The notes under the pieces were generated by a model that saw nothing but the letters and a program-made list of their open reading frames with translations, searched no databases and was not told the DNA's origin. Positions 1 through 64,000 of a stretch of DNA of 64,000 nt are shown here, piece after piece (position 1 is the first letter of the stretch; each line of letters starts with the position of its first letter). The stretch covers positions 21,780,868 through 21,844,867 of the forward strand of contig OX424555.1 of the NCBI GenBank assembly GCA_949152475.1, given 5' to 3'. Made by a program: the position numbers and the translations under genes. The stretch comes from Terebella lapidaria (Eukaryota; Annelida; Polychaeta; Terebellida; Terebellidae).

Positions 1-635
1 CTGGAACGAACTTTCGTCTACATGGATAATGCTTTGCAATCGTATGAACGCCGTGGCATATTTGGTATTTCTAATGCTCATTTCAATAGGTTTCTTTTTT
101 TGAAAAACGGAATTAATAATACTATAAAAATCATATACGTTCAATTAGAAGTTATTTGACCGGTATCTTACTATCATGCACAAATTGATGTCCGTGCAAA
201 TGTCCATGCACAAACCCGGTTGTGAATTGAAGAGTGATTTCACAGATGAGGATTTGGTTTTGTGTGGATTATTACCATTCATTATCATTGTGTTGATACT
301 TGAAAACAGTAATAGTTGTCACGACAGTTTGTACTGATATGACAGTAGTTGTATTTGCATGGTTTTATTGTCCAACAAGGCAATAATTATTGTGAAATCA
401 TAATCGAATACAGACATGAAAAGTGTTAACGCGTCGAATGGTTGCAATCTACAATAGTACATCAGCAATGATTTCTGAGTTGTCTTCTCAACTCACAAAT
501 AAAAAAATATATAATAGGAAAAATAAAACGAATTGTAGATCTGCATCAAAGCAGCTATCCGTGTAGAACCTCTATGCATCAACGAGAATGGCGTCATAAA
601 ACAGACAACATTATCGGGAAATTAGAGCAATTTAT
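1..635. other. AT-rich non-coding stretch
   Basis: I see no convincing open frame, RNA gene or repeat here. The sequence is AT-rich with short A tracts and has no recognisable relation to the rest of the window. Confidence 0.5.
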
Positions 636-749
636 TCTCACTTCGTATGCCTGATATGACTTTCTGTCCCCGGACTATGAGATTGGATAACGGACCCTGT
701 TTTGTTTGCTCGGAATACTTGATACTGGGTATTGATTCCACGTCTATTA
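636..749 (+). repeat. 114-bp dispersed repeat, copy 1
   Basis: This segment matches 58474-58587 over 114 bases with one clear mismatch. After base 749 the two copies diverge abruptly. Here the B repeat of the recombinase element begins at 747, while the other copy runs on into diverged array sequence. The sister copy therefore acts as an empty-site comparison that fixes the left boundary of the recombinase element to about 747-750. What the repeat itself is, I do not know. Confidence 0.8.
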
Positions 750-879
750 AACCAAACACCAGATATTGGGACAAGTTTATTATTGAGGCTAAGTAAAATA
801 CATGTTAATATATAAACACACAATACACCGATACAGGTAAATAATGAATAAAACAAGGGACCTAACCCCTTGAAGCCCA
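747..879 (-). repeat. Split direct repeat B2 (133 bp)
   Basis: Identical to 1107-1239 at an offset of 360 bases. It forms the left edge of the recombinase element and begins TTAAACCAAACACC on the plus strand. The sequence to its left matches a sister locus that lacks the element. Confidence 0.85.
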
Positions 880-1059
880 TTAAAGCATTGTATAACTATT
901 GTTTTATACATATATATTGAGGAAGAATTGATAATAATGACCTTACGGGTGGGTGGGACTGGGAGCTGGCAAAATCACAAATGACCAATGCAACATGTAT
1001 GGGCAATGATTTATACAATACCAGTGGGGGGCCCTGAGCACTAAGAGTGGGCTGGTGAG

Positions 1060-1128
1060 CAATATCATGGTGTTTGGTTTAAAGCAAGTTTGCAGGCAAA
1101 CAAACCTTAAACCAAACACCAGATATTG
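1060..1128. repeat. Palindrome around repeat A2
   Basis: The arms 1060-1082 and 1107-1128 are reverse complements apart from a one-base insertion, with GGTGTTTGGTTTAA and TTAAACCAAACACC as their cores. The loop is exactly the 24-base A2 repeat (1083-1106). Such a hairpin could be a recombinase target or a fold used in element circularisation; that role is inference. Confidence 0.8.
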
Positions 1129-1239
1129 GGACAAGTTTATTATTGAGGCTAAGTAAAATACATGTTAATATATAAACACACAATACACCGATACAGGTAA
1201 ATAATGAATAAAACAAGGGACCTAACCCCTTGAAGCCCA
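1107..1239 (-). repeat. Split direct repeat B1 (133 bp)
   Basis: Identical partner of 747-879. It lies 33 bases beyond the stop codon of the recombinase ORF and abuts the second copy of the 24-bp A repeat. Confidence 0.85.
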
Positions 1240-1272
1240 AACCCCAGAGGGGAAAACTGTAGTACTGTTGGT

Positions 1273-2280
1273 TTATTGGATATTATTAGATATATTTTGT
1301 AAAATGTGCCTGGTTTGATCTGATCCAGGTGTTATATATCTGAGCACGCAGTCACTTTTCCAGTCTCCAATGTGTTTGATGACAGCGAGTGGGACTCCTG
1401 ACACCATCATCCAGGTAGCTCCGCCACGTCTCAAGCTGTGCGTTCCATACAGGTGCCCTGCGAGGCCCGCCTCTCGCAGCAGTGCTTGCAGTCGGCGGCG
1501 GACACGGTCCTGAGTCAGGGGTACTATCCCTGAAGAAGAGTGGACTGCGAATAGAGGAGCATCTGAAGGGACTGGACCCGCCACGCCCAAGAATCTCAGC
1601 AAGGCAGAGGTTGGGCAAAGCACTGAGCCCCGGATGACAGGCAGATACACACATAGGGCCCGTTCCTTGTGTTGGATTGTTTTTGTGCCCTTGACGCTGA
1701 TTTTCACACCGTGAGACCCGACGGTGATATCGTTACGCCTGATGGTATTGTTTGACCCGGAGCTGGAGTTGGACGTGACATTGCTTATCCTGAGCAGGCC
1801 ATAGAAGCATGTAAGCAAAGCTGACCACAGCTGAATGTCCGAGGTTGAAGCCATTGGAAGTAGGTTTCGAATTTTCCGGAGTTCTTCAAGTGTCAATGGT
1901 AATTTATATGACTGACCCAAGCCTTTACCACGCTTTATGCCTGATGTGACCATCTTAACCGAATAGTTGTCCTGAAGTGGGTTTGGTAGTCCAATGTCTG
2001 TATGAATAATGCGAACAATGTTCAAGTACTGTTGCACTGTGGTAAAGGACCTGGATCTACCCAGGTAGGCTGCATATCGAGCCAGATTGATGTTTGTCAC
2101 AGGCACTGGGTCACACTTGATGAGGGCACAGAACTTCATGTAGGTATTGAGGTGAGTCCTATAGCACTTCTTCGTGCTTTCTGCAAAGGCCTGGGATCGC
2201 CATTTAGCAACCTCATTGTCCAGTTCATGCAATATTCCTCCCACTTCCGGAACTGTGGGGAGAGAAACGACATTGAACAT
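1273..2280 (-). CDS. Tyrosine recombinase (XerD/DIRS/Crypton-type)
   Basis: This 335-residue protein should cut and rejoin DNA through a covalent tyrosine intermediate, moving its own element in the nucleus. The N-terminal part (about residues 20-115) looks like the SAM-like core-binding domain, including KKCYRTHLNTYMKF. The catalytic domain follows, with R164 in the motif FYGLLRIS, K200 in the motif GTKT, H281 and R284 in HSLRRGG, W307 in HIGDW and the nucleophile Y315 in VLRYI. All expected catalytic positions are present, and the length fits single-domain eukaryotic recombinases. The start at 2280 is the first ATG of the frame; an upstream exon cannot be excluded. The ORF is clearly GC-richer than its flanks, as expected of a recent arrival. 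The HSLRRGG style of motif is typical of DIRS/Ngaro and related recombinases. No reverse transcriptase is encoded beside it. Confidence 0.85.
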   Translation of the reverse strand: MFNVVSLPTVPEVGGILHELDNEVAKWRSQAFAESTKKCYRTHLNTYMKFCALIKCDPVPVTNINLARYAAYLGRSRSFTTVQQYLNIVRIIHTDIGLPNPLQDNYSVKMVTSGIKRGKGLGQSYKLPLTLEELRKIRNLLPMASTSDIQLWSALLTCFYGLLRISNVTSNSSSGSNNTIRRNDITVGSHGVKISVKGTKTIQHKERALCVYLPVIRGSVLCPTSALLRFLGVAGPVPSDAPLFAVHSSSGIVPLTQDRVRRRLQALLREAGLAGHLYGTHSLRRGGATWMMVSGVPLAVIKHIGDWKSDCVLRYITPGSDQTRHILQNISNNIQ

Positions 2281-2362
2281 TTAGACATATGCATTGTCAA
2301 GTCAAACACAACTGGTGCGTAATTCTCGCCCCCATAATAGCAAGTTTGCAGGCAAACAAACC

Positions 2363-3738
2363 CTAATAATCACCTTATTCACGTGTTTGAAAACATATTG
2401 AACGGGATCCGTAGTTTGAATTCACGTTAACCCAAATACACAATGACGCATGGTGTATTTTACTTATTGACATCCTTTGTTCGACCCCTGGGACAGTGAA
2501 AGGACATTCTGGAGATTAAATATTAGTGCTTGCATGTATTTTGTGATTACATTGTACTGCCCACATAATTTTATGTGATACGAGCCACTGCTCATTGACT
2601 TGAGTGACCAATGTCCCACATAACTCTAATGACATTTCTGACCAAGTGAAGTGCCCGAGGGAAGACACAGCCAATGCTCAGAGGTGATTTCCTATGATTA
2701 ATAGGCATGGCACATAATGGTCCATTGAAGATCAATGTAGGGTCTCTAACTGTCGAGGTCATACATGTGTTAGCCACTTTCATGTTCTGAAATATGATAG
2801 TCACTCACAGTTATGAAAATTATACCCTCCATGGGAATTTTCACGGGGAATCGAGTATGAGACATAATCAAATTTAGTGGGTTTTTGTAATTAATTTTCA
2901 AATTTAATTAAATCAATCACACATAATCAAATTTAGCGGGTTTTTAAAATTAATTTTTCATGTTTGGATCCGTTTGAGTACACGTATTTCATTGTGATCA
3001 CGTACAATCTAGGAATCTTGAATATCGAATGTCAAAACTAGGCAATCGATTACTAACAATCACCGACAGCGTGTGAACTTACAAAACCTATAACTAGAAG
3101 ATAATATATCATAAATAACATCAACAGAATCCTATGGGAATACGTGTGCCAGGTTTGTAATGTTCGCGAATGCGTCTATCGAATTGTGTTCATATTGGCA
3201 TGCAATGCTAATATAAATATCCCGTATTGTTAGAAATTTGGAAAAGAAATGCTAGCAGTTTCTATGTGGCAAAAGATTTTGGTAGTATAAATTGCACATA
3301 TTATTTATTGATCATTAGTCACAAGGATCGTGTGTACGACACTTCAGTATTGCAGGGAATCCGCGACGTGTGTTCACGTTGGTATTAGTGTAAACAATGT
3401 AGTCCATAAATCATTTCAGCACAACCCTTGTTGTGGTAAATGTGATATTTCAATATTTACTCTCTCAGTCTGAAGGGTCATGGTAGCTGGGAGGTGCTAG
3501 CTGGGTGGAGAGTGGACGGTTCAATATAACAACTGGATTGATCTTTCGGCGCCATGTAGCACATTGTACTCTACTAATACTACTCACCCTCAGAATGGAT
3601 GCATCAGACCACTATCCGTCTGGCACATTTTTCAATTTTTCATTGAATTTAGAACAAGAATCATACCTGGTGCAGAGCACCAGATCTCCCCGGATACGAA
3701 GCCAATAGCGCGTTCCTGTAACTGTTAAGTCTCTAATT
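2363..3738. other. Non-coding AT-rich stretch
   Basis: No supported gene. Around 2865-2955 a 25-base motif (ACATAATCAAATTTAG and the GGGTTTTT after it) occurs twice in direct orientation about 70 bases apart, separated by AT-rich spacer. Nothing else is recognised. Confidence 0.5.
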
Positions 3739-3843
3739 TAATTTCATGTACATATACGATGCCCAGGTGTAAATTTCATTTCATGTGCATATACGATGCC
3801 CAGGTGTTAATTTCATTCTATGTGCATATACGATGTCCAGGTC
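3739..3843 (+). repeat. Three-copy ~36-bp tandem repeat
   Basis: Three successive units each contain CATATACGATGCCCAGGTG or a one-base variant, preceded by a TTTCAT-rich spacer. A short frame runs through them (3759-4013), but its residues only mirror the repeat. Confidence 0.85.
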
Positions 3844-4110
3844 TTTCTCAATGCAAACGAACGTTTCAATGTAGTCAAACAGTCTTGCATTATAAAGAGA
3901 TGCAATTAATATCACCATCTACATTCGGGTTTTCCGGTTATCTACAACATAAACACCTGGGCAAAAATTGGGCTATGAGATCTGGTGGCAAAGAGATCAG
4001 ACCCATAATTTAATATACAAACATCATCACAAAAAATGGTGACAGCTGGGATTGATACCTGCAACTAATGTCTCCAGTAGTTCCCTTTCCTCTTTGACAT
4101 TTTAATGTCA

Positions 4111-4340
4111 GGCACGTGTGTTGAATCACTAAATGTGAAATCAACGCTAAATGTGGAACCTAATAGTGAATGTGAAAGAACACTAAGGTAAATGTGAAAC
4201 CTAACGGTGAATGTGAATACACACTAACGCTAAATGTGAAAACACACTAACGGTAAATGTGAAACCTAACGGGTGAATGTGAATACACACTAACGCTAAA
4301 TGTGGAACCTAACGGTAAATGTACGGTTCAACACACGTGT
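4111..4340. mobile_element. Small inverted-repeat element filled with a minisatellite
   Basis: The ends GGCACGTGTGTTGAA (4111-4125) and its near reverse complement (4326-4340) bracket about 200 bases of tandem sequence. That sequence is built on CTAAATGTGAAACC, CTAACGGTGAATGTGAA and CACACTAACG blocks. Terminal inverted repeats around an internal minisatellite are a common MITE structure. I could not identify a target duplication, so mobility is inferred. Confidence 0.6.
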
Positions 4341-5109
4341 CGCTACATAATCGCGGTTTTTTTATCCAACACATTTGTTCGTCTTCCATTTGTCACAATA
4401 TTCCATCAATATCCTAATGGCTTTGACATTTGTGCCAGGTGTCACAATACTGTAGTCAATGGATGGCTCTGTGCATCTTTAGAAATCTGAGCGTGACTTA
4501 AACCCTTCTGTAGGGTATATTATTTCCCACAGTTCTACCATGATAATATATATCCGTAGATGACATGGAATGGAAACATGCTCATGTTTTAACATTCAGA
4601 AGTTACTGGGGCGTCGACGTGATTTCCTACATGACAATTTGGCAATGCTACGTGCATGGCTCTTTAGTTCATTACCATTACTATTTCATGGTCAAAATGG
4701 TGCCGCTTCAACCACTAGTAACGCCAGTCATAAGTCTGCTGCCAAAGTCGAAAAAACAAGAACAAACAAATCTGTTTGAGCAGATATTTCATCGGGCGAA
4801 GCTGTTGAAAAATCTGTAGATATGAAGTGTGTGTGAACAGACGTCCTAAGACTTTAAAGCCAATACACATTAGGCGATATTATCGGCGATAAGCGGGTAC
4901 GATATTATCGGCGAGCATGATCGCCGATGGAAAACCGGGTTACGATGTTATCGCTGATCCTCTGGGAACATGTCGCAGCGTTCTAGACAGTCTTGAATTC
5001 TGCGATATTATCGTCGAGAATTCTAGAGTTCAGCCAATTGCGGGCCTTCAAAATGTCACGTGATATTATCCGCGCAAAGCTTGAAATGCGGCGTGCCACG
5101 TGTGTAAAC

Positions 5110-5275
5110 ATGGAGTGGACGAGGCAGAAAGAGGACCTGTTAGTTCAGGAGTGTACACGAGAATCGTCCAGTATTCGTTCCTAAAAGAGTACAACAATAG
5201 AGATAAGAACAGGAGGGCATGGGTGGAGGTGACCGAAGTCCTTGGAACGACGTGACCAAACCCAAAAATCCGCCT
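5110..5275 (+). pseudogene. Broken MADF/Myb-like DNA-binding frame
   Basis: Starting at ATG 5110 the frame reads MEWTRQKEDLLVQEC and stops about 25 codons in. A shifted frame just downstream (from about 5185) reads KEYNNRDKNRRAWVEVTEVL. Together these resemble the start and the KNRRAWVEV-type helix of MADF or Myb/SANT-like domains found in PIF/Harbinger accessory proteins. The break is a premature stop plus a frame change, so this is a fossil of an accessory transposon gene. Identification rests on motif resemblance only. Confidence 0.5.
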
Positions 5276-5391
5276 ACATCCAAGTGTGTGGAATGTGTAG
5301 AGATAGGCCTAAAGGGGCATGTCATTTGATGCAGAGATCAGCTGCTAGGCCTGCGCGGTGTTTATATAGTGCATGTATCTCGCTCTGCATG

Positions 5392-6143
5392 CAGTGGCGG
5401 ATCCAGGATTTTCATTGGGGGGGGGGGGGGGGGGAGCACTGAACAGCGTTGTAGCATAATTTTTGTAAGAGGGGCACAAGCGAGCTGAAACATACGGTCC
5501 GGGATTTAGGTTGGTTCAGTACTACTGTAGTGTTCTGGATTCAAAGAGTGAGAAAGTTTTCGTTTTGGGCTCTGTGTGCATATGTCCATGTGCATTTCCA
5601 TAGGAATACAATTTTTCGAGAATGTACAGTCGAAAATATATTTTTTGGTCAACTGAAAAATCCACCTCACAATTTAATTTGCAAAGTTGCTAGATCTGAT
5701 GCATTGCATTTTTACAAGCTTCAAAGCTCACGAAAGTAATACATACTTCATCCCCACCCTTTTTGTAGGGGGGGGGGGGGGGAGCTCACGAAAGTAATAC
5801 AAACTTCATCCCCACCCTTTTTGTAGGGGGGGGGGACATCCTCTCTATTAATTCGATCGTACTATGTTTCTATGGGGTCCGACCAACTCCAGATCTGAGA
5901 GTTGGTCCCACATCAAAGTGTTTATAGGCCTATATAGGCCTGGACAATCGGTTTCCAATGGTCTTTTTGTTTTGCGTGATTCCGGTAAAGTAATCTGTAG
6001 GTAACATGTCATATTACACCACGGTAATCTTTGTGTATGTGCCGTAGCCTATCGATTTTCGTTACGGTCATTTTTTTCCCCAACTTTGAGGGAGCCATGG
6101 CTCCCCGTGCCTTCCCCACCCCTCCACTCTGGATCCGCCACTG
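5392..6143. mobile_element. 752-bp hAT-like element nested in the 2.7-kb transposon
   Basis: The termini are CAGTGGCGGATCCAG (5392) and its reverse complement CTGGATCCGCCACTG (ending 6143). The flanks TCTGCATG (5384-5391) and TCTGCATA (6144-6151) match at 7 of 8 bases. A CAG...CTG terminus with an 8-bp duplication fits the hAT superfamily. The element contains two G tracts and a local duplication (5712-5834), and no transposase frame is visible. Confidence 0.85.
5712..5834 (+). repeat. Local ~63-bp duplication ending in G tracts
   Basis: The block AGCTCACGAAAGTAATACA followed by ACTTCATCCCCACCC and a TTTTTGTAGGGG run occurs twice in tandem inside the hAT-like element. Slippage at the G tracts is the likely origin. 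Confidence 0.8.
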
Positions 6144-7564
6144 TCTGCATATGCCTATACATGCATCTAATCCATCATCTTTCCATGTCCTACCCTGTGT
6201 TTGCACTTCAAAGTAATATCCTGTAGATATTTGTGTTTAACCAAGGATTTTCCCACGAAAATAAATAAACAGTTGAGAGAATAAATGAATGAGATCGCCG
6301 TACAGTATGGATGCGGCTCGTTCGGCTCATTTGGCTATAATACACACCATCGCTAAAACATTTTCGCCACTGCAAGAAAACATTATTGTTTTATTTATTT
6401 GAGTTAATTTATTTTGTTTCATGGGTGTTAGTTTCACAGTATATCGCACATCATGACGAGAACCGAATATTTAGATATTTAGAGAATATTGTATGACCAA
6501 ACCGGGAATATGCACTTCAAATAATTCGCTAGGAGCAAAAATATACATTTCGGTATTTTGCTCAGGATTGAGTTATTTGCTGGAGAAACATTTTGTGTTG
6601 AATTAAAATAATGGTAGAATTGGTTATATTATATAGCAGCAAATATATCTACACTGTTTATTCATGTGTTGTAGGTATATGATCTTTTGATCATACAATA
6701 TTTTCCTTATCATTATGCATTCCCTATCTTGTGTTTGATTGGCGGGGCGCATGACTTACGTCATTCGGAAAATACTCATTTTTATTTGGAGGGGAATATT
6801 CTATTACCTGTGAAACATGTTCTTTCATTTAATAACATCGTAAGAGGCGACTATTTACTCAATGAATAATAATCACTTATGCTCCACCTAATATCCACTC
6901 CTTGCCCCCCCCCCCCCCCCCCGTCATTATTTACTTCTTAATTGTATAATTGCATTTCCTTTCTCTATTTATAAGTTATATAGGGATAAACCTAACAGCA
7001 GCATACACTGAAAAACAGGCCTAGGCTGCTGGAATTTTGTATTTTTTTTGTAATTTTGGCGCCAAGATTTGATCACATGACAAAGCAGGTGTAAACACGA
7101 GTATCACACTTGTTGCAAATCATAAAATGTAGGAATATCAGGGTGCGCCTATATGTGAATAATAGTTTCAGTCGGAAAATTATAGTCTCTCAGTTATAGG
7201 CGCATGCGAATATAATGCGATATAGACGCATATTCATCACTTATAGACCCATGCACCTGCATAATCATCACGGCACATGTACATGACACCCAATTTTGGA
7301 CATTACAATATATAAACGTCTTCTCCTCTGATACCACTTGCTGGAATTTTCGGAAACTTTGTATATTGATACTATGGGATAGTCCCCCACAAACTTGTCT
7401 TTTAGAATTTTAAATTTCTCCTTTATTATTTTTTGGGGGCGTCATCATGTTTGTAGCCGATAATATCGCCTGATGTGTATAAGAAACATCGCCGATAAAT
7501 TAATCGCCGACAATATCGCAGCTACATATCGCCGATAATATCGCTTAATGTGTATCGGGCTTAA

Positions 7565-7584
7565 AGCCCGATACACATTACCCT
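7565..7584 (-). mobile_element. Partial terminus of a second transposon copy
   Basis: Directly after the TTAA that closes the 2.7-kb element, AGCCCGATACACATTA reads as the start of another copy of the same terminal repeat, in head-to-head orientation. The match then stops. It could be the remnant of an adjacent insertion or of an aberrant transposition. Confidence 0.55.
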
Positions 7585-7728
7585 CAACCCCGCCCGCCCC
7601 TCCCCAACCCCGGAAAATGACACAATATATTACTTGTGTCAGACAGTTTACGAGTAAGGCAAGTGGTGCAAATGTCTGGTAACTGAACGATTAAACGGCA
7701 CAAGCTTGGAATAAATGTATTCAAGTAA

Positions 7729-8142
7729 GGCCAACAAAAAAACGTATTATGGTTCTGGTTAAGCGCGCGCGTCAGTTTTAACCCTGCGCATCATCACCTT
7801 TTTTTTTTAAACCAAAAAAAAAATCACGCGCATCACTTTTTGAGGGCTGAATTTCTTTTTTTTAAATAAATTGACACCCGTACACCAATTTTCGGGAGAT
7901 AATGATCAAGTAAATTGGTCCCAAGTGTTGCAAAACTTGGTGTATGGCTGGCCAAACAGGACAAATTCAACCACGTTGCTTATCAACAGCCAATTTTAGG
8001 GGAAAATGGTTGGCCAAATGGGCCATATTTGACCGGATCAGTCATCGGCCGCCAATTTTAGCAACGAAAATAAAAATCGCGTCGTCGCACCACTTTTTCG
8101 GGGACCCCAATAACCAGAACCATAATACTTTTTTTTTTGGCC
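7729..8142. mobile_element. 414-bp MITE with TAA duplication, PIF/Harbinger-like
   Basis: The left end GGCCAACAAAAAAACGTATT continues into ATGGTTCTGGTTA. The right end is the reverse complement of that series, closing at GGCC (8142). TAA flanks both sides (7726-7728 and 8143-8145). A 3-bp TWA duplication with GG-starting termini is typical of PIF/Harbinger. A truncated second copy lies at 17405-17690. Confidence 0.8.
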
Positions 8143-8145
8143 TAA

Positions 8146-10902
8146 GAAGTATTCCAAGCGAAAAACACACCTAGTCTTCTATCCGATCCCAACCTCAATG
8201 CAAATTCGTAGAAATTTTATGGATCTTTCTGAAGCCCCTTATATGGCCATAAGGAGGTGGCAAAACATGTGACACGTTATGAATGCTAAAACATTATCTG
8301 CCGAACAAGTGTCGTTCCATATGGTGTACTTATCACATCAACCCAGTTATTATCAACCGTCTTCACCTTTACGTCAAGAAATAACTGCTTGTTTCCTGTT
8401 ACCGGCCTAGTATGTAATTCTAAGTGAATGTAAACGTCAACCTATCACCTACATACAGCAGACGTCGATGGTGGCAATAGCACTTATGGGACGAAAGAGA
8501 TATCTCGACAATCTGGATGACCACCTTCGGTAGTGACTAAGGATTTGGTAGGTGTTTATTTTTTTTTTGGCAATACTCAGTTTGATTTGGTTCACAATTT
8601 GGTATCCTCAGATACATTATTGGAAATAGAAATATGGTGTATTTTAATGAGTGCACAGAAAAAAATTAGCTCTGATATGGCAATACAAGATACGACACAA
8701 AATATTAACCAGCGACTCAGGCTTATCATTCATTCATGTGAGATTTGTAGAGTAGGATTTGTGAGATTACTGAATTATTTTATTCAGTAGTAGAGCAAGA
8801 ATTGTGGGAACTGAATAATTTTATTCAGTTGTTGATTGTCCACCCAGTGTACGGTGGGGACATGTACATGTTACATAATGTCTGCCCCTGGTGATGTCCT
8901 GTCACTTGGACGGATGTAGACGATTACTCTGGTTTTGATTTTTTTTTTTTTATTCCATAAATATCGTTTTATTTATTCCATTAATATCCTGTTCTATTAT
9001 CTTCATCAAAATGTGGTGGTAATGGTCAAAATAGATTGATTGGCATTCTATTTCAGTGTTAAATGCTCCCAGATCACTTCCTTCAATACACCATAACCAT
9101 CGCTCATACTTATTGAATTATATACTAAATTTCCTTCCCTTCATAATGGTTATCTCCTGTCCACCCTTCCATCTTCCTATTTCTTCCATGCGATGAGCAG
9201 TTCAAACCTGACGCTGATGTCCATTTCCTGCTCCAATACTAACATGATTAGTTCCCATGGGCGACAAAGGTTTCCGTGAAAGATAATGTAATATGATCTC
9301 AATGTACGCCAGGGGTCTGATTTTAGAGGACTCAACGCAAGAATGTGTGTTGACAGTCCAAATAGAAATCATTGCTATATTCTTCAAATCCACTGGAGAA
9401 GCGAGAATACGTTTTTGTGAAGTTATAGTATTCACCAGCTCTGAACTTTATTCCAAGTGTTTGATGTGTTATACATTATTATCAGCCATCAAAAGATTTC
9501 CATAACACGCTTGGCCAGGCATAATGACAGTAAAGACATATCATATACAGAGAAGTCGCGTGAATATAGGTTGATGCTTATTCACTCCTACCATAGATGT
9601 GATATATATAATAAGTCTGTTGTTGCTATACCGTTTGCCTGTAAGCTATCAAAAAATAATAACATGATCATGATATAAAATACTGATATATCCATATATT
9701 GTATCTGTATACACAGGAAATCCGAATATTTCCCTCAAATGATCATACACAAATAACTATTTAATTTTTCATCACACATTTCGTGTGCACTAGCGTGCGT
9801 AAAGTTACAGAAAGTATTCGCTTTTTCTGACGATATACGTGATTTTAAGTAACACATGTACATGTGAATTATATGTTAGCGAATTATCTTGTAGTCAGGT
9901 CATGGCAGCAAAACATATATTATACGGAGATATAAGGTCTTTGTAGAGAGGGCAGGCAATCTTGTCCCGTTGAGATCACATCTAACAAGGACTACTGTAT
10001 ACTAATATACCCAATTATTTTCATAAAGACTGCCATCAGTAGAAAATTTAGATGCAGCTCCTGCGACTATGCATTAAATATGTCGGGATTGGATAACGTA
10101 TTTTCTGGATGATTCACTGGATGATGAGAGAAACATGTTGCTTCGAGAAACATTCACTCGAGAGAAACTGAGATGCATTTATCAATTCGTTAGCTTATTG
10201 GTTTTAGGCATGACATAATACAATACACATGAACTATTGAAATATTTCCCACGGACCGTGCTTAGGATTTATATCCAAATATAAACATCAAATGTATAAA
10301 CATGATTATGTGCAATATATCAAACTTTTCCCACTCCCTAACATGAAAAGGGATTGTGTGAAATGGTGGTACTGAATGTCGATAACCACAGTGGTCTGTT
10401 TTCTGTGATGTATCGGTTTTGGTTTGGCTTCTCATAAAAGACGAAATATTATGCGCATATCATTTGTCACAATACACAGTCACATTCTCTGAGAGTAACT
10501 GTGATTGTGATTCACTTCCGTTGTAAATTCAACATAATGGTTTGTGTCATGTAGGAGCACAAAGACCATGGAACTAATTTACAATAAACTATAATCATTA
10601 AACTAATAATCACGGTAATAAAATATATTTTAAAAAAGAATCTATATTTCCAATTGAACACCTTTTTGGTCATTATTATATGATTATTGCATGTTCTAAA
10701 AGTATTGATTGGTTGAGATTTGGTAATGGTTATTCTAAAATGACCTTCTAAAATGTGAGATGTTTTTGTCATCATATTCAACACTGAGGATTGTATTCCA
10801 ATGTCAAAATAAATAGTAACCAAACAAATCTCATTGTATTAGTGATAGTAATAATTGGTACATACCTCTTCAATTCAGGTGAACCAAAATGGTAATCTAA
10901 AA
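8146..10902. other. Non-coding AT-rich stretch
   Basis: No supported gene. Open frames up to 103 codons occur (for example 10512-10823 minus), but they are AT-driven in composition and show no recognisable domain. Two short imperfect palindromes of the form CTGAAT...ATTCAG lie at about 8769-8832. Confidence 0.5.
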
Positions 10903-12054
10903 CACCCTGCCAAATGGCATAGAGCGTTGACTGACCTAGTTCTTTTGTTTAGGGATCAGGTCATGTTGTTGTCAACGCTGTAAGGCTAACTTTTTCTGAA
11001 CTGATTACGACACATGGTGAGTGAATTAATGTTTCTGTAAAATACTGACCATGTTACTTTAGCACAAGTTTTCTATGCAGTGTGCGAGATACTAATGTAC
11101 AACCATGTGCTGTCCAATTATCTATTGGAATCTGATTTGTTGAGAAATAGGCCATCGCCCACGGACGTGGCCCACAAATATGTAGTGTCCAAAGATTGAT
11201 CGCAATGTATCCGATACTTACGGTCCACCTACAGCAAACTAGAGGTTTCAAATACTCTAAATTTCAATTGTGAGCAATATAAAGGCACAACGCCATCTAA
11301 ATAGGGATCTAATAATTTATAATTGTAATGCCTATAACGTGTCAACGCTCTAAGGACAAGGTCAACGCCCTAACGCTGCCTGTTCAGAGTTACATAGGCC
11401 TTCTCCCGGAAGTATAAACAGCCATTGAGAATGTCTTGTGGTTGTTTTGATGAACAATTATCATTTTCGGAAGCGTTTTATGTGAAGTTCCAATGAACCC
11501 TTTTTGGATATTCCACCCAAAGACTACTCAATACTGCAAGCAAATCCAGACTGTTAACTTTGACCAGGCAGCTTTAGAGCGTACACCATGTCCTTAGAGC
11601 GTTGACACGCCACAGGCGATTCAACAATAAATTATTAGAGCCCTATTTGAATGACGTTGGACCTTTATATTGCTCACAATTGAATTTTGAAGTATTTGAA
11701 ACCTCCAGTTCAAACAGTGTTGCTGTACATGGGCCATAAGTTTTGAAAACATTGTGATCAATATTTGACCACTACATATTTGTTGACAACATCTGTGGGC
11801 GAGGGCCTATTTCTGTACAAATTAATCTCCAATGGATAGCTGAACAGTACATACGTGTCCATTGGTATCTCTTACACTGCATCGAATCCCCGATCTAAGG
11901 TAATATGGTCAGTATTTTACAGAAAACTTATTTTACTCCTTATGTGTCGGCATCAGCTGCCTAAAAGTTAGCCTTACAGCGTTGACAACAACATGACCTG
12001 AACCCTAAACAAAAGAACTAGGCCGGACAACGCTCTATGTCATTTGGCAGGGTG
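10903..12054. mobile_element. 1.15-kb foldback DNA element
   Basis: Two long arms (about 10903-11380 and 11572-12054) are reverse complements at roughly three-quarters identity. Both begin CACCCTGCCAAATG and then run into CATAGAGCGTTG. The arms share segments such as TGTAAAATACTGACCAT and CAACGCTCTAAGGACA. AAAA stands immediately outside each end (10899-10902 and 12055-12058), so the target duplication is 3 or 4 bases. CAC termini with a 3-4 bp duplication recall the CMC (CACTA/Mirage/Chapaev) group, but no transposase is encoded and the assignment is tentative. Confidence 0.8.
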
Positions 12055-12058
12055 AAAA

Positions 12059-15000
12059 TGCAGTCATCCGTCAATATATTATCCTCGACAATAGCTCTGG
12101 GCAGAAACCAATATACAGAATAAGTGACTTTGAAGACTTAAAGGGCACACATATTAGAGGTTATACGTACGTCCATCTGGTATCAACTCTACGCAGGCAC
12201 TCGGGAATATGCGATTCGTCTGGAAATGTGAACGGATTCAAGGGATCTGATTTTGAGTGGTCATCAAAAGACTAAATGAAATGCAAACATATCGTGCTGC
12301 ATATAGATCACATAGTTGTTGCATTTGTTAGCAATATCATGAAGACTCACGCAAACTTCCCTAAATGAAGCATTACTTCAGAGACTAGTTGGAAACTTAC
12401 CCCAACTGAAACGTACGAGTTAGTGTTGCCTATTCATACAGTATATGAAATTTTCGATGGTAGGTAACTTTCGGCAACCGGTTAGTGTTCTCTTCAGCAA
12501 AAGTATATTTGGCAAGAACATTATCACCCAAGACGTGATATGTCTGAAGGACTGAGTTTTGTGTGCAGTACTGTAAAGCCCTCTGGAGTTTTGTGTGGAG
12601 CATTCTAAATTCGGTTAATACATGTACTTCATATTCGTAAGGCCTCCGTCCTAACCATCATCGACTGATTCCAGGCAGTTGCTATTTGTTTTGTTGGCTT
12701 TCAATGTGATTCGATCTAGACCACCATGCTATTCTATCTTTTATGTACTCGATTTGGTAATTGTGGCATGACATGTGAATGTATGGCAACGCACTAGCCA
12801 TTTTCTCGTTTTGCCCTTGGGACACTCTGTAAGCATAAGTACCAAAAGCTTTCATATTCGCGACCCAAAATCAGTGTGGTTCTTCAGTCTGTGAGAGTCA
12901 ATACTAAAACACCACAAATAGCACACAAGTGAATTCTGAGATGAATCATGGACACACGTGTTTAACCAGCACTCCATATAATGTTCTCGAGCGGCATACG
13001 ATAAAACGGATATCCCAGAACAAAGGGCTATTAGTCATGCAATGTCTCTGTCATATATTAAGGGATGGATACTTTAAAGTGGCGAATGTTTACAGTCGAT
13101 TCATTTTGCGGATTTCGCGGGTTTTTTTAATACTTGTCTTCTATATACATAATACACAACAGCTAAAATCCGCAAACTTATATCTGCGCAAATTCGTCTG
13201 GACATAAGAACCGTATATATTTCTAGACTCAAATACTTGTCTTTTTACAGTATCATATGAGTGTACTTCAAAAATGTAACAGTTCATTGTGGCAAAAAAT
13301 AATGGGGCATATTCAGGAACATCTGTGTCTTTAACCTTGACGTTATCAATATACAAATGTACCAAAATCTACAAAATAAGTTGAAAAATGTTCACTGAGT
13401 GTATGACATACCCCGTTGTCTGTGTTAAATATTATACTTTTTCACTGATATTTGTTGAAAATATATATTTTATATGTTATTTGTATTTCATGTAAGAAGT
13501 CAAACCCACACAAATACATCACAGAGGTTGCTGTGGTTATCGATATTCTATACCATAATACAATCACCCCTTTTCTTGTCAGGGCGTGGGCAACCGTTGA
13601 TATATTGCATATAATCAGGACTATACCTTGATATATTGGGTATATTGGGATTAAAGTCTTGAGCGCTATCGTGAGAAAATTGAATTTTTCCTGTGCCCTG
13701 TAATATATCATCCCTAAAACTAATAAACCAACAAATTGGCCAATACATCTCAGTGAGCATGTCTTCTTGGGTAATCCATCCTATAAGCCCTGACAGCATG
13801 TTGGATTCCTCAAAGTACATTATCTCTAGTGTTGGCCGTATTTACAAATTTCCCAAAGATTAATTTATCATCTAATGATTCAGGCATTTCACTGGGTCAA
13901 AAATGCCTTGGAAATATATGTTGGAACATTAGTTTGGTGACTCAGTGGACATTGGCTCGTGTCACCTAACATTATTCACAACATACCTGTATGCATTATT
14001 TTCGTCATGTAAAATGTTCATCAAAATAATGTATGATGCTTCATTGAAAGTTCATATGAACGTGCGTTTGATTTCTCCAATATACAGATCAACAATATTC
14101 TAATAATGACACTAAAAACCAAAAAGGCAACACTATATATATAGGAGATATTTTTAGTCAAAGAAATGCGTCGTCAGGGGAAAACAGTGTGTAATTTATT
14201 ATTATTCATACTGCACCTGATGGGATTCGTATGTGAATGTCCAACAACTGAAAGCAATTTATATAGGTAGAAACGTAAATAAATGATTTGATTCCTCTTC
14301 GCAATAATGTTGTACGTCTTACTCTTATGACGAGATTTTCGTTGAATCATGGAAGTTTCACATTTTGCATTGTAAATTTTTCAATTGATTCTATTTTTCG
14401 TGTAAATATTCAGATTTGATCGTTCGTTACCCCATGCGTTACGATCAGGAACACACTGTATAACATAGGAAATACATGCGAATTAACTCCATTGATTCCA
14501 ATCTGTAAATTATATTTACAACCAGTGTAATGAATTCAGTTTCAGGATATATTATATTTGTTAGATTTTCCGTGAAAATGCATGTCCAAAGATATTTCAA
14601 AATTCCTATTAACCAATTGATATCAACATCATCAGAAAAAATCTCGCATGAATATAATAAAGGTATTTGACTCATAACAAGTCAAATCTCAAGTACACGC
14701 AATTTGAAGGGAAGTCAACATATTCAGTTCTGGAATATAATATCCACGACAATATAAAAAACGTTTTCGGTTTATTTTAGTTATTTTTGTAGTATCTATA
14801 AGTAGCACACTTTAGAGCTAGAATAATATCGAATAGAATAACCACCGTGGCATCTTCCCTCCACCCCCCCCCCCCCCTCCCTAAACCCGCCCTGCATACC
14901 ATAAGTTTGTTATGATGTACGTAATTAGATGTACATGTGTCTTATTGTGTTTATTGGAGTGCACATGATGCTTCCAAGTTCCATCCTGTATTGGAAAGTG

Positions 15001-15339
15001 CATTATTTGTGTTATTGTGCATTATGTGTGTGCGCAATTGACGTTCGTTTGTTGATATTAGTAAGAGAATAGATTCATGCAACATATTCTAATAGCAGTC
15101 CCATAATAGTTAGTCGACACCTTTTGATAGAAAAAGTATGTATCTCGTATTGTCAATCATTTCGTGTTTTTTTTTCCAACAAGGAATCCCTTATAACGGA
15201 AAATTGCACACAAAATGTGCAAGAATAATCAATAGCTTCGATTATGCTCCTGAAGCATACCAGTAAGTATTATGTCATGTAGACAGCCAGTCGTCGCGAA
15301 CAAAACGATCTATACTCGTACATACTGATATGCTGGTGT
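12059..15339. other. Non-coding AT-rich stretch
   Basis: No supported gene. Small frames at 12929-13207, 13141-13365 and 13442-13820 overlap on both strands with no domain. The segment 13105-13205 contains GCGGATTTCGCGGG and AATCCGCAAACTTATATCTG, which resembles degraded MITE ends seen in invertebrate genomes. A C tract lies at about 14863-14877. Confidence 0.5.
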
Positions 15340-16160
15340 GTGCCAAACAGAACACACTCCCACACTCCATCATCAGATGTAAATTATTTATTTGCTGGTA
15401 GTCACTCTCTGCACTTGAGTTGGACTTCAATTACTACACAATTGAAGGACATAACCCGATGGCTTTAGCGACGTCTATGTGGGATTATATGTGGGAGGTA
15501 GTAAAGTGTGTCATTCACTTTATTTGTCTGTATTTCAATAGTATTGCCCAATTACCCATGACGTGAATATATCAATAATATTACAGATTTACTGGATGTT
15601 ATTCATACAATTACTACACAATTATAGTAGTTCAATTACTACACAATGATAGGACATGACCCGGTGGATTTCCCAACGTCTGTGTGAGGTTACTGGTGGG
15701 AGGTAGTAAGGTGTGTCGTGAACACTCGCTTCATTTGGATGTATTGTAATAGCAAAGACCAATTTCCCATGACGAGAATATATCAATAATATCGCAGATT
15801 TACTGGATTTTATTATGAAATGTTCCTATGATAAATTGGTTTTGTTATGGCCTATTACAGCTAAATATGAACACATCAAGGTTTTCACCCAAAGGTCGAA
15901 CATAAACAAGTAAAAATAGTGAATGAAAAGTCGTGACGTAACATATTCATCTGTGTATACTGATTGTGCTATCAATGAATACACATCCAAACAAAGTTTA
16001 TCGCCAATAAGGGACTGGCGAGGATTAGATTCACTTCTGCCAGATAAATATTATTTATTTATGAAAGCTAATGCGACTCCATCAGCCGATTGCTGACGTC
16101 GCACGTCATTTTACCTGTCACCATTTGGATATGTGTGTTGCCAGACACATGATGTTTGCA
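15340..16160 (+). repeat. Old duplicated block, partner at 61710-62340
   Basis: Motifs occur in the same order in both places: CATCATCAGATGTAAATT, ATTTGCTGGTAGTCACT, a GTGGGAGG stretch, the block from CAGCTAAATATGAA to ATGAAAAGTCGTGACG, and ACACATCCAAACAAAGTTTA. Divergence is substantial with indels. It marks an old segmental relation between the left flank and the right end of the array. Confidence 0.75.
15428..15805 (+). repeat. Two-copy ~204-bp tandem duplication
   Basis: 15428-15600 and 15632-15805 match in order (TTCAATTACTACACAAT, GGGAGGTAGTAA, CCCATGACG, ATATATCAATAATAT, CAGATTTACTGGAT) at roughly 85 per cent by eye. The partner block at 61.7 kb has only one copy, so this duplication is local and younger. 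Confidence 0.75.
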
Positions 16161-16344
16161 TATACTTACAGAATTCTGTACTTTTTAGAAACTAACGATA
16201 ATTCCCATACGTTTTGGTGGTGTGAATACCGGTCAAAATATATTTTAAAAAATAGAAGGGCTGAGAGAGGTTACCGGACAATATATATTTTAGAGATTAG
16301 CCTTTTGTCCAGTGACCTTAAAAATAAAATCATTTACCAATTCA

Positions 16345-17398
16345 AGGCCATGAAAATATTCAACAAATATATCACTTCTAGTATGTCCACAATTGATTCC
16401 TAAGCTGTAAAGTCGATAATAAGTGAGATATTAGCAATTCTGTGATGTGACCTTGAAAATGAGGTTCAAGTTCAAGGTCAGGAGAACAACTTATCAATAG
16501 TCAATTTCCCTTTTCTAAGCAGCAACATTCCTATGTCACCGGCATATGGTGTGTTTGTTTCTCAACTTATACGCTATTCCAGAGCTAGTTGCGAATATGA
16601 GGACTTTGTCTATCGAAGTGCCCAGCTAGTCTCTAAACTGCTGCGACAAGGATATATTATACCAAGATTTATAGCTTCGTTTAAGAAATTCTATGGACGT
16701 CATCATGATCTGGTTGAGAAATACACCAAATCCATGTCTGCCATGCAACTAGATCTATTTTCATGTTAACTTTGGGGAATTCATGACGGGTGCCACTAGT
16801 GTCTATTCAGCATATATCATTTCCTCTATATTCGCAATTGATTCCTAAAGTCGATAATAAGCGAGATATTAACCATTTTGTTCTCTGACCTTGAAAATGG
16901 GGCAAAGAACAAATTCTATATTACCAAAATATTCAGCATACATCATTTCCCATATGTTAATTATGGACTCCTAAGCTGTAAAGTTGATAAAAAGCGAGAT
17001 ATAAGCCATTTTGTGCTCTGACCTTGAAAATAAGGTGACTGACCTTGAAATTTAGGTCAAAGGTCAAATTCAAGGTCATGTAAAAAATTTGTATATATCA
17101 TTTCCTGTATGTTCATAATTGATAAGTAAGCTGTGAAGTCGATAATACGTGAGATCTCAGCCATCTTGTCCCGTGACCCTGAAAATTATGTCAAAGGTAA
17201 AATTCAAGATCATGAGAATATTCGGCATATATCATTTCCTATATGTCCACAATTGATTCCTAAGTTGTAAAGCCGATAATAAGCGAGATATTAGCCATTT
17301 TGTCCTCTGACCTTGAAAATGAGGACGAAGGTCAAATTCAAGGTCACAAGAATATTCAGCATATATCATTTCCTATATGTCCTCAATTGATTCCTAGT
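16345..17398 (+). repeat. AGGTCA-rich ~145-bp tandem repeat, interrupted
   Basis: Five degenerate units carry the order ATATATCATTTCCTATATG, TCCACAATTGATTCCTAAG, GTCGATAATAAGCGAGATAT, CCATTTTGTCCTCTGACC, TTGAAAATGAGG and TCAAATTCAAGGTCA. The first unit is separated from the others by an RT fragment at 16496-16776. Repeats with this AGGTCA-rich style are familiar from marine invertebrate genomes, although I cannot name the family. Confidence 0.8.
16496..16776 (+). mobile_element. Reverse-transcriptase C-terminal fragment, copy 1
   Basis: The frame through 16769 reads SIVNFPFLSSNIPMSPAYGV, then FVSQLIRYSRASCEY, KLLRQGYIIPRFIASFKKFY and GRHHDLVEKY before the stop. YGVYISQLIRYSRAC followed by a KLLxQGY helix and an FKKFYGRH segment is the C-terminal signature of reverse-transcriptase proteins that are abundant in molluscs, lancelets and corals. 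Only about 90 residues are present; the polymerase domain is absent. A second copy at 58101-58382 has the same two boundaries in a different flank. I take it to be a LINE-type remnant; the exact class is not certain. Confidence 0.6.
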
Positions 17399-17404
17399 CT
17401 CTAA

Positions 17405-17690
17405 GGCCAAATAAAAAGTATTGTGGTTCTGGTTAGGTGCGCGCATCAGTTTTAACCTCGCGCATCTCTCGTCTTTTTTTTTTAAAAAAAACCAATCACT
17501 ATTTGAGAGCTGAATTTTTTTTTTAGCAAATTGTCACCCTAACACCAATTTTTGGGAGATAATGATCAAGTAAAATGGTCCCGAGTGTCTTGACATTGCA
17601 AAACTTGGTGTATGGCTGGTGTATGGCAGGGCAAAATCAACCGGGTCGCTTATCAACAGCTAATTTTAGGTGAAATGGTTGGCCAAGCGG
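17405..17690. mobile_element. Truncated second copy of the TAA-flanked MITE
   Basis: Preceded by TAA (17402-17404), it starts GGCCAAATAAAAAGTATT and follows 7729-8020 through GGTTCTGGTTAGGTGCGCGC and GGGAGATAATGATCAAGTAAA to GGTTGGCCAA. The right terminal repeat is missing: the sequence passes into array sequence at about 17690. It therefore lost its right end by deletion or by the breakpoint that founded the array. Confidence 0.8.
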
Positions 17691-17699
17691 ACTAGAGGT

Positions 17700-18941
17700 C
17701 CGGTAACCTAAAATAATCAGTAAGGACAATAGAATGTCATCAGGCATTTTATAGGTTTTTCAATATATTTCTGTTCACTGTTCATCATGTTCATCCCCGT
17801 ATAGGGAGCGTCATTCGCCTTAAGTAGAGAGCTGTATCGGTACAGGTCCCATAATAAAAACAACCAATTTCTCGGAAATTTATCGTGACACTTAGCAGCA
17901 CTATTCCAGGGAATGACCAAATAAACTACCGAGTAATTCAATGTAAAAATGTTTATCCACTCGCCATAAACGAATAAATATAATACCGAGTATTCAGCTT
18001 TTACGATGCCAAACAACCGTGAGAACATATAATGAATCGTGGATATATTGGTAAATATTGCTGCAGTATAAAGTGGGTAAACTTATTTCAGTAGTGAACT
18101 CTTGAAGTGATGCCACTTTAATATTACCATGGATGTACTCCTAATAAAGATCACAGAAATGAGTCTCGAGTGCAAGATATAATTCCTACAAGTGGAATAT
18201 CCTCTTTTTTCGCTGAACCAACAATTATACAAGATCCATAGTTTTGTCTGTTGTCATTGTATTTTGTCTTTTTGCTCTGGTATTTTCATTATCATCGATT
18301 TGTAGGATTTTCACAATCATGAACTTCAGGCTGAAATGGGTCAGTATACAGATATCAGTGTCGTTTGTAATACGTCGACTCGGGGAGTGACGGGAATCCG
18401 AGTCAAGTTGAAGATCGCGCTGTGGAATGTTTTGACAGTCACCTGTATCAAGTTCAACGCAAAATATCGATTGCAACCACTGAAGACGAGTTTGTTATGG
18501 TTGAAATTTAAGCCAATGAAAATTTTACCCAGCTTGTGAATATAATTACCCTTTGTGATACAAAACATGATATCGTATTTCCTGCACGAGGATTTTGGCA
18601 ATTGCACACGACCCATAAGGTAGTCTGCGCCATTTAATTGTTTTAGGCGTCCGATTCACCAAGTTTTCTGAGGAAAATCACCTCCGTGTGTTTCATGGCT
18701 ACCCATTTGCGGCAAACCAAGAGCATATTAAGTTCGTTTGACAATATGCACCCTAGCAGACTCTCCTTTTTTCGCTGGCTACATATATTACTGTTACTGT
18801 TAGCCATCAGCCGTAAGTACCACAGACAGCCATTCTTGACGGGTAGAAATCGTCGGGAAAGAAATATTTATGGAAACGCAACAGGGAGAAACCGAGAATT
18901 CATCTCGTGGAAATTATTGATTGAAAGGCGTTGAGTAACAG
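17700..18941 (+). repeat. Array unit 0, first sub-repeat (diverged)
   Basis: This matches 32100-33200 of unit 1 at reduced identity, including ATTTATCGTGACACTTAGCA, CTGAAATGGGTCA, CGATTGCAACCACT, GCAAACCAA and GAAACGCAACAGGGAGAAAC. It is an extra copy of the roughly 1.9-kb internal sub-repeat at the left edge of the tandem array. Short frames on both strands (for example 18225-18476 minus) carry no recognisable domain. Confidence 0.75.
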
Positions 18942-20635
18942 CTTTAGCACCGGCAATTACTTTCCATGCAAAGACTATTGTTTAATGCATGGGGCAACTC
19001 CTCATATCGGCGTTCTCATAGGGATTTATAAATCCTCACAGAAAATAATTTCTATCGATAAATCTGGACGATACGGGCATGACAATAATAGTCCTATGTA
19101 TGTAATGGCCATATGTGTATGAATACCCCCAGTGGGTCCGCACCAGTGAATGTATGACTCCACTCTCTCTCTCTATGTGCGCTAAATTCCACAGCCAAGA
19201 CATACTTTATAATTAAGCACAATTTGGGCATCTGGTCGGGGCTCAAGTTGTCACCATGCATCGGATTTCTTAATCAGTGTCTCCGCATGGCTGATGCTTG
19301 ATAAGAGAGGAGTATATTCACTCACAACGATCCCTCGATATTCACGTAACCTATTCCAGCCGAAAGCAGCCCCGGGTCGTCATTGAGTCTCGTGCTTACA
19401 GAATATATACCCTCCGAGACTATCCATGGATTCAGTCATGGCAAAACCTTTTCAACATGGCTTACAATTACAAAAGCAACATTGTCTCTACATCTTCGTT
19501 GCACCTCCTCTGACAGGCATGTGTCACACATTGTGTGCAAATAGACAAATATCAAGTTTCGAAAGCAAAATATAATTTTTATGAATGGTATCTCCTTCAT
19601 AATTCACCGAGCCAACAACTATATGAGACCCATAATTTTGTCTGCTCGGGTATTTTCATTATCGATTGGTAGGTTTTCCACAATCAGGAATGTCAGGCTG
19701 AAATGGGTCACTTTACAGATATCAGTGTCGCATGTGGCTTCTAATACGTCGACTCAGCAGGGAGTGGAGGAATTCTGAGCGAAATTGAAGACCATGCTGG
19801 GGAATGAATATGACGTCCACCTTTATTAAGTTCAGGGCAAAATACAGACAATTTATCGATTGCAACCACTCAATACAAGTCATTGGTGGCTTAATGTTCA
19901 GCCAATTAAATATTTACCCCGCTTAAAGGATATAATTACTCTCAAGTATGAAATCCTATTTTTGTAAATGTTAAATTTGAATTTCTTGCAGGAAGTTTTT
20001 GGCAATTACACTCGACCAATTAGGGTAGTCTGCACCATTTAATTGTTTCAAGCGTCCAATTTACCCAGTTTTCGAACGAAACAATCACCTCCCGGTGTTA
20101 CCCTTGGCGGCAAACCAAAGAGCATATTAATTCCGTCTGACAATATGCACCATAGGGGCCTCTCATTTTTTCACTGGCTACATATATTGAGACCGCTATT
20201 AGCCCACCAGCCGTGAGTGCCACTGACAGCCATTACGCGTCGTGGAAGAAATTTTTATGGAAACGCAATAGGGAGAAACCGAGAATTCATCTCATTGATA
20301 TTTTCGATTGAATGGCGTTCAGTAGCGGTTTTAGCCCCGGCAATTATTTTCCATGCAAAGACTATTGTTTAATTCCTGGGGCAACTATTCATGTCGGCGT
20401 TCTCACAAGGCTTTTCAAATCCTTGTGAATATGTCTGGAAGATACCGATATCACAGCAATGGTCCTAGATCTGTAATGCCAATATTTGTGTGTGAATATG
20501 CCAGTGGGTATGTCCCAGTGCATGCGTGTGCGCTAAATTCTACATCCAAGACCTAATAGGTAGTTAAGCACAATCAGGGCCTCTGAGTGGGCCCACGTAG
20601 TCACCGTGCATCCCGTAACCAGTGTCTCCCCGTAA
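18942..20635 (+). repeat. Array unit 0, second sub-repeat
   Basis: It corresponds to 31255-33460 of unit 1 in order, starting at GTAACAGCTTTAGC and including the segment around 19298-19513 that is reproduced at 31614, 39186 and 47362. It differs from unit 1 by many substitutions and lacks part of the middle. The LINE insertion at about 20636 interrupts it just after CAGTGTCTCCCCG. Confidence 0.8.
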
Positions 20636-23600
20636 TCAATAATAATATACTAATACACCAGTATTTTCATAGCGCTCTATCATTAGTGTATCAGAGCGCT
20701 TTACATACACGCTGGAGAACCAGTCCGCTAAACCTGGGTTTGGTCAGCACATCCTGGGGTTTGCAACGAACATCCTTCGAGAAAAATGGCGGCCCCCATG
20801 AGCGAGACAGTCGCGACTCGAAAGTAAAACACTGACATGGAGGATAAAATAACGTACCATACCAAAATCACTTCGCGCAGTATTGATAAGGATGCTCGTA
20901 AGTAGTTAACAGCGGAGTAATTAGGGTGCGATAATGCAAGAAATTGTGGAAAGCACGGTTTTGAGGCGAACACGTTGTTGCAACGCTTAACCTGTGGGCA
21001 ACGCTAAACATGGGTATATAATCAAGCTTTGAATTATGTACACTGCGGCCGGCCATCCATGAGTACATGTACCGAATGCACGCAATAAGTGTCGCGCCGT
21101 AATGCTCGTTCTTGGGCATTTAGACATTTTCGGAGATGTCCATTGCAGTTTGCCCAGAACATATTTCATATTTCTAATTAAATATTGGCCCTGAACAGCG
21201 AACAATATTTTCTTTCTCATTAAAATTTCTTTCCAATTAAAATCGAGGAATATAAATTAATAAAATTTTTCCACATGTTCATTCAATGATTAAATACAGT
21301 GATATAAACTTATGAAGGTTTGTTTTATTCAAAATTATCAGTTGAAGCCACCGTGTTTTCCCTGCATGCTTGTTTCTGGTATATAGTCTGATAATTAGCT
21401 TTGTATAATCCAACTTGGTTATTAAACATAAGTTACATAATTTATGTCAGTTTGCCATATTATAAAGGAATAAATCACAATCATCATGGTAAAGCGTCCT
21501 TCCAAAACGGTCCAGGACCATTTTGGTATGCTTAAGTTTGCCCTGAACCCTCTCGAGATTGTCCAAATTTCCAAGAATGACAAATGTATGTAAAATGCAC
21601 ATAGGCCCTACAATATTTTTTTATGGCAGCGGAGCTTTAGCGATGCCGTGTAGTCGACAACTGTAGTCGTCAACTTTTGGTTTTTTCTGTGGTCAACTTT
21701 CATGACTTTTGGTTATCTGTATTCGTCCACTTTTGGCTATCTTTACAGTTTTTGCTCGAAACATTCATTCACATTTTGCATGAAATGCCTAAAAGACTTT
21801 TTTTTTCTTCATAATTTGAACTGCCGCAAGTACATGTATACTCATAGAATGCTTGAAAATAAAGCCTAGATATTGGCATTTCAAATGGGAAGTCGTATAT
21901 GATTATTTTTCTAGTAAGCTTGGATTTGACCTTCTGAACTTTTGTAGCGGAGCGCTCAAGGCCGAGAGGCCTCTCGTATTATAACGGAATCCTAACCGTT
22001 ATGAAAAAAATGTCATGTAAAACACCTAGAGTTGTAGTGTTTTGTGGTTTTTTTTTTTTTGCAGTTGTGTTGTATGGGGCCCAGATATACGTCGGATGGA
22101 CGTTTAATGCCGGCACATAGGGCTCCTGCGTGAGAGTCACTTGAATATTGTGATGATTGTAATAATAATGGTATATTGTGTGGCCCTTATCTTGACATCA
22201 TACTATCAAACGAGGATATAAAACCCTAAAGTCTACAAATATCAACATTGACCTAAATATATATTGGCAAAATATATATCTTGCCACGCGCACTTCTCAT
22301 TCTCCTTCTTATTTCACGGCACTGTATTTTCAAACATGAACACATGGTTGGCGGTTTGCTGCCAAAAAGTGGGTAAACCACGTACCATCACTGCATAGGT
22401 TTACTACGTCCCGCTTGCTCTTGCTCCTGGTTGTATACAGTGTACATACCGCCGACTTACTCGCTAGTCCGGACAAACAGACTAACTCAATCAGATTTGA
22501 TGTGGTCCTCCATAATATAAAGACACAAATAAAATTCCATGGTTCCGTGGATTAGCGTTGCAACCCCAGGTTTGGCGTTGCACAATCACATCGCTATCGA
22601 TATCCTGGTAGTTTTACTAATTTCATCATATATTTTATGGTATATCCACTTTAAGTTACATGATGGGTGTTTGAACGATAAATGTACACTATTTTAAACA
22701 AATCCTTGATGTTTATTTGCCGTTTGAGTGGTGTTTTCATATTGTCGTCGCCTCAATGTTGTCGTCTTGGACACAGGATGCGCGCACAATACACCCAGAA
22801 TGTTCGTTGCATAACCCAGGATGCGCCAACCGAACCCAGGTTTAGCGGACTGATTCCCCAGCGTGACATAGAAAAGGAGATAACTACACACGTATACATG
22901 TATACAAAAGACAAAAAGAATAACATATAGGGTATTTAAAACCAACACAGAAAGAATAAAAAAAACAAGTTGACTAGATTAAGATGAGTACAGTAGTCAT
23001 TGTCCATAATACATAGTGAAATAATGCGTCTTCAGAGCTGTCTTGAACACACTGGCTGATTTCGACGAGCGCACGTATTTTGGAAGTGCATTCCACAGGA
23101 AAGGTCCACAATATCTGAAGTCCCTGGATCCGATGGACTTTCGAGTAGGTGGTAGAAATAACAAAGTGTCATCAGAAGATGAACGAAGTGTGCGACTTGG
23201 TGTTATCGAGAGACCATGTCACGTAGGTATACTGGTGCAGTGCCATTGATACAGTTGTATACATGAACCATTAAGCGTAATTGTATCCGGAGATGAATTG
23301 GAAGCCAATGAAGGCTTCGTAATACCGGAGTGATATGGTCCCGAACTTTTGATCCAGTGATGATGCGTGCAGCTCGGTTTTGTACCAACTGAAGCCTACT
23401 GATCAACTCCGATGGAACACCGTAGAGGAGGGAGCACGCATAGTCCAGCTTTGTCATTACGAGACTCTGGACGAAGGTGCGACAAGCAGATACCGAGATG
23501 TATCTTCTTATACGACTTATCCCGTAGAGGTGAAAATTGCACGTTTTGATGACGCTGGATACATGTGGAGACATATCCATGTGTTCATTACAGTATATGC

Positions 23601-23640
23601 CGAGATTCCTCACAGTATGAGATGAGAGAGATATGCGATC
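20636..23640 (-). mobile_element. 5'-truncated CR1/L2-type LINE, split by a foldback element
   Basis: On the minus strand the LINE runs 23640-22866 and resumes at 20707, ending near 20636 in an ATTATTATTG-type tail after GTAAAGCGCTCTGATACA, a 3'-UTR style usual for CR1/L2 elements. The 5' end is cut inside the reverse-transcriptase region, as expected from incomplete reverse transcription. It interrupts array unit 0: array sequence on the left stops at CAGTGTCTCCCCG and resumes at GATCCCTCGGTATCCACGG. Units 1 and 2 have no insertion at this place. Confidence 0.8.
20708..22865. mobile_element. 2.16-kb foldback DNA element inside the LINE
   Basis: About 65 bases at each end are inverted copies at roughly 85 per cent identity, including CAGTCCGCTAAACCTGGGTT and GCAACGAACAT. 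Both ends start CACGCTGG. ACATA lies immediately outside both ends (20703-20707 and 22866-22870), giving a 5-bp target duplication. A second, weaker inverted pair with CAACGCTTAACCTG-type and CAACGCTAA motifs lies further in (20975-21013 and 22550-22590). No transposase frame was found. The family is unassigned. Confidence 0.75.
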
Positions 23641-23657
23641 CCTCGGTATCCACGGAA
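23203..23657 (-). pseudogene. LINE reverse-transcriptase C-terminal fragment (CR1/L2-like ORF2)
   Basis: The frame continues upstream of its first ATG (23613) as RDRISLSSHTVRNLGIYC. It then reads YGISRIRRYISVSACRTFVQ, KLDYACSLLYGVP, LQLVQNRAARIITG, DHITPVLRSLHWLPI and GTAPVYLRDMVSR, ending at 23203. The LQxVQNRAAR and ITPxLxxLHWLPI blocks are the C-terminal signature of CR1/L2/Jockey-type LINE proteins. The endonuclease and polymerase catalytic domains are missing through 5' truncation, so it cannot be autonomous. The surviving frame has no internal stop over about 136 codons, which suggests a young insertion. The first few codons in this span may already be host sequence. Confidence 0.85.
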
Positions 23658-24790
23658 CCTGTTTCAGCTGCAGCCCCGCGTCGTCATGGAATCTCGTGCT
23701 AACAAATATATCCTCCTCCTTACAATTTAGAAAAAGCTAATCAAGGCCTACGATTTACAATTCATCGTGGCGTACAATTTCTAACAATGGATCCATATAC
23801 TCGTGGCAGTTACACGTTGTGAGCAAATGAACAAATATCATTCGACATGTACCATTGGCTTTCAAAAAAAAACTCGCATTCGTGACAGCTTGACTAGTAT
23901 CGTATCAGCCAAATTTCGTAACCAACACTGATAAGTTGTGTCCACTTTGTTGCATGCCCAGTATCAATCAAATGCAAACATACAACCATATATATCTGTA
24001 AATGGCCGCATCTGAACTAGACGATTCGGTCGCCGTCGAATGCGTGGGTGTATCCCCCTGGGGCCCTATCATCCCCATTGCCCAAAATATGTTAATTTAA
24101 AATATCATTATTGCCAGGCCAGTGTGTTTCATTGATATCAGTAATGAAAGTTTCGTTTCATTTCATGTAGTAGCACTCATAGCAATTAATATATTCATTT
24201 AACTTTTCTATTTTTCACCAAATACTTTCCAGAGAAACTTGCTCACAAGACTGGGTTACGAAACACTGCTCAATCCCTCAACATTATGGGTACAGCCATG
24301 AAGTCTCTACTGGATACAACCGTTATACCTTGTTGAGACCAATGATGATTGTTCCTATTTTTATTGTGGTCAATAATAGACTTAACTAGTAAAACTAATG
24401 TTAACTTCTTCGCTTACAGTCATGAAATCTCTACTCGGCAGACTCGTTGAGCCCAATAATAAATGTTTTCTTATCTCAACTATTTCTTTATCTTTTGTTT
24501 ATTGTTGTTAATAACAGACGTAATTTAATATAATGGTAATCGGTTCAGATTTGCAATCTATGGAGCGTTCACAAGAAAGTGTCTGCGGAAGCGGATGCGG
24601 CACAATGATCGCAAATCCACAGTATCCGCCGACCTTCGATCGGGGGATACAATGACTAGGCAGGACAGGGTTCATGATGAATATTCTACTCATTCACCCA
24701 ATGCATGGTCATTCACCCAATGCATGGTCGAATGATGTCCGGTAACTGCTTGCTTTGTTCAGTTATTTCTCATCACTCCCGCTTGTATCG
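23641..24790 (+). repeat. Array unit 0, continuation right of the LINE
   Basis: It follows unit 1 from about 33510 to 34530: CCACGGAACCTGTTTCAGCT, GCAGTTACACGTTGTGAGCA, CCCCCTGGGGCCCTATCATC, GGGTACAGCCATGAAGTCTC and ACAAGAAAG. It keeps the sequence from GGGGGATACAATGACTAGG to the minisatellite that units 1 and 2 have lost. Confidence 0.85.
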
Positions 24791-25029
24791 GCTTCATGAA
24801 AACGGAGGTTTTGGCATTCTCCGTACGACACTGTCATCTTTCTGAGGTTTTGGCATTCTCCAAATGGTACTGTCATCTTTCTGAGGTTTTGGCATTCTCC
24901 ATATGCCATTAACATCTTCCTCAGGTTCTGGCATTCCCCATATGACATTGTCATCTTTCTGAGGTTTTGGCATTTTCCGTCTGACATTGTCATCTTTCTG
25001 AGGTTTTGGCATTCTCCATATGCCACTAA

Positions 25030-25726
25030 CCTTTTCGCTACTGACCCAGCCCTCAGCCCCCATACTGAGCCGATTCATGTATGAATTGATAGGATTTCTA
25101 TATGTTTCATCATTTTTATTTAAAGATGTTTCAGAATAATTATGTGTGAAAATGAAGCCATAATTTACTTCACTATTTCTATATATTCTTTTTAACCCCG
25201 TACCATTGGTAATCATAGAAACAAAAAAGAACTCTAGCAACCAAACATATGGCTGAGGTTCCATTTTCTCTACCATACAGCCATTTTCGAATTTGTAATG
25301 AAATATAACCCAATACGTTTTACTTGAGTACTTCTTTATTTGTGATGAAGTGAATCTCGTGGATTTTGATAGTGTTTACAGCATGTCAATATCTTGATTG
25401 GTTATGAAGATATTAAAGTTTTAGTGAAAATTGACTGTAGTCCGACCTATTGTAATCAGTACTTGTTACGTCACAAGGTTAATGACAGGTTAATTATTCA
25501 ATTAACTAAACAGACAATTACGCTTCCAAATTTCAATCGGTGGCAATATGTATGTGCCAGTTTAGCGTGTAGGTACATTTTCGGTCACATATAGCAGTAA
25601 ATACAATCAGTCCATAGCTACCTAAACATTTATTGGTTGCCAAAGTTATGGTTACGCAGCGTAACCATCAGTACAGCAACAGGGGTGTGGTATGGTTACG
25701 CAGCGTAACCATGAGTAGTGAAAAGG
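25030..25726. mobile_element. 697-bp TTAA-flanked element inside the minisatellite, piggyBac-like
   Basis: The ends CCTTTTCGCTACT (25030) and AGTAGTGAAAAGG (ending 25726) are inverted with one mismatch. TTAA follows on the right (25727-25730) and CTAA, one base different, precedes on the left (25026-25029). The interrupted minisatellite unit can be recognised by comparison with 24899-24945. TTAA targets and CCY-starting termini suit piggyBac-type elements. No transposase is encoded. Two copies of a perfect short palindrome lie near the right end. Confidence 0.75.
25646..25713. repeat. Duplicated 17-nt palindrome
   Basis: GGTTACGCAGCGTAACC occurs twice about 45 bases apart, each embedded in ATGG...CCAT. 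The arms are perfect around a single central A. It lies at the right end of the piggyBac-like element, where subterminal repeats often bind transposase. Confidence 0.85.
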
Positions 25727-26821
25727 TTAATATATTTCTCAGGTTCTGGCATTCCCCATATGACATTGTCATCTTTCTGAGGTTTTGGCATTCTCCGTCT
25801 GACATTGTCATCTTTCTGAGGTTTTGGCATTCCCCATATGACATTGTCATCTTTCTGAGGTTTTGGCATTCTCCATCTGACATTGTCATCTTTCTGAGGT
25901 TTTGGCATTTTCCATCTGACATTGTCATCTTTCTGAGGTTTTGGCATTCCCCATATGACATTGTCATCTTTCTGAGGTTTTGGCATTCTCCATCTGACAT
26001 TGTCATCTTTCTGAGGTTTTGGCATTCTCCATATCACATTGTCATCAATCTGAGGTTTTGGCATTTTCCATCTGACATTGTCATCTTTCTGAGGTTTTGG
26101 CATTCCCCATATGACATTGTCATCTTTCTGAGGTTTTGGCATTCTCCATCTGACATTGTCATCTTTCTGAGGTTTTGGCATTTTCCATCTGACATTGTCA
26201 TCTTTCTGAGGTTTTGGCATTCCCCATATGACATTGTCATCTTTCTGAGGTTTTGGCATTCTCCATCTGACATTGTCATCTTTCTGAGGTTTTGGCATTC
26301 TCGTTATCACATTGTCATCAATCTGAGGTTTTGGCATTTTCCATCTGACATTGTCATATTACGTGGATGCATAATGAATATCTTTAGAGGCTTCACAGTT
26401 AATGTAACCAAAGTTTATGGGTACAGAACGCGGTGAGTCTCCGTATCACCATCCAGTCGGTTTAGGTTTTGGCGCATCGAGAGTATATTTTAAGTCCCGC
26501 GAAAACATTTGCCTCAAAATCATACACACCAGGGAATGGGTGTTGCTCTAACTTGATTACCTATGTCGATGCCATGAGAAGTGGGTGTTTCTCGAATAGT
26601 TTTGTGACCTTGGAGTGAGATTAGATTACTGACCAATGTATAAGACCCGTGATGTGTAATTCTAACTGACCAAACAGTGGTGGTTAAGGCAAAAATACAT
26701 TCGGCGAACGTATTATGTAAAAACTCATGAAGATATTCATTAACTGCTGTCCTGAATTATGTTTTTAATGTATATATCAAAGCACGTTCAAGTAGTCAAC
26801 TTGAACGTTGACCTAAAAAAT

Positions 26822-27142
26822 TTACCTAAAAAGACAGTATGGTTTCATCAGTTCACGCCTAATAACCGTGGAATTGACATACTCTGCTTTCATGTAGAAG
26901 ATGTGGTCACATGCCATCGTGGCACTATCCACACGGACACGTGGAACTATTTCGTTATATCCATCAGCGAATGACTCTAGGGCGAGTGTTAGAATTAAAA
27001 AGTCATATTGATTAAGCTCACCAAGCGACAGTTTAATATGCTCCTGGATTTGAACCATGTATTTGAGATATGTATGACTGGGAATCCTGCATCTATAAAG
27101 GAACAAGAAAACCATAAAATTAACACTACAATCATCACACAC
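26822..27142 (-). other. Recurrent open frame C, coding status doubtful
   Basis: The frame includes HIKLSLGELNQYDFLILTLA and MACDHIFYMKAEYVNSTVIR. On the minus strand it is preceded by a plausible acceptor (TTGTTCCTTTATAG) and followed by a plausible donor (TTTTAG then GTAAAT), so it could look like an internal exon of about 250 bases. Copies lie at about 34924-35220 (unit 2, a TAA in the frame), 42516-42809 (unit 3) and 51802-52083 (unit 4). Between units 1 and 4 I count one silent and at least five amino-acid-changing differences in the stretch compared. That argues against constraint. I do not recognise the protein. Confidence 0.25.
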
Positions 27143-27496
27143 TAATTAATGTGATATTTATCGAACGAGACATGTGCTTATTGGGCAGTAGTCTGACTGT
27201 TTAATATTATAGTGCGAACTAGTTTCCATTTCGTATGACCTAAAACTATAGAAATACTGTGTTATTAGTCTTTTTGCTTGTTGTTTTTGATTTTTGTAAG
27301 AAAACAAAACGAAAGTGTAATATACCATAGCCAGCATTAGATTTTAGATAACATTAGACAACACACAAATCCAATAGACTCATTTTACTGGACGTGGAAA
27401 TGTTTGTTTCGCAAACATGGGAAACGCAGCTGAATGTATTAACCATACAACATCTCAATAGCATCACAACACCGTCCATAAATAAAATAAATAAAT

Positions 27497-27571
27497 ATGG
27501 CGGTATCAAAATTCTCGGGCGAGCGTGACGTGGAACCTGATTTGGGAAACAGCCGCCAATTAGAGCTTTGA
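27497..27571 (+). other. Best-conserved block of the array, with a 24-codon frame
   Basis: ATGGCGGTATCAAAATTCTC opens a 24-codon frame ending in TGA. The frame has exactly 75 nt, without indels, at 35603-35677, 43353-43427, 52561-52635 and in the diverged copy 59945-60019. The flanks to about 27590 (GAGTCTGTTACACTGA) are equally kept. Against the diverged copy most changes alter the amino acid (E to K, G to E, S to G, R to G), so a peptide is not strongly supported. The kept features are AAATATGGCGG, a YY1-like sequence, and GTGACGTGG, a CRE-like core, which would fit a regulatory element. Function is unknown. Confidence 0.4.
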
Positions 27572-28060
27572 GTCTGTTACACTGAAGGAAGCAATGTATC
27601 AGACCGCGTGGACACGGACTTGTAAATCCCAGCGGGATTGAAATTTATCCCCAGACTGCCGCTATCTGACGACATTGTTCATTTGCCAGCACAATAGTTT
27701 GATTTGTTGTCGTCATATCTCAATATTTCTCAAATGGTCTAAGTCAGTTATTATTCACTTAGTTGTGACTTATTTGGAATGATAGTGCTGTTTTGAAACA
27801 ACTATCCGTGATGTAAAAATCTTTATCAAATGGATGAGGTAAAAAAAAAACTCTGGCTTGAATATATGTATTCTCTACTTGTGTTCGTGAGCACTAAACA
27901 AAATTACTTGGAGTTATGAATAGGCTTATCAGAATATGCAAGAATCATATACTAATGAACGAAAATGTGATAACATGAATAAGGTACAGAAAATGGTGTT
28001 TTCTATATGGGAATACCAGTCGTATTGCATCACAAATACTTTATCAATATCGGAATGACT

Positions 28061-28303
28061 TCAGGTTTCATTTTGGAACATTCTCTCACTATCAGATGTG
28101 CTTTCTTCGTGGATTTGTGGGAATATGAGCACCTGCAAACTATCACTTAGTTCAATTACTGTTTTGCCCATGTATAGTGTGAGGTAAATAATGATTCGCA
28201 CCAAAAACACTGGAAGACAACATTTCTTTCTGACAAACAATACTTGATGTTCTGTAGAACCACGTAAATCTTGTTTTACCTCCGTTCCCAAAGAAAAAGA
28301 CAT
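28061..28303 (-). other. Recurrent open frame B, coding status doubtful
   Basis: The frame contains EHQVLFVRKKCCLPVFLVRI and GKTVIELSDSLQVLIFPQIH. Copies are at 36167-36409, 43825-44160, 53034-53366 and, diverged, 61180-61400. Units 1 and 4 differ by about eleven residues in this frame, one of them a stop (TGA in units 1 and 2, a leucine codon in unit 4). The 61.2-kb copy carries a one-base indel in the middle relative to the others. Such a pattern fits drifting sequence. I find no known domain. Confidence 0.2.
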
Positions 28304-28493
28304 GGCGGTGCTAATGTTCGGTCAGGAATTCTCAAGGTACTGGCGTCCTACAGCCTTAGTGGGGTTGTCAACTACAGTCACTACGTAATGATATTGGATA
28401 TATCAAAAATGCACTATTTATTGATCCATTGATTGTCTAAAGACTGAAGACGTTTATCTCATGCAACAGGCAATTAAACACACACAAAACAAA

Positions 28494-28832
28494 TCATATA
28501 CATACACATATCACAAACATGTGAAGATCATATACTCTAGTGACCTTCGGCTGATAACATTCAGAAACAAACTCTCCATTTTGTAAACAAGTGAGGAACT
28601 CGCCCCCATTTTCCAGCCGCCCAATTCCTGTTCCCTCTTCCTTTTCAAATTCAACAACAGTTCTGAGAACAACATTTTCAGACAACGTGATACATTTCAT
28701 GAAATTATGGACATTTTTCCTGTATATGACATCAAAATTGTTGATGTTTTGAGAAACTAACATATGACCGGCACTGGCACGTTTCACATAGCCAGCAATC
28801 ATCGAAATATATAGATGTATGACATAGGGCAC
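28494..28832 (-). other. Recurrent open frame A, coding status doubtful
   Basis: The frame includes YVIHLYISMIAGYVKRASAG and FMKCITLSENVVLRTVVEF. The unit 2 copy (36600-36938) differs by one residue. Units 3 and 4 are split or altered by a C tract and small indels (44311-44496 with 44580-44816; 53627-53884). On the minus strand, frames A, B and C follow one another within about 2 kb, which could mimic a three-exon gene, but I recognise no domain and see no conserved splice sites for A. Confidence 0.2.
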
Positions 28833-30225
28833 GCCAATTTGTATTTGGCGGGTTGCAAGACTGCCGGCACTGACTTGAAAGGGTTTTGAAAATTATTGTT
28901 GGAGTCGCCATACTTTATACACCTGTCAGATAGATCCTGTAAGCTCTTGGCGCTGGTTGCAAACAATCACAAGTCATTTGCATATATAAATGATGAACGG
29001 GGTTAATAATTTTATAATAACAATGTGTTATTTATGTAGCGCCAGTAGAGCATTGACTCTCGGAGCGATTACACAACGGCTGATTGAATTATTTGTAGGT
29101 TGTGATAGTAGATGTTTTTGAATGCTGTAGAACATAGTATTTTTTTCCAGTTTGGAATTTAAAATGTACTTTAATTCATCCGGATTATTCAAACTAGGTG
29201 ATTAGTTGGCTTTTGACATACAGATCTACAATGTAAGTATCAATCTATTACCACCAATACAGTCAGATTTTGATGATGCCAATAACAAACGTAAATTACA
29301 ACATTTTGGAACTGGTTCATAATATTTTGTAAAAATAATTTCTAAAATGTATGTTGCATGCACTGAGTTGGTAAACATGGTCTGTTTTCGTTCGTTTTTT
29401 ATGTAGGGATAAGTCTCTCTCCCCGGATATATACGAGTATGCAAAAAAAACAATCATAAGAAAAATTGCATTATGACTGAGGAGAGAATTGTCTCGTCGT
29501 ATACCATGAATGAAATAATTTTTTCATAAATATTTCCATACAATGTATTTGTATGTCAGGAATGTCATAGTGGACGATAATTTCAGCAATTCATAACTAG
29601 CATAACATTGATGGGTTAAGGCCGTGTTGTTGTCTTGGATAGCCTACGTAATGTTCCTGCTTTCAGTTTCAGCATAAAACCCAGTCATTCTCACACGAAT
29701 CCAGGACCAATCCAGGACCTTGGATAGAAATTATTCGGCAGCACCAATGGAGAATTTTGGTTGACCACTGGGGCGAATTTAGAGCAAATGAGCAGATATC
29801 ATTGGACAGCTTTCAACGAGTGGTACATTTGGGGCAGAATGGCTTACTATCTATGAATAGGCACAGGGTAGTACTGAATTGGCTACGAGATCAGTTAATG
29901 TGGATAGTCCCTTATCAGGGACTCAGTACATTGTAAATCAATATCGGTGAGTTCATCCACACCTTGTTATACGCCCACGATCCATAAAATTCGATGAAAA
30001 ATGCATACATTTCAATAAGAGGTATCATATTCGAATTAATGATCAACTAGGGTGCATAAGTAATTGTGGCAGCTGTTCTCACCAGATGTCTGATAAGATG
30101 TCCAGTACTAGTCCGATATTTCTCATATCTGCAGCTCGTATCAATTTCGTGAGTATTGGGATGTTGGCATTCCATATGATGTCAGTATCTTTTAGTGGAA
30201 ATATTATCTACACATAAAAAGAATT

Positions 30226-30429
30226 ATGAAAGGTTTCACAGTTGATCCAAACACAGTTAATGAACGTCTCAACGTTTTCATCAACCAACGAGTTTTCATG
30301 GAACCATCGAGCCTGTTATGTTTAAGCTTTGGAAAATCACGAGTACACTTCAAATCCTGTGAGACTGCTTGCCTCTACATGTATATTATAATCTCCAGGA
30401 AAGAGCGTTGTAAAAACTCGATTAACTAA
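30226..30429 (+). other. Recurrent open frame D, coding status doubtful
   Basis: A 67-codon frame beginning MKGFTVDPNTVNERLNVF recurs identically at 45974-46177. At 37803-38084 a small deletion (GATTAACTAAG to GATAAG) extends it. In unit 4 (about 55188) the frame is shifted by loss of one A. The segment is itself a diverged duplicate of 26380-26560. There is no recognisable domain. Confidence 0.2.
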
Positions 30430-31254
30430 GTGTATACTCTGCAATCTGTTTCAATACTAGACACAGGTTTTATCAGCAACGTGATTCACGATGCATCCAT
30501 TGTGGTTTCTGAATAATGCAAAGAAATTTACCAATATAACCAGTTAAGAGGGAAAAATATGTATGACATTAGGCATCTCTCTATTTATCTTCGTCGTCCT
30601 GGAACCGATCACGACAAATTATGTGCCTCTTCCAGTGATATGCCATAGAATAATATTGACCCTAATCGGATTTATCATTCAAAAGATGGCAACACTGCCG
30701 CTAGCCTATGATATTGTTCATTTGCCAGCACAGTAGTTGTTTGATTTGTTGTCTTCACGTCGCAGTTTTTTCTCGAAATAGTGGTCCAGATCAGTTATTG
30801 TTAACTTATCTGTCAATTATTCGGCATGATGTGATTTTACCATGAATAGAGAAGGTTCTGACCGGTTACAGTTTATTGTAAATCATTTGCACGGTCTTTG
30901 TGACAGAAATCCATTATCCTGGATTTACAATGGAAATAAATTACATGCCTTCTCTTGACATATATTATTTGTGTGTGTTTGGACGTTCATTGAAAGCCGT
31001 TACTGAAAACTTAATTCGGGCAGAAACCCACCATACATCATACTCAGTGTAGTTGGAGAACATTGAGGGTTTATTGCGCACTTTACCACGTTTACTTCTT
31101 GCCCGAGTCAACAAAACAAGACCAATAAATGAACGTTAACAAATTATTTACACAGTATATCATTGTTCAGTCGACAATGAAGATGTCCTAGTGTCCTACT
31201 GCAGAATACAAATATGTGGTAGAATTCCTGAACGAGTGACCTGGACCTTTTTAC

Positions 31255-31960
31255 TAACAGCTTTAAGCCCGGCAATTACTTTCCGTGCAAAGACTATTGT
31301 TAAATGCATGGGGCAACTCCTCATATCGGCGTTCTCATAGGGATTTATAAATCCTCACAGAAAATAATTTCTATCGATAAATCTGGACGATACGGGCATG
31401 ACAAAAATAGTCCTATGTATGTAATGGCTATATGTGTGTGAATACCCCCACTGGGTCCGCACCAGTGAATGTATGTCTCCACTCTCTCTATGTGCGCTAA
31501 ATTCCACAGCCATGACATAATTTATAGTTAAGCACAATTTGGGCCTCTGGTTGGGGCTCAAGTTGTCACCATGCATCGGACCCCGTAATCAGTGTCTCCG
31601 CATGACCTGATGCTTGATAAGAGAGGAGTATATTCACTCACAACGATCCCTCGATATTCATGTAACCTATTCCAGCCGAAAGCAGCCCCGGGTCGTCATC
31701 GAGTCTCGTGCTTACAGAATATATACCCTCCGAGACTATCCATGGGTGCAGTCATGGCGAAACCTTTCCAACATGGCTTACAATTTACAAATGGCTCTAC
31801 TTCCTTGTTGCAACTCCTCTGACAGGCATGTGTCACACCCTGTGAACAAATGGACAAATATCATTGGCTTCAAAAACCTCACATGGTTTCATCAGTTCTG
31901 TCCATAAACATAGAATTGTGGCGTGCCCATTATCGATCAAATACAAGCACATATCCATAT
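31255..31960 (+). repeat. Internal sub-repeat R1 of unit 1
   Basis: It matches 33150-33870 of the same unit in order (CCGGCAAT, CCATGCAAAGACTATT, GGGGCAACT, CACCATGCATC, TCGTCATCGAGTCTCGTGCT) and recurs at 18942, 38830 and 47005. Frames on both strands (31355-31576 minus; 31592-31822 and 31614-31907 plus) overlap one another and are kept only because the units are young copies. Confidence 0.8.
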
Positions 31961-32099
31961 ATGCCAACGGTCGTATCTAAATGAATCGGCAGGACAAGGT
32001 TAATGGTAATTATTCACTCAATCACCCACTGTTTGGTCGAATGCTTGCAGGTGGTTGTCTACAGTTATTTCTCATAATCTACATGTCGTGTCGCCCTAA

Positions 32100-33480
32100 T
32101 GAGAAGTAAGGTGTTGGAAATTAATTGTGACTCTTCGCAAGATTATCCCAGGTAATGATCAAACTACCGAGTAAAGTGATATTATTTAAGTGCACCCGCT
32201 CGCCATCAATGAATAAATGCAATACCGAGCTTTAAGTTATTGTGATGTCCAGCAGTGAAAAAACATAGTAAATTGTAGGTATTATTAATAAACATTGCTG
32301 CAGTAAAACATAAGTAAGAGTCTCATTTTGGCAGTGCACTTTAATATTACCATGGATTTACTCCCAATAAGAAATCACAGACATGAGTTTCGAATGCAAA
32401 ATATAATTTTTATGAATGGAATCTCCTTCTTCATAATTCACTGAGCCAACAACTATATGAGACCCATAATTTTGTCTGCTTGGGTATTTTCATTATCGAT
32501 TGGTAGGTTTTCCACAATCATGAATGTCAGGCTGAAATGGGTCACTTTATCCAACATATCGGTGTCGCATGTGGCTTATAATACGTCGACTCACCAGGGA
32601 GTGAAGGGAATCTGAGAAATTGAAGATCATGCTGGGGAATGAATATGACGTCCACCTTTATTAAGTTCAAGGCAAAATACAGACAATTTATCGATTGCAA
32701 CAGCTCAATACAAGTCATTTGGTGGCTTAATGTTCAGCCAATGAAATATTTACCCCGCTTAAAGGATATAATTACTCTCAAATATGAAATCCTATTTTTG
32801 TAAATGTTAAATTTGAATGTCTTGCAGGAAGTTTTTGCCAATTACACTCGACCAATTAGGGCAGTCTGCTCCATTTAATTGTTTCAAGCATCCAATTTAC
32901 CCAGTTTTCGAATGAAACAATCACCTCCCGGTGTTACCCATTGGCGGCAAACCAAAGAGCATATTAATTCCGTCTGACAATATGCACCCTAGCGGTCTCT
33001 CCTTTTTTCACTAGCTACATATATTGTGATTGCTATTAGCCACCAGCCGTGAGTACCACTGACAGCCATTACGCGTTGTGGAAGAAATATTTATGGGAAC
33101 GCAACAGGAAGAAACCGAGAATTAATCTCATTGATATTTTCGATTGAATGGCGTTCAGTAGCGGTTTTAGCTCCGGCAATCATTGTCCATGCAAAGACTA
33201 TTCTTTAATTCCTGGGGCAACTATTCATGTCGGCGTTCTCACAAGACTTTTTAAATACTTGTGAATATGTCTGGAAGATACGGATATCACATCAATGGTC
33301 CTAGATCTGTAATGCCAATATTTGTGTGTGAATATGCCAGTGGGTGTGTGCCAGTTCATGCGTGTGCGCTAAATTCTACATGCAAGACCTAACAGGTAGC
33401 TAAGCACAATCATGGCCTCTGAGTGGGCCCACGTAGTCACCGTGCATCCCGTAATCAGTGTCTCCGCAAGACCTGATGAT
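32100..33480 (+). repeat. Internal sub-repeat R2 of unit 1
   Basis: It corresponds to 17717-18941 and 19560-20620 in unit 0, to 39690-41060 in unit 2 and, diverged, to 62560-63330. Unit 3 keeps it only as far as about 48517. No gene is seen. Confidence 0.8.
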
Positions 33481-34540
33481 TGCTGAGAGCGATATGTTCA
33501 CTCACAGCGACCCCTAGGTATCCACGGAATCTGTTTCAGCTGCAGCCCCGCGTCGTCATGGAATCTCGTGCTAACATATCCTTACAAATTAGAAAAGGCA
33601 TACTATTCATGGCCTACAATTCACTCATCATGGCTTACAATTTCTAACAATGGATCCACATCCTTGTGGCAGTTACACGTTGTGAGCAAGTGAACAAATA
33701 TCATTCGACATGTACCATTGGCTTTCAAAAAACTCGCATTCGTGACAGCTTGACTAGTATCGTATCAGCTAAATTTCGTAACCATCACTGTTCAAGTTGT
33801 GTCCACTTTGTTGCATGCCCATTATCAATCAAATGCAAGCACATATCCATATACATTTGTAAATGGTCGTATCTGAAGTAGACGATTCGGTCGCCGTTGA
33901 CCGCGTGGGTGTATCCCCCTGGGGCCCTATCATCCATGTTGCCCAAAATATGTTAATTCAAAATATCATTATTGCCAGGCCAGTGTGTTTCTTTGATATC
34001 AGTAATGAAAGTTTCGGACCGTAACTATTTTTATTCCATGTGGTAACACTCATAGCAATTAATATATTCATTTAACTTTTCTATTTCTTACCAAATACTT
34101 CCAGAGAAACTTGCCCACAAGACTGGATTATGAAACACTGCTTAATCCCTCAACATTATGGGTACAGCCATGAAGTCTCTACTGGATACAACCGTTATAC
34201 CTTATTGAGACCAATGATGATTGTTCCTTGTTTTAACTATTTTTATTGTGGTCAATAATAGACTTAACTAGTAAAACTAATGTTAACTTCTTCGCTTACA
34301 GCCATGAAATCTCTACTGGGCAGACTTGTTGAGCCCAATAATATATGTTTTCTTATCTTAACTATTTCTTTATCTTTGTCAATAATAGACGTAATTTAAC
34401 ATTGTTATAATCGGTTCAGATTTGCAATCTTTAGAGCGTTCACAAGAAAGCATCTGCGGAAGCGGATGCGGCACGATGATCGCAAATCCACAGGATCCGC
34501 CGACCTTCGTTTGGGGGATACAATGACTACAATGACAATG

Positions 34541-37500
34541 AGTCTCCGTGTCACCATCCAGTCGGTTTAGGTTTTGGCGCATCGGGGGTATATTCTAAGT
34601 CCCGCGAAAACAGTTGCCTCAAAATCATACACACCAGCTCTAACTTGATTAACTATGTCGATGCCATGAGAAGTGGGTGTTTCTCGAATAGTTTTGTGAC
34701 CTTGGAGTGAGATTAGATTACTGACCAATGTATTTGACCCGTGATGTGTAATTCTAACTTACCAAACAGTGGTGGTTAGGGAAAAATACATTTGGCGAAC
34801 GTATTATGTAAAAAAAAACTCATGAAGATATTCATTAACTGCTCTAGATTCCTCTCCTGAATTATGTTTCTAATGCATATATCGAAGCACGTTCAAGTAG
34901 TCAACATGAACGTTGACGTAAAAAGTTTTACCTAAAAAGACAGTATGGTTTCATCAGTTCACGCCTAATAACCGTGGAATTTACATACTCTGCTTTCATG
35001 TAGAAGATGTGGTCACACGCCATCGTGGCACTATCCACACAGACACGTGGAACTATTTCGTTATATCCATCAGTGAATGACTCTGGGGCGAGTGTTAGAA
35101 TTGAAACGTCATATTAATCAAGCTCACCAAGCGACAGTTTAATATGCTCCTGGATTTGAACCATGTATTTGGGATATGTATGACTGGGAATCCTGCATCT
35201 ATAAAGGAACAAGAAAACCATAAAATTAACACTACAATCATCACACACTAATTAATGTGATATTTATCGAACGAGACATGTGCTTATTGGGCAGTAGTCT
35301 GACTGTTTAATATTATAGTGCGAACTAGTTTCCATTTCGTATGACCTAAAACTATAGAAATACTGTGTTATTAGTCTTTTTGCTTGTTGTTTTTAATTTT
35401 TGTAAGAAAACAAAACGAAAGTGTAATATACCATAGCCAGCATTAGATTTTAGATAACATTAGACAACACACAAATCCAATAGACTCATTTTACTGGACG
35501 TGGAAATGTTTGTTTCGCAAACATGGGAAACGCAGCTGAATGTATTAACCATACAGAATCTCAATAGCATCACAACACCGTCCATAAATAAAATAAATAA
35601 ATATGGCGGTATCAAAATTCTCGGGCGAGCGTGACGTGGAACCTGATTTGGGAAACAGCCGCCAATTAGAGCTTTGAGTCTGTTACACTGAAGGAAGCAA
35701 TGTATCAGACCACGTGGACACGGACTTGTAAATCCCAGCGGGATTGAAATTTATCCCCAGACTGCCGCTATCTGACGACATTGTTCATTTGCCAGCACAA
35801 TAGTTTGATTTGTTGTCGTCATATCTCAATATTTCTCAAATGGTCTAAGTCAGTTATTATTCACTTAGTTGTGACTTATTTGGAATGATAGTGCTGTTTT
35901 GAAACAACTATCCGTGATGTAAAAATCTTTATCAAATGGATGAGGTTAAAAAAAAACTCTGGCTTGAATATATGTATTCTCTACTTGTGTTCGTGAGCAC
36001 TAAACAAAATTACTTGGAGTTATGAATAGGCTTATCAGAATATGCAAGAATCATATACTAATGAACGAAAATGTGATAACATGAATAAGGTACAGAAAAT
36101 GGTGTTTTCTATATGGGAATACCAGTCGTATTGCATCACAAATACTTTATCAATATCGGAATGACTTCAGGTTTCATTTTGGAACATTCTCTCACTATCA
36201 GATGTGCTTTCTTCGTGGATTTGTGGGAATATGAGCACCTGCAAACTATCACTTAGTTCAATTACTGTTTTGCCCATGTATAGTGTGAGGTAAATAATGA
36301 TTCGCACCAAAAACACTGGAAGACAACATTTCTTTCTGACAAACAATACTTGATGTTCTGTAGAACCACGTAAATCTTGTTTTACCTCCGTTCCCAAAGA
36401 AAAAGACATGGCGGTGCTAATGTTCGGTCAGGAATTCTCAAGGTACTGGCGTCCTACAGCCTTAGTGGGGTTGTCAACTACAGTCACTACGTAATGATAT
36501 TGGATATATCAAAAATGCACTATTTATTGATCTATTGATTGTCTAAAGACTGAAGACGTTTATCTCATGCAACAGGCAATTAAACACACACAAAACAAAT
36601 CATATACATACACATATCACAAACATGTGAAGATCATATACTCTAGCAACCTTCGGCTGATAACATTCAGAAACAAACTCTCCATTTTGTAAACAAGTGA
36701 GGAACTCGCCCCCATTTTCCAGCCGCCCAATTCCTGTTCCCTCTTCCTTTTCAAATTCAACAACAGTTCTGAGAACAACATTTTCAGACAACGTGATACA
36801 TTTCATGAAATTATGGACATTTTTCCTGTATATGACATCAAAATTGTTGATGTTTTGAGAAACTAACATATGACCGGCACTGGCACGTTTCACATAGCCA
36901 GCAATCATCGAAATATATAGATGTATGACATAGGGCACGCCAATTTGTATTTGGCGGGTTGCAAGACTGCCGGCACTGACTTGAAAGGGTTTTGAAAATT
37001 ATTGTTGGAGTCGCCATACTTTATACACCTGTCAAAGAAAATACGCATTAAGAATGAGGAGAGAATTGTCTCGTCGTATACCATGAATGAAATAATTTTT
37101 TCATAAATATTTCCATACAATGTATTTGTATGTCAGGAATGTCATAGTGGACGATAATTTCAGCAATTCATAACTAGCATAACATTGATGGGTTAAGGCC
37201 GTGTTGTTGTCTTGGATAGCCTACGTAATGTTCCTGCTTTCAGTTTCAGCATAAAACCCAGTCATTCTCACACGAATCCAGGACCAATCCAGGACCTTGG
37301 ATAGAAATTATTCGGCAGCACCAATGGAGAATTTTGGTTGACCACTGGGGCGAATTTAGAGCAAATGAGCAGATATCATTGGACAGCTTTCAACGAGTGG
37401 TACATTTGGGGCAGAATGGCTTACTATCTATGAATAGGCACAGGGTAGTACTGAATTGGCTACGAGATCAGTTAATGTGGATAGTCCCTTATCAGGGACT

Positions 37501-40500
37501 CAGTACATTGTAAATCAATATCGGTGAGTTCATCCACACCTTGTTATAGGCCCATGATCCATAAAATTCGATGAAAAATGCATACATTTCAATAAGAGGT
37601 ATCATATTCGAATTAATGATCAACTAGGGTGCATAAGTAATTGTGGCAGCTGTTCTCACCAGATGGCTGATAAGATGTCCAGTACTAGTCCGATATTTCT
37701 CATATCTGCAGCTCGTATCAATTTCGTGAGTATTGGCATGTTGGCATTCCATATGATGTCAGTATCTTTTAGTGGAAATATTATCTACACATAAAAAGAA
37801 TTATGAAAGGTTTCACAGTTGATCCAAACACAGTTAATGAACGTCTCAACGTTTTCATCAACCAACGAGTTTTCATGGAACCATCGAGCCTGTTATGTTT
37901 AAGCTTTGGAAAATCACGAGTACACTTCAAATCCTGTGAGACTGCTTGCCTCTACATGTATATTATAATCTCCAGGAAAGAGCGTTGTAAAAACTCGATA
38001 AGTGTATACTCTGCAATCTGTTTCAATACTAGACACAGGTTTTATCAGCAACGTGATTCACGATGCATCCATTGTGGTTTCTGAATAATGCAAAGAAATT
38101 TACCAATATAACCAGTTAAGAGGGAAAAATATGTATGACATTAGGCATCTCTCTATTTATCTTCGTCGTCCTGGAACCGATCACGACAAATTATGTGCCT
38201 CTTCCAGTGATATGCCATAGAATAATATTGACCCTAATCGGATTTATCATTCAAAAGATGGCAACACTGCCGCTAGCCTATGATATTGTTCATTTGCCAG
38301 CACAGTAGTTGTTTGATTTGTTGTCTTCACGTCGCAGTTTTTTCTCGAAATAGTGGTCCAGATCAGTTATTGTTAACTTATCTGTCAATTATTCGGCATG
38401 ATGTGATTTTACCATGAATAGAGAAGGTTCTGACCGGTTACAGTTTATTGTAAATCATTTGCACGGTCTTTGTGACAGAAATCCATTATCCTGGATTTAC
38501 AATGGAAATAAATTACATGCCTTCTCTTGACATATATTATTTGTGTGTGTTTGGACGTTCATTGAAAGCCGTTACTGAAAACTTAATTCGGGCAGAAACC
38601 CACCATACATCATACTCAGTGTAGTTGGAGAACATTGAGGGTTTATTGCGCACTTTACCACGTTTACTTCTTGCCTGAGTCAACAAAACAAGACCAATAA
38701 ATGAACGTTAACAAATTATTTACACAGTATATCATTGTTCAGTCGACAATGAAGATGTCCTAGTGTCCTACTGCAGAATACAAATATGTGGTAAAATTCC
38801 TGAAAGAGTGACCTGGACCTTTTTACTAACAGCTTTAGGCCCGGCAATTACTTTCCATGCAAAGACTATTGTTTAATGCATGGGGCAACTCCTCATATCG
38901 GCGTTCTCATAGGGATTTATAAATCCTCACAGAAAATAATTTCTATCGATAAATCTGGACGATACGGGCATGACAAAAATAGTCCTATGTATGTAATGGC
39001 TATATGTGTGTGAATACCCCCACTGGGTCCGCACCAGTGAATGTATGTCTCCACTCTCTCTATGTGCGCTAAATTCCACAGCCATGACATAATTTATAGT
39101 TAAGCACAATTTGGGCCTCTGGTTGGGGCTCAAGTTGTCACCATGCATCGGATCCCGTAATCAGTGTCTCCGCATGACCTGATGCTTGATAAGAGAGCAG
39201 TATATTCACTCACAACGATCCCTCGATATTCATGTAACCTATTCCAGCCGAAAGCAGCCCCGGGTCGTCATCGAGTCTCGTGCTTACAGAATATATACCC
39301 TCCGAGACTATCCATGGGTGCAGTCATGGCGAAACCTTTCCAACATGGCTTACAATTTACAAAAGCAACAATGGCTCTACTTCCTTGTTGCAACTCCTCT
39401 GACAGGCATGTGTCACACCCTGTGAACAAATGGACAAATATCATTGGCTTCAAAAACCTCACATGGTTTCATCAGTTCTGTCCATAAACATAGAATTGTG
39501 GCGTGCCCATTATCGATCAAATACAAACACATATCCATATATGCCAACGGTCGTATCTAAACGAATCGGCAGGACAAGGTTAATGGTAATTATTCACTCA
39601 ATCACCCACTGTTTGGTCGAATGCTTGTAGGTGGTTGTCTACAGTTATTTCTCATAATCTACATGTCGTGTCGCCCTAATGAGAAGTAAGGTGTTGGAAA
39701 TTAATTGTGACTCTTCGCAAGATTATCCCAGGTAATGATCAAACTACCGAGTAAAGTGATATTATTTAAGTGCACCCGCTCGCCATCAATTAATAAATGT
39801 AATACCGAGCTTTAAGTTATTGTGATGTCCAGCAGTGAAAAAACATAGTAAATTGTAGATATTATTAATAAACATTGCTGCAGTAAAACATAAGTAAGAG
39901 TCTCATTTTGGCAGTGCACTTTAATATTACCATGGATTTACTCCCAATAAGAAATCACAGACATGAGTTTCGAATGCAAAATATAATTTTTATGAATGGA
40001 ATCTCCTTCTTCATAATTCACTGAGCCAACAACTATATGAGACCCATAATTTTGTCTGCTTGGGTATTTTCATTATCGATTGGTAGGTTTTCCACAATCA
40101 TGAATGTCAGGCTGAAATGGGTCACTTTATCCAACATATCGGTGTCGCATGTGGCTTATAATACGTCGACTCACCAGGGAGTGAAGGGAATCTGAGCGAA
40201 ATTGAAGATCATGCTGGGGAATGAATATGACGTCCACCTTTATTAAGTTCAAGGCAAAATACAGACAATTTATCGATTGCAACCACTCAATACAAGTCAT
40301 TTGGTGGCTTAATGTTCAGCCAATGAAATATTTACCCCGCTTAAAGGATATAATTACTCTCAAATATGAAATCCTATTTTTGTAAATGTTAAATTTGAAT
40401 GTCTTGCAGGAAGTTTTTGCCAATTACACTCGACCAATTAGGGCAGTCTGCACCATTTAATTGTTTCAAGCATCCAATTTACCCAGTTTTCGAATGAAAC

Positions 40501-42129
40501 AATCACCTCCCGGTGTTACCCATTGGCGGCAAACCAAAGAGCATATTAATTCCGTCTGACAATATGCACCCTAGCGGTCTCTCCTTTTTTCACTAGCTAC
40601 ATATATTGTGATTGCTATTAGCCACCAGCCGTGAGTACCACTGACAGCCATTACGCGTTGTGGAAGAAATATTTATGGGAACGCAACAGGAAGAAACCGA
40701 GAATTAATCTCATTGATATTTTCGATTGAATGGCGTTCAGTAGCGGTTTTAGCTCCGGCAATCATTTTCCATGCAAAGACTATTCTTTTCAATTCCTGGG
40801 GCAACTATTCATGTCGGCGTTCTCACAAGGCTTTTTTAAATACTTGTGAATATGTCTGGAAGATACGGATATCACATCAATGGTCCTAGATCTGTAATGC
40901 CAATATTTGTGTGTGAATATGCCAGTGGGTGTGTGCCAGTGCATGCGTGTGCGCTAAATTCTACATGCAAGACCTAACAGGTAGCTAAGCACAATCAGGG
41001 CCTCTGAGTGGGCCCACGTAGTCACCGTGCATCCCGTAATCAGTGTCTCCGCAAGACCTGATGATTGCTGAGAGCGATATGTTCACTCACAGCGACCCCT
41101 AGGTATCCACGGAATCTGTTTCAGCTGCAGCCCCGCGTCGTCATGGAATCTCGTGCTAACATATCCTTACAATTTAGAAAAGGCATACTATTCATGGCCT
41201 ACAATTCACTCATCATGGCTTACATGGCTTTCTAACAATCGATCCACATCCTCGTGGCAGTTACACGTTGTGAGCAAATGAACAAATATCATTCGACATG
41301 TTCCATTGGCTTTCAAAAAAACTCGCATTCGTGACAGTTTGACTAGCATCGTATCAGCCAAAGTTCGTAACCATCACTGTTCAAGTTGTGTCCACTTTGT
41401 TGCATGCCCATTATCAATCAAATGCAAACACACATCCATATACATATGTAAATGGTCGTATCTGAAGTAGACGATTCGGTCGCCGTTGACCGCGTGGGTG
41501 TATCCCCCTGGGGCCCTATCATCCATGTTGCCCAAAATATGTTAATTCAAAATATCATTATTGCCAGGCCAGTGTGTTTCTTTGATATCAGTAATGAAAG
41601 TTTCGGACCGTAACTATTTTTATTCCATGTGGTAACACTCATAGCAATTAATATATTCATTTAACTTTTCTATTTCTTACCAAATACTTCCAGAGAAACT
41701 TGCCCACAAGACTGGATTATGAAACACTTCTTAATCCCTCAACATTATGGGTACAGCCATGAAGTCTCTACTGGATACAACCGTTATACCTTGTTGAGAC
41801 CAATGATGATTGTTCCTTGTTTTAACTATTTTTATTGTGGTCAATAATAGACTTAACTAGTAAAACTAATGTTAACTTCTTCGCTTACAGCCATGAAATC
41901 TCTACTGGGCAGACTTGTTGAGCCCAATAATATATGTTTTCTTATCTTAACTATTTCTTTATCTTTGTCAATAATAGACGTAATTTAACATTGTTATAAT
42001 CGGTTCAGATTTGCAATCTTTAGAGCGTTCACAAGAAAGCATCTGCGGAAGCGGATGCGGCACGATGATCGCAAATCCACAGGATCCGCCGACCTTCGTT
42101 TGGGGGATACAATGACTACAATGACAATG
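34541..42129 (+). repeat. Tandem array unit 2 (7.6 kb)
   Basis: Nearly identical to unit 1 apart from a 529-base deletion (joined near 37034-37056) and scattered changes. Around 34980-35130 it carries a patch of unit-4-type bases (CACAGACACG, CAGTGAATGA, AAACGTCAT) in an otherwise unit-1-like context. Both its left and right junctions read ACAATGACTACAATGACAAT before AGTCTCCG. The minisatellite deletion was therefore already fixed when this block was duplicated. Confidence 0.95.
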
Positions 42130-45100
42130 AGTCTCCGTGTCACCATCCAGTCGGTTTAGGTTTTGGCGCATCCGGGGTATATTCTAAGTCCCGCGAAAAC
42201 AGTTGCCTCAAAATCATACACACCAGCTCTAACTTGATTAACTATGTCGATGCCATGAGAAGTGGGTGTTTCTCGAATAGTTTTGTGACCTTGGAGTGAG
42301 ATTAGATTACTGACCAATGTATTTGACCCGTGATGTGTAATTCTAACTTACCAAACAGTGGTGGTTAGGGAAAAATACATTTGGCGAACGTATTATGTAA
42401 AAAAAACTCATGAAGATATTCATTAACTGCTCTAGATTCCTCTCCTGAATTATGTTTCTAATGCATATATCGAAGCACGTTCAAGTAGTCAACATGAACG
42501 TTGACGTAAAAAGTTTTACCTAAAAAGACAGTATGGTTTCATCAGTTCACGCCTAATAACCGTGGAATTTACATACTCTGCTTTCATGTAGAAGATGTGG
42601 TCACATGCCATCGTGGCACTATCCACACGGACACGTGGAACTATTTCGTTATATCCATCAGCGAATGACTCTGGGGCGAGTGTTAGAATTAAAAAGTCAT
42701 ATTGATTAAGCTCACCAAGCGACAGTTTAATATGCTCCTGGATTTGAACCATGTATCTGGGATATGTATGACTGGGAATCCTGCATCTATAAAGGAACAA
42801 GAAAACCATAAAATTAACACTACAATCATCACATACTAATTAATGTGATATTTATCGAACGAGACATGTGCTTATTGGGCAGTAGTCTGACTGTTTAATA
42901 TTATAGTGCGAACTAGTTTCCATTTCGTATGACCTAAAACTATAGAAATACTGAGTTATTGGTCTTTTTGCTTGTTGTTTTTTTATTTTTGTAAGAAAAC
43001 AAAACGAAAATGTAATATACCATAGCCAGCATTAGATTTTAGATAATATTAGACAACACACAAATCCAAGAGACTCATTCTACTGGACGTGGAAATGTTT
43101 GTTTCACAAACATGGGAATTGCAGCTGAATCTATAAACCATACAACATCTCAATAGCATCACAATACCGTCCATATTTGAAGAGAAAATAAAAGATCCAT
43201 TTTAAACGTGTGATATGAGACATCTCTATATCTATGTTCGTCATCTTAGAACAAATCACGACAGATTGTGTGCCTCTTACGTTCGAATTCCAGGGATATG
43301 CCATAGAATAATATTGACCCCAATCGGGCTTTCATTCAGAATATCTGACGATATGGCGGTAGCAAAATTCTCGGGCGAGCGTGACGTGGAACCTGATTTG
43401 GGAAACAGCCGCCAATTAGAGCTTTGAGTCTGTTACACTGATGGAAGCAGTGTATCAGACTGCATGGACACGGACTTGTAAATCCCAGCGGGATTGAAAT
43501 TTATCCCCAGACTGCCGCTATCTGACGACATTGTTCATTTGCTAGCACAGTAGTTTGATTTGTTGTCGTCATATCTCAATATTTCTCAAATGGTCTAAGT
43601 CAGTTATTATTTACTTAGTTGTGACTTATTTGGAATGATAGTGCTATTTTGAAACAACTATCCGTGATGTGAAAATCTTTATCAAATGGATGAGGTAAAA
43701 AAAAAACTCTGGCTTGAATATATGTATTCCCTACCTGTGTTCGTAGGGAATACAAAATTACTTGGAGTTACGAATAGGCTTATCAGAATATGCAAGAATC
43801 ATATACTAATGAACGAAAATGTGATTACATGAATAAGGTACAGAAAATGGTGTTTTCTATATGGGAATAGCAGTCGTATTGCATCACAAATACTTTATCA
43901 ATTATATCGGAATGACTTAAGGCTTCATTTTGGAACATTCTCTCTCTATCAGATGTGCTTTCTTCGTGGATTTGTGGGAATATGAACACCTGCAAACTAT
44001 CACTTAGTTCAATTACTGTTTTGCCCATGTATAGTGTGAGGTAAATAATGATTCGCACCAAAGACACTGGAAGAGAACATTTCTTTCTGACAAACAATAC
44101 TTGATGTTCTGTAGAACCACGTAAATCTTGTTTTACCTCCATTCCCGAAGAAAAAGACATGGCGGTGCTAATGTTCGGTCAGGAATTCTCAAGGTACTGG
44201 CTTCCTACAGCCTCAGTGGGGATGTCAACTAAGGTCGCTACGTAATGATATTGGATATATCACAAATGCGCTTTTTATTGATCCATTGATTGTCTAAAGA
44301 CTGAAGACGTTTATCTCAGGCAACAGGCAAGTAAACACACAAAAACAACACATAGAGATACACATATCACAAACATGTGAAGATCATATACTCTAGCAAC
44401 CTTCGGCTGATAACATTCAGAAACAAACTCTCCATTTTGTAAACATGTAAGGAACTCGCCCCATTTTCCAGCCCCACCCCCCCCCCCCTCCCTCATTCCT
44501 GTTCAAATTCAACAACAGTTCTGAGAACAACATTTTCAGACAATGTGATACATTTCATGAAATCATGGACATTTTTCCTTTATGTCACATAAAAATTGCT
44601 GATGTTTTGAGAAACCAACATATGACCGGCACTGGCACGTTTCACATAGCCAACAATCATCGAAATATATAGATGTATGACATAGGGCACGCCAATTTGT
44701 ATTTGGCGGGTTGCAAGACTACCGGCACTGACTTGAAAGGGTTTTGAGATTACATCTGTCAAATAGATCATGTAAGCTCTTGGCGCTGGTGGCAAACAAT
44801 CACAAGTCATTTGCATATATAAATGATGAACGAGGTTAATAATTTTATAATAACAATGTGTTATTTATGTAGCGCCAGTAGAGCATTGACTCTCGGAGCG
44901 ATTACACAAGAGCTGATTGAATTATTTGTAGGTTGTCATAGTAGATGTTTTTGAATGCTGTAGAACATGGTATTTTTTGTCAGTTTGAAATTGTACTTTA
45001 ATTCATCCGGATTATTCAAACTAGGTGATTAGTTGGCTTTTGACATATAGATCTACAATTTGATACCTGGTTCATAATATTTTGTAAAAATAATAATAAT

Positions 45101-48100
45101 AAATGTATGTTGCATGCACTGAGTTGGTAAGCATGGTCTGTTTTCGTTCGTTTTTATGTAGGGATCAGTCTCTCTCCCCGGATATATATGCAAAAAAACA
45201 ATCATAAGAAAAATTGCAGTATGACTGAGGAGAGAATTGTCTCGTCGTATACCATGAATGAAATAATTTTTCATAAATAATCATTTCCATACAATATATT
45301 TGTATGTCAGGAATGTCATAGTGGACAGCAATAGTTTCAGCAATTCAATAGTTTCAGCAATTCATAACTAGCACAACATTGATGGGTTAAGGCCGTGTTG
45401 TTGTCTTGGATAGCCTACCTAATGTTCCTGCTTTTAGTTCTAGCATACAACCCAGTCATTCTAACACGAATCCAGGACCAATCCAGGAGCTTGGATAGAA
45501 ATTATTCGGCAGCACCAATGGAGAATTCTGGTTGACCACTAGGTCGAATTTAGAGCAAATGAGCAGATATCAATGGACAGCTTTCAACAAATGGTACATT
45601 TATGGCAGAATGGCTCACTATCAATAAATAGGCACAGGGTAGTACTGAAATGGCTACGAGATCAGTTCATGTGGATAGTCCCTTATCAGTATCGGTGAGT
45701 TCTTCCCCACCTTGTTATACGCCCATGATCCATAAAATTCGAGGAAAAATGCATACATTTCCATAAGAGGTATCATATCTGAATTGATGATCAACTAGGG
45801 TGCATAAGTAATTGTGGCAGCTGTTCTCACCAGATGTCTGATAAGATGTCCAGTACTAGTCCGATATTTCTCATATCTGCAGCTCGTATCAATTTCGTGA
45901 GTATTGGGATGTTGGCATTCCATTTGATGTCATTATCTTTTAGTGGAAATATTATCTACACATAAAAAGAATTATGAAAGGTTTCACAGTTGATCCAAAC
46001 ACAGTTAATGAACGTCTCAACGTTTTCATCAACCAACGAGTCTTCATGGAACCATCGAGCCTGTTATGTTTAAGCTTTGGAAAATCACGAGTACACTTCA
46101 AATCCTGTGAGACTGCTTGCCTCTACATGTATATTATAATCTCCAGGAAAGAGCGTTGTAAAAACTCGATTAACTAAGTGTATACTCTGCAATCTGTTTC
46201 AATACTAGACACAGGTTTTATCAGCAACGTGATTCATGATGCATCCATTGTGGTTTCTGAATAATGCAAAGAAATTTACCAATATAACCAGTTAAGAGGG
46301 AAAAATATGTATGACATTAGGCATCTCTCTATTTATCTTCGTCGTCCTGGAACCGATCACGACAAATTATGTGCCTCTTCCAGTGATATGCCATAGAATA
46401 ATATTGACCCTAATCGGATTTATCATTCAAAAGATGGCAACACTGCCACTAGCCTATGATATTGTTCGTTTGCCAGCACAGTAGTTGTTTGATTTGTTGT
46501 CTTCACGTCGCAGTTTTTTCTCGAAATAGTGGTCCAGATCAGTTATTGTTAACTTATCTGTCAATTTTTCGGCATGATGTGATTTTACCATGAATAGAGA
46601 AGGTTCTGACCGGTTACAGTTTATTGTAAATCATTTGCACGGTCTTTGTGACAGAAATCCATTATCCTGGATTTACAATGGAAATAAATTACATGCCTTC
46701 TCTTGACATATATTATTTGTGTGTGTTTGGACGTTCATTGAAAGCCGTTACTGACAACTTAATTCGGGCAGAAACCCACCATACATCATACTCAGTGTAG
46801 TTGGAGAACATTGAGGGTTTATTGCGCACTTTACCACGTTTACTTCTTGCCCGAGTCAACAAAACAAGACCAATAAATGAACGTTAACAAATTATTTACA
46901 CAGTATATCATTGTTCAGTCGACAATGAAGATGTCCTAGTGTCCTACTGCAGAATACAAATATGTGGTAGAATTCCTGAACGAGTGACCTGGACCTTTTT
47001 ACTAACAGCTTTAGGCCCGGCAATTACTTTCCATGCAAAGACTATTGTTAAATGCATGGGGCAACTCCTCATATCGGCGTTCTCATAGGGATTTATAAAT
47101 CCTCACAGAAAATAATTTCTATCGATAAATCTGGACGATACGGGCATGACAAAAATAGTCCTATGTATGTAATGGCTATATGTGTGTGAATACCCCCACT
47201 GGGTCCGCACCAGTGAATGTATGTCTCCACTCTCTCTATGTGCGCTAAATTCCACAGCCATGACATAATTTATAGTTAAGCACAATTTGGGCCTCTGGTT
47301 GGGGCTCAAGTTGTCACCATGCATCGGACCCCGTAATCAGTGTCTCCGCATGACCTGATGCTTGATAAGAGAGGAGTATATTCACTCACAACGATCCCTC
47401 GATATTCATGTAACCTATTCCAGCCGAAAGCAGCCCCGGGTCGTCATCGAGTCTCGTGCTTACAGAATATATACCCTCCGAAACTATCCATGGGTGCAGT
47501 CATGGCGAAACCTTTCCAACATGGCTTACAATTTACAAAAGCAACAATGGCTCTACTTCCTTGTTGCAACTCCTCTGACAGGCATGTGTCACACCCTGTG
47601 AACAAATGGACAAATATCATTGGCTTCAAAAACCTCACATGGTTTCATCAGTTCTGTCCATAAACATAGAATTGTGGCGTGCCCATTATCGATCAAATAC
47701 AAGCACATATCCATATATGCCAACGGTCGTATCTAAATGAATCGGCAGGACAAGGTTAATGGTAATTATTCACTCAATCACCCACTGTTTGGTCGAATGC
47801 TTGCAGGTGGTTGTCTACAGTTATTTCTCATAATCTACATGTCGTGTCGCCCTAATGAGAAGTAAGGTGTTGGAAATTAATTGTGACTCTTCGCAAGATT
47901 ATCCCAGGTAATGATCAAACTACCGAGTAAAGTGATATTATTTAAGTGCACCCGCTCGCCATCAATGAATAAATGCAATACCGAGCTTTAAGTTATTGTG
48001 ATGTCCAGCAGTGAAAAAACATAGTAAATTGTAGGTATTATTAATAAACATTGCTGCAGTAAAACATAAGTAAGAGTCTCATTTTGGCAGTGCACTTTAA

Positions 48101-48890
48101 TATTACCATGGATTTACTCCCAATAAGAAATCACAGACATGAGTTTCGAATGCAAAATATAATTTTTATGAATGGAATCTCCTTCTTCATAATTCACTGA
48201 GCCAACAACTATATGAGACCCATAATTTTGTCTGCTTGGGTATTTTCATTATCGATTGGTAGGTTTTCCACAATCATGAATGTCAGGCTGAAATGGGTCA
48301 CTTTATCCAACATATCGGTGTCGCATGTGGCTTATAATACGTCGACTCACCAGGGAGTGAAGGGAATCTGAGCGAAATTGAAGATCATGCTGGGGAATGA
48401 ATATGACGTCCACCTTTATTAAGTTCAAGGCAAAATACAGACAATTTATCGATTGCAACCACTCAATACAAGTCATTTGGTGGCTTAATGTTCAGCCAAT
48501 GAAATATTTACCCCGCTGATGATCATTATTGCCAGGCCATATGTGTTTCATTGATATCAGTAATGAAAGTTTTGGACCGTAACTATTTTTATTCCATGTA
48601 GTAACACTCATAGCAATTAATATATTCTTTTAACTTCTATTTCTTACCAAATACTTTTCAGAGAAACTTGCTCACAAGACTGGATTATGCAAACACTGCT
48701 TAATCCCTCAACATTATGGGTACAGCCATGAAGTCTCTACTGGATACAACCGTTATACCTTGTTGAGACCAATGATGATTGTTCCTTGTTTTAACTATTT
48801 TTATTGTGGTCAATAATAGATTTAACTAGCAAAACTAATGTTAACTTCTTCGCTTACAGCCATGAAATCTCTACTCGGCAGGCTTGTTGA

Positions 48891-49800
48891 CATTAGAGCG
48901 TTGGGGGCGAAGCCCCCAACTCTCTACATGTCTATGTGCTGACTTTTTCATTGAGGTTTCATGCCAACCTATCGACGCCTGTTTTGGCTTGTAAACCTTT
49001 GTACACCTACTTCAAATGAGGATTTTCTTCGTCCTTGACATAAAATCTCTCGATTTGATGGCAAGTTTTGAATATTCCACAGATATATAATGCATAAATC
49101 GATGTGTTAGGTTTGAGAAAATTACGCAAAATGGTCAGCTCGTCTGAAAAACGTCAAAATGGCGGAGCCGATGGAAATTCACGTTCCCAGAATGCAAAGC
49201 AAATTTTACCGCAATGACGCGTACTTTGGAATTAACTTTGGAACGCACAATTTTCTGTGCAGCATTTTGTGCATGCATGTACATGTAACCTTGCGTGTGG
49301 CCTTCTTTAGCGTTATGAAGTAAACACAACGATTCGTCTGCGATACCACGACTACATTTACCGTAATTTGACATATTTTATCACCTGAGAATGTGTTCCA
49401 TGCTGGGTTGCGAAACCTTTTTATTTTAAACTATTCTTTTAATTTGCTCAGTATGCATGTGTTATCTATATCATGAGATCAGATGCAGATACTCCTCATA
49501 GTATCCAATATTTAGGGATATTTTATTGAGGTTCGATATCATTTTATCAGGCGTATCTGTTTCATTGAGTTCAAAATAAATGTTGACTTATTAAGAATAT
49601 GATTGAAGTACGCATATGTGTTTCATCATAATATAGGGAATGAATTGGAATCATGTGGGGCATGATATGGTTCAATTTTCTTTTTTTTTTTGCAGAGGGG
49701 GTGGGGGTGGGGGTAGCATTGTGTAAGATACATTCAGCTGTCGTGGTGCTGATGATGTGCTCGAGCCCTAATGTCCGTCTCCCGCAGTTAGCTGCATTTT
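48891..49800. mobile_element. 910-bp insertion with 8-bp target duplication
   Basis: CTTGTTGA flanks both sides (48883-48890 and 49801-49808), and units 1 and 2 have a single CTTGTTGA here, so the empty site is directly visible. The left end is CATTAGAGCGTTGGGGGCGA, which runs into a GGGGGCGAAGCCCCC palindrome. Near the right end, TCGAGCCCTAATG is an imperfect inverse of the left end, offset by about 27 bases. No coding capacity is evident; the frame at 49135-49374 minus has no domain. An 8-bp duplication suits hAT or a related DNA transposon, but the ends do not match cleanly. Confidence 0.8.
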
Positions 49801-50139
49801 CTTGTTGAGCCCAATAATATATGTTTTCTTATCTTAACTATTTCTTTATTTTTGTCAATAATAGACGTAATTTAACATTATCGTAATCGGTTCAGATTTG
49901 CAATCTTTAGAGCGTTCACAAGAAAGTGTCAGCGGAAGCGGATGCGGCACGATGATCGCAAATCCACAGTATCCGCCAACCTTCGTTCGGGGGATACAAT
50001 GACTAGACAGGACAGGGTTCTTGATGAATATTCTACTCATTCACCCAATGCATGGTCGAATGATGTCCGGTAACTGCTTGCTGAGTTCAGTTATTTCTCA
50101 TCATCTCCCGCTTGTATCGGCATCATGAAAACGGAGGTT

Positions 50140-50316
50140 TTGGCACTATCCGTACGGCATCTTTCTGAGGTTTTGGCATTCCCCATATGACATTGTCATC
50201 TTTCTGAGGTTTTGGCATTCTCCATCTGACACTGTCATCTTTTTGAGGTTTTGGCATTCTCCATATCACATTGTCATCAATCTGAGGTTTTGGCATTTTC
50301 CATCTGTCACTGTCAT
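50140..50316 (+). repeat. Short paralogue of the 39-bp minisatellite
   Basis: One degraded and four recognisable units. Their types run in the same order as the last four units of the 24.8-26.4-kb array (CCCCATATGAC, CTCCATCTGAC, CTCCATATCAC with CAATCTG, TTTTCCATCTG), and both arrays end at the same TGTCATATTACGTGGAT boundary. Confidence 0.9.
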
Positions 50317-51317
50317 TAGCATGACAACACTTTCTGAAATATTGGGTCTACATGGTCATACAATACACCAAAAGAAAGCTTGAAGCTTCAGGAAAACAAA
50401 TATGTAACAAAATTGACCGTAGGTGATGCTAAGGTGCTAGAGCATTTCAAAGAGGGGTACCGTTAGGTCCTTCTGAAGACAAAAATTAGGGGAAAGTCCA
50501 AAAAAGTGAAGCTCGCTGTTTACACGCAAACAAGACGTGATAATACATATCTCAGGGCTTGAAAATATTCAATATTAATTACTTTACACATTGCAACATC
50601 ATACACACTAAAAATATATGACGTTGGTGGTGATCATTGTGCCCAAAGTTGTCAAATTTGCCCTCATCAGGCCATTAGAAGTAGAACAAATGATCACTGA
50701 AGCCATTTCTGACAAAATTCTAGTCACAAAAAATTGTTTTATTTGTAGCAAAATATCCAAGGTACTCCTTTACTGTAATGTTATCAAAGGTCAATAAAAA
50801 AATCTTATGAGATATGCCCAAAATAGAATTTTTCTCTGATGTCTCCAAAAAACGATAGCCAAGCTTGTTTACATGGGCGATAATAGGGGCTTCGAGTGCC
50901 AACCAATACTAAACAGATGGCGGAAGTGCAGATGAAACACGACAGGCCCTTCATTTTGAAGCAATTTCCCAAGCAGTACGGGGGTTTATGATTGAAATAT
51001 CGCTATATTATGAAAGAAAAAACATTAATTCACAAATTAAACCATGTATGATCGGCGACAAGAAGTTTTAACTTGTTTTTTGGAGTGAAAAAAAACTTTG
51101 AGCTGAACTTTCACCTCCAAAATTGGGTCAGATCTCAAAACGAGGGCTCTTGTCACCTAGGCCGATGTCTAACCAAATATGCTATGTAAAAGACATTCTG
51201 ATTGGTCGAAAATGACCGTAACATGACCCCACCCAAACCGGGTTCAACGAGCTTCACTTTTTTCGCTCCCGCGAAAAACTGCTTGCGCGCGCCGCCTAGC
51301 GGAGTGTTGTCATGCTG
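50317..51317. mobile_element. 1001-bp inverted-repeat element with 7-bp target duplication
   Basis: The ends TAGCATGACAACACT (50317) and AGTGTTGTCATGCTG (ending 51317) are inverted, differing only at the outermost base. CTGTCAT flanks both sides (50310-50316 and 51318-51324). Unit 1 has the uninterrupted sequence at 26349-26361. An inner inverted pair AGTGAAGCTCG/CGAGCTTCACT lies at about 50506 and 51248. The frame at 50720-50902 minus has no domain. A CAG-type terminus with a 7-8 bp duplication is hAT-like; the element is non-autonomous. Confidence 0.85.
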
Positions 51318-51402
51318 CTGTCATATTACGTGGATACTTAATGAATATCATTAGAGGCTTCACAGTTAATGTAACCAATTTTCATGGATACAGAACGCGG
51401 TG

Positions 51403-54400
51403 AGTCTCTGTATCAACATCCAGTCGGTTTAGGTTTTGGCGCATCGAGAGTATATTTTAAGTCCCGCGAAAACATTTGCCTCAAAATCATACACACCAGG
51501 GAATGGGTGTTGCTCTAACTTGATTAACTATGTCGATGCCATGAGAAGTGGGTGTTTCTCGAATAGTTTTGTGACCTTGGATTGAGATTAGATTACTGAC
51601 CAATGTCAGTAAGACCCGTGATGTGTAATTCTAACTGTCCAATTAGTGGTGGTTAGGGAAAAAATACATTTGGCGAACGTATTATGTAAAAATTCATGAA
51701 GATATTCATAAACTGCTCTAGATACTCTCCTGAATTATGTTTCTAATGCATATATCAAAGCATGTTCAAGTAGTCAACTTAAACGTTGACCTAAAAAGTT
51801 TTTACCTAATAAGACAGTATGGTTTTATCAGTTCACGCCTAATAACCGTGGAATTGACATACTCTGCTTTCATGTAGAAGATGTGGTCACATGCCATCGT
51901 GGCACTGTCCACACAGACACGTGGAACTATTTCGTTATATCCATCAGTGAATGACTCTGGGGCGAGTGTTAGAATTAAAACGTCATATTGATCAAGCTCA
52001 CCAAGCGACAGTTTAATATGCTCCTGGATTTGAACCATGTATCGACTGGGAATCCTGCATCTATAAAGGAACAAGAAAAACATAAAATTAACACTCCAAT
52101 TATCTCATACTCATTAATGTGATACTTGTCGAACGAGACATGTGCTTATTGGGCAGTAGTCTGACTGTTTAATATTCTAGTGCAAACTAGTTTCCATTTT
52201 GTATGACCTGAAACTATAGAAATACAGTGTTATTAGTCATTTTGCTTGTTGTTTTTGATTTTTGTAAAAAAAACAAAAACAACGAAAATGTATACCATTG
52301 CCAGCATTAGATTTTAGATAACATTAGACAACACACAAATCCAAGAGACTCATTTTACTGGACGTGGAAATGTTTGTTTCACAAACATGGGAATTGCAGC
52401 TGAATCTATAAACCATACAACATCTCAACATCTCTATATCTATGTTCGTCGTCTTAGAACAAATCAGGACAGATTGTGTGCCTCTTACGTTCGAATTCCA
52501 GGGATATGCCATAGAATAATATTGACACCAATCGGGCTTTCATTCAGAATATCTGACGATATGGCGGTAGCAAAATTCTCGGGCGAGCGTGACGTGGAAC
52601 CTGATTTGGGAAACAGCCGCCAATTAGAGCTTTGAGTCTGTTACACTGAAGGAAACAGTGTATCAGACCGCGTGGACACGGACTTGTAAATCCCAGCGGG
52701 ATTGAAATTTATCCCCAGACTGCCGCTATCTGACGACATTGTTCATTTGCTAGCACAGTAGTTAGATTTGTTGTCGTCATATCTCAATATTTCTCAGATG
52801 GTCTAAGTCGGTTATTATTTATTTAGTTGTGACTTATTTGGAATGATAGTGCTATTTTGAAACAACTGTCCGTGATGTGAAAATCTTTATCAAATGGATG
52901 AGGTAAAAAAAAACACTGGCTTGAATATATGTATTCTTTACTTGTGTTCGTGAGGACTAAACAAAATTACTTGCAGCTATGATTAGGCTTATCAGAACAT
53001 GCAAGAATCATATACTAATGAACGAAAATGTGATTACATGAATAAGGTACAGAAAATGGTGTTTTCTATATGGGAATAGCAGTCGTATTGCATCACAAAT
53101 ACTTTATCAATATCGGAATGACTTAAGGCTTCATTTTGGAACATTCTCTCTCTATCAGATGTGCTTTCTTCGTGGATTTGTGGGAATATGAACACCTGCA
53201 AACTATCACTTAGTTCAATTACTGTTTTGCCCATGTATCGTGTGAGGTAAATAATGATTCGCACCAAAGACACTGGAAGAGAACATTTCTTTCTGACAAA
53301 CAATACTTGATTTTCTGTAGAACCACTTAAATCTTGTTTTACTTCCATTCCCAAAGGAAAAGACATGGCGGTGCTAATGTTCGGTCAGGAATTATCAAGG
53401 TACTGGCTTCCTACAGCCTCAGTGGGGTTGTCAACTACAGTCGCTACGTAATGATATTGGATATATCAAAAATGCACTATGTATTTATTGATCCATTGAT
53501 TGTCTAAAGACTGAAGACGTTTATCTCAGGCAACAGGCAAGTAAACACACAAAAACAACACATATAGATACACATATCACAAACATGTGAAGATCATATA
53601 CTCTAGCAACCTTCGGCTGATAACATTCAGAAACAAACTCTCCATTTTGTAAACATGTAAGGAACTCGCCTCATTTTCCAGCCCTCCCCCCCCCCCCCCC
53701 CCCCCCATTCCTGTTCAAATTCAGCAACAGTTCCGAGAACAACATTTTCAGACAATGTGATAAATTTCATGAAATCATGGACATTTTTCCCGTATATGAC
53801 ATCAAAATTGTTGATGTTTTGAGAAACCAACATATGCCTATGTATAGCAATCATCGAAATATATCGATGTATGACATAGGGCACGCCAATTTGTATTTGG
53901 CGCGTTGCAAGACTACCGGCACTGACTTGAAAGGGTTTTGAAAATTATTGTTGGAGTAGCCATACTTTATACATCTGTCAATTAGATCATGTAAGCTCTT
54001 GGCGCCTGTAAGTCATTTGCATCTATAAATGATAATTTTATCATAACACTGTGTTATTTATGTAGCGCCTGTAGAGCATTGACTCTCAGAGCGATTACAC
54101 AACAGCTGATTGAATTATTTGTAGGTTGTCATAGTAGATGTTTTTGAATGCTGTAGAACATGGTATTTTTTTCAGTTTGAAATTTGAAAATGTACTTTAA
54201 TTCATCCGGATTATTCAAACTAGGTGATTAGTTGGCTTTTGACATATAGATCTACAATTTGATACCTGGTTCATAATATTTTGTAAAAATAATAATAATA
54301 AATGTATGTTGCATGCACTGAGTTGGTAAGCATGGTCTGTTTTCGTTCGTTTTTATGTAGGATCAGTCTCTCTCCCCGGATATATATGCAAAAACACAAT

Positions 54401-56220
54401 CATAAGAAAAATTGCATTATGACTGAGGAGAGAAGAGAGTCTCGTCGTATACCATGAATGAAATAATTTTTCATAAATAATCATTTCCATACAATGTATT
54501 TGCATGTCAGGAATGTCATAGTGGACAGCAATAGTTTCAGCAATTCATAACTAGCATAACATTGATGGGTTAAGGCCGTGTTGTTGTCTTGGATAACCTA
54601 CGTAATGTTCCTGCTTTTAGTTCTAGCATACAACCCAGTCATTCTAACACGAATTCAGGACCAATCCAGGAGCTTGGATAGAAATTATTCGCCAGCACCA
54701 ATGGAGAAATCTGTTTGACCACTGGGTCGAATTTAGAGCAAATGAGCAGATATCAATGGACAGCTTTCAACAAATGGTACATTTGTGGCAGAATGGCTCA
54801 CTATACATAAATAGGCACAGGGTAGTACTGAAATGGCTACGAGATCAGTTCATGTGGATAGTCCCTTATCAGGGACTCAGTACATTGTAAATCAATATCG
54901 GTGAGTTCATCCACACCTTGTTATACGCCCATGATCCATAAAATTCGAGGAAAAATGCATACATTTCCATAAGAGGTATCATATCTGAATTGATGATCAA
55001 CTAGGGTGCATAAGTAATTGTGGCAGCTATTCTCACCTGATGTCTGATAAGATGTCCAGTACTAGTCCGATATTTCTCATATCTGCAGCTCGTATCAATT
55101 TCGTGAGTATTGGGATGTTGGCATTCCATATGATGTCATTATCTTTCAGTGGAAATATTATCTACACATAAGAAGAACTATGAAGGTTTCACAGTTGATC
55201 CAACCACAGTTAATGAACGTCTCAACGTTTTCATCAACGGAAGAGTTTTCATAGCACCATCGAGCCTGTTATGTTTAAGTTTTTGGAAAATCACGAGTAT
55301 ATTTCAAATCCTGTGAGACCGCTTGCCTCTATATCATAATCTCCAGGGAAGGGCGTTGCTATAACTCGATTAACTAAGTGTATACTCTGCAATCTGTTTC
55401 AATACTAGACACAGGTTATATCAGCAACGTGATTCACGATGCATCCATTGTGGTTTCTGAATAATGCAAAGAATGGAATGTAGTGAAATTTACCAATATA
55501 ACCAGTTAAGAGGAAAAAAATACGTATGACATGAGGTATCTCTCTATTTATCTTCGTCGTCCTGGAACCGATCACGACAAATTATGTGCCTCTTCCAGTA
55601 ATATGCCATAGAATAATATTGACCCTAATCGGATTTATCATTCAAAAGATGGCAACACTGCCGCTAACTTATGATATTATATTGTTCATTTGCCAGCACA
55701 GTAGTTGTTTGATTTGTTGTCTCCACGTCGCAGTTTTTTCTCGAAATAGTGGTCCAGATCAATTATTGTTAACTTACTTGTCAATTATTCGGCATGATGT
55801 GATATTGTATTACCATGAATGGAGAAGGTTCTGACCGGTTACAGTTTTTTGTAAATCATTTGCACGGTCTTTGTGACAGAAATCCATTATCCTGGATTTA
55901 CAATGGAAATAAATGACAGGCCTTCTCTTGACATATATTACTTGTGTGTGTTTGGACGTTCATTGAAAGCCGTTACTGACAACTTAATTCGGGCAGAAAC
56001 CCACCATACATCATACTCAGTGTAGTTGGAGAACATTGAGGGTTTATTGCGCACTTTACCATGTTTACTTCTTGCCCGAGTCAACAAAACAAGACCAATA
56101 AATGAACGTTAACAAATTATTTACACAGTATATCATTGTTCAGTCGACAGTGAAGATGTCCTAGTGTCCTACTGCAGAATACAAATATGTGATGGGACTC
56201 CTGAAAGAGTGACCTTGACC
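51403..56220 (+). repeat. Tandem array unit 4 (shortened, more diverged)
   Basis: It follows unit 1 from its start to the equivalent of about 31250 and then stops: homology ends near GAAAGAGTGACCTTGACCTT. R1 and R2 are absent here. It differs from units 1 and 2 by several per cent and contains a C tract at about 53686-53706 where units 1 and 2 have CCGCCCAATTCC. Frames B and C are still open, frame A is shortened (53627-53884) and frame D is shifted. Confidence 0.9.
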
Positions 56221-57800
56221 TTTTTATCAGTAATGACATGAACAAAACAATGCGATCACATTGGTACTCAGGTCTACTACATGTATATTTGTATATGATT
56301 GTATATTTCTTATGTAGGAGTAATAACTGTCGAGTAATTATTTTATATCATGCAATAATTGTATATAAATGTGTCTGTCTAACTTATGCGATTGACAGGC
56401 CTGTGTCTATCGCACAATTTCGTGTTGTAGCTATTTCGTGACATTGGTTCAATCAGATTTGGTGTACATTATCTAATCATGGAAGACTCTGACTGGCCAC
56501 AAAGATGAGTCAAGAGTGAACAAATATCGCCGGACATTGTTTAATATAAAGCCATGGACCAACAGAACTTATGTTCAGTATTATAAAGCCCTTTCCTCAA
56601 TTTCAGTACCCAACACTAAATCAACTAGCAGGTGATATCGATACTAATATCCACGGGGCGTTATAACATAATAGTGTCATAGGGCGTCTTAGCATACTAG
56701 TATGTACAGGGCGTAATGACAATACTACTAGATATATGTCAGTACGGCATACCAGTATGTACAGGCCACATGGCAGCATAACTTATTCCAGCTAAAGCTA
56801 TACACCAAGAAAATTTCCATATGTAATATGTCCAAAAGGATGTTTTTAGCGATAGGCACCACAACTTCCTGCCCTCTATCAGATCCCTAGCCTTAGGTTT
56901 AGCATGTCAGGTTACCGGATCTATGCTCGTCCTCCGTCGTCCTCCACATTTTATCCTAAAGTTTACAATCGACACTTGCTGAAATTTTGCACAAGTATGC
57001 CTAAGAATATTTCGAGAGGGAGGTATTTATATTTTTCTAATTTTCACATTCTTTTGCGGCAATTTTTTATTAAAACGACCAAATGTGGACTTTGATGGCC
57101 TTTTATTGATATCCACCTTTGAGACGTGTATAAGTTTCGTTGCACTTGAACTGCTGGTGCATGTCAAAACAGCAATTTTGATGGGAAAAAAGTTGTGGCT
57201 CAATAATTTCTCAGGTAACCTTGTTTAGCCTTCTGGCTAATTTTTGGCTTGCAATTTATTTATGAACGACTGCTTTCAATGACATTATTTGTATTCACAT
57301 GAATGATCCGAAAGTGAATAGTCATGTCAAAACAAATATTGCATTCATTCAACACAAAGCCATGGCTAATAGAAACAACACCGGCACATAATACTTTAAA
57401 TACTGCAGCAAACGTGCCAAAATCAATGGGGAAATGTTGACCGAAGACAAAAATATGCAAAGCCAAGTAACCACGTATCCGGATAATGTTTTTGCACCAC
57501 GTGTCGAGTGATGGCCCTGTTGCCTTGAGAGCCATAATATATTTATAAAATCATGTTGTCATATTGAGCCGTACGAGTAAGCTCCAAGTGAGTGAAACCA
57601 TAAGGAGGCATAATATGTTGTTTCTAATCGACATTAAGAGCTTGGCATGGGCTTTTTTGTTCCCGTGTAACATGGTTTGTAAGCTGGTGTTGGTGCAACC
57701 ATATATGAAGGTCAGATAGAAGTACCCAGCATTATATTATAACCCATAACACCCATAATATCTTATATTATCATTAAAATATCATTAGTGATACCATGTT
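56221..57800. other. Non-coding stretch
   Basis: No supported gene. About 56655-56780 holds a degenerate tandem repeat with a GGGCGT start and CATACTAGTATGTACA core, in four loose units. Small frames (56238-56441, 57260-57535) show no domain. Confidence 0.5.
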
Positions 57801-57899
57801 TGTTCATGGAATATGGAATTATATCTACGTCTATCTGTCCATATCCCATGAGGCCGAACTAACAGCTAGACGTAGATATAATTCCGTATTTCGTGAACA
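57801..57899 (+). ncRNA. Possible structured hairpin, 33-bp stem
   Basis: The arms 57801-57833 and 57867-57899 pair over 33 positions around a 33-base loop. Twenty in a row (including AATTATATCTACGTCTA) are perfect. The only three differences are U-G or G-U pairs if the plus strand is transcribed. The size is in the range of a precursor microRNA, but a transposon remnant would look the same. No evidence of transcription is available from sequence. Confidence 0.3.
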
Positions 57900-58060
57900 A
57901 CTTGTCACCGAGCAACTTGTCATCCAGTAATCAATGTTCACGGCTCATGATTGATAAGAGAGGTTATATAAGAGAGGTTATATGATAAGAGAGGTTACAT
58001 GTCACCGAGCATCCAGTAATCAATGTTCACGGCTCATGATTGATAAGAGAGGTTATCAAT
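57900..58060 (+). repeat. Local duplication of array-like sequence
   Basis: GCATCCAGTAATCAATGTTC, ACGGCTCATGATTGATAAGA and GAGGTTAT occur twice, with three extra AGAGAGGTTAT units between. It resembles the start of the R1 segment (CCGTAATCAGTGTC, TGATGCTTGATAAGAGAGG) and so is probably a remnant of the array. Confidence 0.8.
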
Positions 58061-58100
58061 CCGAAACAATTTGTGGACAAATTGATGATTTCAATTTTTC

Positions 58101-58382
58101 CATAGTCAATTTCCCTTTTCTAAGCAGCAACATTCCTATGTCACCGGCATATGGTGTGTTTGTTTCTCAACTTATACGCTATTCCAGAGCTAGTTGCAAA
58201 TATGAGGACTTTGTCTATCGAAGTGCCCAGCTAGTCTCTAAACTGCTACGACAAGGATATGTTTTACCAAGACTTATAGCTGCGTTTAAGAAATTATATG
58301 GACGTCATCATGATCTGGTTGATAAATACAGCAAATCCATGTCTGTCATGCAACTAGATCTATTTTCATGTTAATTTTGGGG
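58101..58382 (+). mobile_element. Reverse-transcriptase C-terminal fragment, copy 2
   Basis: The frame reads SIVNFPFLSSNIPMSPAYGV, FVSQLIRYSRASCKYEDF, KLLRQGYVLPRLIAAFKKLY and GRHHDLVDKY, with the stop at 58374. An upstream ATG (57982) extends the frame but into unrelated sequence. It agrees with copy 1 at about 95 per cent, and the two share both edges. The polymerase core is absent. Confidence 0.6.
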
Positions 58383-58473
58383 CAGGAAATGCTCACTCTT
58401 TCCGGAACACCTGATTTCACCTCCTAATGGCCATTTACGGGGGTTCATGAGTTTCCCTGTCATTTTTGTTTTC

Positions 58474-58587
58474 TCTCACTTCGTATGCCTGATATGACTT
58501 TCTGTCCCCGGACTATGAGATTGGATAACGGACCCTGTTTTGTTTGCTCGGAATACTTAATACTGGGTATTGATTCCACGTCTATTA
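58474..58587 (+). repeat. 114-bp dispersed repeat, copy 2 (empty-site comparator)
   Basis: Near-identical to 636-749. Here the sequence runs on from CGTCTATTA into TATTAACTCACAGCGATCCC, without the recombinase element seen at the other locus. Confidence 0.8.
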
Positions 58588-60541
58588 TATTAACTCACAG
58601 CGATCCCTCGGTGTCCATGGAACCTGCTTCAAACTGAAGGCAGACCCGGGTCGGCATGGAGCCTCGTGCTAACAGAATATATACCAGTTGAGACCTTTTC
58701 ATCATGGCTGACAATTTACCAACGCAATAATGGCTCTACATCTTCGTTGCAACTCTTCTGTCATACGCTGTGAGCAAATAGACGAATATCATTGGTTTTA
58801 AAAACCTCACATTCGTGGCAGTTTCTATCAGCTATATTACGTAATCAATATTGATAAGTTCTGTCCATGAAGACAGAATTGTGGTGTGCCCATCATCAAT
58901 CAAATGCAAGCATATATCCATATATACATGTATGTCAATGGTCGTATCTGAATGAATGAGGAGGGCAGGGTTAATGATTATTATTCACTCAATCACCCAC
59001 TGTTTGGTGGAATGATAAGATGACCGGTAACTGCTTGCAGGTGGTTGTCTGCAGATATTTCTCATAATCAACAGCTCATATCGGCTCAATGGGAAGTAAG
59101 GTGTTGGCATTCCATATGATGCTACCATCTTGAAGTATTGCCTGGATACATGAAAGATTTACAGTTCATGAAGAACATTTTCTTCAGAATCATACACACC
59201 AGGGAATTGGTGTAGCTCTAACTTAATTAACGATGTCGATAAATATGAGAAGTCTGCATTTCTCAAGTAATTCCGTGACCTAGGAGTAAGACTAGATTGC
59301 TGGCCCATGTGCGAGGCACGTGATGTGGACAATCCTAGCTGACCACACATGTGGTTAGGGGGAAAATTACATCGATGAACTGATCATATATACACTCATG
59401 AAGAGAATCATACACACCTGGATAGCTCGCTACATCTCTGGCCCATGTCTGAAAACAAGTAGTCAATATGAATTAGTGTTGTTACCCAAAAAAAGAAATA
59501 GTATAATCAATTGACAATTCATCAATTGACGCCTTCTAACCATGAAAATTTGCATACACAGCATCCATGAAGAAGTGGTCACTGCCATCGTGGAACTGTC
59601 AACACGGATACGTGGACGTATTTAGTTATATCCATCAGCAAATTAATGGCGCTTCAAATGCGGATGCAGGTGTTATGATGTCTCACAGATTCGGACCGTG
59701 TGTGGACTGGGGAATCCTGCATTTCTAAAGGAACGAAACAAACCATAGAGTATTCCAATCTAATGTGAGTTGGAATATCGACATGAATCACCAAACGATA
59801 CAATTATCACATAATACTGGGGTATTTGTCAAACGAGGCAGTACTTCTGAGACATCAGTATGACTGTTTAATAATCTAGTGCCCATGTTGCATGTTTCTG
59901 AAATGATCAATCAGGCTTTCATTCAGAAGATCGATATGCATGATATGACGGTGGCCAAATTCTCGGGCAAACGTGACGTGGAACCTGATTTGGAAAACGG
60001 CGGCCAATTAGAGCTTTGAGTCTGTTACACTGAAATAAGCAGTGTTTCAGGCCATGTAGTCACGGACTTATGAATCCCAGCAAGATTGAAATTTATCCCC
60101 AGACTGCCGCTATCAGACGAAATTGTTCATTTGCTAGCACAGTAGTTTGATTTGTTGTTGTCATCATATCTCAATATTTCTCAAAGCAACGGTCTGAGTC
60201 AGCTATTGTTCATTTAGTCGTGAATGATGGTACAATATAAAAACAGCCGTGTATGGAGTGAAACTCTTTATCAAATGAATATGGGGAAAATCTCTGGTTT
60301 CTATATAGATATTCCCTTGTCCTGTAAACACTAAACAAAGTTACTTGGAGCTCCTGTGATTAGGCTTATGTATTCACCACTAATAAATCCAATCTAATCA
60401 GTCCCATCAGCCATCCACACAAATATTAGAACATCATATAATAATGCAGGATCACAAATGAACAAGAATCTTATATTATTGAAAATGTGATTAAATGAAC
60501 AAATAATGATTGTTCTGTAATCAGTGTGAAGGTACAGAAAA
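58588..60541 (+). repeat. Old diverged copy of the array, left part
   Basis: Ordered matches to units 0-4 include GCGATCCCTCGGTGTCCATG, CAATCACCCACTGTTTGG, GTTGGCATTCCATATGATG, AATCATACACACCAGGGAAT, CACGGATACGTGGA and the 75-nt conserved block at 59945. Divergence is far higher than among units 1-4. The frame C equivalent (59520-59740) is broken by indels. Confidence 0.8.
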
Positions 60542-61112
60542 TGACGGAGCCGCTGAAAGGACATGGAAGAAATATTTCTTGACATATGGTTATTGCGTTC
60601 CCTCGCAATAATATTGCGTTCCCTCGCGATCTTATTGCATTCCCTCGCGATCTTATTGCGTTCCCTCGCAATCCAGATCGCGTTCCCTCGTGATATAATC
60701 GCGTTCTCTAGCGATCTTATTGCATTCCCTCGCAATATTATCGCGTTCCCTCGCGATCTTGTAGAATAACCTTCTCAGAAGTCATTGGCGTCAGCACAAT
60801 GCGAGGGAACGCGATCCAGAATGCAAGGGAATGCGATAATATTGTGAGGGAACACAATAATATCGCAAGGGAACGCAATAGTATCGCGAGAGAACGCGAT
60901 CTGGATTGCAAGGGAACGCGATCCGGATTGCGAGGGAATGCAATAAGATCGCGAGGGAACGCGATCCGGAATGCGAGGGAACGCGATAATATTGCGAGGG
61001 AACGCAATATTATTGCGAGCAATATTATTGCGAGGGAACGCAATAATATTGCAAGGGAACGCAATAACAATGTGCTATAAATATTTCTTCCATGTCCTCT
61101 CAGAGGCTCCGT
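60542..61112. mobile_element. Foldback element packed with 20-bp GAACGC repeats
   Basis: The arms begin TGACGGAGCC and share GGACATGGAAGAAATATTT in inverted orientation (60542-60579; 61079-61112). AGAAAA stands outside both ends (60536-60541 and 61113-61118). Inside, the left arm repeats ATTGCGTTCCCTCGCAATA-like 20-mers and the right arm repeats the complement. Long open frames through this segment (for example 60738-61070 minus and 60799-61080 plus) read as ARERNNI or SLAILLR runs and are repeat artefacts. Confidence 0.85.
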
Positions 61113-61118
61113 AGAAAA

Positions 61119-61709
61119 GCGATACCTTCGTATTGCATCACAAATCTTTTATCAATATCTAAATGACTTGTGCCAGGTTTCATGTCACTGTGGATGGACA
61201 TCCTGGTCCCGTCGTTTTGGAACATTCTATCTCTCTACCAGATGCGCTTCCTTCGTGGATTTGTGGGAATATGAGTAGCTGCAAATTATCGTTCCATTCA
61301 ATGAGTGTTTTGCCGATGAGTGGTGTAATACAAAGAATGATTCGGACCCGTGACACTGAGAACAATACCATTGTCTCTGACAAACAATACTTGATGTTCT
61401 AAAGAACCACGTAAATCTTAGAAAAAAATACCGTTTTGTGTAGTGCACGAAAATGTCCATGCAATTTTGTGCGTTTTATGTGCTTTTAGGACGCTTATTA
61501 CTGGAGAATGTCAGAACATGTATCACTAGGGGTGTTCAGTTCATGGTACGGCACATAATAATCTGATGATGGATTGTGTACATGAGTTTCTGTTTCGCAC
61601 ACGCCAGCAAATTAGTCTGCACGTGTATAGATTGTTATGTTCGGGACGACTGGCTGTCTATATGGCAAAATACAAGTACATACTTGTATGTGCTGCAGGG
61701 GCATCATGT
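61119..61709 (+). repeat. Old diverged copy of the array, middle
   Basis: It resumes the array order at TCGTATTGCATCACAAATC and keeps the frame B region (61180-61400 minus) with ATTCCCACAAATCCACGAAG. From about 61450 the similarity fades. Confidence 0.7.
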
Positions 61710-62340
61710 ACAATTCGCACAATCCATCATCAGATGTAAATTATTTATTTGCTGGTAGTCACTTTTGGCACTTGTATTGAGTTCAATAACTACACAAATT
61801 ATAGAACATGACTCGTTGGTTTCCCCGAAGTGTGTGTGAGATTATCTGTGGGAGGCAATAAAGTGTGTCATAAATACTAGCTTCATTTGGTTGTTTTACA
61901 ATATTAATGCCCAAATTCCATGACGTGGATGTATCGTCAGATTAACTGACTTATATTATCAAATGTCCTCTTGTGAATTTGGTTTTACCATAGCCATTAC
62001 AGCTTAATATGAATATATCAAGGGTTTAATCCAAAGCTCGAACAAAGAAAAGAGAAAGAAGTCAATGTCAGCTAAATATTAATGTATATAGGGTTTAATC
62101 CAAAGGTCGAACAAAGAAAAGAGAAAGAAATCAATGAAAAGTCATGACGTAACATATCCGTCAGGGATTGTGTTACCAATGATTACACATCCGAGTAAAG
62201 TTTATTGCCCATAACGATGCCAAAATATATGTATTATTCATGAAAGCTAATGCAACTCATACAATTGCTGACATATACACAACACCGGAGGTCATTTTAC
62301 CTGTCACTATTTGTATGTGTGTTGCAAGACAAATGATTGT
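61710..62340 (+). repeat. Old duplicated block, partner of 15340-16160
   Basis: Same order of motifs as the left block, one copy of the 204-bp segment, and its own short tandem duplication of GGGTTTAATCCAAAG with CGAACAAAGAAAAGAGAAAG (about 62020-62130). Confidence 0.75.
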
Positions 62341-62549
62341 CAATTTTCCACTAGTTTGCATGAAGTACTACTTTTATACCTATAGAATAAGTGTATTTTA
62401 GGTAATAGTTCTTGTGCGGAAGTGATAATTCCTGTACACTGTTTGGTGGAGTGACGAAATCTACTAAAAGTACATTGAAGAGTCATATTGAATAGGTTTT
62501 AATAGTTAATTGTGATAGGTACCCATTGAGATGTATGTGTGTGCTAGCA

Positions 62550-63330
62550 ATCCTCAACCCATATGTTTCTGTTCACTGGGCTGTTCATTCTGAAGAGCAC
62601 GTAACTTCACCGTAATAAAGAGCAGTACGGGTACAGAACGGATAAGAAAAAACAACCAATTTCTCAGAAATTTATCGTGACACTTAGCAAGATTATCCCG
62701 GAAAAAATGATCAAATAAACTATCTAGTAATGTGATATAATTTAGGTTTACCCGATCGCCATCAAAGAAAAAAATGTAATACTGAGTTTTAAGCAAAAAT
62801 AAGTTGTCAAACTATGGTGAGACCACATAATGAATGGTTGATAGTATCAGTAGACATTACGGCAGTAAAACATATGTAAAAGTCCCATTTTAGTAGTTAA
62901 TTTTTGAAGTGGTGCCATTTCAATACTACCATAGATTTACTCCTAATGAAGAAATCCCCAGACACTAGTCTCGAGTGAAAGATGAAATTTCTATTAGCGG
63001 AATCTCCTCATTTGTCACTGAACCAACAAATATACAATATCCGTAATTATGTCTGCATCGGTTTATGCAATATCGATCGTTATGTTTTCCGCAATCATGA
63101 ATGTCAGGCTGAAATGGGTCACTTTACAGATACCAGTGTCGCATGTGGCGTGTAATACGTCGACTTGGGGAGTGGGGAGAATCCGAGCAAAATTGGAGAT
63201 GACGCTGGGAAATGAATTTCATAGCCAACTTCATTAAGTTCATGGAGAAATACAGACAATTTATCGATTGCAACCACTGAATATAGTCCAGGCGATTAAG
63301 GCACATTTTCTGAGAAATCGTGGGTTTTGT
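62550..63330 (+). repeat. Old diverged copy of sub-repeat R2
   Basis: It follows 17740-18480 and 32100-32720: ACAACCAATTTCTCAGAAAT, ATTTATCGTGACACTTAGCA, GAATGTCAGGCTGAAATGGG, TACGTCGACT and ATTTATCGATTGCAACCACT. No gene is seen. Confidence 0.8.
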
Positions 63331-64000
63331 CATAAAAGCATGAAAATTGGCACAATTGTAAAATACAGCCTACTGAATATTTTCAGATGTGGAGCCACCG
63401 CGAAAAAGTCATGTGACGTCATTGGCGGCCATTTTGTCTCCGCCATTATCAAAAAACACATTGTCTTCCATATCTTCACAATGACTGAACCTATCGGCAT
63501 CCCTCTATCCCTATATTTTCATGGTCAAGGAATCCAATCTTGATGTTTTCAGAACAGTAAAAACACAGGGGACCCCCACAATCGTGTTGCCATAGCAACA
63601 AAGTCCCAAATTTGGCATTTACCACTATTATACAATACTTAATCATTCGTAACACCAGTTTCTGTAAAATTGTCAAAAACTACATTCAGAATATTTTCAA
63701 ATTTAGAACCATCGCGAAAAAGTCATGTGACGTCCTTGGCGGCCATTTTGTTTCCGCCATTATCAAAATACACTTTTTCTTCCATATCTTCACGATGACT
63801 GAACCTATCGGGGTGTTATTGGTGTCTATCCCTATATTTTCTTGGTCAAGGAATCCAATCACATTGTTTTCAGAACAGTAAAAACAAAGGGGACCCCCAC
63901 AATCGTGTTGCCATGGCAACCAATGTCCCAAATTTTGCATTTACAACTACTATTCAATATTTATTCATCTGTACCATTAGCACCTGCACAACGGTAAAAA
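63330..64000 (+). repeat. 314-bp tandem repeat, at least two units, runs off the window
   Basis: CGCGAAAAAGTCATGTGACG recurs at about 63400 and 63714, and the rest of the unit follows in register, including GGCGGCCATTTTGT, CACAATCGTGTTGCCAT and AGTCCCAAATTT-type sequence. The last bases begin a third unit. Each unit has a TGACGTC core and an inverted GTTGCC/GGCAAC-type motif. Frames on both strands are shared by the two units and show no domain. Confidence 0.85.

Follow-up and report, generated by a model that had tools for sequence, protein, structure and literature searches.

Can a mobile unit keep the split direct repeats of a Ngaro- or PAT-like retroelement and carry nothing but a tyrosine recombinase (YR), or has a simpler recombinase transposon come to look like one? 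The question is raised by a locus near the start of the 64-kb stretch of Terebella lapidaria contig OX424555.1 analyzed here (the window), where a sequence-only reading had described a recombinase and two repeats, A and B, in the order A1-recombinase-B1A2-B2, with identical repeat copies and no reverse transcriptase (RT). We found this order on the minus strand, with A1 at the right (2339–2362) and B2 at the left (747–879). The locus is probably a 1.6-kb piece of mobile DNA, a retroelement reduced to its recombinase or else a pair of simple recombinase transposons in tandem.

Read along the minus strand, the element runs A1, YR open reading frame (ORF), B1A2, spacer and B2, and the full unit measures 1,616 bp; the earlier figure of about 1.1 kb in all holds for the stretch between A1 and B1 and falls short of the whole. 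The 24-bp outer 5′ repeat A1 is followed by a 58-bp leader (2281–2338), with an in-frame stop immediately before the ATG, and by an intact recombinase ORF of 335 aa (1273–2280). B1 (133 bp, 1107–1239) and A2 (24 bp, 1083–1106) are linked by TTAA in a site that resembles a circle junction, and a 203-bp spacer (880–1082), which the sequence-only reading did not describe, separates A2 from the 133-bp outer 3′ repeat B2. B1 and B2 are the same throughout (133/133), as are A1 and A2 (24/24, or 27/28 once the next four bases are included). Exact repeats in the first 5 kb reach 133 nt, against a maximum of 16 in 100 first-order Markov simulations. A short part of A is not unusual taken alone: its first 14 nt, allowing two mismatches at most, occur twice in the window, a count that was also reached in 6 of 100 shuffles. 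YTAA is found at three places, as TTAA at the left end and at the B1/A2 junction and as CTAA at the right end. The signal AATAAA lies on the minus strand at the end of the ORF (1277–1272), in B1 (1141–1136) and in B2 (781–776), and the first two could terminate a transcript upstream of A2 and B2. The YR is the sole ORF of at least 130 aa inside the unit, and no gag or RT gene is present among the ORFs of 747–2362; the recombinase stands alone, as had been claimed. We also considered the spacer as a TTAA-bounded insertion of its own (TTAA at 880–883 and 1079–1082), an idea set aside when inspection by eye found no inverted repeat between its two ends. Compared with the remainder of the element, the spacer shows no prominent shared sequence other than an inverted B end.

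The YR ORF exceeds the longest stop-free stretch in 1000 simulations of the region (335 vs 248), and its G+C is 0.49 compared to 0.38 in the flanks. Its product matches Phage_integrase PF00589 (1.5e-7), the PHROG 1 integrase (2.4e-15) and the sequence of Cre in the PDB (1.6e-8), while its NCBIfam matches are under their curated cut-offs. The alignment with Cre covers residues 29 to 322, and the frame is complete from ATG to stop. A predicted model, built with 29 viral relatives, has a mean pLDDT of 89.0 and a pTM of 0.81; compared with the PDB it finds Cre structures best (first row E 1.7e-13, TM 0.67 and 0.71, rmsd 4.7), and the best named viral match is a phage integrase. In a 30-row alignment R164 and H281 are invariant, K200, R284 and Y315 are nearly invariant, and W307 occupies the H/W position. 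We take R164, K200, H281, R284, W307 and Y315 to be the catalytic R, K, H, R, H/W and Y of tyrosine recombinases, in agreement with the earlier statement that the expected residues are present. Judged from its sequence and model, the protein is a Cre-like tyrosine recombinase with all six catalytic residues and is predicted to be active. DUF3504 is not among its three Pfam matches at E up to 1, a search run without a Crypton positive control, and on this basis the YR is not that of a typical animal Crypton.

The left edge of the element is marked by a second sequence. Positions 636–749 (forward strand) match 58474–58587 within the window at 99%, and the copy at 58474–58587 lacks the YR element. 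Several window alignments begin at 58586, the start of a local repeat family, and the match at the second copy stops there, so that the matching sequence is the 3′-terminal part of a dispersed repeat ending at ~58585. In the first copy this 3′ end is followed immediately by B2. The left edge therefore lies where a repeat that also occurs in an element-free copy has its 3′ terminus, and is defined independently of the element's own repeats; support of this kind exists for the left side only and not for the right edge. The dispersed repeat, which is the insertion target and lies outside the element, has the look of a 5′-truncated LINE-type copy, we infer. Two further stretches, 58092–58382 and 16487–16777, are 95% identical copies of a sequence covering the end of a frame at 57958–58374 that has no Pfam match above cut-off; this sequence probably belongs to the 3′ part of the dispersed repeat seen at 58474–58587. 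Of the copies at 636–749 and 58474–58587, the first has the YR element only a few bases from its 3′ end, a position that could reflect chance or a target preference.

A further feature beyond those described earlier is found where the spacer meets A2. The spacer opens there with a partial inverted copy of the outer 22 bp of B, with one extra base (1060–1082, plus strand), of which 1068–1082 is an exact 15-bp inverted copy. When up to two mismatches were allowed, TTAAACCAAACACCA was found three times in the window, each time without a mismatch (once in each B copy and once inverted at the spacer start), and three occurrences were reached in none of 100 shuffles. Because the spacer begins with the inverted B end, the end of B1, A2 and the start of the spacer form a 69-nt hairpin over the circle-type junction, an imperfect palindrome at 1060–1128 with A2 at its centre. 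Folded as single-stranded DNA, 1050–1138 reaches −22.8 kcal/mol compared to −8.08 (sd 2.04) in shuffles (z −7.22), with 0/200 shuffles as stable. The RNA fold of the full 747–1239 has the same hairpin (z −2.91, 0/100 shuffles), and an RNA fold showed no comparable hairpin near A1 (z +1.36). By complementing the joined ends, the stretch recalls the ICR of DIRS1 (PMC3266345), though here it lies within a split-direct-repeat layout; it is possible that the hairpin is a by-product.

Searches for copies and relatives gave little. The 64-kb window holds no second copy of the element, which makes a discrete mobile family a candidate at most. The scanned viral and prokaryotic contigs, where one would scarcely look for a eukaryotic family, contained no copy either, and single-protein YR scans of viral contigs and prokaryotic genomes found no relative. 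Phage records yielded two weak matches to the YR (27.8% and 23.8% identity). Viral contigs did not contain the exact A or B pattern, and an exact 19-mer of A occurred in 7 prokaryotic contigs, which we judge to be chance level (~4 expected by our own estimate); TTAAACCAAACACC was found exactly in 0/53 loci, those 7 contigs included. A profile scan identified 44 viral relatives among 176 pattern matches, and an RT profile matched none of the 12 records tested from those 44. A crude RT motif scan matched 5 of the 53 loci, none of them RT-like by eye. Outside the unit, gag and RT remnants were sought as open frames only, the longest in 2363–7000 being 94 aa, and a further five ORFs or frames in the window have no Pfam match above cut-off. 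The Chlamydomonas element TOC1 may likewise combine split repeats with the lack of an RT. It does not occur among the matches listed from open PMC papers, and no title among those listed announces a YR-only element with split repeats.

Elsewhere in the window, 26434–56226 consists of nested tandem duplications with units of roughly 7.6–9.2 kb that are ~90–98% identical. Arrays of a 39-bp minisatellite lie at 25735–26357, 24805–25022 and 50158–50316, the first of which is open in frame on both strands, with an MPKPQKDDN-type peptide repeat on the minus strand, and a minisatellite with 21-bp and longer units in both orientations lies at 60590–61067. A 177-aa open frame at 23203–23736 has no Pfam match above cut-off; we take it to resemble the end of a LINE reverse transcriptase.

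We tentatively favour, at somewhat less than an even chance, that the element is an RT-less, non-autonomous derivative of a split-direct-repeat YR retroelement lineage. A single mobile unit of ~1.6 kb would have inserted, its own Cre-like YR joining the A1 and B2 ends to the target at a short YTAA core with no longer target duplication, and A1-YR-B1A2-spacer-B2 would be the remainder after gag and RT/RH were removed from the Ngaro order. An autonomous relative would supply the RT that copies the element's RNA, and the outer ends would be restored from the internal B1/A2 junction as template. Circularisation of the cDNA would create a B-YTAA-A junction, and inserting the circle would fall to the YR. 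The order, here with identical copies, is that of published split-repeat elements, some of which have repeats that are 100% identical (PMC6681497, PMC8547959). The YR gene is intact and Cre-like with its catalytic residues kept, its lack of a DUF3504 match is reportedly shared by DIRS and Ngaro YRs (PMC3212892), and the left edge is marked by the dispersed repeat, whose other copy is free of the element. YR retroelements with deletions have also been described, such as the Cafeteria Ngaro type 2b without ORF1 (PMC8547959), and a fungal survey (PMC3783388) reports YR retroelements that are mostly short, truncated or incomplete. That survey, together with the one copy in 64 kb, would also suit a full gag-RT-YR retroelement that inserted and later lost its front, leaving a dead copy that was never mobile in its present form. 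This seems improbable given that the ORF is complete and aligns with Cre from 29 to 322, that the repeats are undiverged and that A1 is merely 58 bp from the ORF. That short distance, with a tidy stand-alone ORF and no obvious deletion scar, also tells against derivation from a longer retroelement in general, as do the AATAAA signals, which could stop a transcript before A2 and B2, and the A repeat of 24 bp, which is short next to the 73 to 414 bp in the parts of the VIPER/TATE tables of PMC6681497 covered here.

The sequence-only reading overlooked that the same order arises from two YR units in tandem, each running B...A. Here, two YR DNA units would lie side by side with no RT involved, and the split-repeat order would be a by-product. 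The first, B1-YR-A1 (1107–2362, 1,256 bp), would be a recombinase-only DNA transposon moving as a circle, and the second, B2-spacer-A2 (747–1106, 360 bp), a non-autonomous derivative sharing these ends and integrated at the terminus of the first. TTAA-B...A-YTAA does bound both units, and the first amounts to a small, complete gene, with one AATAAA close to the stop codon and another in B. YR-only DNA transposons do exist in the form of Cryptons and their non-autonomous derivatives (PMC3212892), SIRE corresponds to the A2..B2 part of VIPER in T. cruzi (PMC6681497), and Cafeteria carries solo AB repeats (PMC8547959). However, the authors leave the mobility of SIRE undecided and attribute the solo AB repeats to recombination between repeats, and besides Cryptons we saw no YR-only animal transposon in the portion of the literature covered. 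Two adjacent units would also have to carry 157/157 identical end bases, and their common A end is just 24 bp, whereas a non-autonomous Crypton has 438 and 260 bp in common with its parent element (PMC3212892). We regard this arrangement as possible, with the balance tilted against it. A recombinase gene beside an unrelated TTAA-bounded MITE (747–1082) with short inverted ends, plus chance repeats, is very improbable; 747–1082 does have inverted ends and TTAA on both sides, but the identical 133-bp B1 and the A1/A2 repeat would go unexplained when chance repeats reached 16 nt at most in 100 simulations. Taken together, the repeat identity and the Ngaro order lean towards an RT-less retroelement, and the short A, the self-contained gene and the AATAAA signals lean towards two tandem units. 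Both have parallels in PMC6681497, PMC12278014 and PMC8547959, in full split-repeat retroelements for the former and in SIRE and solo AB repeats for the latter.

The distinction matters for how these elements may have arisen. One proposal is that YR retroelements unite an LTR-type element and a Crypton, and more than one origin has been suggested for split repeats (PMC4157794). A split-repeat unit with a YR alone would either be a parasite of YR retroelements that is mobilised in trans or serve as a model for the stage preceding RT capture. We consider it unlikely, though worth stating, that an RT-free YR DNA transposon made both the split-direct-repeat layout and the self-complementary circle junction through a tandem short derivative. 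If this were true, three circles of ~1,616, 1,256 and 360 bp would be released and the folded single-strand junction could be offered to the recombinase, and the locus would show a possible Crypton-like origin of Ngaro/PAT split repeats before RT capture.

Among known systems, DIRS1-like elements share with this element an internal sequence matching the complement of the joined ends (the ICR in DIRS1) and a short core, 3 bp in DIRS1 and YTAA here. They differ in having inverted terminal repeats, whereas the long repeats here are direct and RT is absent; inverted terminal repeats paired with an ICR were not found, the sole inverted part being the 22-bp B end beside A2. Cryptons are alike in that the YR is the sole protein; those of fungi and oomycetes have direct repeats of 4 to 6 bp at the termini, to which TTAA at the left and CTAA at the right of this element may correspond. 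According to PMC3212892, however, animal Cryptons are without terminal repeats, unlike the 133-bp and 24-bp repeats here, and DUF3504 was matched by the YRs of three CryptonA elements and not by those of DIRS and Ngaro. The earlier suggestion of a Crypton that evolved such ends agrees with the YR being the sole protein, and is weakened by these repeats and by the missing DUF3504 match (again with no Crypton positive control). SIRE, the short form of VIPER in Trypanosoma cruzi, is an A2..B2 unit like 1106–747, whose A and B are separated by ~30 bp specific to it, compared to 203 bp here; whether SIRE is mobile or a remnant is left undecided by its authors (PMC6681497). PAT-like elements (Pat1, TOC, kangaroo) share the split direct repeats, and differ in their gag, RT/RH and methyltransferase ORFs, none of which is present here. 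With gag and RT missing we do not file the element as Ngaro or PAT. Compared to Ngaro it also lacks RNase H, has an A of just 24 bp and carries an inverted B end in its 203-bp spacer, but it shares with Ngaro the A1-...-YR-B1A2-B2 order, the identical repeats, the position of B1A2 downstream of the YR and an intact YR gene.
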